The translations under genes were made by a program, and so were the position numbers. Below the pieces are notes generated by a model. That model saw only the letters and a list, made by a program, of their open reading frames with translations, was not told the origin of the DNA and did not search any database. DNA of 64,000 bases from an uncultured Methanobrevibacter sp. (GTDB lineage Archaea > Methanobacteriota > Methanobacteria > Methanobacteriales > Methanobacteriaceae): NCBI RefSeq assembly GCF_902769175.1, contig NZ_CACXNW010000002.1:1-64000 (forward strand), in the 5' to 3' direction. This document shows positions 1 through 64,000 of this stretch, one piece after another; the stretch's first letter is position 1, and each line of letters opens with the position of its first letter.

Positions 1-1791
1 TAATTTAGGGAAAATACATAAACTTTTAAGTTCATCTAATAATAATTTGAATGCATATGAAATTTCAACAGGATAAGTTTCGCTGTCTCCACAAATTGGG
101 CAGTACATTTTACGTTTATTCTTATCGTATACTGCTAACATTCCACATTCATTACATACAACAGCTTCATACTTGTCAGATTCATCTAAGAGTCTTTCCT
201 TCAATGCAAGAGCTGCACCGTGTGCAATAAGACAGTCTCTTTCCATTTCTCCGAACCTGAGACCACCTTCACGAGCCCTACCTTCTGTTGGCTGACGTGT
301 AAGCACTTGTACTGGACCAGTTGAACGAGCATAAACCTTATCAGTTGTCATGTGGTGTAATTTTTGGTAATATGCAACACCTACAAAGATTTCAGCTTCA
401 ATACGTTCACCAATTACACCATTGTATAATGATTCGCATCCTGCAGATTCAAAACCGTTTTCCTTAAGTGCACGTTTGATTTGATGTTCTGCAGCATCAT
501 TGAATGGAGTACCATCCATACGGCGTCCTTCCATACAACCTGCTTTACCTGCTACCATTTCCAATACTTGACCTACAGACATCCTTGAAGGGATAGCGTG
601 AGGGTTTACAATAATATCTGGCACTACACCATCTTCTGTAAATGGAATGTCATCTTGAGCTAAGATAAGACCTACAACCCCTTTCTGACCGTGCCTTGAT
701 GCAAACTTATCACCGAATTCAGGTTGTCTGGTATCTCTTACTCTTATTTTAGTTAATTTGCTTCCTTCAACAGTTTCAGTTAAAAGAACTGCATCTACAA
801 TACCTTTTTCACCGTGTCTTACAGTTACAGAAGTTTCTCTTCTTTTTTCAGCAACAGTACCGAATTCGTCAATTTCTCCTAAGAATCTTGGAGGAGAGGT
901 TTTACCAATCAATACATCACCAGATTCCACATGGGATTCTGGGTTTACAATACCGTCTTCATCTAAGTTTCTGTAAGACTCTTCACTACGGTATCCTTTA
1001 ACTCCCTTTTCTGGAACTTCGAATTTATCCTCTTGTCCACCAGGGTATCTTCTTTCAGATGCTTCATAAGATCTGAAAAAGCTAGATCTTCCCATACCTC
1101 TTTCAAGAGAGGATTTGTTGAGAATCATTGCGTCTTCCATGTTATATCCTTCATAGGACATAAGTGCTACAACTAAGTTTTGACCGGAAGGTCTGGAATC
1201 ATAATTGATAGCATCAATGATTCTTGTTTTTACTATAGGAGTTTGAGGATGGTGTAATAAGTGAGCACGAGTGTCAGTACGTAAAGCATAGTTAGATACG
1301 TATAAACCTAATGCTTGCTTTGTCATCCCTGCTTCCATTGTATTCCTTGGAGAAGAGTTGTGGTCTGAAAATGGAATAATTCCTGCACAGATTCCAAGCA
1401 TAGTTGAAGGGTCGATTTCCAAATGAGTGTGGTCTTCATTTAATTGACTTAAATTCATTGCAATATAGGAGTTTTCTTCCTCTTCAGCATCCGAGTATTC
1501 TAAAATTCCTAATTCAAATAATTGGTCCCATTTCAAATCGCCATTTGCAATAGCATCCATATGTTCATCTTTAAGTGCTGGAACACCGTCTTCAACAAGA
1601 ATTAAAGGTCTTCTTGCTCTACCAGGGTCAGTGAAAATATAAATTTCATTATTATCATCATAATAGGTGATGTTCATTTCATTGTTGATTTCACCAGCTC
1701 TTCTTTTAGCACGCATTTCATCGGTAAATTCTTCAGGATTATCACAGTAACCGGTTAGTTTACCATTAATATAAATTTTAGCCCCTACCAT
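1..1791 (-). CDS. rpoB1: DNA-directed RNA polymerase subunit B' (rpoB1), C-terminus cut by window edge
   Basis: This is the C-terminal half of the RNA polymerase beta-like subunit, which Methanobacteriales split into B'' and B'. The reading frame opens at an ATG (1789-1791) preceded by GGAGGAATTTT and stays open to base 1. Family motifs visible in order are GYNMEDAMILNKSS, the catalytic-site region GDKFASRHGQKG, GGLRFGEMERDC near the end, and a zinc site of two CxxC-type pairs (CNECG, CPICG). Only the last few residues should be missing. It follows rpoB2 by 13 bases and is clearly cotranscribed with it. Confidence 0.97.
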   Translation of the reverse strand, partial: MVGAKIYINGKLTGYCDNPEEFTDEMRAKRRAGEINNEMNITYYDDNNEIYIFTDPGRARRPLILVEDGVPALKDEHMDAIANGDLKWDQLFELGILEYSDAEEEENSYIAMNLSQLNEDHTHLEIDPSTMLGICAGIIPFSDHNSSPRNTMEAGMTKQALGLYVSNYALRTDTRAHLLHHPQTPIVKTRIIDAINYDSRPSGQNLVVALMSYEGYNMEDAMILNKSSLERGMGRSSFFRSYEASERRYPGGQEDKFEVPEKGVKGYRSEESYRNLDEDGIVNPESHVESGDVLIGKTSPPRFLGEIDEFGTVAEKRRETSVTVRHGEKGIVDAVLLTETVEGSKLTKIRVRDTRQPEFGDKFASRHGQKGVVGLILAQDDIPFTEDGVVPDIIVNPHAIPSRMSVGQVLEMVAGKAGCMEGRRMDGTPFNDAAEHQIKRALKENGFESAGCESLYNGVIGERIEAEIFVGVAYYQKLHHMTTDKVYARSTGPVQVLTRQPTEGRAREGGLRFGEMERDCLIAHGAALALKERLLDESDKYEAVVCNECGMLAVYDKNKRKMYCPICGDSETYPVEISYAFKLLLDELKSLCIFPKL

Positions 1792-1804
1792 AAAATTCCT
1801 CCGA

Positions 1805-3373
1805 TTAATCTATCATCTCTACATCCATGTCTCTAATGATGTTTACAATTTCCTCTCCGTCAAATCCTTCAGAGATCTTACACATTAGAGCTAAGTTCTT
1901 TACTAATCCACAGTTTGGTCCTTCTGGAGTTTCGTTTGGACATATCTTTCCAAATTGAGTAGGGTGCAAATCCCTAGCTTCAAAGTGAGGCTGACTTCTA
2001 GTAAGTGGAGAAACAACCCTTCTTAAGTGAGAAAGTGTTGCCATGTAACTGACTCTATCTAAAAGCTGACTTACACCAGCTCTTCCACCTACCCAGTTAC
2101 CTGTAGCAATAGCATGCTTAATGTTTTCAGTTAAAACGTCAGAACGAACAGCTTGCTTGATTGAAAGCTCTTTTCCTCTGGACAAGCTTCTTTCAAGTTG
2201 GTAACTCATATCTCTTGTTAAGGAAGAGAAAGCAACTCTGAACAAGTCTTCCATCAAGTCACCAGAAACTCTTAACCTTTTATTGGTATAGTGGTCCTTA
2301 TCGTGAGGTTCTCTTTGACCTTCAATAACTTGGAGTAACATTTCAGTCATTTCTGCTAAATAAATAGCCTTATCATAACGTTTGTCCTCTTCAATACCCA
2401 TATGAGGCAATAGGTATCTGTCGATTACATCTTGAGCACGTTTGATTCTGTACTCTTCAGTCATACCTTTAGCGACTCTGTTACCAATGTATTTGATTGC
2501 AGCCATTCTCATGTATTCGGCTCTTTCCTCTTGGGTCATACCCATCATTTCATCATTATCAAGTTTTAAATCCTTTTCAGAAACTTGAATATCGTCTGCA
2601 ATGTACATTTGGAAGTTAAAGTCATCTGAAATTTTTCTAATAATGTCTTGGTCAGTGGATAAGCCTAATGCTCTAAGCAATATGACTAATGGAATTTCAC
2701 CAGGAACATATGGGAAAGAGATTCTTAAAAAGACTCCGCTTTTACGTGGCTTTTTATATTCTAAGGTAATTCTTGCTCTGAAACCACTTTTGATAGAAGT
2801 TACAATAGCCTTTGCATGCCTATCTTCGATTTCATCAATTCTTTCCAAGATGATCTTATTTGGAGCAATCTCTTCCATAGTAACAACAGCTCTTTCAGAA
2901 CCGTTTACAATGAAGTATCCACCTGGGTCTTTAGGGTCTTCTCCTTTTTCCATTAATTCCTCATCGGTAAGTCCATGTAAATGACAAATGCTTGATTTAA
3001 GCATAAGAGGCAATTCACCAATGTAAACATAAGATTCATCATCTAAAATTGGTTCTTCGTCTTTTTCATTGTCAACTAATGCCATTTGCAAGTACATATG
3101 AGCAGAATAGTTTAAGTTTCTAAGTCTAGCTTCAGTAGGGTAAATCATACTTTTAGAACCGTCAGCTTCTTTAGTGAAAGGTTTTTCAATTTTGATTTTA
3201 CCAGTTTTGAGAGTATAATTTCCCTTTTCGTTTTCTATAGTAATTGGTTCAGTGATATCAATAATGTTTTGAATACGATTTTCAACAAAATCGTTATAAG
3301 ATTTGATATGATGATCTACAATGTCATATTTATCAAAAAATGAATCTACTAAACCCCATGTCTTGTTTTTCAT
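1805..3373 (-). CDS. rpoB2: DNA-directed RNA polymerase subunit B'' (rpoB2)
   Basis: N-terminal half of the RNA polymerase B subunit, 522 residues, the usual length for the split form. The start is an ATG with GGAGATATTAA upstream. The end carries the conserved HPTQFGKICPNETPEGPNCG segment of the beta-subunit fork region, with RVVSPLTRSQPHFEARDLHP just before it, which normally continues into B'. The split between the two genes lies at the position known for Methanobacteriales. It lies between rpoH and rpoB1 in one operon. Confidence 0.98.
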   Translation of the reverse strand: MKNKTWGLVDSFFDKYDIVDHHIKSYNDFVENRIQNIIDITEPITIENEKGNYTLKTGKIKIEKPFTKEADGSKSMIYPTEARLRNLNYSAHMYLQMALVDNEKDEEPILDDESYVYIGELPLMLKSSICHLHGLTDEELMEKGEDPKDPGGYFIVNGSERAVVTMEEIAPNKIILERIDEIEDRHAKAIVTSIKSGFRARITLEYKKPRKSGVFLRISFPYVPGEIPLVILLRALGLSTDQDIIRKISDDFNFQMYIADDIQVSEKDLKLDNDEMMGMTQEERAEYMRMAAIKYIGNRVAKGMTEEYRIKRAQDVIDRYLLPHMGIEEDKRYDKAIYLAEMTEMLLQVIEGQREPHDKDHYTNKRLRVSGDLMEDLFRVAFSSLTRDMSYQLERSLSRGKELSIKQAVRSDVLTENIKHAIATGNWVGGRAGVSQLLDRVSYMATLSHLRRVVSPLTRSQPHFEARDLHPTQFGKICPNETPEGPNCGLVKNLALMCKISEGFDGEEIVNIIRDMDVEMID

Positions 3374-3478
3374 TTAATATCTCCAAAAAATACAATCAGA
3401 TAAAAAATCTACATAAAAATTATTCTAATTAATTAAAAATCATAAAAAATATTTTATATATAAATTTTAATTTAAAAT

Positions 3479-3727
3479 CTATTTTTGATTATTTTCTCCA
3501 CTGACAAGTCTATATGTGACAAATATACCTGCAGTTTCACTTTTACGAGTAATTTTTAAAACTTGACCTTCTTTAGCACCAATTGCTTTAGAAACAGGAT
3601 CATTTACTTTAATTTTTGGAAGTTGACTAATGTCATAATCAACATCTGCAAAAATTTCTTCAATTTCATCATCAGACAAAATTTCGTGCTTAGAAACAGC
3701 ACTATGGTTTAATATATTAAATGCCAA
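3479..3727 (-). CDS. rpoH: DNA-directed RNA polymerase subunit H (rpoH), TTG start
   Basis: Small archaeal RNA polymerase subunit H (Rpb5 C-terminal domain homologue), 82 residues. The motifs FNILNHSAVSKHEIL, the PKIKVNDPVSKAIGAKEGQVLKI stretch in parts, and the C-terminal YRLV are typical. The start chosen is the TTG at 3725-3727, because GGAGGAATAT lies directly before it and the family begins M-x-F-x-I-L. An upstream in-frame ATG at 3776-3778 has no ribosome binding site and would add 17 residues foreign to the family. It is the first gene of the rpoH-rpoB2-rpoB1 operon; about 105 bases separate it from rpoB2. Confidence 0.93.
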   Translation of the reverse strand: MAFNILNHSAVSKHEILSDDEIEEIFADVDYDISQLPKIKVNDPVSKAIGAKEGQVLKITRKSETAGIFVTYRLVSGENNQK

Positions 3728-4175
3728 AATATTCCTCCGATAAAAGTATTTTAAAATAATATCATTGCAATAAATCAATAACTTTCACTAAACTAATTAA
3801 TAAAAAATTTCAAATAATCTTTTTAGTAAGCTTTTTAACATTCCCTTTAATTATTTCAATTAATAATTACACTTATTTCTTCATCATCATAGAATAGATT
3901 TGATTAAAGGATAAAGAGCCATAGAGTTGTCAATAATCATAAAAATCATAGCTTTTTGGAAATAAAAAATAGACTAAGCCTTGAAAAATTTACAATATCT
4001 AAAACACTAACCCCTTCACAATTTAATAAACCATTATTCCAGTAGAATAAATTCCAAATTCAAATACGACAAAATTTAAATATGATTTAAATAAGACACA
4101 TGAAAATTAAAAAATCTAGAAAAATGTTATTTAAAAATTTAAATTTAGTAAAGTTAATAATAAAAAAAATCAGAG
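3728..4175. other. AT-rich intergenic region between rpoH and the tRNA cluster
   Basis: Contains the rpoH upstream region at its left and the T-rich 3' flank of tRNA-Lys (on the minus strand a run of eight T at about 4162-4169) at its right. No coding signal or clear repeat was seen in the roughly 400 bases between. Confidence 0.6.
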
Positions 4176-4250
<75 letters not shown>

Positions 4251-4257
4251 GATTAAA

Positions 4258-4294
4258 CGACAGGCCCACATGATAGCCCCTACACCACCAGGGC
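4258..4294 (-). pseudogene. 5' half of tRNA-Asp (positions 1-37), 3' half absent
   Basis: On the minus strand, 37 bases match the 5' half of an archaeal tRNA-Asp: acceptor strand GCCCTGG, D arm GTGT...ATCA, 5' anticodon strand TGGGC, then loop CTGTCG with anticodon GTC. The match stops right after G37, the usual archaeal intron or split position, and TTTAATC leads straight into tRNA-Lys. No matching 3' half (a strand complementary to the acceptor and TGGGC) is present downstream in the cluster. A TATA-like box at about 4345-4352 would serve the half and tRNA-Lys together. It is most simply a relic of a tandem tRNA pair; a split tRNA gene is the alternative. Confidence 0.75.
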
Positions 4295-4435
4295 AAAACT
4301 ATGTGAGTATAAACTATACTCATTAAAATGATATATTTATTATCATATATAAAGGTTTCTATATATCCTATATTTTTATGAAAATTCGAAAAGAAATTTC
4401 ATAAAGATAAGATAAATAGAAAATAATAATAAAAA

Positions 4436-4508
4436 TCCCGTCTGCCGGACTTGAACCAGCAACATTTGGATCTACAGTCCAACGCTCTGCCAATTGAGCT
4501 AAGACGGG
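4436..4508 (-). tRNA. tRNA-Tyr (anticodon GUA)
   Basis: Minus-strand cloverleaf with acceptor CCCGTCT/AGACGGG, anticodon stem TTGGA/TCCAA around CTGTAGA (anticodon GTA), T arm CTGGTTCAAGTCCGG and discriminator A. The C1-G72 pair is the archaeal tRNA-Tyr identity pair. No intron is present. Confidence 0.97.
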
Positions 4509-4520
4509 ATAGATACAAAG

Positions 4521-4595
<75 letters not shown>

Positions 4596-4755
4596 GACAT
4601 AATTATTATACAACATAATTATTTTATATTACCATAATATATAAATCTTTTGGTAAATTCAGTAAATTTGATATTCTATGAAAAGATTTATTAATAAATT
4701 TTGTAGATTAAAAAAGATTAATTAAACAATAATTAATACAAATCAACATAAAAAA

Positions 4756-4829
<74 letters not shown>

Positions 4830-4977
4830 AATGAATAGATTTAATAAAAAAGACTTTTAAAAAATTAAAAAGTTTTTAAAATTATTCAACAATAATATAT
4901 AGTATAGTATCATTTAAATAGTTTACTATTAAAACTTTTCCTAAAAAATTAATTATGAAAAGAAAAAATGATGGAAA

Positions 4978-5092
4978 ATAATTAATTAAATTTAAAATAT
5001 TAAAAAATAATCAATTAAATTTAAACTTAAAATATTAAAAAGAAAGTAAATAATCAATTAAATTTAAATTTAAAATATTAAAAAGTAAGAAA
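4978..5092. repeat. Imperfect AT-rich tandem repeats downstream of thiE
   Basis: The phrase AATTAAATTTAAA followed by TTAAAATATTAAAAA recurs three times at irregular spacing (copies begin near 4983, 5012 and 5056). The array lies within about 60 bases downstream of the thiE stop codon, and its transcript would be U-rich. Confidence 0.6.
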
Positions 5093-5145
5093 ATAATAAA
5101 AAGAAAACAATCGAATAGTAAATTAAAAATAAAAAAAAAGAAAAT

Positions 5146-5775
5146 TTAAGATGAATAAATCTCTTTTAATTTTTTAGAAGCTTCCTTAGGATCTTCCGCA
5201 TTCATGATAGCAGAGATAACAGAAAATCCTGCTATTCCAGTGGATTTAATACTTGGTGCATTTTCTAAGCTAATTCCACCAATAGCAACAACAGGAATAT
5301 CTACAGAATCAACAATATCCTTTAATTCTTCTTTTGAGACAGACTCTGCATCATCTTTAGTTGATGTAGGGAATATGGCTCCAGAACCAATATAATCAGC
5401 ACCCTCAGCTTCAGCCTTTATTGCCTCTTCAACTGTGGAAGTGGAAACTCCTAATATCTTCTCATCACCAATAATCTTTCGAGCAATTGTAGCAGGCATA
5501 TCATCCTGACCAATGTGAACTCCTTCACTGTAAATTGCAAGAGCAATATCAATTCTATCATTAACCAATAGAGGAACATTGTATTTGCTTGTGATTTCCT
5601 TGACTTTTACAGCTAATTCATAGAAGTCCTTAGTGGAAGCGGTTTTTTCACGAAGCTGAACAATGGATGTTCCACCTTTGATTGCCTCTTCAATGACATT
5701 TAAGAATTCTTCATCAGTTTTATTTCTATGGTCTGTAACCAAATAAACAGAGTAATCAATATCTTTTTTCATCAT
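5146..5775 (-). CDS. thiE: Thiamine-phosphate synthase ThiE
   Basis: Joins hydroxymethylpyrimidine diphosphate and hydroxyethylthiazole phosphate to give thiamine phosphate in the cytoplasm. The 209-residue TIM barrel shows the family signatures IVQLREK, LLVNDRIDIA, GVHIGQDDMP, GSGAIFPTSTK and VVAIGGIS, and the length is normal. The minus-strand partner thiM lies about 280 bases upstream, so thiazole salvage and coupling are encoded side by side. No thiamine riboswitch was recognised in either leader. Confidence 0.96.
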   Translation of the reverse strand: MMKKDIDYSVYLVTDHRNKTDEEFLNVIEEAIKGGTSIVQLREKTASTKDFYELAVKVKEITSKYNVPLLVNDRIDIALAIYSEGVHIGQDDMPATIARKIIGDEKILGVSTSTVEEAIKAEAEGADYIGSGAIFPTSTKDDAESVSKEELKDIVDSVDIPVVAIGGISLENAPSIKSTGIAGFSVISAIMNAEDPKEASKKLKEIYSS

Positions 5776-6056
5776 TTAATCATCTTTTTAAAAATTAATT
5801 AAATTTATTAAAATTATAAAAATTATAAAAATACCAAATAATTAAATAATTAATTATTATTTAATCATTAAATTAAAATTTTTAAATTAAATTTAATAAA
5901 TAATTTTTTTATAAAATTTCATAATATCTTTTTTAGAATAAAAAAAATTAATGAAATTAAATAAAATTATAAATTATTATATTAATAATAAAATAAACTA
6001 AAAAATAAATAAAAAAATAAATTTATTATATTAATTTAAAATAAACTAAGAATAAT

Positions 6057-6956
6057 TTAAATGTTTATTTCAAATAAATTAGCCCTTTTGATTAATTCTT
6101 CAGCATCTAACTTATACAGATTATCAATCAGGAATGTTCTGAAACTACCAGTTCCCAAATCATTTTTCCTTACATAATCTGCAGCATTTTCCCCTGCAAC
6201 AGTCATCAATGCACATGCTGTGATTCCACCAATCAATGCATCATTAGCACCAACAAAAGATCCGATGATTGTAGTTAACATACATCCGCTTCCTGTAATG
6301 AGAGGCATCATTTCATCACCGTTGTCAAGTCCAAAAGTAAATTTTCCATCTGAAATAATGTCTATTGGACCACTTGCAATTACTACAGTGTTTAATTCAT
6401 TAGCCAATTCCTTTACAATTGAAGCATTGATTTCTAAAGTGTCTTTGGAAATTACATCACTTTCTGCAACGTCGACACCTTTTCCAGCAGCGTCATTATT
6501 TTCATTAAGCTTAATCAATTTTGCAATAGCTTTGATTTCAGACATATTTCCTCTGACTAATGTCAAAGGATAATTTTCTACAATTTCCTTTGTCATATCA
6601 TTCCTAAGGCCACTTACTCCTGCACCAACAGGATCAAAGATAATAGGTTTATTGATTTCCTTAGCCTGATTTGCACTGTTTCTCATCAACTCATTTTGAT
6701 TTTGATTTAATGTACCTATATTGATTACAAGAGCATTTGCAATATTTACTATTTCTCCACCTTCTTCAGCACCTAAGGACATGATTGGTGAAGCGCCAAT
6801 AGCTAATGCAGCATTTGCACAATCAGTCACTGTTACAAAATTGGTTATGCAAAAAGTTAAAGGAGCATTATCCTTAACATTCTTTAAAGCGTTCGGAAAT
6901 TCATTTAAGACATTTTTTACATTTTCACTATCTGTCATTATAATTTCATCTGTCAT
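6057..6956 (-). CDS. thiM: Hydroxyethylthiazole kinase ThiM
   Basis: Phosphorylates hydroxyethylthiazole with ATP in the thiamine salvage route. Signatures seen are PITFCITN-like PLTFCITNFV near the N-terminus, SPIMSLGAEE, PIIFDPVGAG and the ATP-site LITGSGCMLT. The start at 6954-6956 is preferred over an ATG five codons upstream, because AAAGGTT lies just before it whereas the upstream ATG has no ribosome binding site. The 299 residues slightly exceed the usual 260-275 because of an extra stretch before the EINASIVKELANEL helix. Confidence 0.95.
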   Translation of the reverse strand: MTDEIIMTDSENVKNVLNEFPNALKNVKDNAPLTFCITNFVTVTDCANAALAIGASPIMSLGAEEGGEIVNIANALVINIGTLNQNQNELMRNSANQAKEINKPIIFDPVGAGVSGLRNDMTKEIVENYPLTLVRGNMSEIKAIAKLIKLNENNDAAGKGVDVAESDVISKDTLEINASIVKELANELNTVVIASGPIDIISDGKFTFGLDNGDEMMPLITGSGCMLTTIIGSFVGANDALIGGITACALMTVAGENAADYVRKNDLGTGSFRTFLIDNLYKLDAEELIKRANLFEINI

Positions 6957-7226
6957 TTTATAACCTTTCATATATCAAATTTTCAACATTTTAATATTAT
7001 ATTTTTTATATTTATAAAGTTTTTCATAATTTATCATGATTATTCATTATAAATTATTTACTGATTTAACTATTTGAAAAATAAGAATCTGAAAATAAAT
7101 AAAATATACAAAAAACTTTAAAAAAAAAGAGGAGCAACTTAATAAAATAATTAATTATATTTAATAATATCAACGATGATGAAAAAATAATTAAAGAATT
7201 TGAAAATAGCAAAAAATAGTAAAAAA

Positions 7227-7317
7227 GATTAAATAAAAAAATTATAAAGAAAAGAATTATCTAAAAAAAGATTAAATAAAAAAATTATAAAGAAAAGAAT
7301 TATCTAAAAAAAGATTA
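7227..7317. repeat. 43-bp tandem repeat (2.1 copies) downstream of pgk
   Basis: Two near-perfect 43-bp copies (phase GATTAAATAAAAAAATTATA) begin at 7227 and 7270, with a partial third at 7313. They lie 30 to 120 bases downstream of the pgk stop codon and are U-rich in the pgk transcript. Confidence 0.85.
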
Positions 7318-7347
7318 AAATAAAAAATAAAAAAAGAAAAGAATTAT

Positions 7348-8574
7348 TTAATTATCAAATAACTCTTTAGAATCTTTTAATGCTTCAACTGCAGCTAATG
7401 GTTTACCTGCCAACATATTAATGGAAGCTCCACCACCACTACTGATATGATCCATCTTATCACCATATCCTAAATTGACAGTAGCTGCTGCAATATGTCC
7501 TCCACCAATAATTGAGAATCCATCTGAAGATGCAATCGCATGAATGATATCCTCAGTACAAATTGCGAATTTAGGATTTTCAAATACACCTGCAGGACCA
7601 TTTGCAAAAATGGATTTTGCTTCACGGATAATCTTGGCATATGTGATTAAAGACTCTCTGCCAATGTCAAAAATAGAAGCATTAGGAATGTTTTCAATTG
7701 TAACATCTGCTCTGTCACCTAAAACACTAACTGCAACGTCTTTTGGATAAACTATCTTATCGCCAAATCTTTCAATGAGCTCCTTACATTTATCTACCAT
7801 ATCAAGATATCCTCTTGCTTCAATAAATTCCTTATTGATGGACTTGATGTCATATCCAGCTGCCCAAATGAAGATATTAGCAACAAGACCTGAAACCAAT
7901 ACATAATCTGCAGTTCCATTTTCCAAAACATTCTCTGTTACCATGATTGAATCATCAGCTTTCATACCACCTAATGCAAAAACACAAGGGTGCTGTACAT
8001 TTTCCAATGCATTTCCAATAACAGTCAATTCCTTTTCCATTACTCTGCCTGCAGCAGAAGGAACAGTTCTTGTAAATCCAACCAATGAAGTTTGAGATCT
8101 GTGAGCTGCTGCAAATGCATCATTGACAAACAAATCAACCAATGGAGTTAATTGCTGAACAAGGACAGAAGTGGCTTCCTCTTCAGGAGAACGTTTTAAT
8201 TGCTCTTCTGAAAAGAACCTTACATTTTCAAGAAGCAATATTTGTCCCGGCTCTAAAGCAAGAATAGATTCTTTTGCAGTAGATGAAAATAGGGAATCAA
8301 CATATTTCACATCCAAACCTACAGCATTAGATAAAACCTCAGCATGTTGCTTTAATGGGGTAAAATCATCTTTACCTGGACGACTTTGGTGAGCAAGAAT
8401 AACAGTTTTAGCACCTTTAAGGGACAATTCCTTAATGGTTTCAGCATGTAGCTTCATACGGGTATCATCTAAAATAATTCCAGAATGAGGGTCAACAGGT
8501 GAATTGATATCAATTCTGACTAAAACTGTTTTGTCATTTACATCAAAATCATCAATAGTATTAAAATTAACCAT
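7348..8574 (-). CDS. pgk: Phosphoglycerate kinase
   Basis: Interconverts 1,3-bisphosphoglycerate and 3-phosphoglycerate in glycolysis and gluconeogenesis. The 408-residue protein has VRIDINSPVDP, LAHQSRPGKDDF, LLENVRFF, VNDAFAAAHR, ANGPAGVFE and the C-terminal glycine-rich IGGGHIAAA phosphate loop. The start at 8572-8574 has GAGTGAAATT before it; an in-frame start six codons upstream lacks such a site. tpiA lies 66 bases upstream on the same strand, so the two triose-phosphate enzymes probably share a transcript. Confidence 0.97.
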   Translation of the reverse strand: MVNFNTIDDFDVNDKTVLVRIDINSPVDPHSGIILDDTRMKLHAETIKELSLKGAKTVILAHQSRPGKDDFTPLKQHAEVLSNAVGLDVKYVDSLFSSTAKESILALEPGQILLLENVRFFSEEQLKRSPEEEATSVLVQQLTPLVDLFVNDAFAAAHRSQTSLVGFTRTVPSAAGRVMEKELTVIGNALENVQHPCVFALGGMKADDSIMVTENVLENGTADYVLVSGLVANIFIWAAGYDIKSINKEFIEARGYLDMVDKCKELIERFGDKIVYPKDVAVSVLGDRADVTIENIPNASIFDIGRESLITYAKIIREAKSIFANGPAGVFENPKFAICTEDIIHAIASSDGFSIIGGGHIAAATVNLGYGDKMDHISSGGGASINMLAGKPLAAVEALKDSKELFDN

Positions 8575-8639
8575 AATTTCACTCAATAACAATCATTAAT
8601 AAATTTATTAAATCTGATAGAAAACCTAACTAAATCCAA

Positions 8640-9314
8640 TTAGATTTTGCTTACTAAATCCAACAATGCATCCTTAGGGTTTTCTGCCTTAATAATTCCA
8701 GAAGCTAAAAGAACTCCTTCAGCACCTAATTCAATAGCTGCAGCCATATCTTCACCAGTTGAAATACCTGCACCACATAAAACACTTACATCAGGATTAA
8801 TTGCCTTGACTTTAGATACACTGCCTTCAACAACTTCAGGGTCTGCTTTGGAAACAGGAATTCCAGTACCTATAAGTTCAGGAGGCTCAACTGCAACATA
8901 ATCTGGTGATAAGGTAGCAGCTGCAACACTTGTTTCAACGTTATTGGTACATACACATGAAATAAGCTCTGCTTCTTTTGTCTTTTTAACTACTTCTGCA
9001 ATGTCTGCAAGAGTCATTCTGCATTCAGAGTGGTTTAATAATGTTCCATCAACACCAATTGCTACAAAGCTTTCAAATAAATTACTTCCGGTATGGCCAC
9101 CAGGAAATACAGCATCAATGTGTTGAGCTAAAACAGGAATGCTAGTTTCCTCTTTAATCCTATAGATATCTATAGCTTGTGGTACCGCTACCATAGTAAT
9201 TCCAGATTCGTTACCAGCACTTTCCAAAGCATTAGCCAAATCTAAAGCCTTTTGACCGCTGGATTCTAAATAAGTTTTAAAATTTAATATAACAACAGGT
9301 GTTTTAAGACTCAA
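8640..9314 (-). CDS. tpiA: Triosephosphate isomerase, TTG start
   Basis: Interconverts dihydroxyacetone phosphate and glyceraldehyde 3-phosphate. The 224 residues match the compact archaeal form (bacterial enzymes have about 250). Catalytic residues are visible: N11 and K13 in LNFKTY, H95 in LLNHSE and E143 in VEPPELIGTG; the phosphate loops are CGAGIS and LLASGI. The start is TTG with a perfect AAGGAGG six bases upstream. Confidence 0.97.
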   Translation of the reverse strand: MSLKTPVVILNFKTYLESSGQKALDLANALESAGNESGITMVAVPQAIDIYRIKEETSIPVLAQHIDAVFPGGHTGSNLFESFVAIGVDGTLLNHSECRMTLADIAEVVKKTKEAELISCVCTNNVETSVAAATLSPDYVAVEPPELIGTGIPVSKADPEVVEGSVSKVKAINPDVSVLCGAGISTGEDMAAAIELGAEGVLLASGIIKAENPKDALLDLVSKI

Positions 9315-9533
9315 ATCAAATCCTCCTTAAAAACAATAATAATATTTCAGCATGATAAATAATAAATAGAATAATTAAAAAAATTATTACTATAAATTAT
9401 TCTAAAGTTTTGTTTTAAAAACTTATAAAAACTTTATATAAATTTTTTCTTTATATAAAGTTTCCATAAATTCTTTACTTTATTAATAAAATATTTATAA
9501 TTAATTATATTTAAAGTATTTTAAATTTTTAAA

Positions 9534-9650
9534 AAGTGAAAACAAATCTTTTAACTAAATAAAAAAGTAAAGTGAAAACAAATATTATAACTTAATAAAA
9601 AAAAGTAAAGTGAAAACAAATTATATAACTTAATAAAAAAAAATAAATTT
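9534..9650. repeat. Tandem repeat, about 37 bp, 3 copies, between tpiA and twy1
   Basis: The phrase AAGTGAAAACAAAT followed by TATAACTTAATAAAAAAA occurs three times (copies near 9534, 9571 and 9609). Unlike most arrays in this window, it sits between two divergent genes, just upstream of twy1. Confidence 0.8.
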
Positions 9651-9681
9651 TTACAATTATCAAAAAACACTGCTGATTATC

Positions 9682-10596
9682 ATGACATTTACTAAAGAAG
9701 AACAGGCAAAATTAGAATATAGTGGTTACAGATTTGTAGGAGAACACGGCCATGCAGCTGCTAAAATATGTCATTGGACTAGAAAAAGCATGGTAAATGA
9801 GGGAGTATGCTATAAGGAACAATTTTATGGCGTTCAATCCCACAGATGCTTGCAAATGTCTCCTGCAGTACCATTCTGCAATCAAAAATGCTCATTCTGT
9901 TGGAGAGACTTAAGTCAAACCAGAATAGAATGGGAAGGAGAATATGACGATCCGAAAACAATCATCGAAGGTGCTATAAAAGCTCAAAACAATCTTTTAT
10001 GCGGTTTTGGAGGAAACAAAAAAGCTGACAAGAAAAAACTTGAAGAAAGCAAGAAACCTACAAATGCTGCTATTTCTCTTGCAGGGGAACCAACATTATA
10101 CCCTGAAATAGATGAGCTTTTAGCTGAATTCCATAGACAAGATTTTACAACATTTTTAGTGAGCAATGGAATGCTTCCTGAAAAACTTGGAAACCTTGAC
10201 AACGAACCAACACAACTATACGTTTCCTTAGATGCACCTAACGAGAAAATATACAAAAGCCTTTGTAACCCTCAAATAAACGATGCTTGGAACAAGCTAA
10301 ATAATACACTTGAATTAATGAACAGTTTTGATAGCCGTACAGCTATTCGAATCACTTCAGTTAAGGACAAAAACATGATTAACACTGATGGCTATGCAGA
10401 ACTTATCAATAAGGCTAACCCTAAATTTGTGGAAGTCAAGGCATATATGTTTGTAGGATCTTCCAGACAAAGATTAAGTCTTGACAATATGCCATCAAAC
10501 CAAGATGTTCGTGATTTCGCACAGGAAATAGCGAATAAGACAGGTAGGAAAATAACAAAAGAGTCTCAAGTAAGCCGAGTTGTCTTATTAGAATAA
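9682..10596 (+). CDS. twy1: S-adenosylmethionine-dependent tRNA 4-demethylwyosine synthase (Taw1/TYW1)
   Basis: Radical SAM enzyme that condenses N1-methylguanosine-37 of tRNA-Phe with pyruvate carbons to give the tricyclic wyosine core. The radical SAM motif CxxxCxxC is at C66, C70 and C73 (PFCNQKCSFCWRD). C30, C43 and C56 have the spacing of the second iron-sulfur cluster known in archaeal TYW1. ISLAGEPTLYP and YVSLDAPN follow the family pattern. The 304 residues are normal for archaea, which lack the flavodoxin domain of eukaryotic TYW1. The gene stands alone on the plus strand. Confidence 0.95.
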   Translation: MTFTKEEQAKLEYSGYRFVGEHGHAAAKICHWTRKSMVNEGVCYKEQFYGVQSHRCLQMSPAVPFCNQKCSFCWRDLSQTRIEWEGEYDDPKTIIEGAIKAQNNLLCGFGGNKKADKKKLEESKKPTNAAISLAGEPTLYPEIDELLAEFHRQDFTTFLVSNGMLPEKLGNLDNEPTQLYVSLDAPNEKIYKSLCNPQINDAWNKLNNTLELMNSFDSRTAIRITSVKDKNMINTDGYAELINKANPKFVEVKAYMFVGSSRQRLSLDNMPSNQDVRDFAQEIANKTGRKITKESQVSRVVLLE

Positions 10597-11015
10597 AAAC
10601 TATTTTTGACGATAGCCCATATGATGTTTTTTTAATTTCTTTTATTGGTTCTTCTTTTTTTGATTTTTTTTAGATTGTTCCAGTTCCATGATTTTTGACC
10701 GTTTTTTTTTTCACATTCGTCCAAATAATACCTCCTGTTGATTGTATTGAAATGGATGGAGAAGGACTTGTATGACTTTCTGCATATGATTTTTATGTTA
10801 CTTTAAGATTATGGTTCGCCTTTGGGATGTTGTTTGCTTCATTGCATATTGGTTTTACTGCATATGTTTTTGTAGGCATGTGCCATTTATCCCACCTATG
10901 GAAATAGGAGTAGGAAGAGGATAATCCTTTTTAGGTTCTTAAAAAAGAACTATCCTACAGATAACCTTAAAGAAGAGAATCATATTAAATGATTTTCATC
11001 CCCCTATTATATCCC
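10597..11015. other. Non-coding region with possible decayed coding sequence
   Basis: No open frame of useful length exists. Base composition from about 10,740 to 10,930 is less AT-rich than the surrounding spacers, and the minus strand gives short protein-like stretches interrupted by stops and frameshifts, which suggests an old coding remnant. No family was recognised. The left end is T-rich and may terminate twy1. Confidence 0.4.
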
Positions 11016-11192
11016 CTAATTTAATTTTAGATTTTTAAAGTGGCCAATAATACTATCACCTAATGTATTTATAGAGTTTTCAATATCTTCAGGGTCTTCA
11101 ATATCTTTAACTAATGTTTTTCCATCTTCACTGACTATTGATTCCAATTTCTCTTTTAATGATGCGATTTGCTTTTTGTACTTATTAATCCC
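11016..11192 (-). pseudogene. C-terminal tail of the giant surface protein, out of frame
   Basis: Beyond the stop codon at 11185-11187, the frame shifted by one base stays open for about 56 codons to a TAG at 11016-11018. It encodes a lysine- and glutamate-rich helical tail (KYKKQIASLKEKLES, ending FKNLKLN). Removing one G from the GGG at 11190-11192 joins it directly to the upstream frame (SWIR to INKYKKQ), so this is probably the original C-terminus. Confidence 0.6.
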
Positions 11193-14100
11193 TTATCCAC
11201 GAATTGTAGTGACTTAAGTAGTGTTTCCTCATTTTTTTAATCTTTTGCTCATAATAATCTAGAGCATTCATGTACTCTTCGGCTAATATGCACTGTGTTG
11301 CATTGAAAACTCTCTCACGAGACTTATTTAAGGCACCATCTTGAAGGGTCATGTCCCAATTAACATTATAGGTAAAATAAAATTCTGGGGCCTCAATGTT
11401 TAAAAAAGAATTATGACGAAGTAATTTGGTTTTAACATAAGGATAATTACTGCATATTACTTTGAATGATACTATGAGATACTTTGAATTTATTGCAGGA
11501 GCTCCCAAAATTGAGTGATCCTCCATTTTTTCCACTATTTCCTTACCCTCTGAATCCTTTATCACAAACTCATCTTTATCTTCATAGATAATCTTTTTGA
11601 TGTCTTCAAAGCCTGCTGCATTAAAGTTCATATCATATTTTTCAAAGTTCAGTACTTTAGAATTAATTAATTGATTAAATGTTTCATCTTCATCCTCATC
11701 ATCATTTTCATCAATAGCTTCCCTTATTTTAAAGATATTAGATTTATCATTATCAAATTTATCACATAATAGTTTGATTTTATTTAATAGTTCGTTGAGA
11801 GATATTATAAATTCACCAATATTTCCATAAACAGCATTTTTAGAATTAATTTTTTTACTATAAGCACTAAGTTGTGAAAGCTTATCATAAATTTGGTTTT
11901 TATAATTCATATATAATTTCTTATGATTTACCACTTTATTTTCTTCACACATTTTTTTCGCAGCAAATAACCTATCACTACAGATAATCACGTTTTTGTT
12001 AAGATTTGCTAAACGATTTTTCAAATAGGTTTCCACTTCCTCTTTGTTAAGTTTTTGAGATTTGACATTTTTATAGATGTCATCGATTATAATTACATCA
12101 AATACCATGAATTTCATTAAAAGTAAATTATATGCTCTAATGATATACTTCATTTTCACAGAACAATCTGCAAATTTATTGTCAAGGTCTTTTTGAAATT
12201 TTTCCCTATACTCAACAGCAATCTTGTTTTTAGGGATGTATGACCTTGGGATGAGGTCTGCTATTTCTGCCAGCATTTCATCACTTATAACTTCGTAGTT
12301 GTCTTTGTTGATTAAATTGCATATTTTTTCTTCATCAATTCCATTACCGTCATATATTTCACTTCTCACGATGTCTAAAACATCTATTTGTTTATCTGAG
12401 GAAATATCAGTAACATTGGATATTTCATTTTTCACGGTCACATCAAAAATATCTTTTTTGTTATCCTCAAACAACTTTTGCAATGCAGATATAAATTTCT
12501 TATACTGCCATTCATGATTAGAACTTTCAACATGATTCAAATACTCCTTATATAACTTGTCAATATCTGAATTTAACTTTGTAGCCAAAGCATTATCTTT
12601 TGTATTAATCTGATTAACAAAGCCCTTTGCAGTATTAACAGCCTCAGCCATAAACCCCTTAATATCAGCAATACTCGTATCGTTAGTTGATTTAGCCAAA
12701 ATCACAAATTTATCACTATCCTGATTTGGAATTGGAATCTGATCTTGACCGGAATTAAGAATATATTTTACAAAATCAATGATTTTTTTACGTAATGCAT
12801 CACCACCAATTTCAATGAACTGATCTTTCATAACACGCTCACTATTTTTAAAGAGTATTTCCAATACATTTTTAGCAATATCAGGATACTCTTTCGCAAA
12901 TTTATTCCAGGAAGCTAAAAACGCTTCATACTCAGAATTTGAATCTGTGATAATGATATCTTCATCCATAGACAATGTTTTATTTTCCATAATACCTTTT
13001 ATAACCTTAAATGTAGGATTCTCTTCATCCTTAGACAATGTGTTATCTTCAATAATACCATTTATATCATTAAATGTAGGATTCTTAACCCCCACAACAT
13101 TCAATATATCCAAAATACTATTCTTAAATTGATCCACTTTATTTATATAGTGTATTTCATCCATTCCTGCAATATTCATCAATTCCCAAAATTGTTTATA
13201 GGCAAGCATTGTTAAATTTAGTTCACCTCTAAGTGTTTCAATTTCATCAGGACCAAGATTTGAAGACATAACCTGTTCTACAGCATAAATGTAAAGAGTG
13301 GAAATATCACACTCGGAAACTTTTGTACCATTAATCACCAAAGAATCATCAGGAACCTGCTTTACATCCAACACAAAAGAAGTGTCATAATAATTGTCAT
13401 GAACAAAATTAATAATACTCTGACGAACTTCGTTAAAATCATTAGCAGAACTATACTTTCTAGCATAATCATATAGACTTCCAGAATTAAATAAATTTTT
13501 CTTGACCTTATCTGCAATATCAGGATATTTTGTCTCAAATGATTCCCAAGAACCATGTAACCTAATCATAGAATCTGAAATTACATTATAATCTTTTTTA
13601 GGATAAATGCTATGGTTTTGCCAAATATTTTTAATTTCATCAAACTGACCATGTGATAAACCAGAACCTTTAGGAATAGGATTGTTGTCATTATTAATGT
13701 TATTATGTATGTTACCATTAACCTTATCATCAATTTGATAATTATCTTTTATATACACAATAATGGCTGAACGAACATAATGAAAATCAAGATCTTTTCT
13801 CAAAAAGAACTTATTCATATCTCCACCCATAAGATTATTTAAAACATTTTGAGAGACATTAGGGTATTTTTGAGCAAAAGCGTTCCAAGCTCCCATAAAG
13901 TACATTACATCTTGAGAATTGCCATTATAAATATTATCATTATCCGGAATATCCTCCTCATGGATAAGGTTTATAATATCATTAAGTTCTTTAGAACTCA
14001 AAGAATCCTTATTACTAGAACCTGGAGCCAAAACATCCCTATTAGGATAAAGGCGATTTTGAATTGCTTTATACAAATTAATTAAACGATCCTTCTTATC

Positions 14101-15783
14101 AATACTATTGATATGATTCTCCCAATATCTAAAATTTTCAAAGTTAATCAATTCCTTCAGCTTGATAGTCTCAAACACATCAACATATTTATCATAACTA
14201 TGGTAGGACCTATACAAATCATTAATAAAAGTCTTCTTCATATCCTCAAGACTTAAAGAATCAAAGTTATCATTATCAAATACAGAATATACAACATGAT
14301 TAAGTATCTCATTATATCTTGCAAAATTATCATCAATTGAAGCATTTAATAAATTAAAAGACATTTTTGAACCACGATTAATTAAATCTTTAGTTTGTAA
14401 ATACGCTTCTTTCACTATATGATGATTGAACTCCCAGAAATATATAAAGTATAATAAGTAACTACGTACTTCTTTTAATTGATCAGCCTTTAGATTTTTA
14501 GCCATATCAAGATTGAGTTGATCAATTATTACATTAACCTCATTTTCCAATACCATTGAAGAATTCCTGTAATTGTCCAATTGATCAAAAATCTCATCAT
14601 ATGCCTTTACAATCTTTAAGACACCCTCAACGGAAAAATCAAGGCTTTTTCTCCATTCAGAAACTGACTTATTTTCAGAAAATAGTGTTAAATTCTGGTA
14701 TAGGTCATTACTAATATTTTTCAAATAAGTCAAATCATTATCCAGATCATTAAAAATCAATTCAAAATTATGCTCATTTACTTCTATACTGTGGTAATAA
14801 TTCTTTTTGTTGAAAATATTTGAATATGGATTATCATAAACCAAATGCCCAAACTTATAATTCACAGATTTATATATGACATTACCATCCTTATCAAAAA
14901 CACCCAATGATTCCATTATCGGAATAATCATCTCAGACACATTCTTGTATAAATCATAATATGAGACCAAATCACCATTTTTACCAACAAAACAGAATTC
15001 CTGAGATTTATAATTATATTTCCAAAGGGTATTTGACAACATAGTGAAATTGTAAAGGTCATTAATATAATCCATTAAAACCCAATAACCAACGGGACAT
15101 ACTTCTTTGAATCGGTTTAGTTTATCTCTTAATGAAGCAACATCAATCTGGGAAAAAGCATATTCCTTAGTATGATTTTTCAATTGTTCCATGCCTATAA
15201 CATCTTGTCTAGATAGAACTTCCTTTTTTAAAATATCCAGAACCGCAGGATTATGCAACTCAGTAAAATTGAACTTATTGAAACCCTCAATTACTAACAA
15301 ATCTGCATAAGACAAGTTAAATTTAGTAACACCTTTTAGAACTTGATTATAAACATTCATTTGTGTAGCTATATTAACACGCATCCTTTTTACTTCAAGC
15401 ATTTCTTTTTCAATTTGATTTATACCTTCAGGCACATTTATTGTTTTCTCACAGTTTTTTCGGATAGCATTCTGGATTTCAAAATAATCTGATCCAGTTG
15501 GAAACATAGCGGCAAGATGCATTCCAATCATATTTCCCCAAATTATACGATCCAATACTGTAGAATTCATGGCATTATGATAATCCACATCAAGAGGCAA
15601 TGATTTTGACAGATTCTCAATTAATTTATATATTGTCCCCATATTCTGCCTATGATTAGAAAGTGCATTATATATTTGAGTTAAATTCATTGTATCATTC
15701 TGAGCAGAAACAAGTATAGAAGATAAAAATGTGAGGAGTGATTGGTTATTATACAGTTTATTAAATTCCTGTTGAATTTTCAA
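11185..15783 (-). pseudogene. Giant surface protein, C-terminal helical region (about 1,530 residues)
   Basis: A 1,532-codon frame of asparagine- and lysine-rich, predicted helical protein with no recognised family. It holds three copies of a repeat of about 60 residues (codons about 624-684, 736-798 and 950-1012) with consensus SW-x-x-FA-x-x-YPDIA-x-x-V-x-x-x-LF ... R-x-x-IIxFV, plus a small duplication of the NPTF-x-x-I-x-GI-x-E-x-x-TLS segment. The first apparent start (TTG at 15781-15783) has no ribosome binding site. The same frame continues upstream 20 codons to an in-frame TGA that separates it from the previous piece, so it is the continuation of one gene rather than a separate one. 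Confidence 0.7.
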
Positions 15784-15843
15784 ATTGTTTGAAACGAATT
15801 GTGGCAGTTCATCTAAGATAATATCTGCAATTTTAACAGAACT

Positions 15844-18800
15844 TCAACTGGAAATATCCTTTATGAAAAATTTATCAATATTTCGTGCAGTCAATAGTTG
15901 CTTATATAAGAAAGATAAATCCTTAAAATAATTAACAGAGACATTTTTTATATTGCTTAATGCTGTTAGATTTTTACTATAATCTACAATAAATCCATTA
16001 TCATAATCTATGTTAGCAAAGGTTTTAATAAGTTCACAACATTGGTCATAAAAATATTTATTAACCATTAATCTATCACAATCACTGAGGTTTGCATATA
16101 CAAGAGCATAATCTGGGAATAAATGTTTGATATGATAAAAATTCATATGAGTTTGATTTATAGGTTGTCTAAGACCGCTTTTATCCAACCAAACTGAAAT
16201 ATTATAATATGTTTTTTTTAAAATATCCGCTTTTTCAACTTCACTCTTTTTGTTAAAACTATCTCTGAAAGTAGCAGCCCTTTCAATTTTCCATGATGTG
16301 TTATAAATATGAGAAAAACCATCCAGGATATATTTTAATGAATACCCAATTTTAACTCCAAAAATATGCTGAGAATTAGTAGCATTGCAATATGCTTCAT
16401 AATTAATTGATTTGAATAGCTTTAACTGAACATAGAAATCTTGAACCATTTCTATGACCTTTAATTGGCTAAAAATTTCATAATGATTGAAAATACCATT
16501 ATATATGTTTTCCTTAATAGACTTAACATAATCAAATGATACACACTGATTATATGCATCACAATCAATACCCACAGACTGCATATCAATTTCGACCAAT
16601 TGATGATAAATAATCAACAGAAGATCAAGATCTTCCATATCATTTTTTACAAAATTCTCAGTATACAACTCCTTCAAACTAACAAAACGTCCCTTAAACT
16701 CATCATCAATAAACTTACTCTCTAACTCAGCAATAAGATTACCAAGATCATTCTTTAAAGACACAGACAAATTTCCACCATCAGTTCCATGCTTAAGATC
16801 ATCAATAAGAGAATTATTAAGCTTTGCACTTTTCAAAACATGATTAAACTCCGCCAAAGCATTCTGATAAATATTCTCCCAAACTTGAATCCTATTAGGA
16901 TGATTAAAATCAAACAAAGCATTAATAGTACGAGAATGACCTCGCCTACCAATATTCCCATTATACAGATTAAGAGTACTAACCATACTATCAGAAAGAT
17001 ACATATAACCCAATCTACTAGCACGCTCCTGCAAAACCCTAAAATCATTCAACAAAGTCAAGACTCTCTCAACATGAGCCCTATTGTTTTCCGCATAACT
17101 ATAGGTATTCAAAGAAAGCATATTCTCCAAGTAACTGAGATTAGGATTCCCATGAATATTATTCTGCAAAATAGCAGTACTACTAATAAAATTATTCACC
17201 AAATTAGTGCCTTGAGCCATCGGAAGAATATTTTCAACATGATTTTCATTAATATTGTTATTTAAATTATTCCCTATTCTATCAAGAATATTAACCTGAT
17301 TATTCAGATTATTATTAGCCATGATATCTCCAGCCAAAACAGTTTGGACAGAACTTAAGAAATTAAGCATTTCATAAACATTGCCCTGTGGATTATTTCC
17401 TAAAGAAGCATACAATCTGGATAAAAACCTAGTGAGCTCAGGATAATTATTCTGCAGATTACGAAGAAGATGCACTTCGTTACCAATATACTCATTTAAA
17501 GCATTGATGAAATTAGGGTCATCACCAAGTTTATCAAGACCAGGTTTAACAGTGCTCACCTCTTGTTGAGGACCATGAGGCATACCACCATCACCTCCTT
17601 GACCACCAGGACCATCTTGGCCACCAGGACCACCAGAACCAGCTTGGCCACCATGGCTGTTAGGATTATTGCCAATCTTTTTAACAAAATCACTACCGGA
17701 CATCCAGCCAGTCTGAGCTACACTTAAACCTAATATAGTAAATGCAGCAGCATTCTTCCAAAGGTTACTGTAATCATGATAAATTTCACCCTCAAAAACA
17801 CCATAACAAATACCTGAGGCAAAACCAACACCAGCACCAACAATGGAAGATACTACCAAACCAGCAAAAGAAGGAAGAACAGAACCAATATAAGCACCAG
17901 CACCATAAGAAACAATAGCAGTACCTAATAAAAATGCGCCCCTAACAGCACCAACCTTCCAATTAGCCCAAGGCTCATCAAAAATCACATTGGTTGCAGA
18001 AGCATTATCTCCGCCAACAGCACAATCACCACTGGCAAAATTATAAATATGAACATAACCATCATTGAAAGTAGTATTCATACTGGTAACTGAACCACCT
18101 TTGTTATAGATAAAACCATAATCAGAATCATCTATTGAATTATTCGAAAAGGAACTATCATAAATGGTCAAAACCCCAGCATTATATATTAAATAATCAC
18201 CACAATGATTATTAAAGATACTACAATTAATCAAAGAAGTGGAACCTTCATTAGAAAAGAAATCCCTTTCATTATTATAAAAACTACAGTTAAGAAAAGA
18301 TGAAGTACCTCTATTTGCAATCATAACATTATCAAAAGTAAAATCAATGAAATGCAATGAAATGGAACGGGTAATCTCTAACTTATCACCACCATCCCTA
18401 TCCTTAAACCTAACATCAAAACCATTATTCTTAAATATTACAGACATACTACGATCAAAAGGAGGTTGCACTACAAAATCATAATCTCCTGTAAAATTAA
18501 TAAACAATGAAGACACACTATGATTGCTCAAATAATCCAAAACAGCATTATATGACTTATCATCGCTAACATTAAATGAAATAAAGTCACTGAAATTATA
18601 GTTTTCTTCAAATGCATTCTCATAAACACAACTTTCAACACAGGTGAATTTATCCTTAGTTACAGAATTACATTTAAGATAGGAATTCTGCACATAACCG
18701 GAAGGTGAAGAAGGAGAACAATCCTTTATCTCAACATAAGAAGAAATATCAGCAAAAATATCATCAGTGGAATGACCATCAATATCACTAGCCCCATTAG

Positions 18801-18939
18801 ATAAAAAAGAACAAGAATGACAAATAACAGTACCTCCAAAAGAGCGGAAAACTCCACCATAATCTCCTCTAAATGTCTTATGCTTTATAACATTATCAGA
18901 AAATTTACTACCCTTTGAAAAAACAGTGCCCCTGTACAA
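15844..18939 (-). pseudogene. Giant surface protein, middle region: beta-helix end, hydrophobic segment, glycine-rich hinge, helical region
   Basis: A frame of 1,031 codons in four parts. First come repeats of the adhesin beta-helix type (many FxNNS, CSF and GT phrases). Then follows a hydrophobic stretch rich in glycine and alanine (about 17785-17965) that looks like two membrane-spanning segments, then a glycine-rich hinge (about 17553-17655, GGPGGQDGPGGQGG), then about 600 helical, asparagine-rich residues. It ends at a TGA (15844-15846) that is in frame with the next piece. Its N-terminus joins the preceding frame if one T is removed from the T7 run at 18938-18944 (minus strand). Confidence 0.7.
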
Positions 18940-20233
18940 AAAAAGCAGTGTTGAACTTAGAAACAGTTAAACTATTCAAAGTCAAATAACCATACTTCCC
19001 AATATTAGCAAAATGATAATCATCATTCAAATCATTACCAGATAAAATAATATGAGCACCATTACCATTAATAGTAATAGGACAATAACCTACATCCAAC
19101 AAATAACGCTCTTTAATAACAGCAGAAGACAATATACCCGGATTATAAGCTTTCGCCCTCCAATCATAAGTCCTAACACGAGAATAATCATTAACAGAAA
19201 CAGTATAGGATCCACTTTTCATATTAATAACAATATTATTCGCATCAGGGAAATTATTAATATACAAAAAGGCATCAAGCAATTCTTCTGAGTTAGATAC
19301 ATTAATTTCCATAGTCCTATTTGTTGAAAAAGCAGTTGAATTAACTAAACTAAAATAGGTATATTGACTAATGTATGACTGCTCAAACAAAGGAAAAAAC
19401 TGATGAACTTGATAAATAACAGTGGTACTGTAATCACAGCAGTATAAACAATCACTATCCATTACCCCATATATATTTCTGAAAATATTCAATGAGTGCT
19501 CCTCAGCATATAAGATTGAACCTGCCATACTCTGATAATAAATACCCCAATACTCTGCAGTATTATTATTAAAACTACACCAATCGAAATATACAGTATT
19601 ATAATTATGAACAATAGTACCTGAACCACTAATCTTCACATCAAACTTATAAGCCCTATTATCACTGAAAAAACATTTCTCACACATAAGAGTACCATGA
19701 TTAATAAAACAATGATTAAAATGTTTGATATTGACATTTAAAAAATTAACATTAGCTTCAGAACCTATATACATAAAATTATAGTCGCCATTACCAACAA
19801 GAGTAGCACCATTCCCTTCAACAATCAGTTGTCCATAGGAAAACCTGCTGACATAAGACCATTCCTGATCTTCCCAAACATACTGATTCATAGCATAGGT
19901 AAAATTCTCCAAAAGATTAATCTTTACAATATCATACTGAACAAAATCAGCAAGAGATCGGAAAATAGACATCAATTCAGAACCTGAACCCGCAGTTGTT
20001 TCATAAAGAATATAACATTTCCCGCTTAACTCAATAACAAGAAAAACATCACCACCAATAGGAGCCCTATATTTTCCTTCACTATAAACAAATTCATAAT
20101 CATTCCAACTCCTAAGCATACGAGATCCGAAAGTGGTCTTGTCCAATGAAACCAAAGTACGGGTATCTATACTGATTTGCTCACTAATACCTAATTTCAT
20201 ATAAATCACCATCAGAGTAAAAACTCCAAACAA
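18908..20233 (-). pseudogene. Giant surface protein, beta-helix (parallel beta) region
   Basis: A 441-codon frame with typical adhesin-like beta-helix sequence (GNGATLVGNGDYNF, NNNTAEYWG, INGNGAHIILSGND). It overlaps the flanking frames by tens of bases, without a ribosome binding site at its apparent TTG start. Joining to the upstream frame needs removal of one base near 20184-20190 (reading DLYEIRY to SEQISIDT). The 3' end breaks at the T7 run at 18938-18944. Confidence 0.7.
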
Positions 20234-21104
20234 TAAGATTACCAGTAATATTCAAATCAACAGGCAAATAACAGGTAGCAATACCTTCATCAGTTAAATT
20301 TGAATAGTAAACCCTATCATAAACAACAAAACAAACATAACCCTTACGAATAGGATTCCCATTCCTATCAACAACTTTAACTCTATAGGACTCACCGAGG
20401 TCATATAACTTTATGCCCTCAACATACACCTGAATATCACGTTCATTCATAGGAACATTATCAACTTCAATACTTTGACGCTCCAAAACACCATGGGCAC
20501 CATCATCCTTATAGTACAATAAAACAATATCATAGGTGCCACTTCTATTAATGAAAGAATTTATATTGAAAGATGCAGTACCTAAAGAATCAACATTGGA
20601 AGTAGCCACATGTTTACTATTAACAATAAAGTCAACATGACCAAAATAAACAGGATTACCAAATCCATCCAATACCTTGACCTTGTATACATCATTAAAA
20701 TCATATCGGGTAACATTACTTGTGACAATTACATAATCCCCACCATCACTAACATTATCTGCAGACTGATTACTAGACTCTCCATTATCAGAATCATTAG
20801 AATCAAATGGAAAATGTCCTAAAGACTTATTATCATACACACTTGATAGAAGATCTGAATCATCTGAGTCATCAATATAAGAACCATCAAAATCAGAATT
20901 ATCAAAATCAGAATTATCAAAATTAGAATTATCAAAATTAGAATTATCGTTGACATCATCTAAAACATCAACACTTGCATCAATCTCCCCAACAGTTAAA
21001 ACATCAATATCATCGTAAGATGCAATATCATTGGATGCAGAAACAAAACCCATACCCAACAATAAAATCAAAAATACAATAAAAAACTTATTAATAAACT
21101 TCAA
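20184..21104 (-). pseudogene. Giant adhesin-like surface protein, N-terminal region with signal peptide
   Basis: Start chosen at a TTG (21102-21104) with GGGGATTTTT before it, giving a signal peptide (MKFINKFFIVFLILLLGMGF, cut near VSA-SND). An acidic Asp/Asn/Ser stretch follows, built partly from a 15-bp tandem repeat (minus-strand codons for SNFDN/SDFDN, about 20889-20950). Two Ig-like domains with the YKVKVLDGFGNPV and YRVKVVDRNGNPI pattern come next. Methanobrevibacter adhesin-like proteins have this layout. The frame stops at 20184, but an adjacent frame continues the protein. From here to 11016 one gene of about 3,360 codons can be rebuilt with three single-base corrections and one stop readthrough. 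Confidence 0.75.
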
Positions 21105-21236
21105 AAAAATCCCCATCAAAATTTATATTTTCCCTTAATTAATATATAGAAATATTTAATCCAAGGACAATTCATTAAATATTAACTAACTACTTTTTCC
21201 CATAATAATTGAAATAATATTAATTTAATATTATTT
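21105..21236. promoter_or_regulatory. Upstream region of the giant surface-protein gene
   Basis: About 130 AT-rich bases between the surface-protein start and the left end of the decayed insertion sequence. On the minus strand it holds several TATA-like stretches (for example near 21,136-21,160), but no single promoter can be singled out by eye. Confidence 0.3.
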
Positions 21237-22244
21237 AGGCTTTGTTGAAATCCTATAATTTTGATGCAAGTTTTATAATAAAAATCTTTAAATTTCGTAA
21301 AATTAAATATAACCACAAAAAATTTATTTCATCATATAAATTTTAATTAATCCGATTAGAAAATAAGCAATAATAATATATTTACTAAAAAGAACGATAA
21401 AAATTAATATGAAAACAAAAAAATTCATTCTCCATGCTTATTTTTGTTATTCGTTACAGTCAAATCTTTCAGGATTTGGATTTGAAAATCCAACCGAAAA
21501 TTGTATCATGACTGATGAACGATGCCAAAAGTGAATTTAACCTAAATTATATTGAAATTTTTGTTAACTTACACATTTGAATAAACTTAAATAAAGTTAA
21601 AAAAATATTCCAGTAAATTATCTAAGATTATTTACATAAATATAGTTAAATTCACCCTTGGCATCGAAAAACTATCTGAATCTTACTTTTCGTAAGGTTT
21701 GCGATTTATTGAACTTATCCAATGATAATCGCAAGATTTTTAAGACTCCAAATTACCCCATAACAGCACTTTGCAAAAATTTTTTAAAAGCTTGCATATA
21801 AAAATTTTGTATAGTTTTAACGATTTTAACGCTATATTTGTGAATAAGTGTTAAATAATTGCCCTTAATGGTTTTGGATTCATAAATGCAAGTCTACAGA
21901 AAATGAAACGATTTAATCGAATTAGAATGTCTGTGACAAAGCATATGACGCAAAAAACATCAGAACAACTATTATGAAGAAATTAATGCTTTTAATACAA
22001 TTCCAAACAAAACCAACATCAAAACAGGTTATTTCAGATAATGAAACAATTAGGTTTTTAGAAAACCTACCTATAACCGATAGAACAATGTTGAAAGTAT
22101 CTTTAGCGTAATAAAAGACAGTTTAGTGGAATTAACTCAACCAGAAGCACTAAACTCTTAAAAAAAGGAAACAAAACTAAATGTTTAATCTATAACATTT
22201 AAAAATCAATCATATTAATTAAATATAGGATTTCAACAGAACCT
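21237..22244 (+). mobile_element. Decayed insertion sequence (IS5/IS1182-like), about 1.0 kb
   Basis: The ends are 21-bp inverted repeats matching at 19 positions: AGGCTTTGTTGAAATCCTAT at 21237 and the inverse of AGGTTCTGTTGAAATCCTAT at 22224-22244. On the plus strand from about 21,930, broken frames read DKAYDAKNIRTTI, EEINAFNTIPNKTNIKTG, NNVESIFSVIK and GINSTRSTKLLKK. This is the C-terminal part of a DDE transposase with the D..YD and Y/N-x-x-E motifs. Frameshifts and stops are frequent and the N-terminal part is not recognisable, so the element is dead. No clear target-site duplication was seen. Confidence 0.75.
21520..21667. mobile_element. MITE-like 148-bp element with 22-bp terminal inverted repeats
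   Basis: Left arm CGATGCCAAAAGTGAATTTA at 21520 and right arm (read inversely) CGATGCCAAGGGTGAATTTA ending at 21667 match at 20 of 22 positions. The 104 bases between are AT-rich and non-coding. It sits inside the decayed insertion sequence where transposase coding would be expected, so it probably inserted later. Its ends differ from those of the surrounding element. A long-armed hairpin RNA is the alternative. Confidence 0.55.
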
Positions 22245-22723
22245 ATCATTTAACATATCCCACCATTTTTAATATACATGTATATTATCACATATAAATC
22301 TTTTGTTGTCTATACCGACATTATTGTTTATGCAATTACAGTTGTCGATTTGAAAATAAGATTTCTTAAAACAACGTTGAGATTGCTACTTGAAACATGA
22401 AACCTCCTTGCAGCGTTGTTTGCATTTAATGCATATCCAATACAAATATTGTTAGATTACGAGAAATGGTAATTCCTTGACTATATCTTGAGTCCGAAGT
22501 TGAACTATACTCATAATCACAGGTAATTAAACCTCAGAATCAACTTCCCATTTATATCTTGATTTAAATCTGTAAAAGTCTTAATGCCCTGCGACAATAT
22601 ATCTTCATCTAGTAAAAAAAGTTATATGTTAGGATTCTGATTTAATTACTAAAAATTAAATTGGATTTTTCCATTATTAATACATATTAAGCTATAACTT
22701 ATCGTTATTTACTAAAAAAAAGA
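22245..22723. other. Intergenic region with a possible second transposase remnant
   Basis: The minus strand between about 22,470 and 22,340 gives ISRNLTIFVLDM and, after a frameshift, LNANNAARRFHVSSSNLNVV, which resembles a helix-turn-helix segment of a transposase. The similarity is weak and no ends can be defined. Confidence 0.3.
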
Positions 22724-22817
22724 GACTGTGAAATTTATAGGCTTATTTATATTTCATTAGATTTCTTTATAAGTAAAAATTAATATTATGATTTTAAGCC
22801 TAAACTTTTTTACAAAC
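22724..22817 (+). repeat. 94-bp dispersed element, copy 1
   Basis: Nearly identical, in the opposite orientation, to 43037-43130. Both copies start with CTGTRAAATTT-ATAGGCTTA and end with TAAGCCTAAACTTTTTTAC followed by AAAC, so the ends form an imperfect inverted repeat. The inner segment TTTATAAGTAAAAAT is conserved. No coding potential was seen. Confidence 0.75.
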
Positions 22818-22978
22818 CAAAAAAAGAAAAATAGAAAAAATTGGAAGTTGTCCTCTTTTATATTAAAAAAAAAAGAAAAATAGAAAAAAATAAAAAAAGA
22901 TAAACCTAAAAACGGTTTATTAAAAATAAAATAAAAATAATAAAATCAAAACTGCACAAATAGTAAAAGATTTTTGGT

Positions 22979-23010
22979 CAAGGTTTTTGAGGCGAAGCCT
23001 CAAAAAACTT
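22979..23010 (-). terminator. TTCG-capped hairpin after sucC
   Basis: On the minus strand, five bases after the sucC stop codon: CAAG, then TTTTTTGAGGC, loop TTC/TTCG, GCCTCAAAAA, then CTTG, followed by ACCAAAAATCTTTT. The same arrangement with a different stem core follows atwA at 48269-48301, which supports a real RNA structure, probably a 3'-end signal. Confidence 0.75.
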
Positions 23011-23014
23011 GGGT

Positions 23015-24139
23015 CTATTTTGCAGCTTCTTTTTCTTTTATTTCATTACACATTTCAACTGCCTTTTTAGCAGCTTCCTCTAATGAAATTTCATAAGGAA
23101 TGCCTGCTTCATCGAATAGTCTTTGACCTTCCTCTTCATTAGTACCGGTAAGTCTAATTACAATGTTTACATCCCATTTATTAGCATCCAATGCAGCAAT
23201 TACACCTCTTGCTACATCATCTGCTCTAGTGATACCACCTAAAACATTAAGGAATACCACTTTTACAGGAGGATAATTTAAAACTAAACTTAAAGCTTTC
23301 TTAATGGTTTCATCAGATGCTCCACCACAGATATCCAAGAAAGTTGCTGGCTTACCTCCAAATAAGGTAACCATGTCCATACCGGTTAATGTTAAACCTG
23401 CACCATTTCCAATAACTGCAATATCCCCATCAAGCTTTACAAAAGCAAACTCTTTCTTCTTGAATCTGTTTTGTCTTACTTGATCCTGGTGACGGAACAA
23501 TGCATCGTTTTCAATTTCCAATTTTGCATCAGCTGCAATCAATCCATCATCAATTAAAATGAGAGGGTTGATTTCAGCAACTTCAGCATCATATTTATCA
23601 TAAACATTATAGAGCTTCCAAATGATATCTCCAATTTTGGAAACCAAATCAGAACCTACACCCATTTTACGAGCTATTTCACGAGCTTCATAAGGCAAGA
23701 ATTCTTTTAATGGATTTACGTTGTATCTGATAATCTTTTCAGGAGATGTTTTAGCTAATTCTTCGATTTCCACTCCACCTTCAGCACTTGCCATAATAAT
23801 TGGAGCCCTATTAGCCCTATCATTAGATACACTTAAGAAGAATTCCCTTTGAATGTTTGCCTTTTCTTCAATAAGCAAGTGTTTTACTTCTTCTCCTTTA
23901 ATTTCAAGACTTAATAATTCTTTAGCGATTTGCAATGCTTCACCAGGGTTATCTGCAAACTTAATACCTCCGGCTTTACCTCTTCCACCAACAAGAACTT
24001 GAGATTTCAATACAATAGGTCTGCCAAATTCAGTAGCTACTTCCATTGCTTCTTCAGGAGAGTATACAACATGTCCTTCTAAAATTTTAATTCCTTCTTT
24101 TTCAAAAACTTTTTTTGCACTATGTTCAAAAAACTTCAT
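23015..24139 (-). CDS. sucC: Succinyl-CoA synthetase (ADP-forming) beta subunit
   Basis: ATP-grasp subunit of the enzyme that interconverts succinate and succinyl-CoA in the incomplete reductive citric acid cycle of methanogens. Signatures include HSAKKVFEKEGI, VLKSQVLVGGRGKAGGIK, AEINPL, DICGGASDE and GGITRADDVA. The start at 24137-24139 (ATG) has GAGTGAGAAAA upstream; an in-frame GTG three codons earlier is less likely. The alpha subunit is not in this window. It follows korC on the same strand after about 490 bases, and its product succinyl-CoA is the Kor substrate. Confidence 0.96.
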   Translation of the reverse strand: MKFFEHSAKKVFEKEGIKILEGHVVYSPEEAMEVATEFGRPIVLKSQVLVGGRGKAGGIKFADNPGEALQIAKELLSLEIKGEEVKHLLIEEKANIQREFFLSVSNDRANRAPIIMASAEGGVEIEELAKTSPEKIIRYNVNPLKEFLPYEAREIARKMGVGSDLVSKIGDIIWKLYNVYDKYDAEVAEINPLILIDDGLIAADAKLEIENDALFRHQDQVRQNRFKKKEFAFVKLDGDIAVIGNGAGLTLTGMDMVTLFGGKPATFLDICGGASDETIKKALSLVLNYPPVKVVFLNVLGGITRADDVARGVIAALDANKWDVNIVIRLTGTNEEEGQRLFDEAGIPYEISLEEAAKKAVEMCNEIKEKEAAK

Positions 24140-24426
24140 TTTTCTCACTCTTACTAATAAGCATGAAAATTATAATAAGAATTTAATTTTAAAAATATGT
24201 ATAATTTTAAAAATACTTATGAATAAATAAATTATAAAAATAAATGAAATAAATCATCCTATTAAGTTATTTGTTATAATAGAAATAACTTATTATATTT
24301 AATCATTAATATTATATGTATTTCCTTATTATTAAAATTATTTATATAAATTCTTAAGAATTAATGGAAAAAATAATAAAAAATTTTTAATTTAATAAAA
24401 AAAATTAAGAAGTTTAATTTAAAATG

Positions 24427-24582
24427 CTATTTTAATAAAAAAAGTTTTTAAAAAAGCATAATTTAATATAAAAAAATAAAAAAAATTCAATCCAAAATGT
24501 TATTTTAATAAAAAAAGTTTTTAAAAAAGCATAATTTAATATAAAAAATAAAAAAAAATTCAATCTAAAAAGTTATTTTAAA
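24427..24582. repeat. 72-bp tandem repeat (2.1 copies) downstream of korC
   Basis: Copies begin at 24429 and 24501 (TATTTTAATAAAAAAAGTTT ... GCATAATTTAATATAAAAAA ... ATTCAATC), with a partial third near 24574. The array starts about 50 bases beyond the korC stop codon and fills part of the korC-sucC gap of nearly 500 bases, which holds nothing else apparent. Confidence 0.85.
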
Positions 24583-24632
24583 ATTTAATAAAGTTTAATT
24601 TAAAAAAATAAAAAAAGAAGAAGATAAAAAGA

Positions 24633-25178
24633 TTATAATAAAGCATATCCTGCTTCAAATGCTTGAATATTCTTATCTTCAGTGCCTTTTGGTACACTAT
24701 CTAAAATAGCTTGTTTTGCTGCATCAACAGATACAACTTCAGTTACCTTAACAATAGCACCAATCATTACAATATTTGCTACAATCCTTAAGCCAACATC
24801 TTCAGTTGCTGTTTTTGTAGCAGGTGCTCTGTAAAGCTTGATCTTATGCTCTTCTACAAAATCAACTATCTCCTCTTCAACAATCATATCAGGATCGATA
24901 ATCAAGACCCCTTCATCTTTTAAATCACCCATATACTTGATTAAAGCTTCATGAGACATAGCAACTAAAATATCTGGACTAGTTACTTTAGGATAATCGA
25001 TTTCTTCATCATCAATAACAACTTCAGTTCTGGAAGCTCCTCCACGAGCTTCAGGACCGTAAGATTGAGTTTGAACAGCATTCTTATTATCAAAGAGTGA
25101 AGCAGCCTTACCAATGATGACTCCTGCCATAATTACTCCTTGACCACCAAAACCAGCTATACGAACTTCAGTTCTCAT
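24633..25178 (-). CDS. korC: 2-oxoglutarate:ferredoxin oxidoreductase, gamma subunit (KorC)
   Basis: Gamma subunit of the CoA-dependent enzyme that reductively carboxylates succinyl-CoA to 2-oxoglutarate with reduced ferredoxin. It begins EVRIAGFGGQGVIMAG, the standard gamma-domain opening, and has QTQSYGPEARGGASRTEV. The start is the ATG at 25176-25178, one base after the korB stop, with GAGGAG about ten bases upstream. The 181 residues are normal. Confidence 0.95.
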   Translation of the reverse strand: MRTEVRIAGFGGQGVIMAGVIIGKAASLFDNKNAVQTQSYGPEARGGASRTEVVIDDEEIDYPKVTSPDILVAMSHEALIKYMGDLKDEGVLIIDPDMIVEEEIVDFVEEHKIKLYRAPATKTATEDVGLRIVANIVMIGAIVKVTEVVSVDAAKQAILDSVPKGTEDKNIQAFEAGYALL

Positions 25179-25179
25179 T

Positions 25180-26040
25180 TTAATCCAACTCCTCAAATGC
25201 AGACTTAATAGCTAATGGCTTATCAGAATTCTCTTCTGCTAATGCCTTAATGTTAGCAGTCAATTCAGCATGTGGATTATTGGCAAATTCACCAACAATG
25301 ATTTTTCCTTCCAATTCAGATTCATCCATTTTTTCTGCTCTTCTTTTGTTAACGCTATTTTCCTTAATGTATTGGAACATAGACAATGGAGTTTTCATCT
25401 TGTTTTTACGTCCAAAGTATGTTGGACATTGGGAAACAACTTCAATGAATGAGAATCCTTCATTTTCCAAACCTTTTTGAATGGCTTTGGAAAGTTGAAT
25501 CGGATGAGTGGTAGTCCATCTTGCAACATAGGATGCACCTGCTGCACTGACAAGCTCAGCTAAATTGAAAGGCATGTCTCTTGAACCGTAAGGTGCAGTT
25601 GTACCGAAACTTCCTTTAGGTGAAGTAGGACTGATTTGACCTCCAGTCATACCGTAAATATTATTGTTGATACAAATGACAGTGAGATTAATGTTTCTTC
25701 TTGCTGCATGAATCAAATGGTTTCCTCCAATGGATGCAGCATCTCCGTCACCAGTGAATACAACAACATCCAAGTCAGGGTTTCCTACCTTCAATCCAGT
25801 AGCAAAACTTAAAGCTCTTCCGTGAGTGGTGTGGAGTGAATCACATTTTGCATAACCAGGAATCCTTGAAGAACAACCGATTCCAGAAACAATTGCAACA
25901 TTTTCAAAGTCAATATCGGTTCCTTCCAATCCTTTAAAGAATGTGCTCATTACAGTACCGTTTCCACAACCTGGACAGAATATATGTGGCAATCTTTCTT
26001 CTCTAAGATATTTTTTATATGGGCTTTCATTTTCTACCAT
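25180..26040 (-). CDS. korB: 2-oxoglutarate:ferredoxin oxidoreductase, beta subunit (KorB)
   Basis: Thiamine-diphosphate-binding subunit. It shows HIFCPGCGNG near the N-terminus, GIGCSSR, the TPP-binding GDGDAASIGGNHLIHAARRN and NNIYGMTGGQ. The 286 residues match KorB rather than the longer PorB. It sits nine bases after korA and one base before korC, so the four kor genes form a tight operon. Confidence 0.96.
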   Translation of the reverse strand: MVENESPYKKYLREERLPHIFCPGCGNGTVMSTFFKGLEGTDIDFENVAIVSGIGCSSRIPGYAKCDSLHTTHGRALSFATGLKVGNPDLDVVVFTGDGDAASIGGNHLIHAARRNINLTVICINNNIYGMTGGQISPTSPKGSFGTTAPYGSRDMPFNLAELVSAAGASYVARWTTTHPIQLSKAIQKGLENEGFSFIEVVSQCPTYFGRKNKMKTPLSMFQYIKENSVNKRRAEKMDESELEGKIIVGEFANNPHAELTANIKALAEENSDKPLAIKSAFEELD

Positions 26041-26049
26041 CTAAACCAC

Positions 26050-27180
26050 CTATCCTTTAATCTCCTTAATCTTTTCATAAATTTCATCAGGCTTGTGGAG
26101 GATTCCTCCAATCTTGCCTATTAAGTGAACATTAGCTTCTCCATGTGCTGCCCTTTCAACTTCATGAACCATTTGTCCCAAGTTCATTTCAGGAACAATG
26201 ATATCACTTGCAGTTTTGGCAATTTCTGCAATTTCCTCTTCTGGGAAAGGCCATGGAGTATCAATCTTAAGGGATCCTACTTTAATTCCTTCTTCCATTG
26301 CCTTTTTCATAGCAGCCCCAACAGAACGGTATGGAGAACCGCAGGAAACAATTACAATATCTGCATCATCACAGTTTTCCTTTTTAACTGAACAGATATC
26401 CTTTCTATGCATTAAGACCTTATTGCATAATCTTTCCACTAATTTAGTGTGGGTGTCAGGATCATTGGTATCAGGATAACCTCTTTCATCGTGAGTCAAA
26501 CCTGTAACGTGAATATTGAATCCATCACCAAAGGCAGGCATAGGAGTTGTTCCATCTTCAGGAGCATCGTAAGGCATGTATTGGCCATCAACCTTTTCAG
26601 GTCTCTTACGAGTGACAATTTCAATATCATCAGGAATAATCAATTTCTCTCTCATGTGACCTACAACTTCATCAGCCAAGACAGTTACAGGAACTCTGTA
26701 CTCTTCAGCTAAATTAAAAGCCTTGATAGTGAAATCAAAGAATTCTTGCACAGATGATGGAGCTAAAGCTATAGGTTCATAATCACCATGGGACCCCCAG
26801 CGAACCTGCATCATGTCAGCTTGAGCAGACATGGTAGGCTGACCGGTAGATGGAGAACCTCTTTGAACATTGATGATTACAATAGAAGTTTCAGTGATAA
26901 ATCCATATCCTATATTTTCCTGCATCAATGAAATACCTGGACCTGATGTTGCAGTCATTGCTTTCATACCACTCCATGAAGCTCCAATAATAGCACCTGC
27001 AGATGCAATTTCATCTTCCATTTGAACAAATGAGCCACCGTATTTTGGAAGCAATATTGACATTTGTTCAGCAATCTCAGTAGATGGAGTAATCGGATAG
27101 CCTGCAAAGAATCTGCAGTTTGCAGCAATTGCACCTAATGCACAAGCTTCATTTCCTTGAACAAAACGCTCCTCTACCAT
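26050..27180 (-). CDS. korA: 2-oxoglutarate:ferredoxin oxidoreductase, alpha subunit (KorA)
   Basis: Alpha subunit carrying the pyrimidine-binding half of the TPP site. Typical phrases are GNEACALGAIAANCRFFAGY, PITPSTEIAEQM, MEDEIASAGAIIGASW and TATSGPGISLM, and the 376 residues are normal for KorA. Its ATG overlaps the korD stop by one base, showing translational coupling. Confidence 0.96.
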   Translation of the reverse strand: MVEERFVQGNEACALGAIAANCRFFAGYPITPSTEIAEQMSILLPKYGGSFVQMEDEIASAGAIIGASWSGMKAMTATSGPGISLMQENIGYGFITETSIVIINVQRGSPSTGQPTMSAQADMMQVRWGSHGDYEPIALAPSSVQEFFDFTIKAFNLAEEYRVPVTVLADEVVGHMREKLIIPDDIEIVTRKRPEKVDGQYMPYDAPEDGTTPMPAFGDGFNIHVTGLTHDERGYPDTNDPDTHTKLVERLCNKVLMHRKDICSVKKENCDDADIVIVSCGSPYRSVGAAMKKAMEEGIKVGSLKIDTPWPFPEEEIAEIAKTASDIIVPEMNLGQMVHEVERAAHGEANVHLIGKIGGILHKPDEIYEKIKEIKG

Positions 27181-27386
27181 TATTTCACCTCTTTTTCTAC
27201 ATAAATAGCTTGGTCAGGACAAGATAATTCACATAATCCACATTTAGTGCAAGCTTCCTCACGTTCAGGGAAAGGAAGGTACACGTTTTTTGTATTAACC
27301 TTATCAGATTTTGAATAAACATTTTTTGGACAGGTAGCTATGCAAATATCGCATCCCTTACAAAGCTTAGAATCTATAATAATCAT
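27180..27386 (-). CDS. korD: 2-oxoglutarate:ferredoxin oxidoreductase, ferredoxin-like delta subunit (KorD)
   Basis: A 68-residue dicluster ferredoxin with two complete 4Fe-4S motifs, CKGCDICIATCP and CTKCGLCELSCP. It passes electrons between ferredoxin and the Kor catalytic subunits. It is the first gene of korDABC and is separated from mptD by about 380 AT-rich bases. Confidence 0.95.
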   Translation of the reverse strand: MIIIDSKLCKGCDICIATCPKNVYSKSDKVNTKNVYLPFPEREEACTKCGLCELSCPDQAIYVEKEVK

Positions 27387-27550
27387 TAAATCATCTCACA
27401 TTCTATAATTATTAAACTGAATAAATTATTCAATATATTAAGATAAATACCTTAATGCATTAATAAAGTTTAGATATAAATTCTAAGATATAAATCATAA
27501 TACTAATATTTATGGTTTTATTAATTTAAATAATTTAGTATATTTTATTT

Positions 27551-27690
27551 TAAAAAATTGTATATTTTAATTAAAAAAATTAGCAATTTTTAATTCAAAA
27601 AATTAGCATATATTAATTAAAAAAATTAGCAATTTTTAATTCAAAAAATTAGCATATTTTAATTCAAATAATTTAGTATTTTTAACCGAG
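27551..27690. repeat. 28-bp tandem repeat (about 5 copies) downstream of mptD
   Basis: The unit AAAAAATTAGCA followed by T/A-rich TTTTTAATTC recurs every 28 bases (TTAGCA near 27580, 27608, 27636 and 27664, plus degenerate ends). It lies 75-215 bases beyond the mptD stop codon, in the korD-mptD gap. Confidence 0.85.
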
Positions 27691-27764
27691 CAATCACTTT
27701 AAAAGTAATTTAGCAAATTAAAATTAAAAAATGAAAAAAGATAAAAAGAGTTGATTTTGAAGAG

Positions 27765-28133
27765 CTATTCAATTATCTCCTCTACAAACATTAAAGGATA
27801 ATTAAGCTCTTCAATGAATTTGATTCTGATTACTACCAAAACATCATCCACTTTTGAATAGATCTTTACATCTAACATATCTCCACTGAGAGAGGTATAT
27901 TCAAATTCAGTCATGGCCTTGTCTAACCTATCCAAATCAATGGAAACTTCAACCTTATCAATGCATGGCTGTAAGGCAAATGATTCTTCCATTGCCTTTT
28001 CCAAGCTATCAATATTTGTTTTATTGAAAGGAGTTCCTACAAATTGATGGAATAAAGCTCCCATACTGATAGCTCCTTCAAATATGGCTCGTTCCCTATT
28101 TGAAATGTTTGAAAAATATTTTTCCTTATCCAT
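27765..28133 (-). CDS. mptD: Archaeal dihydroneopterin aldolase MptD
   Basis: Converts 7,8-dihydroneopterin to 6-hydroxymethyl-7,8-dihydropterin in methanopterin synthesis. The segment SNRERAIFEGAISMGALFHQ and the following GTPFNK are the family's conserved core (MJ1585 type, unrelated to bacterial FolB). The start at 28131-28133 has GAGGTATTTT before it; an in-frame codon six triplets upstream lacks a site. The 122 residues are normal for the family. Confidence 0.9.
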   Translation of the reverse strand: MDKEKYFSNISNRERAIFEGAISMGALFHQFVGTPFNKTNIDSLEKAMEESFALQPCIDKVEVSIDLDRLDKAMTEFEYTSLSGDMLDVKIYSKVDDVLVVIRIKFIEELNYPLMFVEEIIE

Positions 28134-28153
28134 AAAATACCTCAAAATCATTC

Positions 28154-28305
28154 AATTTATTAAATGTTTTTTGATTAAATCCATAAATAAACCTATAAAT
28201 TAAATCCATAAATGAAACTTATAATTTATTAAATGTTTCTTGATTAAATCCATAAATAAACCTATAAATTAAATCTATTAATGAAACTTATAAATTAAAT
28301 CCATG
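28154..28305. repeat. 69-bp tandem repeat (2.2 copies) downstream of the sortase gene
   Basis: Copies begin at 28154 and 28223 (AATTTATTAAATGTTTYTTG, then ATTAAATCCATAAATAAACC). Each copy itself contains a degenerate internal duplication of ATAAATTAAATCCAT. It lies between the sortase stop codon and mptD. Confidence 0.85.
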
Positions 28306-28326
28306 AATAAATCATTGATTATTCTA

Positions 28327-29088
28327 TTAATTAACTCCCATCAAACTGTTTAGCCATCCTAATTGATCAGCCCATACCTGTGAAGAAATTGGGAAAATGC
28401 AGAAGTAGGCTAAAACAATAGTTATTGCAATAACAACTGCAAGAATAATTTTTCTCTCTTCAGGAGGAGTGAAATAGCTGACAATCAATCCTAAAACCAA
28501 GAATCCTAATGTGATATACCATGCATAATCTGCATGAGGATTTTCTTCCAAAGTAGTTTCATTAATCAAACTGGTGGAATTTAAATCACAAGTGATAATC
28601 ATTCTTTCAGCAGATGAGCCTATTGGATGGCAGGTTATCAAGAACAATTGCTGCTTGTGAATGTCCCCTTGCTTATGACTTTCATTTAAGTAAAACTTAT
28701 CATAAGTTCCTGGAACTATCATAGAGTCGTTATATGTATAATTGACTTCACCAATTCCTGGCCATTCCACTGTGACTACATCTCCCTTCTTAAGAGCATC
28801 CAACCGTAAGAATGGAGACCCCTGCAAAGTCCTATGTCCAAATAATGCAAGGTCACCTTTAGTTGGAAGACTTGAAGTCGGATCTATGTAAACCCCTTGG
28901 GATATGGAAACATTATTGATTTTCTCATGAACTCCAATAGAGGGAATGACAACAACAGATGCATTAATCTCCTTAGGTTCAGCTACATTTTTATATGAAT
29001 AGTAATTTACTTCAGTTAAAGCATATAAGCTAATAACCAATAAAGCAATTATTATAATAATTGTTGTAGGCCTTATTCTTAAATCCAT
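28327..29088 (-). CDS. Sortase (archaeal class) with three membrane segments
   Basis: Cysteine transpeptidase expected to attach or process surface proteins at the outer membrane face. An N-terminal transmembrane segment (residues about 8-24) is followed by the sortase domain with the catalytic set H85 (FGHRTL), C153 (LITCHP) and R162 (SSAERMI). Two further membrane segments follow near the C-terminus (YITLGFLVLGLIVSYF and ILAVVIAITIVLAYF). The start ATG at 29086-29088 was chosen because TTGATGAT precedes it; an ATG five codons upstream is possible. Its substrate is unknown: no LPxTG-like signal was seen in the secreted proteins here. Confidence 0.88.
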   Translation of the reverse strand: MDLRIRPTTIIIIIALLVISLYALTEVNYYSYKNVAEPKEINASVVVIPSIGVHEKINNVSISQGVYIDPTSSLPTKGDLALFGHRTLQGSPFLRLDALKKGDVVTVEWPGIGEVNYTYNDSMIVPGTYDKFYLNESHKQGDIHKQQLFLITCHPIGSSAERMIITCDLNSTSLINETTLEENPHADYAWYITLGFLVLGLIVSYFTPPEERKIILAVVIAITIVLAYFCIFPISSQVWADQLGWLNSLMGVN

Positions 29089-29313
29089 AAAAATCATCAA
29101 CATTAAATTTTACATTGAATCAATAAAATCTGATTAAATTTTAATATTTTTAATTAAATTTATATTTCTTATTCTATAATTCATATTTAATAAATTTTTA
29201 ATATTTTAAATCTTGAAAATAAACATTATTAAACAATCGAAAAAACTATCAATTAAAGCATAGGACCTTTGATAGAAAATCAATAATGGTTGAATAAAGA
29301 AAAAAGATTAATC

Positions 29314-29505
29314 TTAAATTTTATTCACATTCACCACAATTTGTTGAGATATATAAGGAAATTCCCCCTCAAATCCAGCAACTAACTTAAAATGAGAAAT
29401 ATTCTCAGGAACATCCCCATAATAACTAAAATTGTTACCATCATTTGCATAAATTTCCTTTAGTGAATACCCAATTCATCCCAACTCAAATAAGCATTTT
29501 CAACA
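29314..29505 (-). pseudogene. Fragment of a secreted-protein domain
   Basis: About 53 codons without a start codon read LKEIYANDGNNFSYYGDVPE and GEFPYISQQIVVNVNKI then a stop. One frame away, upstream, lies ENAYLSWDELG. It looks like the C-terminal end of an Ig-like domain from an adhesin-type protein, broken by a frameshift. The remainder is absent. Confidence 0.5.
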
Positions 29506-29521
29506 TACTAAAAAAGAAAAA

Positions 29522-31173
29522 TTAAAAGAAATCCAAAGATTGGTTTTGATATAAATTTTCATAATATGTCTGATTCAATTCACTTACAACCCAATTTGGA
29601 GCAAAATCAGTAGGGATTGTAAGAATGACATTATCCATATTGTTTATTACAAAATTCACATCAGATTGGGGAACTTCAAGCAAAATGATATATTCGCTGT
29701 CAAGGTCTCCCAAATTAGACATCCTTTCATAATTTGACAATCTAACACCATAACTAATCAAATAGGAATCCAAAGCACTATCTGAATTATTGGAATTCAA
29801 TACAGCCTTTTTCAATTGCTCTTCAACATCAGTTGAATAGGAACTTGTATTCTCAAAAGGACGTGTTTCATTTCCTTTAATAAGAGTGTTTGACTTAGAG
29901 ATTGCACTATCCACTAATCCACTATCCTTAGAGCGTAAAATAGCTAAAACAGTAGCGCCACTTACTAAAGGATCTTCATCTGCACTTTCAGAACTCTCAT
30001 CCTCTGTGATTTCCAAATCATCATCAAAAGAAGCATCATCCATTTTCCCTTCATTTTCTAAAGAGCCGTTAACAGTGCCATTAGTTGACATAGGCTCCTC
30101 TTCATCCATATAATCATAATCTGTAGAATTATCTCTTAATGAATATATGTCAACAACGGAACCTACAGAAATCAGCCCAGCAGTGGCTTGAAGTCTTGAA
30201 AGGGAAACTGGAACAATCACAGTATTGACCTTTTCAAATTCAACATTTGACAAGACCTTAGCATCATTGTCCTTTACAAAATCATTTGCATCCTTAACAG
30301 ACATTATGATGTTTTTGTTTTCACCATAGGACATCATGACCCTGCCGAAATCATCCTTGCAATCAACGATTTTTGCACTGTGATGCATTCTCCAATCCTT
30401 CGTTGCAAACATCAAAACATCTACTGACTTAATCTCATCGACATTGTAAGCCCGATTGACCTGATTTTTCAATGCATATGCATTGTCATTTATCTCCAGA
30501 GGTCCCTTATACAATGTATTGATTTCATTTAATTTTGAATTCTTTTCTAAATTCAATTCATTTTGAAATGGATGATAGACAAAAAAGTAAAATATTGAAG
30601 ATACCAATACTAAAATAATCAATGCAAAGATTATTTTTCCAAATAAATTCTTTGAATGCTTATTTTTATTTGATAAATCATCCTTAAACTTCAATAATTT
30701 ATCTTTAAGCTTAAGATTATTCTTTGAATCAATTTCACCTTTTTCCCCAGCATCAAAATCCAAGAAATCATCATCAAATAAATCATCAAAGCTATCTGGT
30801 TTCTTATATTGACTATATTCATTAGGATTTTCAAAATTATCTGAAATTTCCGACTTTTGAGAAAAAATATATTTAGCATATTTCTCATCAACTCCATCTA
30901 AATCATCGTCAAATCTTGAATCATCCTTTGAATTTGAATCATTCCTTAAAATTAATTCACCATTAAATCTCGAATCATCTCTTGAATTTAATTCATCATT
31001 AAAAAACCCAGATTCCCCATTTGACTTGTTTTTAAGGGAGAATTTTCTGGAATAATCGAATCAAAACTGGGAAAACTTAAATCATCACTATTTTTGTCAT
31101 CATCACTCCAATTTAAATTATTTTTCTTTTTATTAAATTTAAATAGATTAAATCGACTTTTACGATCACTCAT
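29522..31173 (-). pseudogene. DUF515-like membrane-anchored protein, one frameshift
   Basis: The frame beginning MSDRKSRFNLFKFNKKK (ATG at 31171-31173) stops early. The frame that holds the rest starts inside it, without a usable start. Adding one A to the A5 run (minus strand, 31029-31033) joins them as PENSPLKNKSNGESGF and gives about 550 residues. They comprise an acidic, serine-rich cytoplasmic N-terminus, one membrane segment (GKIIFALIILVLVSSIFYFF) and an extracellular region. A part resembles a SAF-type domain (VIVPVSLSRLQATAGLISVG, GSVVDIY). DUF515 is recalled from Methanobacteriales annotation and was not checked. It lies upstream of the sortase on the same strand. Confidence 0.6.
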
Positions 31174-31244
31174 AGCTATCAAACCTAGAATAGAATGAGA
31201 TATGTAGAAAAATAGGTTTAAAATAAATAATTATAATTAATATA

Positions 31245-31392
31245 GTTTTTTAGATAAAATAAAAGCTTTAAATAAAAAACCTTTGACCAACCAGATTTTT
31301 TAGATAAAATAAAAGCTTTAAATAAAAAACCTTTGTCCAACCAGATTTTTTAGATAAAATAAATGATTTTAAATAAAAAAATCTATTAATAA
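31245..31392. repeat. 50-bp tandem repeat (2.9 copies) downstream of the archaetidylserine synthase
   Basis: TAGATAAAATAAAAGCTTTA recurs at 31251, 31301 and 31351 with an exact 50-bp period; each unit also holds AAAAAACCTTTGACCAACCA. The AACCTTGACCAA-like phrase recalls the 3' flank of the TTCG hairpins after sucC and atwA. It lies in the 390-bp gap between the archaetidylserine synthase and the DUF515-like gene. Confidence 0.9.
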
Positions 31393-31565
31393 CAGTTTAT
31401 TTACTAAAAAAACTTAATTTGAAAAATAGCTTGATAAAAAAATAGAAAATACTTTTAAAAACTAAAAAAAGAATTTAAAAAATTAAAAAGAAAAAATTTA
31501 AAAGAAAAATAAGAAAGAATAAAAAAACAGCAAAAAAATAAAGAAAAAAGAAATAATTTAATCAA

Positions 31566-32516
31566 TTAATCCTCTTCAACTTCACCAGTACTGATTTGTG
31601 CATATTTTGCTTCTTCTTTTTCTTCATCAACTTTTTCAGCTTTTTCAGCTTTTTCTCCAATGATTTCTCCAGCAGAAACCCTATTGATGTTTTCTCTCAT
31701 GTTCTTGAATCTTTCTTGAGCTGAAACTAAGGAACCGCTGACTTTAGATGCAGTGATTTCCCTAACTTGACCAATATTTTTATTAACATTCTCTGGTGTC
31801 AATGCATCTTCAGTATCAATGAAGAATTCCAAAAATGTCATGAACATGTAAATCAATGACAATACAAACAGGAATAAAGCTGGAAGATTTATAGCTCCTA
31901 TTGATACATTTATTGGTAAAAGCAATAATAATATCATCACAGCTCCAAAACCGATAATATAATAATTGTCGACTTTAGGATATCTTATTGTACTGATCAT
32001 CAAATAAGCTGCAAACAATATCAATATGGAAGCAACAGCAATATTAAACAATCCGCTGAGATAGTAAGTTGCCAATACGATAGCAGTTCCAGGTATTGGG
32101 AAACCGATAAATCCATGATAATTGATCTTATCACCAATCACATTATAACGGGAAAGTCTTAACATACCACAGACAAGTGTCAATACCGCAACAATAGCCA
32201 CCAAGTAAGCTGCCCAACTGGATATGCCTAATCCCATGTAATATAAAAGGACTGCTGGCGCTACACCAAAGGATACAATATCTGCTAAAGAGTCTACATT
32301 TTTACCAAAACCTAATTTATCAACACGATTAAGTTTTCTAGAAACCCATCCGTCTACAGAGTCAAAAACAACTGCAAGCAATATGCATAATGACGCATAT
32401 GATAAATGATTATCCATAACCATTAATATAGCTAAAAATCCAAACACCAGATTCAATATGGAAATGATGTCAGGAACAGCTAAAAAATATCCCATTCCAA
32501 CACTTTTTATTCTCAT
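31566..32516 (-). CDS. Archaetidylserine synthase (CDP-alcohol phosphatidyltransferase family)
   Basis: Integral membrane enzyme that transfers serine to CDP-archaeol. The CDP-alcohol phosphatidyltransferase motif is present (D52xxDG, R60, GxxxD75xxxD79 with DSLADIVSFG), with at least six hydrophobic segments. From memory, the orthologue MTH1027 was shown to be archaetidylserine synthase. The C-terminal 70 residues are charged and extend the usual length. The start ATG has GGAGTCAAATT upstream. Confidence 0.88.
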   Translation of the reverse strand: MRIKSVGMGYFLAVPDIISILNLVFGFLAILMVMDNHLSYASLCILLAVVFDSVDGWVSRKLNRVDKLGFGKNVDSLADIVSFGVAPAVLLYYMGLGISSWAAYLVAIVAVLTLVCGMLRLSRYNVIGDKINYHGFIGFPIPGTAIVLATYYLSGLFNIAVASILILFAAYLMISTIRYPKVDNYYIIGFGAVMILLLLLPINVSIGAINLPALFLFVLSLIYMFMTFLEFFIDTEDALTPENVNKNIGQVREITASKVSGSLVSAQERFKNMRENINRVSAGEIIGEKAEKAEKVDEEKEEAKYAQISTGEVEED

Positions 32517-33126
32517 AATTTGACTCCAAATAATACTTTAAACAATCTCCCTTATTAATTTTTGCTAAATAAGGACATACATCCTCTTAAACGATTAAAA
32601 AATAATAATTAGTTAATAAAATTATAATTAAATAAGAATATTTAATCAAAATGAAAAAATAAAATTAAATTATTATTTTTAATTAAAAAAATTTAATTAA
32701 ACCAAGAAAATTTTCCAATATGATTATAATTTCAGCAAATTAATATAATTTTTTGATTCATTGAAAAAATCATATTTAAAAACTACCATAATTCAATTAT
32801 AATATCATATTATATTTTATTTTCCAATAGTATATAATATATTCTATTAATTAATGATTAAAAACAATTTGATATGAAAAATCTTTTGGAAGCCATACTT
32901 TTTTAGCAATAAATTAATAAAAAAATAAACAAAATTCATACCGAATTGCTAAAAACAAAATTATATATTCTAATAAAAAAATATATTAAATTAATATAGT
33001 AATAAATTTTAAATTTTAAGCAAAATAACTAATGCACCTTTTTAATGGTGGATTTAATTGTTTAATTAATATTGCTATAATATGGGATTAGGATAAAAAA
33101 AAAAACAAACTCTATCACGTGATTAT
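32517..33126. other. Divergent intergenic region of 610 bases
   Basis: Very AT-rich region between two divergent genes. It contains an inverted repeat of 11 bases (TTTTTAGCAAT at about 32900 and ATTGCTAAAAA at 32945) with a 34-base spacer, and the palindrome TCACGTGA next to the start of the following gene, which also supplies its GTGAT ribosome binding site. No open frame was found. Confidence 0.45.
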
Positions 33127-33765
33127 ATGATTGAAGACAGAATAAAAATTCTCAGAAGGGCAGCGCAAGTCTCTTCAAGGGAAAACAATGCGCAAGTATG
33201 GTGCATCATCACAGGTAATGAAAAGCTAATCGATGATATAGCCTATAATGCAATCACTGCTAAAGATAGAGTTCAAATCATATTTAGAGAATCCATAAAG
33301 CTTTTAGACAAGTATACTGCTAAAAGATTTGATTGCCTTATGCTTAAAGGAGAATCCTTGAAAATCAGTGAATTAAGAAATAGATGTGCAGAAAATGGAG
33401 GTGCATCAATAGAAATCACACAAGTCCATATACAGACTGTCCCTAATTTACTGGTTCTTGTTGGTGATGAGGAATCCATGAAAGGTTTCAGTGGAGAAAC
33501 CGAAAGGCAAAAGACAAAAGTGAATATTTTAGCAGAAGATCACACCACCAGCTTCATTAAGGCAGAGCTTAATACAAAAATCAAGTTGCCTTCATTCTTA
33601 AGAAACACAGTTACACCATTATTTGATATGAGCGATATTGTCCTATCAACCATTTTAGTTTCTGTTGTAGAAGAAAAGGATATTGAGGAAGTAAAATTAA
33701 TCAGCCAAAATTTCGGCTTATTCGGTCTTGACTTGAAAAAGACAATCCAAGATAAGGAAAAATAA
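33127..33765 (+). CDS. Conserved hypothetical protein, possibly prematurely terminated
   Basis: A 212-residue soluble protein that I do not recognise. It starts MIEDRIKILRRAAQVSSREN with GTGATTAT just before the ATG. A likely domain spans residues 20-190, with alternating hydrophobic strands and a central RFDCLMLKGESLKISELRNR. After the TAA at 33763-33765 the same frame stays open for 53 more codons, encoding a Gln/Asn/Glu-rich tail with repeated TNAPQ and ESSQ/EST phrases, and a further low-complexity tail follows in another frame (TQENQT repeated). The stop may therefore be a recent nonsense change, or the tail may be decaying. Confidence 0.7.
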   Translation: MIEDRIKILRRAAQVSSRENNAQVWCIITGNEKLIDDIAYNAITAKDRVQIIFRESIKLLDKYTAKRFDCLMLKGESLKISELRNRCAENGGASIEITQVHIQTVPNLLVLVGDEESMKGFSGETERQKTKVNILAEDHTTSFIKAELNTKIKLPSFLRNTVTPLFDMSDIVLSTILVSVVEEKDIEEVKLISQNFGLFGLDLKKTIQDKEK

Positions 33766-34307
33766 AAGATTCAAGACAGCCCAAGCAGAGAAAGCCAAAA
33801 ACCAGAAAAAACAAATGCACCACAAACTGAAAGCTCACAGGAAAATGAAGCTAAAACAATAGAAAGCACTAATGCACCACAAGATGAGAATGTGGAAGAA
33901 AAACAGAATTCCCTAGAAGAAAACTAAGCTTAGGAAGACACAATAACACTCAAGAAAACCAAACTGGAAAAGACTCAACAGCCACTCAAGAAAACCAAAC
34001 TATTAAGACACAATATCCCCCTAAAGAAAACCAAATATAATCCCTAAATTTTTTAAGCGGTTTTAATATTGAAACTTGAAAATAATCAACTATTTTTTTA
34101 AATATTTTTCATAATATTATACAAAAACTTATTATTAATAAAAATTAAAAATAACATTATTATAGAATTAATTAATGATTTCTTGAGAATTATAGGATTT
34201 TAAAAAAAAATCGACATAATTAATCAACTCAAAAATCTTAAATTATATAATCTAAAATAAAAATAATAAAATAAATATAATTCTATTTTATCAATGGAGG
34301 AATAAAT
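33766..34307. other. Decayed low-complexity tail, then mreB upstream region
   Basis: Bases 33766-33927 continue the preceding reading frame after its stop. Bases about 33,945-34,040 encode, in a shifted frame, repeated TQENQT units. The remainder (34,040-34,300) is AT-rich, with a TATA-like TTATATAAT near 34,240, and is the likely mreB promoter region. Confidence 0.45.
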
Positions 34308-35378
34308 TTGAGTATTTTCGGAAATGAAGACGCTATTGAAATTGAACCAACTAGAGTCGTAAAAAACAGTTTAGGTATTGACTTAGGTACCTTAAACACC
34401 GTAATTGCAAAACCATCAGGAGATAAATTTGACTTATACCAAATTCCTTCTGTAGTTGCTGTTAAAAAAGATGACCCTTCTGCAGTGCTTGCTGTTGGAG
34501 AAGAAGCTAAAAAAATGTTAGGAAGAACTCCAGAAGACATTATTGCAGTAAGGCCACTTAAAAAAGGAGTAATCGAAAATGTTGCTCAAGCACAAGCATT
34601 ACTCATTAGAGCAATGGAAATTGGTATTAACGAAGGAGAAACTGTAGGAAGAATTGTTATTGGAATTCCTGGAGATGCTTCTGAAGTAGAAAAGAATGCT
34701 GCAGAAGAAATAGGTAGAAAAGCTGGTGCTGAATACGTATTAGTGGTTAGCGAAGGTTTAGCTGCTGCTATTGGTGCAGGATTGCCTATTGCTGAACCTA
34801 ATGGAACCATGGTAATTGACATTGGTGCAGGATCTACTGATTTAGTGGTTATTTCCCTTGGTGGAATCAATGATATTGAAACCGTAAGAGTTGGTGGAGA
34901 CGACATAGACAACAGAATCGTAGAATTGGTTGCAGAAAAATACAATGTTGCAATCAGCATTCACGATGCAGAAGCTGCAAAAATAGAAGTTGGAATGATC
35001 CATTGCAGTGAAGAATTTGAAAACTTAGAATATGAAGTTATTGGTAAAGACTTATCAACTAACAAACCTAAAAAAGTAGTAATTGACTCAATGTTAGTTG
35101 CAGATGCAGTAGAACCAAGCATTAAAGATGTTATTGGTGGATTAAATCTCATCTTAGAAAGATTACCAGCAGAATTAATGATGGGAATCTATAAAAATAC
35201 TGTAGCAGTCGGAGGAAGTTCCAGATTAAGAGGTCTTAAAGAAAGAATCTTCGATGAATCTGATATTCCAATTCAAATTTCCGATGACCCTATGACTGTA
35301 GTTGCAAAAGGAACTGCAATCGTAGCTGCTGAACCATTAGCTTTAGAACCGGAAGTACGTTTAAAAGCTATGAAATAA
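34308..35378 (+). CDS. mreB: MreB-like actin homologue, TTG start
   Basis: Cytoskeletal actin-fold ATPase. Nucleotide-binding signatures are present: LGIDLGTLNTVIAKP (phosphate 1), VIDIGAGSTDLVV (phosphate 2) and AVGGSSRLRGLKE (adenosine), with GIPGDASEVEKNAAEEIGRK between. The 356 residues are slightly longer than bacterial MreB (about 340). In archaea such proteins occur in Methanobacteriales and Methanopyrus, which have pseudomurein walls, so a role in wall growth is inferred. The start is TTG with a strong GGAGGAATAAA. A hairpin terminator follows. Confidence 0.92.
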   Translation: MSIFGNEDAIEIEPTRVVKNSLGIDLGTLNTVIAKPSGDKFDLYQIPSVVAVKKDDPSAVLAVGEEAKKMLGRTPEDIIAVRPLKKGVIENVAQAQALLIRAMEIGINEGETVGRIVIGIPGDASEVEKNAAEEIGRKAGAEYVLVVSEGLAAAIGAGLPIAEPNGTMVIDIGAGSTDLVVISLGGINDIETVRVGGDDIDNRIVELVAEKYNVAISIHDAEAAKIEVGMIHCSEEFENLEYEVIGKDLSTNKPKKVVIDSMLVADAVEPSIKDVIGGLNLILERLPAELMMGIYKNTVAVGGSSRLRGLKERIFDESDIPIQISDDPMTVVAKGTAIVAAEPLALEPEVRLKAMK

Positions 35379-35419
35379 ATATTTAACAATTTCAAGCGTT
35401 AAATAATACGTATAAATAC

Positions 35420-35443
35420 TATGGATTGTTTTTACAATCCATA
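35420..35443 (+). terminator. Hairpin terminator after mreB
   Basis: A perfect inverted repeat, TATGGATTGT and ACAATCCATA, separated by TTTT, lies about 40 bases beyond the mreB stop codon and is followed by a pyrimidine-rich stretch (ATTCCTTTTAACC). Confidence 0.6.
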
Positions 35444-35544
35444 ATATTCCTTTTAACCACCATAAAACCATATGCTATTTTTAAGATTTTTCTCTATTTT
35501 TCAAAAACTACTTTTAATAAATGGAATTTATAGAATTTGATAAC

Positions 35545-36204
35545 ATGGATACATTAGGATTAGATGAAGCAGGAAGAGGTCCGGTTTTAGGACCGCTAGT
35601 TGTTGCAGGAATCGTAATACCTGAAAAGAAGGAAAAGATCATTGAAAGAATGGGTGTTAAGGATTCCAAAAGATTAACTCCAAACAGAAGAGCTGTATTA
35701 TACCGTAAGCTAACTAAAATGTTTGATTATGAAACTGTTGTAATCACTGCACAAGACATAGACAACTTAAGGGCAAGAGGAGTGAATCTTAATGAAATAG
35801 AAAAGCTAGCAATGAAAAAAATAATAAATAACCTGCGTGCAGACAGAATCATCATAGATGCATTGGATGTAAAGGAAGGCAGGCTTCAAGATGAAATAAG
35901 CGAGTATATAGGACATAGCTGTGAAGTTATAGCTGAACATAAGGCAGATGATACATACTTAACTGTTGGAGCAGCTTCAATCATAGCAAAAACAGAAAGG
36001 GACATGATTCTTGAACAAATCAATAAGGATTACATAAGGTCTACCAAAGATAAGGATGGAATAGGATCAGGATATCCAAGTGATCCAAAAACAAAAAACT
36101 TCCTAAAGAAATTCAAATATGATGAAATGCCGGACTTTGTAAGAAGAAGTTGGGGAACAGTCCAAAAGATCAAAGAAGCTGAAGAAGCAGAAAAATTAAA
36201 CTAA
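35545..36204 (+). CDS. rnhB: Ribonuclease HII
   Basis: Cleaves RNA in RNA-DNA hybrids, including single ribonucleotides in DNA. Catalytic motifs are seen: LGLDEAGRGPVLGPLVVAG at the N-terminus, IIDALDVKE, and AEHKADDTYLTVGAASIIAK with TERD. The start at 35545 is preferred because the family begins three to five residues before GLDEAGRG. A first in-frame ATG at 35521 would add eight residues and has no ribosome binding site. The 219 residues are normal. Confidence 0.93.
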   Translation: MDTLGLDEAGRGPVLGPLVVAGIVIPEKKEKIIERMGVKDSKRLTPNRRAVLYRKLTKMFDYETVVITAQDIDNLRARGVNLNEIEKLAMKKIINNLRADRIIIDALDVKEGRLQDEISEYIGHSCEVIAEHKADDTYLTVGAASIIAKTERDMILEQINKDYIRSTKDKDGIGSGYPSDPKTKNFLKKFKYDEMPDFVRRSWGTVQKIKEAEEAEKLN

Positions 36205-36366
36205 TCTTAGTGAATAAATTCTATTCTTAAAAGAGATAATGAAATAATTTAAAAAGAGAAAAAGAGAAAACAGTGCATCAATAATAAATTAAAAACTGTA
36301 AAAATAGAAAAAAGATTAAAAACTAACTTAAACTAAAAAATAAAAAAAGATAAAAAGAAAATATAT

Positions 36367-36990
36367 TTATTCTGGATTAAATCCCGCTATATTCCATTTT
36401 CCATCAAATATTGCTGCTACTGAAGAAACAGGATTTTCAAATTCAGCAAATGCACCTTCATCAAAAATGAACTTACATGCAGCATCTGGGTCTTCTGCAG
36501 AGAAGGCTACATCTTCAGGACTGTTTTTCTCATAAGTGGAAATGAATTGTGCTTTGCCATCATCTATTTTTTCAACTAAAACCTTACTGTCAGTAACAAT
36601 TCCAATATAAGCTTCAAAGGAATCTGGATTTCCATTTACAACTGCAGCAATTCTTGGAGTGTTGTAATCATCTTTTTCATAATCCATAGTGATTAATGAA
36701 TATGCCATTGCATCTCTTATGTTCATGCCAATAGCTATCTTATCTGCAATTGGATTGGTATGAGAACCATTTGAAATAATTGCAATATCACCTACTGTTT
36801 TTACACAATCATAAGCAATATAAGAGTTTTTAAAAATATCTGTTTCAAATCCTTCCTTTGGAATGATAGCTGCTTCATCTTCAAGAACCTTTACTTGTCT
36901 GTTTGGAAAAGATCTGCTTGAAACTCTATAAGCAACATATGGTTTTCCATCTTCTGTTTTACCTGCTGAAATAATTCTGCCTAAATACAT
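36367..36990 (-). CDS. purO: Archaeal IMP cyclohydrolase PurO
   Basis: Closes the purine ring of FAICAR to give IMP, the last step of purine synthesis, using the archaeal enzyme unrelated to bacterial PurH. The opening MYLGRIISAGKTEDGKPYVA and RVSSRSFPNRQ are diagnostic, as are ISNGSHTNPIADKI and PRIAAVVNG. The 207 residues are normal. From memory the Methanothermobacter orthologue is MTH1020, next to the exbB/exbD homologues as here. Confidence 0.95.
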   Translation of the reverse strand: MYLGRIISAGKTEDGKPYVAYRVSSRSFPNRQVKVLEDEAAIIPKEGFETDIFKNSYIAYDCVKTVGDIAIISNGSHTNPIADKIAIGMNIRDAMAYSLITMDYEKDDYNTPRIAAVVNGNPDSFEAYIGIVTDSKVLVEKIDDGKAQFISTYEKNSPEDVAFSAEDPDAACKFIFDEGAFAEFENPVSSVAAIFDGKWNIAGFNPE

Positions 36991-37156
36991 TTTTTACCCC
37001 TAAAACAATTGAAATTATTAAATCAATTATAATCTAAAAGATTTGAATCAAAACTTGATTTTAAATAATTAAACTTAAAAAAATTAAAAAAATAAAAAAT
37101 AAAAATAAAAATAAAAATCAAAATTTAAAAGAATTTTGATTAAATGCCAAAATCAA

Positions 37157-37564
37157 TCACTCTGGACTATGAACTGCCTGTTGAGGAGTCATTCCAGGAG
37201 GTGCTTGAATAATGATGGCATGCTCTTTCGTTTTTATCTGCACATCACCTTGGTCTAGAACATTTGCATGAACACCAATAGCATTTCCTCTTATTTCAGA
37301 AGACATGTCTACACCATTTACAGTAACCTTCTGCAATCCTGCAACTGGAATCATATAATACTCTGCATCTCCAGTGCTGTCAGTCATATTTGGCTTTCCA
37401 GTACCAGTTCCAGTATCGTTACCATTAACTGCCGCTGCACCAAAACTACTTGTTACCACTAAAAAGATAAGCAATGTAAATAAAATATCGATGAAAGGAA
37501 CCAATTTAATCTCAGGTTGATCCTGATTCATCTTTTCCTTATGACGCTTAATGTCAATTGCCAA
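37157..37564 (-). CDS. exbD: ExbD/TolR-type biopolymer transport protein
   Basis: A 135-residue protein with a short basic cytoplasmic N-terminus, one membrane segment carrying the critical aspartate (LVPFIDILFTLLIFLVV) and an extracellular part with a predicted TolR-like fold. The loop contains a threonine/glycine-rich insertion (NDTGTGTGKPNMTDST). With the ExbB-like protein immediately upstream (16 bases), it should form a proton-driven channel unit. No TonB-like partner is visible nearby. Confidence 0.9.
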   Translation of the reverse strand: MAIDIKRHKEKMNQDQPEIKLVPFIDILFTLLIFLVVTSSFGAAAVNGNDTGTGTGKPNMTDSTGDAEYYMIPVAGLQKVTVNGVDMSSEIRGNAIGVHANVLDQGDVQIKTKEHAIIIQAPPGMTPQQAVHSPE

Positions 37565-37580
37565 ATTATCAGCCCCTGAA

Positions 37581-38420
37581 TTATTGTCTTAACTTACTTT
37601 CAGTAATTTCAGACTTTACATCACATTTCTCTAGAATAATATTACTGATACTCTTTTCAAGCATACTAGGCTTGAATGAAATCTGAATATTTGAATAAGG
37701 GTCGGAAATTTCCTTTACGCTGACAATACCTTCAGCTTCTTGAAGCGCTTCAATAACACAAGGCAATCTTTCATAAACTCTTATTTTAATTACCGCATAA
37801 CTCCAATTAGTCATTTTAGTAGCTAATTCAATCTTATCCATTTCCTGATTAATTAAACCTTTGATATAAGTGTATAATGGCATAAGAACAATAGCTACAG
37901 TCAATCCAGCAATTGTAGTGATAAGAGCAAGATAAATACCTTCCGCCATAGCTGCAGCATCAGGATTTACACCTAAATTCTTAAATGTCATCCAAATACC
38001 CAATACAGTACCAATTAAACCTAAAAATGGAGCAAGTTCAATAATGGTTTTTAAAGCGCTGATACCATTTGTCATTTTACTCATTTCAACAATGAAAATC
38101 TGCTCCATACTCTCTTCTACTTCTATCTTATTTTTATACCCTATTTTTAATGCTTCAGACATGATCCTTGAAACAGGATTCTTATAGTGACTGATATTTT
38201 TTAAAGCTTCAATAGCTCCTCCCTTTTCCATAGAAGAGGTGATTGTCCCCATAATCTCTGTAGCATCAATCTTACTAATTTTTCTAAGGTAAAAAATCTT
38301 CCTTATAGATATTAACAGACCATAGATACCAAGCAAAAGAATTATATAAGTGATAATACCTCCGCTTTGGAGCATCCCCATAATCATGTCAAATCCACTG
38401 GTAAGCATTTCAATAAACAT
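37581..38420 (-). CDS. exbB: ExbB/TolQ/MotA-type proton channel protein
   Basis: A 279-residue membrane protein with a first membrane segment (GIITYIILLLGIYGLLISI) and the MotA/TolQ/ExbB domain holding two more. The diagnostic run LKTIIELAPFLGLIGTVLGI and the following AEGIYLALITTIAGLTVAI are clear. It is the first gene of the two-gene operon with exbD. The C-terminal 75 residues are soluble and longer than in bacterial ExbB. Confidence 0.92.
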   Translation of the reverse strand: MFIEMLTSGFDMIMGMLQSGGIITYIILLLGIYGLLISIRKIFYLRKISKIDATEIMGTITSSMEKGGAIEALKNISHYKNPVSRIMSEALKIGYKNKIEVEESMEQIFIVEMSKMTNGISALKTIIELAPFLGLIGTVLGIWMTFKNLGVNPDAAAMAEGIYLALITTIAGLTVAIVLMPLYTYIKGLINQEMDKIELATKMTNWSYAVIKIRVYERLPCVIEALQEAEGIVSVKEISDPYSNIQISFKPSMLEKSISNIILEKCDVKSEITESKLRQ

Positions 38421-38464
38421 AATATCCTCTTATGAAATTAATTAAATAATTCATTAAAAATTAT

Positions 38465-38560
38465 TTTTCTAAATATATTTTCTAAAATACATATATTATA
38501 TTTCTAAATATATTTTCTAAAAACATATATCATTTTTTAAATATCTTTACTAAAATAAAT
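38465..38560. repeat. 36-bp imperfect tandem repeat upstream of exbB
   Basis: TTTCTAAATATATTTTCTAA recurs at 38465 and 38501 with a degenerate third copy (about 38,533). It lies between the divergent exbB and cofE genes, close to the exbB start, so it is an exception to the 3'-end location of most arrays here. Confidence 0.65.
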
Positions 38561-38709
38561 ATATTATTAATTTTAGTTTATAAATATTTCATATTATTAA
38601 ATATACTAATATAATTTTTATTATTTTTAATATATAAAGCATATTGTTAAATTTTTAAAAAAAAATAAGGCATATTTTTAATATTTTCACATTTCAACAA
38701 CAATAGTTT

Positions 38710-38717
38710 TTTATATA
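38710..38717 (+). promoter_or_regulatory. Probable TATA box of cofE, leaderless transcript
   Basis: TTTATATA is centred about 26 bases before the cofE ATG at 38740. Archaeal transcription starts roughly 22-27 bases after the TATA box, so the mRNA probably begins at the start codon. In agreement, no ribosome binding site precedes this ATG. Confidence 0.5.
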
Positions 38718-38739
38718 CTTATAAATAATAAATTAAAGT

Positions 38740-39504
38740 ATGACTTTAAAATTATATGGATTAAAAGAAATTCCTTTAGTTAAAAAAGGAGATAATATAG
38801 CTAAGATTATTGAAGAGGATTTGGAAAAGGAAGACATTGCCCTTGAAGATGGAGACATTTTGCTTATTGCTGAAACATTGATTTCAAACGCTGAAGGAAA
38901 CATCATTAAGGTTGATGACATTGTTCCATCTGAAGAAGCTATCGAAATAGCTGCAAAATCTAAAAAGGATCCAAAGATTGTGAAAATCATTCTTCAGGAA
39001 TCAAATGAGGTTGTTGCAGTTGGACCTAATTTCATTGTAACTGAAACCAAACATGGATTTGTCTGTGCAAACTCTGGAATTGATGAGTCTAATGTCGAAG
39101 AAGGATTGGCTACACCTATACCTAAAAATCCAGACAAATCTGCTAAGGAAATCAGAGAATACTTAGAAGAGAAAACAGATAAGGAAATTGCAGTAATAAT
39201 AACAGACACCCAAGGAAGAGCATTTAGAGTTGGAGCTATCGGAACTGCAATCGGATGTTCTGGAATAAATCCCCTTTGGGTTAGAATTGGTGAAAAGGAC
39301 TTGTTTGGAAGAGCCCTTGAAACAACTGAAGTTGCTACTGCAGATGAACTTGCAGCAGCTGCATCCCTATTGATGGGACAGGCAAATGAAGGAATTCCGA
39401 TTGTTTTAATCAGAGGATTTGAAGCATTTGACCATTTAAGAGATACTGAAACTGGAATCAAACCATTGCTTAGACCTAAAGAGTTTGATGTATTTAGAAA
39501 ATAA
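38740..39504 (+). CDS. cofE: Coenzyme F420-0:L-glutamate ligase CofE
   Basis: GTP-dependent enzyme that adds two glutamates to F420-0 to form F420-2. Family phrases are [60 protein letters not shown] and [18 protein letters not shown]. The 254 residues are normal. It opens a plus-strand run of F420 genes with cofD and arfA downstream. Confidence 0.96.
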
Positions 39505-39585
39505 TTAATATTATATTTTTTCTTTTGAGTGTTGAGAATTTAAAAATAATTTAAATAATTTATTTTTAATTTTTGAGTGTTTAAT

Positions 39586-40104
39586 ATGGTTGAAATTGAT
39601 TTTAATTGTGAAAGCTGTGATTTTTCATTTAGGGATAAAAGTTTAATCTTTTATTTAGACACAGATTTAGATGATTTAGATTCTATTTTAAATTTTTATT
39701 CCGATGATGAAAAGTCAAACAGCCACATAGACCTTATTGAAGATGGACATAATAAGGAAAATTCTGATAAAATGACAAAATCATTAATTTCAGGTTTCCT
39801 CTATGAGAATTATTGTCCAAACTGCAAAAAATTGATTAAAACCTATGTTCCAGAATCAAATGAACTTTTCACTGTGAAAGAAATTGAAAGGATATTGGCT
39901 AAGGAAATTTCTAAAAATCTTAATGAAGAAGAAAAGAAAACATATAAAATACTGTTTTTTGATTTTAAAAAGACATTTTATAAGGATAGGAGAAATGTTT
40001 TGGAAAATAATTCCTGTCCAAACTGCAATAATGAAATGTCTTTAGTGATTTCTGAAAAAACTCCATGCCCAATGTGTGGAGGGCAATTAAAAGAAGAATT
40101 TTAA
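39586..40104 (+). CDS. Zinc-ribbon protein of unknown function between cofE and cofD
   Basis: A 172-residue protein with four CxxC pairs (CESC near the start, CPNC in the middle, and CPNC and CPMC near the C-terminus), enough for two zinc ribbons. The middle is acidic and variable (DDLDDLDSILNFYSDD), followed by a lysine-rich helical region. The start ATG at 39586 has GAGTGTTTAAT upstream; a GTG three codons before is possible. I do not recognise the family. Its place between two F420-synthesis genes suggests a related role, which is inference only. Confidence 0.75.
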   Translation: MVEIDFNCESCDFSFRDKSLIFYLDTDLDDLDSILNFYSDDEKSNSHIDLIEDGHNKENSDKMTKSLISGFLYENYCPNCKKLIKTYVPESNELFTVKEIERILAKEISKNLNEEEKKTYKILFFDFKKTFYKDRRNVLENNSCPNCNNEMSLVISEKTPCPMCGGQLKEEF

Positions 40105-40223
40105 AGTTAATATTATAAAAAAAGATAAAATTTTGATTTAAACTATTAAATAAGAAATTTAAAAATTTATCTTATAAAACTAAAAAAAGAATTTTATGCA
40201 AACCTATTAAACGAGATGTTATC

Positions 40224-41129
40224 ATGATTACAATACTTTCTGGAGGAACTGGTACTCCAAAATTGATTCAAGGAATAAAGGAAATCTATCCTGAAGAGGA
40301 AATAACAGTTATAGTGAATACTGTAGAAAACCTATACATGTCTAGAGGATATATTGCAGCAGACATTGATACTGTAATGTATACCTTTGCAGACATTATC
40401 GATGATGAGTTTTGGTATGGAATCAAGGGAGACACTTTCCTTGTTAGAGAATATCTAATGGACCTTGGAACAGAAGAACTTCTTAAATTGGGAGATAGAG
40501 ACAGAGCAACCAAACTTCAAAAAGCAATCCTGCTTGAAGAAGGATGGACATTAAGTGACATCGTAGAATTGCAAAAAAGCAAATTAGGAGTTAAGGCAAC
40601 AATTATCCCAATGAGTGATGAAGAGTCTGAAATAACTATTGTAACCAAGGAATATGGAGAAATCGAATTCCATGAATTCCTAATAAAATACCAATGCAAC
40701 TGTGATGTTCTTGAAGTAAAGTACGGTGATGTCTCTCCAAGTCCAAAGCTTATTGAAGCAATAGAAAAAGCAGATAAAATAATAATGGGACCATCAAATC
40801 CTATCACTTCAATCAGACCAATCATTTCAATCAAGGGGGTTGAAGAGGCATTGAAAGAAAAGGATGTTATTGCAGTATCCCCATTTGTTGGTACATCTGC
40901 ATTTAGTGGCCCTGCAGGACAATTCATGAATGCCTTTGGTTTGGAAACATCTTCAAAAGGAGTTGCAGAGGTTTATAGGCCATTCCTAAAAACACTTGTC
41001 ATAGACAATCAAGATGAAGACCTTAAGGAAGAGGTTGAAAAGATCATTCCAAATGTCATAGTGACCAATACTTTCATGAAAACAATTGAAGACAAGGTCA
41101 ATCTTGCAAAAGTGGTTTTAGATAAATAA
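40224..41129 (+). CDS. cofD: 2-phospho-L-lactate transferase CofD
   Basis: Transfers the phospholactyl moiety from the guanylated donor to FO, giving F420-0. Diagnostic phrases are ITILSGGTGTPKLIQGI at the N-terminus, VIVNTVENLYMSRGYIAAD, MGPSNPITSIRPII and VSPFVGTSAFSGPAGQFM. The 301 residues are normal. From memory the Methanothermobacter orthologue is MTH1018. The start ATG follows GAGATGTTATC. Confidence 0.96.
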   Translation: MITILSGGTGTPKLIQGIKEIYPEEEITVIVNTVENLYMSRGYIAADIDTVMYTFADIIDDEFWYGIKGDTFLVREYLMDLGTEELLKLGDRDRATKLQKAILLEEGWTLSDIVELQKSKLGVKATIIPMSDEESEITIVTKEYGEIEFHEFLIKYQCNCDVLEVKYGDVSPSPKLIEAIEKADKIIMGPSNPITSIRPIISIKGVEEALKEKDVIAVSPFVGTSAFSGPAGQFMNAFGLETSSKGVAEVYRPFLKTLVIDNQDEDLKEEVEKIIPNVIVTNTFMKTIEDKVNLAKVVLDK

Positions 41130-41262
41130 TCATCAAAAATAAAAAGGGATAAACAGATCCTAAAATTTAGAAAAAAATCATCAAAAATAAAAAGGGATAA
41201 GAAATACTAAAATTTAGAAAAAATCATCAAAAATAAAAAAGGATAAACAAATCCTAAAAAAT
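41128..41262. repeat. 46-48-bp tandem repeat (3 copies) at the cofD stop
   Basis: CATCAAAAATAAAAAGGGAT recurs at 41131, 41179 and 41225. The first copy starts at the cofD stop codon itself. This array is A-rich rather than U-rich in the sense strand, unlike most others here. Confidence 0.9.
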
Positions 41263-41400
41263 ACATAAAATAATTATTAATAAAAAACTTTAGAAAAGTA
41301 TTAAAAAATAAACTATTTTTAAAAAAAATATTTCCTAAATGCTTAAAGTTTAAATATGATTTTAGTTATAACTAAATATATTACTATTAGGTGAAAATAT

Positions 41401-42162
41401 ATGATACAAATGACTTTGATACAAATCGATAATTATGGTCCATGGACAGTAACTCCAAGACCACGTACAGAATCTGACCTTCAAATATTACAAGCAGAAC
41501 TTTTTGCAGATGTACAAAGATTGATAGCTGCTAAAAAAGGTTTAGTATTCTTTACAAGATTTGATAATCTACTTGCAGTAACAAACGGTCTTAATGAAGA
41601 AGACCACATGAGAATTCAAAGATCCATTAGAAACAGATACCCAATCACAATCAGTATGGGTGTAGGAGCAGCAGAAACTGCACATGAAGCTCAAAGATTA
41701 GCAACCATTGCACTTCAAAAGGAAGGTGGAGCTCAATCTTCTGGAAGAAAAGAAATACTAGCAATCAACAATTTAATTGAAAACCCAGAAGACAGTTTCG
41801 TACAAGCTGCACATATTGATATCAACAGTGTTACTGAAACTTTAACTGACATTGAATCTGCTTTTGATACAATCTTTATGGTAAACAAAGCTCAACATTA
41901 CCTCATGACCAAGTTAAGAGAAAAAGGAGCATTATTGTTCTTTATTGGTGGAGACAACTTCATGTCCCCATGTAATGGCTTAAGCGAAGATGACCTTACC
42001 CAAATTCTTAAGGAAATCTATGATGAAATCGGAATCGGTTTAAAGGCAGGTATTGGTAGAGCAGACAATATGGAAGATGCTGCATACATGGCAGACATCG
42101 GACTTGAAATTATTCGTGCAGGAAATAATAAAGATTGGATACATGTAATTGAAGAACTTTAA
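41401..42162 (+). CDS. arfA: GTP cyclohydrolase III (ArfA)
   Basis: Converts GTP to the formamidopyrimidine FAPy, the first step toward riboflavin and the FO part of F420 in archaea. It opens [20 protein letters not shown], which is nearly invariant in the family, and has two related halves with [14 protein letters not shown] and [15 protein letters not shown]. The 253 residues are normal. A TIM-barrel protein follows, the same neighbour as in Methanocaldococcus (MJ0145 then MJ0144, from memory). Confidence 0.95.
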
Positions 42163-42281
42163 AAAAAATCTTATTTTCACTTAATTTAACTCTCTTTATT
42201 TTCCTTTTTTTATTTTTATTTTTTAATTTTTAACTATTTTTAAAGAAAAATTATTTATGAACTATTTAAGGAAGTGTTAAC

Positions 42282-43013
42282 ATTAAAGTACTTGCACCTA
42301 TGGCAGGAATAACAAATGCGGAATTTGCAATGAAACTCATACCTTATGGATTTGACACAGTCACCATTGGAGGATACAATACTGACAATGAGTCAATAGA
42401 GGCTTGTGAAAAAATCATAGCAAGAGGTAGAAAAGAGTTCAATTATCCTAAAAAAGAAATCTATGAAGTAATTGAAAATGAAGTTAACACAATTAAAGAC
42501 AGTTTTGATGTGACAGTGAGTGCAAACTTAAGAGGAACAACTCCAGATCCATTGATTGAAATAAGCAAAATAAAGAACTTGGACATAATTGAAATCAACT
42601 GCCATTGCAGACAGGAAGAGCTTGTTGCAGTTGGATGTGGACAAAGCATGTTGCTAAGACCAGATTTGGAAGATTATGTCAAAGAGGTTGTCAAAAAATC
42701 AGAATCAAAAGTTTCAATGAAAATGAGAGCAAATGTAGAAGGTGTTGACAACCTTGCAATAGCTAAACTGGCAGAAGACTGTGGAGTAGACTATCTGCAT
42801 ATTGATGCGATGAAAAAAGGAGTTAGAGATGCTGATTTTGACTTAATCAAGGAAATATCAGAAAATACAAATATTTTCATCATTGGAAACAATTCAATCA
42901 ATTCCATTGCACAATTAGAAAAAATGTTGAATGCAGGAGCAAATGGAATTTCAATAGCTAGAGCTGCTATTAACGGAAAATTAAATTTTGATTTGAATGA
43001 AATTAAAATTTAA
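42282..43013 (+). CDS. Dihydrouridine-synthase-like TIM-barrel protein (MJ0144 family), probable AUU start
   Basis: Flavin-type TIM barrel resembling dihydrouridine synthases (VLAPMAGITNAEF at the N-terminus, IIEINCHCRQEEL, VSMKMRANVEG, FIIGNNSINSIAQLE). The first ATG (42300) lies inside the conserved LAPMAG. The family begins about six residues earlier (M-x-V-LAPMAG), and exactly there the frame has ATT (42282) preceded by AAGGAAGTG at proper spacing, with no ATG, GTG or TTG available before the upstream stop. An AUU start is therefore likely. The substrate is unknown; the conserved link to arfA points to flavin or F420 metabolism. Confidence 0.85.
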   Translation: MKVLAPMAGITNAEFAMKLIPYGFDTVTIGGYNTDNESIEACEKIIARGRKEFNYPKKEIYEVIENEVNTIKDSFDVTVSANLRGTTPDPLIEISKIKNLDIIEINCHCRQEELVAVGCGQSMLLRPDLEDYVKEVVKKSESKVSMKMRANVEGVDNLAIAKLAEDCGVDYLHIDAMKKGVRDADFDLIKEISENTNIFIIGNNSINSIAQLEKMLNAGANGISIARAAINGKLNFDLNEIKI

Positions 43014-43036
43014 TTATTTTTTCTTTTTTTTTTTGA
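43014..43036 (+). terminator. Poly-T terminator after the TIM-barrel gene
   Basis: A run of about 18 pyrimidines, nearly all T, begins two bases after the stop codon. Archaeal RNA polymerase stops at such U-tracts without needing a hairpin. Confidence 0.55.
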
Positions 43037-43130
43037 GTTTGTAAAAAAGTTTAGGCTTAAAATCATAATTTGATTTTTACTTATAAAGAGATCTAATAAA
43101 ATTATAATAAGCCTATAAAATTTTACAGCC
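43037..43130 (-). repeat. 94-bp dispersed element, copy 2 (inverted relative to copy 1)
   Basis: Read on the minus strand it matches 22724-22817 almost throughout: CTGTAAAATTTTATAGGCTT at one end, TTTATAAGTAAAAAT inside and TTTTAAGCCTAAACTTTTTT at the other. It sits between the TIM-barrel gene terminator and the promoter region of the adhesin gene. Confidence 0.75.
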
Positions 43131-43334
43131 ACCTTTTTTTAAATTTTTATACATTTCGATAAAATTACGTACTATTTTTATACAATTAACTTTTTATAAA
43201 AAATTTTTTTTAAATTTGAAAAATATTCAATTTCTGAACTAATATATGAATAAAATATATTGTTTAAAAAAATTTATATTAATAATGTTATATAAATAAT
43301 ATTAAAAAATAAACAATTTTTAGGAGATACAACT

Positions 43335-45277
43335 ATGAAATTCCAAAGATATGCCACTTTGGTACTGATACTCTTAGTTTGTATGATTAGTATCTCTGCA
43401 GTTAATGCAGCAGATGATTCTACAAGCGGCATTATCAGTACTAGCGATAATGAAGAATTAATTTTAGATGAAATAATCAGCGATGATGTTTCAACAAGCA
43501 CTGATGCTGATGATATAGAACTAAATTTAGCTGACAATGATGATGTAGATGAAATTATTTCCAGTACTGAAGAACCAGCATTAAAAGAAGAGCAAACAGG
43601 TTCATTTACAGATTTAAATAATCTTATTGCTAGTGGAAATGCTGATAATCCAATTACTTTAAACCGCAATTATAAATATACTGATGATGATTCTGATTTT
43701 AATAACGGAATCAATATAAACCATGCGATAATAATTAATGGTGCGGGATTTACAATAGATGGATCAAATAAAGCACGTATTTTTAATATAACTTCAGATA
43801 ATGTCATATTCAATGACATCACTTTTATCAATGCTTACCGCATAGGTTCCAATGGAGGAGCCATTACAGGAGATTGTACTGCAATAAACTGTAACTTCAT
43901 AAACAACACCGCTGAACTCAGAGTAGGAATAACCGATGATGGCACTGTAACCTTCTTTGGTTCTGGTGGTGCCATGATGGGAGGTACTGCAATAAACTGT
44001 AACTTCATAAACAACACAGCAGGCTTGCTTGGAGGGGCTATGTTTGGTGGTAATGCAATAAACTGTAACTTCATAAACAACACAGCAGATCAACAAGGAG
44101 GGGCTATTTATCAAGGTTATATGACTCTTTGTAAGTTTGTAAATAATGAATATTATGATACTGGAATTACTTCTGCTAATTTTATTGCTCTAGACTTTAC
44201 TTCCACCTATAACTCTGGTGAAAAATTAATATTCAATGTACTAGCTGACAAAAAACTTTATGATGGCCTTAACACCACCATTAAAGTTTATCAAGGTGAC
44301 AACTTAGTAGGAACCTATTATGGATTAAGTGGTAACCAAGGAGGATGGGCTCCTAATTTGAATCCGGAGAATATAAAGTGGTCTTAAGTCTCGAAAATAT
44401 TGCAGGAATCAATGATTGCACAATTAATATAAAAATTTTAGGTCAAACTACCATCAAAACAAACAACCTTGTAACTGCTTATAATAGTGGTGATAACTTC
44501 ATTATTACCTTAAGTTATGGTAAACCTTTAAGTGGAGTTGCTGTGACTGTTGATTTCAATGGTGCTGTAAAAAATTATACAACTGATAATAATGGTCAAA
44601 TAAAAATATCTACCAAAGGATTAACAGTAGGAAATTATAATGCTAAAATCTCTTATGCAGGAGAAGGTTGCTACTTAGGATCAACTGCTAGCGCTGTTGT
44701 GAAAATCAACAAAGCTAAAACTAAAATTACAGCCCCTGCAATTACTGCAACTTATAATAAGTACAAAGATTTAGTAATTACTTTAAAAGACAGCAATGGA
44801 AAAGCTTTAAGCAACGCTCAAGTAGTCATATATCTAAATGGTATTAAAAAACTCACTACTGATAAAAATGGACAAGTAAAAATATCCACTAAAGACTTGG
44901 CACCAAAAGCATATTCAGTAGACATCTTATATAATGGAAATGAGAACTACGTGGACTCCTCTGCTACTACAAAAATAACAGTTAAAAAAGCTACTCCAAC
45001 ATTGACTGCCAGTGCAAAAACCTTCAAAGTTAGTGTAAAAACTAAAAAGTACAGCATTACTTTGAAAGACAACACAGGAAAAGTCATGAAAAACACTAAA
45101 GTTACTTTGACTGTCAATAAGAAAACCTATACTGTAAAAACTAACAGTAAAGGTATAGCTACCTTCTCAATTACCAACTTAAATAAAAAAGGTAAATTTA
45201 CTGCAACTGTTACCTATGCAGGAAGCAGCTACTACAACAAAGTAACTAAAAAATCAGTGATTACTATAAAAGCTTAA
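43335..45277 (+). pseudogene. Adhesin-like secreted protein, one frameshift
   Basis: Starts at an ATG with AGGAGATACAACT upstream and a clear signal peptide (VLILLVCMISISAVNA). A beta-helix domain follows with coils of the INCNFINNTA type; three copies of a 29-bp DNA unit begin at 43881, 43989 and 44055. Three Ig-like domains complete it (for example VVKINKAKTKITAPAITATY, then YKDLVITLKDSNGKALSNAQ). Near 44372-44378 the frame shifts: adding one A to AAA in ENIK joins the two frames as ENIKVVLSLENIAG, giving about 647 residues. There is no C-terminal anchor; the end (KKSVITIKA) is the usual strand of the last domain. Confidence 0.8.
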
Positions 45278-45286
45278 AATTAAATT

Positions 45287-45312
45287 AAAAGAGTTTAAAA
45301 CCAAACTCTTTT
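45287..45312. terminator. Bidirectional hairpin terminator between convergent genes
   Basis: A perfect 10-bp inverted repeat, AAAAGAGTTT and AAACTCTTTT with a 6-base loop, is followed by a T-rich tract on the plus strand. It lies between the adhesin stop codon and the convergent TfoX-like gene and can serve both. Confidence 0.75.
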
Positions 45313-45329
45313 TTCTCTTTTTTATTAAT

Positions 45330-45587
45330 TCATTCCTTGTTCAAATTATAAAACGCTTTTAAGTTTTCCTTATCTTCTTCAGATAAGTTATGCCAACGAA
45401 TGTTTTGTACAGCACCCTCCAATGCCATTAATCTATTTAAACATGCACTATCATCTATTTCTTTAATTTTTAGCCATGCCTCTTTACTTCCAAGATTGAT
45501 TAATTCATCGACAGTGTTTATCCCTACATCATTTAACTGTTTTTCAAGTACTTTTCCAATATTTGGCAGTTTAGATAGTTCACCCAT
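45330..45587 (-). CDS. TfoX C-terminal-domain protein
   Basis: An 85-residue protein made only of the TfoX/Sxy C-terminal (helix-hairpin-helix) domain: LSKLPNIGKVLEKQLNDVGI, TVDELINLGSKEAWLKI, ACLNRLMALEGAVQNIRWHN. Such stand-alone domains are common in archaea and their function is unknown. The ATG has GAGGTATTAAA upstream. Confidence 0.88.
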   Translation of the reverse strand: MGELSKLPNIGKVLEKQLNDVGINTVDELINLGSKEAWLKIKEIDDSACLNRLMALEGAVQNIRWHNLSEEDKENLKAFYNLNKE

Positions 45588-45716
45588 TTTAATACCTCAC
45601 TAACTGTTAAAAAATATTATTGTATTTCATTTCCCCTTAAATCCATTTATTTTAAATTTGTATTTTCAGTTTATAAAATTTTGCACATTTTCAAAAGACA
45701 AACTATATATTAAATG

Positions 45717-45736
45717 TTATGAATATATATTCATAA
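45717..45736. promoter_or_regulatory. 20-bp perfect palindrome upstream of the DUF134 gene
   Basis: TTATGAATATATATTCATAA reads the same on both strands. Its right half recurs once more 16-18 bases downstream (ATATATATTCATAA up to 45753). It lies about 75 bases before the DUF134 regulator start, in the promoter region, and is a candidate operator for that protein. Confidence 0.55.
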
Positions 45737-45811
45737 TAAATATATATTCATAATGAAATCATTATCAAATATATTAAATCTTAATAAATTTTAAGAAAAT
45801 GGAGAGAATAA

Positions 45812-46450
45812 ATGGTTAGGCCAAAGATAGAAAGGAGAATTGTGAAAAAACCTGATTATACTTGCCTAAAGCATGGAGATGTGCTTGAAAATGATCAAGA
45901 AACAATCAAAATGAATCTTGATGAATTTGAAGCAATCAGATTAGGTGATTATCACAATATAAAGCAAAAAGAGGCTGCAGAATTGATGGGAATTTCACAG
46001 CCTACATTCCACAGAATCATTAACTCTGCAAGAAAAAAGACAGCAATGTCCTTAATTGAAGGCAAGAAAATTGAAATAAACAATGAAAACTTCCAAGGGG
46101 AAGAAAAGATTTACATCTGCAAGGATTGTGGATTTCAATGGAACAATCCCAAAAAGGAATACACAAACTGTCCCGACTGCAAGTCTCAAAACATTGAAAT
46201 AATCAAGAATGATTTGGAAAGCAAATCATCTGCTCCGCAAATCTTCAATGTACCTGAAGCTTCAAAATATCCTTTGAATGAAAGACGTTCATTTGGAGGA
46301 TCAGGAAGTGGAAGAGGACCATCAAAAGCATGCGAATGTCCTAACTGCGGTTACATAGCACCAAAGATTAGAGGATTCCCATGCAGAAACATAAAATGTC
46401 CTGAATGCGGAACACCATTATGCGGTTCAAATCATAAGGAAAAAAGCTAA
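45812..46450 (+). CDS. DUF134 family helix-turn-helix protein with zinc ribbons
   Basis: Predicted DNA-binding regulator. The DUF134 domain covers residues 1-90 (RPKIERRIVKKP, LDEFEAIRLGDYHNIKQKEA, MGISQPTFHRIINSARKK). A zinc ribbon follows (CKDCG and CPDC, residues about 103-122), then a C-terminal cysteine-rich segment after a glycine/arginine stretch (SGSGRGPSKACECPNCG, PCRNIKCPECGTPLC). The double cysteine extension exceeds the minimal family. The ATG has GGAGAGAATAA upstream. Confidence 0.85.
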   Translation: MVRPKIERRIVKKPDYTCLKHGDVLENDQETIKMNLDEFEAIRLGDYHNIKQKEAAELMGISQPTFHRIINSARKKTAMSLIEGKKIEINNENFQGEEKIYICKDCGFQWNNPKKEYTNCPDCKSQNIEIIKNDLESKSSAPQIFNVPEASKYPLNERRSFGGSGSGRGPSKACECPNCGYIAPKIRGFPCRNIKCPECGTPLCGSNHKEKS

Positions 46451-46655
46451 TGAAAACAATGAAATTTGATAGAAATGTGTAAAAATATCAAAATTTATAT
46501 TAATAATATCGTTTATAAATAATATACATATAATTTAATAAATTAATTTTTGATATAAATCTAAAAATAAATTTAATGAATAAATTTAATGAAATATCAA
46601 AAAATCTAATAAAAAATTAAAATAATTATAATTACAACAATTATCAGGTGGGCTT

Positions 46656-48266
46656 ATGTCTTTCATAACTTTAAAAAATATTAATAAGTTATTTAATGGA
46701 GAACCTGTTCTTAAAGATATTAACTTAACTATAGAAGAAGGTTCTACCTTAGGTATTCTCGGTAGAAGTGGTAGTGGAAAATCTGTTTTAATCAATATGC
46801 TAAGAGGTACAAAGGAATACGCTCCAGACAGTGGACAAGTAATCTTTGACTTGGCAATTTGTGAAAACAAAAAATGCTTGCATGTTGAACCTGCTTCAAA
46901 GGCTGGTGAAAAATGTCCAGAATGTGGAGCAGAATTAAAAGCTAAGGAAATTGACTTTTGGAATGCTGACAGATTAGAAAAGGCAGCAATCAGAAGAAGA
47001 ATTTCCATCATGCTTCAAAGAAACTTTGCATTATACGATGAACAAAGTGTAATTGAAAACGTATTGAATGCAATGGGTGACGAAGGCAGATACGAAGAAG
47101 AGAATATTTACAACGCTATTGACTTATTGGAAATGGTTCAAATGAGTCACAGGGTTACTCACATTGCTCGTGACTTAAGTGGAGGAGAAAAGCAAAGGGT
47201 ATTGCTTGCAAGACAATTGGCTAAAAATCCAATGTTGCTTTTAGCAGACGAACCAACAGGTACCTTAGACCCACAAACCGCTGAAAAACTTCACCAAACC
47301 TTGATTGAAGGTGTAAAGGATGAGGGAATCAGTATGGTAATCACTTCCCACTGGCCAGAAGTTATGAATCAATTAGCTGACGATGCAATATGGTTAGACA
47401 ATGGAGAAATCATTGAACATGGTCACCCAGATGTCATCGTTCCAAAATTCCTTGAAACAGTTCCTCAAGCTGAAAGAGTGGAAAAAGTTGAGCACACCGA
47501 AGAAATCATTAGAGTAAAAGACATCAAAAAACATTACTACTCAATTGAAAGAGGAGTGGTTAAGGCTGTAGACGGCGTAAGCTTAACAATCAACCAAGGA
47601 GAAATCTATGGTATTGTAGGTCTTAGTGGATCAGGTAAAACCACATTAACCAGAATGATGATTGGATTAACTGAACCAAGTGCTGGAGAGCTTGAAATTA
47701 AATTAGGTGATGATTGGATTGATATGAAAAAGCCAGGCCCATTAAACAGAGGCCGTGTAACTCCATACTTAGGTTTATTACACCAAGAATACTCATTATA
47801 TCCTCACAGAGACATTTTAGGAAACTTAACTGATGCTATCAGCTTAAACTTACCTGCAGAATTTGCAAAAATCAAAGCGGCACATATCCTTGAAACCGTA
47901 GGATTTGAAAAGGAAAAATCCATGAGCATTTTATCCAAATGGCAAGATGAGTTAAGTGGAGGAGAAAGACACAGAGTAGCTCTTGCACAAGTTCTCATTA
48001 AGGAACCTAATATTGTAGTATTAGACGAACCAACAGGTACCATGGATCCAGTTACAAGAATCATTGTAACCAATTCCATCTTAAAAGCAAGAGATGAATT
48101 GGACCAAACCTTTGTAATTATTTCTCACGATATGGATTTCGTATTAGATGTTTGTGATAAGGCAAGCCTAATGAGAGGAGGAAAACTCCTCAGTACTGGA
48201 ACTCCAGAAGAAATCGTTGCAGAGTTAACTGGTGAAGAAAAAGCAGATATGATTAAAGACCATTAA
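46656..48266 (+). CDS. atwA: Methyl-coenzyme M reductase activation component A2 (AtwA)
   Basis: Twin ABC ATPase without membrane domains that takes part in ATP-dependent reductive activation of the nickel cofactor F430 in methyl-CoM reductase. Each half has Walker A ([16 protein letters not shown]), signature ([16 protein letters not shown]) and Walker B (LLLADEP, IVVLDEP). Inserted in the first half is a four-cysteine motif (CENKKC ... CPEC), typical of AtwA. The 536 residues are normal. Start ATG with AGGTGGGCTT upstream. A TTCG hairpin follows the stop. Confidence 0.95.
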
Positions 48267-48268
48267 CC

Positions 48269-48301
48269 CAAGCTTTTTTGGCCTTCGGCCAAAAAACCTT
48301 G
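48269..48301 (+). terminator. TTCG-capped hairpin after atwA
   Basis: Three bases after the atwA stop: CAAG, CTTTTTTGGCC, TTCG loop, GGCCAAAAAA, C, CTTG, followed by ACCAAAATATTTT. Same design as the hairpin after sucC, with a different stem core. Confidence 0.75.
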
Positions 48302-48389
48302 ACCAAAATATTTTCATTTGATACTTTGGTAAAAATCTTTTAATTTTCTTTTTTTTTTTATTTAAATTATTTACTATTTTTTATTTTTA

Positions 48390-48521
48390 AATTTATTTCA
48401 ATACATAAATTCTTATTTTTTAAATGAAAATTTTAACTTTATTCCAATACAGGAATCATTATTTTTTTAAATGAAAATTTTAACTTTATTCCAATACAGG
48501 AATCATTATTTTTTTAAATGA
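48390..48521. repeat. 48-bp tandem repeat (2.7 copies) downstream of atwA
   Basis: TTTATTCCAATACAGGAATC recurs at 48438 and 48486, with a degenerate copy near 48392; each unit continues ATTATTTTTTTAAATGAAAA. It is U-rich in the atwA transcript. The palindromic ATTCC...GGAAT inside each unit could form a small hairpin. Confidence 0.9.
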
Positions 48522-48695
48522 ATATATTCTGTAAATAATTTTTTTAAACTTTTTAAACTATTTTTATTCAAATTTCTAAATTTTTTTAAAAACTTATATT
48601 AATATAAACAAACAAAATTTATAATGTTATAATATTAATTAAATAAAATTTATTAATATTCATTAAATTATTTACTAAAAATTAGAGGAAAAATT

Positions 48696-49178
48696 ATGGT
48701 ATGGGAAAATTCACCGTCACATATTTGTAGAGGAGGAGATGTAAGAGGACTCGCATTCTGTTGTCCTCCAGTAAAACCTTGCCCTATCATGGGAGCTTTA
48801 AGAGAAGTTGGATTGACTCCTCAAGAATTCTTAGACATCAAACAAAAATTTGCAAGTGAAACAAGATTAGGAGAAGGACCAGCAACTTGCTTCGGTTCTT
48901 TAGTATGGTGCTGCAAAACTTCAAAACCTTGTCCTTTAAGAGACATGACCTTAAACCAAATAGGCATGAGTGAAGAGGAATATATGGATTTGAAAAAGCA
49001 ATTATCAGAAGTTATATTAAATGCAGGAACACCACCTACATCAAATGAAGCAGTCTTTGCACTTTCACAAACCTTTGACATTAGTGAAGCTGAAGCTGAA
49101 AAGGTCCTTGCAGACTGTAATAATGACTTAAGAATGGCTGTAAAATTACTTAAGCTTAAAGAATTGGAAAAGAAATAA
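48696..49178 (+). CDS. Methanogenesis marker 9 domain protein
   Basis: A 160-residue cysteine-rich protein confined to methanogens as far as known. Two related halves each hold a conserved cysteine block: [20 protein letters not shown] (residues 11-30) and [21 protein letters not shown]-terminal helical segment ([20 protein letters not shown]) resembles a UBA-like three-helix domain. Biochemical function is unknown. It lies between atwA and the tetrapyrrole genes, 51 bases before the siroheme-synthase-like gene, so cotranscription with it is likely. Confidence 0.85.
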
Positions 49179-49229
49179 TCTTTCAAAACGTTCCATCAAT
49201 TGGATAATTCAAAATAATCATGTGATAAT

Positions 49230-49850
49230 ATGGGATTGACTTCTCTCTTTTTTGAAGTTGAAAACAAGAATGTTTTCATTTTAGGCACTGGCGAAGTGGC
49301 TACTAGAAGAGCACATCGCTTTTTAGATAAAGGTGCCAATGTCATTTTAGCAGGAAATTCAATTGATGATGAATTAACTAAAAAAGGTGCCATATTAACA
49401 CCCTTAAAAGACCTTGAGGATATGGTTAAATGGAGCGACATAGTGATTACCGCAAGCGGTGATGAAAAGCTATGCGAATACATAGCATCAATCAGTCAAG
49501 GAAAACTAATAAACCGAGCAGACAAGCCAGAAAAGGGAAATATAATAGCACCAACTACTTTTTTAATAGATGATATAGAAATATCAATTTATACAAATGG
49601 GCAAAGTCCTTTAATGGCAAGAGAATTGAGAAAGAAAATCCAATCCATAATCACTGAAGAGGATATTTTAGAAATAAAGCTTCAAGACTATGCAAGAAAA
49701 CTCTTAAAAGAAAAAATAGATGAGCAAAAGCTAAGAAAAGATTATCTGGAAAGCATTCTAAATAATGAAGAAATAAGGATTTGCTTAAAGGAAAATAAAT
49801 TAGACGAAGCTAAGAAACTTGCTGAAAACCTCATAAACTCTGAGCTATAA
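49230..49850 (+). CDS. Precorrin-2 dehydrogenase (siroheme synthase N-terminal type)
   Basis: NAD-dependent oxidation of precorrin-2 to sirohydrochlorin, the branch point for F430, siroheme and cobamides. The Rossmann start is FEVENKNVFILGTGEVATRR, followed by VITASGDEKLCEYI and the Met8-type second domain (SPLMARELRKKIQSII). The 206 residues match the stand-alone enzyme without the CysG methyltransferase part. hemA follows after 45 bases. Confidence 0.92.
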   Translation: MGLTSLFFEVENKNVFILGTGEVATRRAHRFLDKGANVILAGNSIDDELTKKGAILTPLKDLEDMVKWSDIVITASGDEKLCEYIASISQGKLINRADKPEKGNIIAPTTFLIDDIEISIYTNGQSPLMARELRKKIQSIITEEDILEIKLQDYARKLLKEKIDEQKLRKDYLESILNNEEIRICLKENKLDEAKKLAENLINSEL

Positions 49851-49895
49851 AAAAATATTTACTTAACTTATCAAAAAAATAAAGGAGAATCAAAA

Positions 49896-51098
49896 TTGAT
49901 AATCAATATACGTGTAGACCATACTCTTGCAGATATAGAAACTATGGAAAAAGTTTCAAAAGACTTAAAAAAATTGTTTTCTGCAATAAAAGAAGAAATA
50001 GACATAAAAGAATATATTGAAATCAATACATGCAATAGATATGAATATTTCCTTTATACAGATGATTGCAAAGACTTGGACTTGGATTGTGAAAACAAAT
50101 ATATCATAATTCAGTATAATGACGATGCAGTATTGCATTTATTCAGAATGACTTCAGGTCTTGAATCCATGATTATCGGCGAAGACCAAATCTTAGGCCA
50201 AGTTAAGGATTCCAAAAGGAAAAGCGAAAGGGAAGGCCATTGCGGCAAGAAATTAGATGCTGTCTTTACAAAGGCAATTCATGTTGGCCAAGTTGTAAGA
50301 AACAAGACCAAAATCAATCAAGGATCAATCTCAATCGGTTCTGCAGCAGTTGACCTTGCAGAAGAGCATCTTGGAGATTTGCAGGACAAGCATGTTCTTG
50401 TAATAGGTGCAGGTAAGATGGGAACCCTTGTAGCAAAGGCATTAGCTGAAAAGAACTTGAAAGCCATTTTTGTTGCAAACAGAACATATTATAAAGCAAT
50501 TAAATTAGCTGAGGAACTTGATGGAGAAGCAATTCTTTTTGATAATTTAGAAGAAAAATTGACTAATGCAGATCTTGTAATAAGTTCCACAGGTGCACCT
50601 CACCCAATTGTAAATAAAGAAAGATTATTAAGGGTATTTAATGAAAAGATACCTGAAAAAATGATTTTCATCGATATTGCAAATCCAAGAGACATTGAAG
50701 AGGATGTTAAAGAATTAGGAATTGACTTGTTCAACATTGATGATTTAAGAGGCATTGCAGAAAAAAATAAAAAGCTTCGTGAAAAGGAAGTTATAGAAGC
50801 GGAAAAGATAATTGAAAATGAGTTTGATTTGCTTAAAGAATCCTTCAATTTAATTGAAATAAATGCATTACTTGGTAGTTTAAGAGAGTCTATGGAAGAG
50901 ATAAGACAACGTGAGAGTCAAAAAGGTATAGTTAAACTAAATAAGGTAGATGCAAAGGATATAAAAACCATAGATAAGATGACTAAGTCAATTGTCAATA
51001 AGATATTTTATGACATTTCCGAAAACATTAGAAAAACTGCAAAAAACAATGACGAAGAGTTCATAAGAATATGTGAAACTATTTTAAAAGTAGATTAA
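49896..51098 (+). CDS. hemA: Glutamyl-tRNA reductase, TTG start
   Basis: First committed enzyme of tetrapyrrole synthesis, reducing glutamyl-tRNA to glutamate-1-semialdehyde. It carries the catalytic cysteine in EINTCNRYEYF, SGLESMIIGEDQILGQVK, SIGSAAVDLAEEHLG, the NADPH-site VLVIGAGKMG and a C-terminal dimerisation helix. The start is TTG with AAAGGAGAATCAAAA upstream. The 400 residues are normal. Confidence 0.96.
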   Translation: MIINIRVDHTLADIETMEKVSKDLKKLFSAIKEEIDIKEYIEINTCNRYEYFLYTDDCKDLDLDCENKYIIIQYNDDAVLHLFRMTSGLESMIIGEDQILGQVKDSKRKSEREGHCGKKLDAVFTKAIHVGQVVRNKTKINQGSISIGSAAVDLAEEHLGDLQDKHVLVIGAGKMGTLVAKALAEKNLKAIFVANRTYYKAIKLAEELDGEAILFDNLEEKLTNADLVISSTGAPHPIVNKERLLRVFNEKIPEKMIFIDIANPRDIEEDVKELGIDLFNIDDLRGIAEKNKKLREKEVIEAEKIIENEFDLLKESFNLIEINALLGSLRESMEEIRQRESQKGIVKLNKVDAKDIKTIDKMTKSIVNKIFYDISENIRKTAKNNDEEFIRICETILKVD

Positions 51099-51226
51099 GA
51101 TTAAAACTTTAAAAAAAAAGTGATTTTAGAAATAGATCAATAAAAGATTAAAAAAAAAAGCAAAAAAAGGCCAAAAAGGTCAAAAAGGCTAAAAAACTAT
51201 TTTAAAAATTATTAAAAGAGAATGTT

Positions 51227-52363
51227 TTATTCAAACATTCCTTTAACTTCTTCTTTTTTATATTTATTTAACTTTAATGCAAAATAAACATCATCCAATG
51301 TTACTGTTTCCTTATCATTGATGATTGCATTATGGAGAGCTGTTTTCAATATTTTTTCCTTAATGTCTCTGCCAGACATCCTTTTGGAAAGCTTGACTAA
51401 TTTTTCAATGTCCAAATCATAGTTTAATGGATAAGTGTTAAGATTCAATTGGATGATTTCCCTTCTTTCAATATCATTTGGCAATTTAAATTCAATTTCC
51501 TCTTCAAAACGACTTCTAATTGCAAAATCAATAGTTGAAGGATTATTGGTTGCTGCAATAGTTACTACACCATCATTTGGATTGATTCCATCCATTTCAG
51601 TTAAAAGGGAATTTACAATTTCAGATACATCTCCCCTTAATGATTGGAATGACCTATGCAATGCAATAGCATCAATCTCATCAATAAAAATCAGAGACGG
51701 AGCTGACTTCAAAGCAGTTTCATACAATTCATGAATCTTGGTTGCTGCATCTCCAACATGGTCTCCAATCAAGGATGTGGCCTTGACTAAAAATAAGTTA
51801 ATGTTCAATTCATTTGACAACGCCTTTGCAAGCATGGTTTTTCCAGTTCCAGGAAGACCATAGAACAAAACATTCTTAGGAGCCCAATTGCCGAATTTCT
51901 CAGGGTCTTGAAGATACTTGTAAATCAGCTTTGATTTCTTTTTGGCATTTTCCTGACCTACTACATCATCAAAGAAAACATTGGATTTGACTCTTTTTAC
52001 ATTATCAGTCTTTTCTTCATCATTAGTGATTATTGTTATGGAAGTGTTTTCTCCGATAATGGAATCTTCAGGATATGCAGTAATGATCTTAAATGCAAAG
52101 TCTGGAATGATCTTTTGATCAAAAAGATAAGAACCTGTCTTTACACTTGTTCCTCCCCATTGATCTATTGCATACTGTTCAAAAAGAACCTTATCGGATA
52201 TCTCTAAATTATGCCCTTCCAAAAGACCAAAATTAAATGGATAACCTGCAGTTTCCAATACAAGAACTTTAGTTTCATTCTCAACCAAATTAGGTTTATT
52301 TATAATGGAAACTTCGGATTTCTTTTTATTTGAACTTTTATTTTCAGATTTCACATTTATCAC
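51227..52363 (-). CDS. AAA-family ATPase (proteasomal/CDC48-like core), archaeal type
   Basis: One AAA domain: Walker A GLPGTGKT (residues 169-176), Walker B LIFIDEIDA (224-232), sensor 1 TIAATNNP, an arginine-finger region (FAIRSRFEEEIEFKLP) and a C-terminal helical subdomain. A preceding domain of about 120 residues (LVLETAGYPFNFGLLEGHNL) is not a known protease or coiled-coil module, so this is neither PAN nor FtsH. Function is unknown; protein remodelling is the general expectation. Gene is convergent with hemA. Confidence 0.85.
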   Translation of the reverse strand: MINVKSENKSSNKKKSEVSIINKPNLVENETKVLVLETAGYPFNFGLLEGHNLEISDKVLFEQYAIDQWGGTSVKTGSYLFDQKIIPDFAFKIITAYPEDSIIGENTSITIITNDEEKTDNVKRVKSNVFFDDVVGQENAKKKSKLIYKYLQDPEKFGNWAPKNVLFYGLPGTGKTMLAKALSNELNINLFLVKATSLIGDHVGDAATKIHELYETALKSAPSLIFIDEIDAIALHRSFQSLRGDVSEIVNSLLTEMDGINPNDGVVTIAATNNPSTIDFAIRSRFEEEIEFKLPNDIERREIIQLNLNTYPLNYDLDIEKLVKLSKRMSGRDIKEKILKTALHNAIINDKETVTLDDVYFALKLNKYKKEEVKGMFE

Positions 52364-52706
52364 ATCATTGTTAAAATTTAAATTGTTAACTGTTTAAAAT
52401 TTTAAATAAATTTTATTTAATTATTAGATTAATTATTATATTTCTAACCATATTTAAATATTTTCATTAAAGGAAATATTATAAAAAAATTATTTAAATA
52501 TGGAAAAAATGAAAAATAGAAAAAGATCCAATAGAATGAAATAATAATGGAAAAATAAAAGAATTAGAGAATAAATGAAAGAATAATATAAGAATAAAAT
52601 AATAAAAGAATAAGAAAAAATAAAAGAATAGAAAATAAATGAAACTATAAAAAAAATATGAATAAAATAAAAAGAATAGCAAACTATCCTTTTTTTTAAA
52701 AAAAAA
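52364..52706. other. A-rich intergenic region
   Basis: Downstream of the adhesin stop codon (minus strand) there are imperfect short repeats of AATAAAAGAATA and AAAATAAATGAA (about 52,550-52,660), U-rich in that transcript. The right-hand start of the AAA gene has TATA-like sequence near 52,420. Nothing else was seen. Confidence 0.45.
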
Positions 52707-55290
52707 CTATCTTATAATCAATTTAGCTGTTTTGTTAATGCTTGAATATGTACTATCCCCCGCATATTTAGCTGTGAAAGTGTAAGTTCCCTTTTTAGTT
52801 AAACTTACATTAACTGTTGCAACTCCTTTTGAATTTGTTTTTGCAGAGTATGTTTTTCCATTAAGGGTGAAAGTGACCTTCTTATTAGGAATTAATGTTC
52901 CTTTGTTTGATTTAAAGGTTGCAGACAATGTTTTTGTCTTTGCACTTGCAGTATAGGATTTGCTAGGAACTGTTAAGCTTGGTGTTTGTGTTTTTACATC
53001 GATTTTTGCAACAACAAAGGATGCATTGTAGCTGTCATTTCCAAGGAAGCAGATTGCAAAGGTGTAAACTCCTTTGTAACCAAGGTTGATTTGAAGTTGT
53101 GCATAACCCTCTCCATCAGTAACAATTCCATCCTCATAATCGTAAACTACACCGTTAAATCCGATTTTCATTGGAACATTTGGCAATGGATTGTCATCCT
53201 CATCCACTAATCTCCATTTGAAGAATTCTCCAACACGACCATCGTTGTTATAGTCTATAGCAGTGGTATATAAATTTTCAAAAATGATTTTAGTCCCTTT
53301 TCTTAATCCAGGATTTTGATAGAAAACAGCCAATTTATCACTAACACTCAAACCATTATTATCAGTATAGTTAACTATGATGGTACTGTCATCAGAGATA
53401 GTTAAATTAGCCTTTCCTTCATCATCTGTTTGCAAGCTAGATTTTTCACCATTGACTATTGCTTCAACATTTGCATGGACTATAGGATTGCCATCTAAGT
53501 CTTTAAGATCAATGAAAACAGTATTCCTTTCTACACTGACATTTATGGTGGCATTTACTACAAGAGGTTTTTCCATTACTTTGAATTCATAAAGGGCAGT
53601 AGAGGTTTTATATAAATCATCTCCAATGAAACTTGCCACAATACTATAATTGCCTGCTCTTAAACCACTGAGAATTCTGGAATCATAAGACATTACAGTA
53701 TAATTAAGGACAAATGGATTTAAAGAGCCTAATTCACATAAACTAACATTGAATAACTTGTTTAATAAACTATTGTTTAAATCAGTTATCTTAACGTTTA
53801 TCTTAGCATCTTGTCCATAGACAATATCCATTACATCGATTTGAATTTTGGTATTTGTGTATACGGTAAAAGGAATTGAATCAGTAGTGTATGAATCATA
53901 TCTGTCGGTTCCATTGTAAACAAAGTAAATGGCATGAACTCCTATGCTGTCACAGACATATGAATAATTTTCACCAATATGTGTTGTACCTACTTTTACA
54001 TTATCTGCATAGACATCAAGGTCACAGGTAAAACCAGAGTCTAGACTGTAAACCTCAAATACTGCAGATTGACCTATTTCCACATTATTTTCATTAAGAT
54101 TAACTATAATAACAGGATTTATCTTATTGACTCTGATATGAACAGTTTCAGTAGTGAAATTATTGTATATGGCATTGCCAGCATATACAAAGTAAAGGGA
54201 ATGATCCCCTACATCCATACCGGTGAAAGTGAAAGTCTCATTAATGTTTACTGTACCCACTTTTTCATCATCTACATAAACATCAAGAATTGCAGAATCA
54301 AGAGTGTCATTAGCATTAAAAGTCAAATGAGATTCCTCATCGATTGAGATGTCATCATCATCCACATTGCCAGTTATATTGACATCCCTTTTAGTTGCAT
54401 TGACTGTAATGACAGATGATTCTGCAGGAGTGTAATTCTCATTTCCTGCAAAAACTGCTTTGATGTTATAACTGCCTTCACCTAAAGCATAAAAGGAAAG
54501 AAGCACCTTTACATTAAAATCACCCTTATAAACATCATTGATATAAAGGCTTATGTTTATATCATCTACAGGTCCGTCTAAAGAACTTGCATTAAAGATA
54601 AGTTGTACTTGCTCTTCAACTTTTATATCATATTTTTGAGCAGCAATTTCTAAAAACAATGGCTTTCTATGGGCATATGTGACAGTAAGCTCTTTAGTGG
54701 CAGGATTATAAAATTGATTTCCTCCATAAACGAATTTAATCGTATTCTTGCCAAGAGCTAAATTCTCAACAGTGATAGGATATTCATCATCATCAACAAT
54801 GTATTTCTGTACAAAGCGGTCATTGAGATAAAGGTCCACATCACAAAGAACATAAGGACTTTCTCCATCAAATACTCCAATAGTTAAATTTACCTATTCT
54901 CATCTACAATAGCAGGGCAATTAACAATAATCTCAACATCATCAGGGTCATCATTTAAAATATAATCATCTGAATTTTCACTTAGATTTTTATTCTGATT
55001 TTCACTTAATGCATCAGTATCCTCATTAAATATATCATCTTCTGCAGACACAGATAATGGGCCATCATCCTCATTAAAGTCATCTTCCTCTGCAGAGACA
55101 GTTAATGCATCAGCATCCTCATTTAAAATCTCTTCATTTGAAGTGCTGATTAAATCAGTTTTCAAATCCTCAGGTGAAGAAATAGAATTATCTGCACTTA
55201 AGTCGCTTGCTGCAGATACCATTGCAATACTTAAAAAGAATATTAAAAGCATTGACAGTAACATCATTCTTTTATTAAAGCATTCCTCAT
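52707..55290 (-). pseudogene. Adhesin-like protein with Ig-like repeats, two frameshifts
   Basis: The rebuilt protein has about 861 residues. The best start is the ATG at 55288-55290 with GGGGGGATAAA before it, but this frame ends after nine codons. Adding one A to the AAAA at about 55,275 restores MRNALIKRMMLLSMLLIFFL and the signal peptide. A second one-base gap near 54,888 separates CPAIVDEN from VNLTIGVFDGESPYVL. An acidic serine-rich linker precedes about six Ig-like domains (repeated VYAGNxxYNNFTT, YVDDEKVGTVNI, SYVCDSIGVHAIYFVYNG patterns) and a last domain ending STYSSINKTAKLIIR. No wall-anchor motif or C-terminal membrane segment is visible. Confidence 0.8.
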
Positions 55291-55315
55291 TTTATCCCCC
55301 CAAAAGATTAAATGG

Positions 55316-56152
55316 TTAAATTAAAGTATCATAAAGCTGCTTCATTCGTAAAGCATCCTGATCTATCAAAGGTGTTTCACAAATGATAGTGGCTTTCCAA
55401 TCGTTTTCAATTAAATTCAATAGAAGATCCTTAATGTGAGGACCATATTCATCATCTTCAGCTAAAGTATGGTGCTTTTTTTCACCTTTGTCAGTATATT
55501 CAATTGTAGTGAAATGACAATGCAATCTATCAATATCCAAATTGTCTTCAAGTTTTGAAAAGATGCAATTGTAATCTTCCTTTTTATTTAAAATTCCCCT
55601 TCCTCTCGCATGAACATGAGCAAAATCAATAGTCGGCTCAAAATGGTCAAAGCTTGCACACATTTCAATGATTTCGTCAACATTTCCTAACTGGGAACGT
55701 TTCCCAGATGTTTCAGGTGCAAAAGTGAAATTTTCTATTCCCTCTTCTTCACACCTTTCCAAAAGTCTTGCATAAGTCTTTTTAGCCAAATCCATACAGA
55801 CTTCAGGCTTTCTGCTGGAATAAAAACCAGGGTGGAATGCAAGCCTATAAGCTCCCATGAATTCCCCAACCTTTGCAGATTGAACTAGCCTTTCAATGGA
55901 AGAATCAATTTTTTCCTCTTCTTTAGAGCATACATTGATATAATATGGGCAATGCATTGACATTAAAACGCCATATTCATCAGCACAGTCTCTAAGCTTA
56001 AGTGCAGAGGATTCTCCTATTCTAACCCCATATGTTGATTGGTATTCAAAAGCGTACAATCCAAGAGGGCCTAAGAACTTAGGAGATTCAAATGCCTTTC
56101 CATTAAAATCAATTGGTTTTCCAGCTGGACCAAAAATAACATTATCTTTCAT
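55316..56152 (-). CDS. TIM-barrel protein of the endonuclease IV / sugar isomerase superfamily
   Basis: A 278-residue AP-endonuclease-2-type barrel. Zinc-ligand motifs are visible: SMHCPYYIN, RLAFHPGFYSS, FAPETSGKRSQLG, PTIDFAHVHARG, HCHFTTIEY and a final ATIICETPL. The pattern fits endonuclease IV (Nfo) better than xylose isomerases. It is shorter and more divergent than bacterial Nfo, so DNA repair is likely but not certain. The ATG has GGTGTTTTT upstream. Confidence 0.8.
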   Translation of the reverse strand: MKDNVIFGPAGKPIDFNGKAFESPKFLGPLGLYAFEYQSTYGVRIGESSALKLRDCADEYGVLMSMHCPYYINVCSKEEEKIDSSIERLVQSAKVGEFMGAYRLAFHPGFYSSRKPEVCMDLAKKTYARLLERCEEEGIENFTFAPETSGKRSQLGNVDEIIEMCASFDHFEPTIDFAHVHARGRGILNKKEDYNCIFSKLEDNLDIDRLHCHFTTIEYTDKGEKKHHTLAEDDEYGPHIKDLLLNLIENDWKATIICETPLIDQDALRMKQLYDTLI

Positions 56153-56308
56153 AAAAACACCATAAACAGTAAGTATGATAAAAATACTTCATAAATCTTG
56201 AATAATTCAAGACAATGAAATAAATTAAAAAAATATTAAAAAAATAAATTAAAAGATAAAAAAAGAAGAAATTAAATAGAAATTCCTATTTAATTTAAAA
56301 TGATTGAT

Positions 56309-57325
56309 TTAAAAAATTCCCATTGCCTTATTGGTTTTAGCAATGGATTTTTCATTGTCAGATTCCATTTCCAACATTGCACGAATAGCATCTACATTTT
56401 CAGGGACTACATCAGATTCTTGGTGTACCGCTTGCATGTAGAACAATTCATTGTCAACAACGTTTATGGATTCTTTCCATACTGGAATCTCATATAAATC
56501 GTTTCTGCTTCTTCCTAAATCTTTAGCATATTCCATAAGAGCTGCAGTTGAGTCTAAGCCAGCTGCTGCTTCAACCACCATAACTCTGGAACGTTTCTCA
56601 AGGACGTCAATGACTTCATCATTGGTGACTTCATTGCCAATTTCAACCATAAGGTTGTGTTGGTGCATTAAAGTGGTAGGAACAAGTAAAGCCATAGTAG
56701 TTACATCAATGCCTTTCATTACAGTCTGTACATCAGGACCGTGGTGAGAAGGCACTTTTGGAGGGTTAGGAACAATAGCGTTAATAGGACCTTTCTTAAC
56801 TTCAGATGGGTCAGATCCTCTTCTAACCATTACAGCACGAACCTTTTTAATATCCACTAATGGATTAAGGGTGTGTAAAGTACGGGTTAAACCAGTGGTG
56901 TTACAGGATACTACTCTAGCATAGTCAGCACCAAATGAATCATCATAGTTAGAGAAGGAGTTAAATGACAATCCAGTTAATTCATGATCTTCTCCACCTT
57001 GGTAAATAGCTTTTACACCAGCTTTCTTATACATTTCAAGGTTTTGAGGACCGATGTTTCCTGGAGTACAGTCAACTACAATGTCCGCTTCTTGAACCAT
57101 ATCTTCAACAGTACCTGCAATTTCAATTCCTGCTTCCTTAAAGAGATTTTCTCTTTCAGGAATTCCAATGTATAAAGGATAACCTTTTTCTTCCACTGCA
57201 GTTTTTGCTTCAAAGTTTGGTCTGGTCTTACTTACACCAATAATTTTCATATCATCTTGAGCAGCTACAGCATCAGCCACTCTTTTACCAATAGTTCCAA
57301 ATCCATTAATAGCTACAGATTTCAT
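56309..57325 (-). CDS. gap: Glyceraldehyde-3-phosphate dehydrogenase, archaeal type
   Basis: NAD(P)-dependent phosphorylating enzyme of the archaeal (type II) class. It has [16 protein letters not shown] at the N-terminus, the catalytic cysteine C141 in [30 protein letters not shown] and [17 protein letters not shown]. The 338 residues are normal. With pgk and tpiA, three central triose enzymes are encoded in this window. Confidence 0.96.
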
Positions 57326-57578
57326 TTTTAAACTTCCTTAATAGAATTAAATTTTGAAAAGCTAAAAATCATTTATAAAAAATGTTTTAAAACTTTAAAA
57401 TTTTTAAGTTATATAAAATTATAATTAATTGTTTAAAAGTTTTAACAACTTTAATTATATAATTTAAGTTTTATTATTTAATCTATATATAATTTAATAT
57501 TTAATCTACAATCCTTTTTAAAGAAATCAGTGTAAATAAATTAGTCCTATTTTAATTGATTTCCACCATTATAATATT

Positions 57579-57715
57579 AAAAAAAGGAAAAAATAAAAGA
57601 AAATAAAATAAAGTAAATGAAAACTAAAAAAAGGAAAAAATAAAAGAAAATAAAATAAAGTAAATGAAAACTAAAAAAAGGAAAAAATAAAAGAAAATTA
57701 AAAAAAAAGTAAATG
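57579..57715. repeat. 47-bp tandem repeat (2.9 copies) downstream of the membrane-anchored protein gene
   Basis: AAAAAAGGAAAAAATAAAAG, then AAAATAAAATAAAGTAAATG, recurs with period 47 (GG at about 57586, 57633 and 57680). It ends about 15 bases beyond the stop codon of the minus-strand gene and is U-rich in that transcript. The rest of the 400-base gap up to gap (57326-57578) shows only AT-rich sequence. Confidence 0.9.
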
Positions 57716-57731
57716 AAATAAAAAAGAAAAA

Positions 57732-58418
57732 TTAGAACACCCATTCCTGACTTTCAGGAGCTGAATGTTTCTTTCCTTCTTCATCAATATAATATTTAGT
57801 TCCATCGCTTCTGTGATGTATGTAAACATGACAGTCATATCCTGCCTTATCAGAAAGGTCTAAATCTTCTACCCATTCTGTAACCCCATTGTTATTAGAA
57901 CTGGAAGTGCTAGAAGCACTGGATGCAGAATGTTCTGCCTTAGTAATTGCCTTTGCAGTTACAGTGCCATTTCCAACAGCAACTTGTGTACTGTCATCAG
58001 TAGCCAATTTGACATCTGCACTATCCAACACATTTCCTTCCATATCATAAAGGGTTACAATTGCACGGTCAGGATATTTGGCAAATGAATCCTTGCTTTC
58101 ACATACAACGCTGCCATCAGAACCGACTGTTTTTGTAGACTTATCACCATCATTCAAGTTTTTTCCATCTCTGCTATATAGAATATCCACAGAGATGTTT
58201 TCATTAGAATGATTGGATCCTACATTTATAGTGCAAACAGTCTTTGCATCTAAAGAATGGTCTGTTGAAAAGCTAGCGTTTATAATATGCATAGGTTCTT
58301 TTTCTGCAAATAAATTCAAATCGCTGCCAGAATTCAAGTAAATGAATATGCCTATAACAAAAGTTGCACATAATAAGGCAACAACAATAATTATTGTTTT
58401 ATTATTATCTAATTCCAT
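57732..58418 (-). CDS. Membrane-anchored protein of unknown function
   Basis: A 228-residue protein with a short cytoplasmic N-terminus, one membrane segment (TIIIVVALLCATFVIGIFIY) and an extracellular Ig-like domain (MHIINASFSTDHSLDAKTVC, then VSVDILYSRDGK-like and AIVTLYDMEGNVLDSADVKL), a serine-rich linker (SASSASSTSSS) and a final charged aromatic segment (CHVYIHHRSDGTKYYIDEEG). The ATG at 58416-58418 has GGGGGTGAAAAAA upstream. Similar anchored Ig-like proteins are common in Methanobrevibacter; no function is assigned. Confidence 0.75.
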   Translation of the reverse strand: MELDNNKTIIIVVALLCATFVIGIFIYLNSGSDLNLFAEKEPMHIINASFSTDHSLDAKTVCTINVGSNHSNENISVDILYSRDGKNLNDGDKSTKTVGSDGSVVCESKDSFAKYPDRAIVTLYDMEGNVLDSADVKLATDDSTQVAVGNGTVTAKAITKAEHSASSASSTSSSNNNGVTEWVEDLDLSDKAGYDCHVYIHHRSDGTKYYIDEEGKKHSAPESQEWVF

Positions 58419-58564
58419 TTTTTTCACCCCCTAAAATATAAAATAAAAAAACTAAAAAACTAAAATATCTTATTTAAGAAATTTCTGATTAAAAAACTAA
58501 ATATCATATTTAAAAAATTTAGGATTAAAAAATTCAAAAATCTTAAAACCATTAAACATAGAAG

Positions 58565-59107
58565 TCATTCCAGTAAAACAATGCCATAACAGAAATAGCT
58601 GTCATTTTCCTTATCAATTCCTAAAATATCATATCCATTATTTTCTATTGTCTTATGAATGTCTACACCACAGGCTTCACCAGAGGGACGGGCCTGATTT
58701 GGATATTTGCATTCATCCAAATTGCATTCCTCTCCTTTTGAATGACAGATCATACATGGGCCTGCTCCCATTCCAAATGCCTTATAATATCCAAAGTGAG
58801 CACAAAGATTTTCAATATCACAGGATATCTTGCTTATTCCTCCAACATCATCTTCAATGGAAGCTAAACTGACCTGAAATAGGATTGCTGTTTTATATGA
58901 ATTCACCATACCTATAAACTCCTCAGCCTTAGGAGCGTAAGGGGGACATACAAGAGTTTTTCCATAATTAGGACAGCCAAATTGACATTTTAGTCTTGTC
59001 CATGGCTCAACCACAATGGTTTTTGTGTCAATGTATTTAAATTCAAAATTCTTATAATCCTTAGTTAAATCATTAATCTTAACTGACAATTCATCAAAAT
59101 CGATCAT
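58565..59107 (-). CDS. DUF2284 metal-binding protein
   Basis: A 180-residue cysteine-rich protein of the DUF2284 family, with CQFGCPNYGKTLVCPPYAP near residue 40 and a second cluster GAGPCMICHSKGEECNLDEC, then RPSGEACGVDIHKTIENN. The cysteine number suggests an iron-sulfur or zinc site. The function of the family is unknown. It starts with an ATG in the AT-rich gap after the peptidase gene. Confidence 0.85.
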   Translation of the reverse strand: MIDFDELSVKINDLTKDYKNFEFKYIDTKTIVVEPWTRLKCQFGCPNYGKTLVCPPYAPKAEEFIGMVNSYKTAILFQVSLASIEDDVGGISKISCDIENLCAHFGYYKAFGMGAGPCMICHSKGEECNLDECKYPNQARPSGEACGVDIHKTIENNGYDILGIDKENDSYFCYGIVLLE

Positions 59108-59151
59108 AAAACAACAACCTAAAACATTCTTAATTTTAAAATGAAAATCCC

Positions 59152-60948
59152 TTATTTTCCAATATGAGGGATTCTTTCATTTGTATTATGGCGAGCCCAA
59201 TTGGTACCCATGCTTGAATAGAAATTCCCTACATTTCTTTTGACATTAGCAGTTAAAGAATAGTTAAGTCTGACAATCAAACCAGGAGTGTCATTGGCAA
59301 ATCTTGATTTCACATATTTGACAGTTAGCCATTTAGTCGGCATTTTATCAGCTCCACCGTTGTATTCTCCTCTTGAATTTGAAATCAAGACATTTTTACC
59401 GTCTTTGCTAATGTCTACAATCGCCAAATAGTGACCTCGAATATGGAATATTAAAGCAGCCCCCTCCTTTTTTAAGTTCTTTAAAAGCATCATTTATGCC
59501 ACTTTTATAATAAAATGAACATTTAAAATGATTTTTCTCCAATGCTCTTTTAAGACCATCAGGATGGGATCCATAGCCTCTCCTAGCACCAGAAAGCTTT
59601 ACCAAATAACTTTCACATACATAATTTCTTAAAACTTGACTGCACATGCTGCTTGATGTAGGACCACATGAATAAACAAGATTCTGTTCATCTCTCACTT
59701 CAGCGTATGTGTAGGATTTGCATTTTAAGGATACAGTGATTTGAGGCCAATAATCTCTTTTATTCATTTTAACTATTTTGGTATTAAGTGCCCTTTCAAT
59801 CACATTCCACTTTTTACGGTAAATGATATGATTCAAAGTAGGTGCCCATTTAGATTGGAAGAAAGTGTACTTTGAAAGCTTGTTATTTAAAAATAAACAG
59901 TAACTTCTCTTCTAATAACACTTAAATATTGTGACTTATTTAGAGAGTAGATCATTTGTCCATTAGCAAGAGCATAATTTCCCCCTAATACATCTACATC
60001 TGGACGGCCATTCACTAATGGAATCTTATTCTTATAAGGGCTTTTTATATCTCCCACAACACCTTTAATAGTTTTCTTTGCTAAAGATGGAGCAATTTTT
60101 GAGTTTCCATTAAAAACAGCAGATATGTTTATCACTCCAGTACCTGCTTTAGGCTTGAATATCATTATTCCTTCCTTATTTGTGGTTTTATTGAACTGCT
60201 TGCCATTAACAGTAATCTGTAGAACCTTATTTCCAATGAGTGATTGATTTTCACATCTAAGATAAATCCTCAGATAACCATTTGTTAAAAGCTTTGCATT
60301 TCCAATGCTAATTGCACTTGCTCTTGGAACATATAAATTCAAGGATTTTATAACTGCACTATGGTTTTCATCACCATTATAAGTAATTTTCAAAGGATAA
60401 GTTCCAAGGGCTAAATTAACCTTAAACCATGCTTTTCCTTGTGCATTGCTTACTGCACTATATGTCTTTCCATTAACTGCAAATGAAACTTTTTGATTAG
60501 CCAATCTATTGCCTAATTCATCTTTCAAGTATATGTAAAAATATTTGCCATTAGCCACCAAATTGCTTACAGGGCTAATAACTGAATTAACTTTAGAAGA
60601 GCTAACTGGATCCACTGGTTCTTCTTGTGTGATTACATCATCAGATTTTGCTTGTATTACCTGATTGCTGTCTTCCATTTCATCTTGATTAGCGACTTCA
60701 GTTTCATCTTGCATTTTTTGAATAGGGACATTTTCCTCTGCATCAAGAATTTCATCACAGGAATCATCAGATATGACTGTTTTTTCTTCAATAAGTCCAA
60801 GATCATCAATGGAAGATTCTTGAACGTCTCCATCGACTAAACTGACTGACAATCCATTGGATGGGATATCATCAGATGCATTAACAGCCCCCAATGTTAA
60901 AATAAGTAAGAAAAACAAACTTATTATTAAAATATTCTTTATTTTCAT
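59152..60948 (-). pseudogene. Secreted C39-like cysteine peptidase with Ig-like domains, two frameshifts
   Basis: The ATG at 60946-60948 has GGGGATAAC upstream and a signal peptide (IISLFFLLILTLGAVNA). Next are an acidic linker and two Ig-like domains (FYIYLKDELGNRLANQKVSF, LRIYLRCENQSLIGNKVLQI). After the first frame ends at 59887, the next frame holds the papain-like part: catalytic cysteine in SCGPTSSSMCSQ, then, in a third frame, the histidine in RGHYLAIVDIS and SNSRGEY. One base must be added near 59,900, and one G removed from the G5 run at about 59,463 (KKGGAALIFHI). The full protein would have about 598 residues. A wall (pseudomurein) or surface-protein substrate is inferred from the secretion signal. 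Confidence 0.7.
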
Positions 60949-61085
60949 GTTATCCCCAACAAAAAATTCAATAAATATTATAAAAATTAGCAATTGTTAA
61001 AAAAATTCCCCAATAATTATAAATTTAAAGTATAGATTTAAATATTTGTCTATTTAATTTCGCAAAATTATAAGAAAACAATAAT

Positions 61086-61275
61086 AATAAATTTAAAAAT
61101 TTAGCAATTAAACTCATAAAATCATAAGCAAACAACAATAATAAATTTAAAAATTTAGCAATTTTACCCAATAATAAGCAAACAACAATTATAAATTTAA
61201 AAATTTAGCAATTTTACCCAATAATAAGCAAACAACAATTATAAATTTAAAAATTTAGCAATTTACCTCATAAAA
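61086..61275. repeat. 50-54-bp tandem repeat (about 4 copies) downstream of the AAA ATPase gene
   Basis: AAATTTAAAAATTTAGCAAT recurs with TTAGCA at 61101, 61155, 61205 and 61255; the last three are exactly 50 apart, with AATAATAAGCAAACAACAAT between. It abuts the AAA gene stop codon and is U-rich in that transcript. The outer copies share the variant ACTCATAAAATCATAAGCAA. Confidence 0.92.
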
Positions 61276-63094
61276 TCATAAGCAATCATCAAAATCTTCA
61301 ATGATTAAAGTGTTTAAGTCATCATCAGATATGTCTTCAATATTCACCAACCTATCTGCTTGATTGGAAAGAACTTTCTCAAAAATGTTTCTGACATATC
61401 TTCCGTTTGCAAAATTATCTCCTCTGCATTTATAAACATCTTCAAAATGACCTTTTAAGAAGGATTCTGCCTTTTTATCAAGCTTTAGATTTGATTCTTC
61501 CTCCATAGAAACGAATATGTCAAACAATTCCTGAGGATTATAATCTTCAAAGAAGAGATGCTTATTGAATCTTGATTCCAAACCTGGATTGGAATGCAAG
61601 AAGTCGTCCATCAGCTGAGGATAACCTGCCACTATAACGATAAAATCATCACGATTGTCTTCCATAGCTTTTAGAATGGTGTCAATAGCCTCTTCACCAA
61701 AATCATTTTCACCTTTTGAGGATAGTGCATAAGCTTCATCAATGAATAAGATTCCACCCATTGCCTCTTTGATCTTATCTTGAGTTTTAATTGCAGTTTG
61801 ACCTACATAACCCATTCCTTCTTGTAGTATTTCCCCTACTTTTTGTTCTAGTTTTAATTGCAGTTTAACCTACATAACCTGCGACAAGACCACTTCTATC
61901 AGTTTCAACCAAATGACCTTTAGACAATAATCCAATTTTCTTATAAATTTCAGCAAGCAATCTGGCAACAGTTGTTTTACCAGTTCCTAGATTACCTGAA
62001 AATACCAAATGCAAAGACATGTCCGGTTGCTTTATGCCTCTTTCTTCCCGGATTTTTCTAATCTGAATAAGGTTTATTAAGGAATTAACATCACTTTTAA
62101 CATTTTCAAGACCAACCAGATTGTTTAATTTTGCTAAAATATCCTCTAAGCTTTCTTCTTCAACAGTTTCTTCAGCTTCCTCTTCTGCCTTAGTTTCAGC
62201 ATCCTTTTCATCATTGGCATCTGAATTTTGATTATTTTTAAAAGCGTCAGGTACACTGTCTAAACCTTTTTTAAATTTATTCAATGAATTATTATCCAAG
62301 TCATATTTTGACTCATCACCATCATTTTCATCAAGTTTTTTGCTGGAGAATATGTCATTTAAAACATCCATATAATCAGTGTTAAATGAAGATCCATCAG
62401 CAAACATATCATCATTGATAATCTTTAAATTCTCTTTTGAGATTACATCCTTAAACTTATCATAATTAATTATATCTTCCAATAATTCGGTGTTCAATGC
62501 ATTGCCCATAAGCTGATAATTATAAGTCTTTAAATCATCTAAATTACGTCTTAAATTAATCATATAATTATCAAAAGCAGTTTTCAAATCACCACAATTA
62601 TTAGAAGCATCATCTGAATCTTTGCTAGAATCATTATTTGAATTGTCTTCCAAATTAAGGAATTGTTGACCTATTCCCCCATAAATGTTAAATAATGATT
62701 CAACTATCTCTCCAGAGTTAGGATTCCTGTTTTCCTTAACATATTTGTCAAATTCATAAAAAACAATGAATGATGAAGGCAAGGAGTCTTCATAATCATC
62801 AAAGGAATCAGATGATAAATTATTTAAAAGATCATCTTTAGAGAAGTTTATGTCTAAAATGTAATTAATGAAATTCAACTCATCATCACTGATTTCCCCA
62901 TCATTAAGACCTAAATAGCTTAACCAAAGAAGTATATCATTAAATAAAATAGAATCAAGAGTTACATTATAATTCTCTTTTGCATAGTTCCATAAAGGTG
63001 CAGAATCTTTATTTAAGATATTAGAAGATTTTTTTGAAAAATCATTAATTTTTCCAATGAGACTTTTTAAAAGCTTGCAATCTCCATTGTCCAT
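61276..63094 (-). pseudogene. SpoVK/CbbX-type AAA ATPase with TerB-like N-terminus, broken by a 67-bp duplication
   Basis: Without the duplication the product has about 583 residues. The N-terminal part includes a TerB-like helical segment (LGLNDGEISDDELNFINYIL), followed by an acidic linker and a CbbX-type AAA domain: Walker A FSGNLGTGKTTVARLL, VETDRSGLVAGYVG, Walker B GGILFIDEAYALSS, sensor IVIVAGYPQLM, arginine finger NPGLESRFNKHL. At about 61,802-61,898 the phrase GGTTATGTAGGT..AACTGCAATT occurs twice, 67 bases apart; the first copy reads into TAA. Start ATG at 63092-63094 with AGGGGGAATAAT upstream. Such ATPases act as protein-remodelling chaperones. Confidence 0.75.
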
Positions 63095-63354
63095 ATTATT
63101 CCCCCTAAACAAATTTAAATAAAAGGAGTCTAAGATATCATCTTAATAAATAATTATATATTTTAACTAATAATAAAATTTTCTAAATTAAGATTGTGTT
63201 GAAAATTAAAAAAAGTACATAATAAAAAAACATAAAAAGAATTTAAAAATATAAAAAAAGAATTTTTAAAAGAATTAGTAAAAGAATTAGTAAAAGAATT
63301 AAAAAATGATAAAAAAAAGAATTAAATAAAAAAGATAAAAAAATTATTAGAAAT

Positions 63355-63558
63355 TTAAAGCATATTTTTTGATTTTAGAATTATTTCATCTGGTTTTTCT
63401 ATTTTTACTTTTGATTCATCAGAGCTTTGCATTTCTACTCTTGAGTCTCTATTTCTTTCCTTAAATTTTCGATATATTATTCTAAAGAACAGATAAAAGA
63501 TAAAAATATAAAATACAAAAATCAATATAATCCATTGCAATACTTTTAGCATATCCAT
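63355..63558 (-). CDS. Membrane microprotein downstream of a CsoR-type operator
   Basis: A 67-residue protein with one strong membrane segment (VLQWIILIFVFYIFIFYLFF) and a charged cytoplasmic tail (RKFKERNRDSR ... VKIEKPDEI). GGAGGG lies eight bases before the ATG, so the gene is well expressed if transcribed. It has no cysteine or histidine, so it is unlikely to be a metal carrier itself. The palindrome at 63661-63680 lies about 100 bases upstream of its start, and a CsoR-family gene lies beyond. Function unknown. Confidence 0.7.
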   Translation of the reverse strand: MDMLKVLQWIILIFVFYIFIFYLFFRIIYRKFKERNRDSRVEMQSSDESKVKIEKPDEIILKSKNML

Positions 63559-63660
63559 TTTATACCCTCCTAACTTTTAAAATAATAAATCCTGAATTCT
63601 TTTTAGGAAATATTTTAATTGATTTCAACCGAATCATAAAAATTAATTTATGAAGTATAG

Positions 63661-63680
63661 GTATACCCTTATGGGTATAC
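63661..63680. promoter_or_regulatory. Putative CsoR-type operator
   Basis: GTATACCCTTATGGGTATAC is a 20-base inverted repeat with perfect 8-base arms and a TTAT centre. It follows the TACCC-N4-GGGTA plan of CsoR-family operators. It stands between the csoR terminator and the microprotein gene, in the likely promoter of the latter. Confidence 0.7.
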
Positions 63681-63702
63681 GACAAATTTGAAAAAAAATA
63701 GA

Positions 63703-63745
63703 TTAAATTCTTTATGAAAAAATTCTAAAACCATAAAGAATTTAA
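63703..63745 (-). terminator. Hairpin terminator after csoR
   Basis: A perfect 14-bp inverted repeat (TTAAATTCTTTATG at 63703-63716 and CATAAAGAATTTAA at 63732-63745) begins one base after the csoR stop codon. On the minus strand it is followed by TCTATTTTTTTTC, the layout of an intrinsic terminator. Confidence 0.8.
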
Positions 63746-63746
63746 C

Positions 63747-64000
63747 CTATATTCTTGAATAGTATTCTAATATTGTAGAGACATCATTTAAAGCCTCATC
63801 ACTATCTCCAGCTTCAATTGCATTCTTAATACAATTTTCAAGATGCCCTTCTACTATAATATAACCTACTTTGTGTAAAGCAGATTTAGAAGCATTTACT
63901 TGCATTAAGATATTCTCGCATGGAATATCTTCATCTATCATACGATCAATTGCATTCAATTGACCTATTATCTTTTTAATTCTTCTATGAAGATTATCAG
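63747..64000 (-). CDS. csoR: CsoR/FrmR-family metal- or thiol-sensing repressor, N-terminus cut by window edge
   Basis: The frame continues past the window end and reads RRIKKIIGQLNAIDRMIDED, then PCENILMQVNASKSALHKVG, then EGHLENCIKNAI, the all-helical CsoR fold. The Cys-His-Cys ligand set of Cu(I)-sensing CsoR is complete (C in PCENI, H and C in GHLENC), though persulfide sensors of the family also keep the two cysteines. Only the first residues are missing. A matching operator lies 67 bases downstream of its stop codon. Confidence 0.88.
   Translation of the reverse strand, partial: DNLHRRIKKIIGQLNAIDRMIDEDIPCENILMQVNASKSALHKVGYIIVEGHLENCIKNAIEAGDSDEALNDVSTILEYYSRI

Follow-up and report, generated by a model that had tools for sequence, protein, structure and literature searches.

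The window, a stretch of 64,000 nucleotides of DNA from an uncultured Methanobrevibacter sp., has a short repeat in two copies lying in inverse orientation and 20 kb apart. Copy A (97 bp, positions 22722 to 22818, + strand) is located downstream of the succinyl-CoA ligase gene (sucC) at a distance of 196 bp, and copy B (98 bp, positions 43035 to 43132, - strand) starts 21 bp past the stop codon of a Dus-like gene. An earlier note on this DNA had described these two inverse copies with slightly narrower limits. Its wording, 'nearly identical', is a little strong, although the identity is high (89 of 95 aligned bases, plus 5 one-base gaps). The note had also placed both copies next to adhesin genes or transposon debris; adhesin-like ORFs are indeed found on the far sides of both copies, but sucC and the Dus-like gene are nearest, and no debris was identified in a non-exhaustive look. 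In most relatives the spacer 3' of sucC is much shorter than the one here (window positions 21120 to 23014), an apparent convergent gene lying within a few hundred bases of sucC, and the region behind sucC seems to have been rearranged in the host lineage. Two adhesin-like ORFs (window positions 43335 to 45277) separate the Dus-like gene from a DUF134 gene, and the relatives showed no match to these ORFs next to Dus.

Copy A reads GAGACTGT...ACAAACC, in which the last bases have decayed relative to the consensus CTC, and copy B, read on the - strand, is GTGGCTGT...ACAAACTC. The terminal inverted repeat of copy A consists of an end resembling that of the insertion sequence (IS) ISM1 (positions 22722 to 22745, + strand, GAGACTGTGAAATTTATAGGCTTA) and a second end type (positions 22795 to 22818, - strand, consensus GAGTTTGTAAAAAAGTTTAGGCTTA). 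On the + strand, its target-site duplications are AAAAAAAA on the left (positions 22714 to 22721), which is a homopolymer and weak on its own, and AAAAAAAG on the right (positions 22819 to 22826, 7/8 match). The left flank of copy B (positions 43023 to 43034, + strand) is a C followed by 11 T, that is, the target duplication with the T run expanded, and the right duplication (positions 43133 to 43140, + strand) is CTTTTTTT; after it comes AAAT, which is also seen at the empty site of the relative G012.

These two copies belong to a dispersed family. A genome-wide search, which the earlier note had suggested, gave 46 matches to the element in the host assembly (3.12 Mb, 88% complete), including about 28 near-full-length and several partial copies. 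A sequence-profile search of the same genome gave 38 matches (E<=0.1), and searches for the two termini returned 24 and 25 matches, as opposed to 0 for the reversed control, indicating that the recurrence is far beyond chance. In the alignment, the copies run from GAG to CTC; most have a length of 95-101 bp (typically ~99 bp), and they have no coding capacity. Their ends form imperfect terminal inverted repeats of ~25 bp, each having an outer box (GAG..TGTAAAA), a five-base spacer and an inner box (TAGGCTTA); the spacers of the two ends are not complementary. The inverted repeat that the earlier note had seen at the ends, TAGGCTTA/TAAGCCTA, is thus real but corresponds to the inner box, the true ends (GAG/CTC) lying ~17 bp further out. 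Pairwise divergence among the copies is 1-18% (mean 10%), suggesting that most of the insertions are not recent and that the family was active over some time. In an exact-match scan of named genomes, the core of the element was found in one other assembly, that of an uncultured Methanobrevibacter from reindeer.

The flanking sequences of the copies were consistent with transposition. A perfect 8-bp target duplication is present in 12 of 28 copies, where 2.0 were expected from re-paired flanks; none of 20,000 flank shuffles reached 12, and the flank identity peaks at 8 bp. Note that many of these duplications are runs of A or T, which we counted against an interpretation as a miniature inverted-repeat transposable element (MITE), but CCATTTTA, ATTTTATT, AAATTAAA, TTTAATTT and ATTATTTT are not homopolymers. 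In the spacer behind the Dus-like gene, the element is absent from all 12 same-genus relatives with readable sequence. The relative G012, whose Dus protein is 96% identical, shows the unoccupied target (TAA TTATTTTTTCTTTTTTAAAT), as compared with the occupied site in the host (TAA TTATTTTTTCTTTTTTTTTTT, the element, CTTTTTTTAAAT). The sequence behind sucC in the relatives is also without the element, the spacer there being too different to align. The insertions are intergenic and lie in A/T-rich sequence, and no ORF is interrupted by the element in the 28 copies examined. This avoidance of ORFs exceeds the expectation from A/T-only 8-mers alone (p about 1e-4) and is presumably due to selection.

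The parent of the element was sought among 150 relatives by using matches to its first ~36 bp. Paired end matches in the relatives bound an IS of 1381 bp whose single ORF has about 400 codons. The first 36 bp of the element match the ends of this IS at 92%, and its second end (GAGTTTGTAAAAAAGTTTAGGCTTA) matches them mainly in the two boxes. In M. smithii PS, the copy whose complete sequence was read is bounded by perfect inverted repeats of 29 bp and flanked by the duplication CCAAAAAT; the duplications of the IS (CCAAAAAT and AGGAAAAT) are 8 bp long, the same length as those of the short element. The search listed ten intact copies of the IS in M. smithii PS. We take this 1381-bp IS of M. smithii PS to be, most likely, ISM1 (ISNCY family, ISM1 group) of Methanobrevibacter smithii, the name being likely rather than proven. 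ISM1 has 29-bp repeats and an 8-bp duplication and occurs in about ten copies in M. smithii; its published length, 1183 bp, disagrees with the 1381 bp of the IS here. The alignment of 11 members of the transposase family has an invariant CxxC...CxxC motif and the invariant residues D187, D244 and E361, which probably represent a zinc ribbon and a DDE-type centre. Searches with the transposase against Pfam and NCBIfam gave weak matches to several transposase families, all below the cut-offs, and a PDB sequence search gave no meaningful match; plasmids yielded only Halococcus transposases (28% identical) and phages none. The genome of M. smithii PS is 1,853,160 bp in size (PMC2812497). The relative G010 has many sites at which ISM1-like IS ends adjoin transposase C-termini.

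The host assembly, at its 88% completeness, yielded no intact ISM1-type transposase, and a search with paired end sequences found no parent IS there. A decayed fragment with four stops (G000:C21:20752-21030, locus L195 1501-1779) was the one clear remnant of such a transposase that the assembly yielded. The interior of the short element has no convincing match to the interior of the IS; because the ends are shared and the interior is not, the element is not merely an IS with part of its interior deleted. An IS256-type (PF00872) and a DDE_Tnp_1-type (PF01609) parent were also considered, and neither transposase was found in the host assembly.

The earlier note had proposed either a MITE or a small conserved RNA. 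In favour of a small structured RNA, regulatory or acting at 3' ends, which had been dispersed and kept for its function, the consensus folds better than shuffled sequences on both strands (z -3.4 and -5.0), and many copies follow genes. However, such folding is expected from any element with inverted repeats. Covariation among 26 copies gave 1 pair with double changes as against 0.9 expected from shuffles, so that compensatory change is not in excess; the consensus fold of the alignment is nearly empty (-1.0 kcal/mol, 0 compensatory pairs), and no Rfam family matches the element. The element is inserted in both orientations with respect to the T strand of the target, with no preferred strand, and a functional RNA leaves the target duplications and the empty sites unexplained. 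We therefore regard this explanation as very improbable. Even less credence can be given to the proposal that copies A and B are recombination sites serving to invert the 20 kb between them, which we consider almost certainly wrong; the earlier note had pointed out that recombination between the two copies would produce such an inversion. Two inverse copies at this distance do exist, but they belong to a family of about 30 dispersed copies, and their identity is only 89% over ~98 bp. Five relatives (G001, G002, G010, G012 and G013) have the same gene order and direction from Dus to DUF134 across copy B, indicating that the copy B boundary is in its usual state. This comparison covers the copy B boundary, the region after sucC (copy A) being different in the relatives, and the orientation of sucC and Dus in the relatives is uninformative on an inversion because both genes are inside the interval.

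The position of many copies behind genes also bears on the possibility that the element specifically targets archaeal oligo-T terminators. Among the oligo-T/A targets, 20 of 24 are in the sense of the upstream gene, and the start of copy B just past a stop codon would agree with such targeting. However, 65% of the oligo-T tracts in the window are already in the upstream-gene sense and the excess is not significant (p = 0.08), and a preference for A/T 8-mers together with selection against gene disruption suffices to account for the distribution; specific targeting is thus unlikely. Somewhat less likely still, in our estimation, is that the MITE family outlived its transposase in this host and has taken on a role behind methanogen genes, as a dispersed 3'-end hairpin or spare terminator. 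A transcript leaving sucC or the Dus-like gene could enter the hairpin, and any functional role of this kind is hypothetical.

Multiple copies with inverted-repeat ends, 8-bp target duplications, empty orthologous sites and ends shared with an IS together make it very probable that the repeat is a non-autonomous DNA transposon, a MITE of ~99 bp, as one of the suggestions in the earlier note had it. Judging from the sequence, its ends are of the ISM1 type, one by the 36-bp match and the other mainly by the boxes. An ISM1-type transposase of Methanobacteriaceae would recognize the outer and inner boxes and move the element by ordinary DDE transposition, in which staggered cuts would lead to the duplication of 8 bp of the target; the element encodes nothing, and the transposase would be supplied in trans. 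Since an intact ISM1-type transposase was not found in the host assembly, this mobilization of the MITE is what we infer, and with the decayed transposase fragment alone found there the family looks orphaned in the host genome.

Among the closest known systems is the ISM1-like IS of M. smithii PS, which has the ends GAGTCTGTAAAATTTTATAGGCTTATTTG and an 8-bp A/T-rich duplication and shares one end with the MITE (92% over 36 bp), whereas the MITE lacks an ORF, measures ~99 bp and has the second end type, whose similarity to the IS ends lies mainly in the two boxes. The MITEs SM1-SM4 of Sulfolobus solfataricus, which belong to other IS families, are from a different host and were compared by description. 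Like SM1-SM4 as described in the available part of a review of archaeal MITEs, where 25-44 copies are given for the SM families, the present element is short, non-coding, multi-copy and archaeal (PMC10969869). That part of the review names no Methanobrevibacter MITE (PMC10969869), and a literature search for ISM1 or MITEs in Methanobrevibacter found nothing specific; the family itself appears to be undescribed, while the type of element is ordinary. It adds to the rumen and gut methanogens a MITE family of which no description was found in the literature searched. Its copies offer presence/absence markers for strains, the element is a ready substrate for testing ISM1-type transposases, and the short near-palindromes in these spacers are to be read as transposon relics rather than RNA genes.

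Related elements and variant copies were also observed. The relative G010, of the same genus, has a MITE family with the same ends and about the same length but with a different interior, suggesting a separate origin or a replaced interior. In the host genome, an expanded copy (G000:C20 ~52500-52667, locus L019 1513-1690) has an interior of tandem units of ~40 bp. Another copy (G000:C28:86137-86261, locus L033 2138-2262) lies directly behind a separate terminal-repeat sequence, GAGACTGTAAAATTTTATCTGC, an arrangement suggesting that a related element was inserted in a nested or adjacent position. At two loci (L031 2852-2875 and L032 2342-2365), an ISM1-like end stands alone, lacking the second end of the MITE; these may be solo ends or may represent other MITE families that share such ends.
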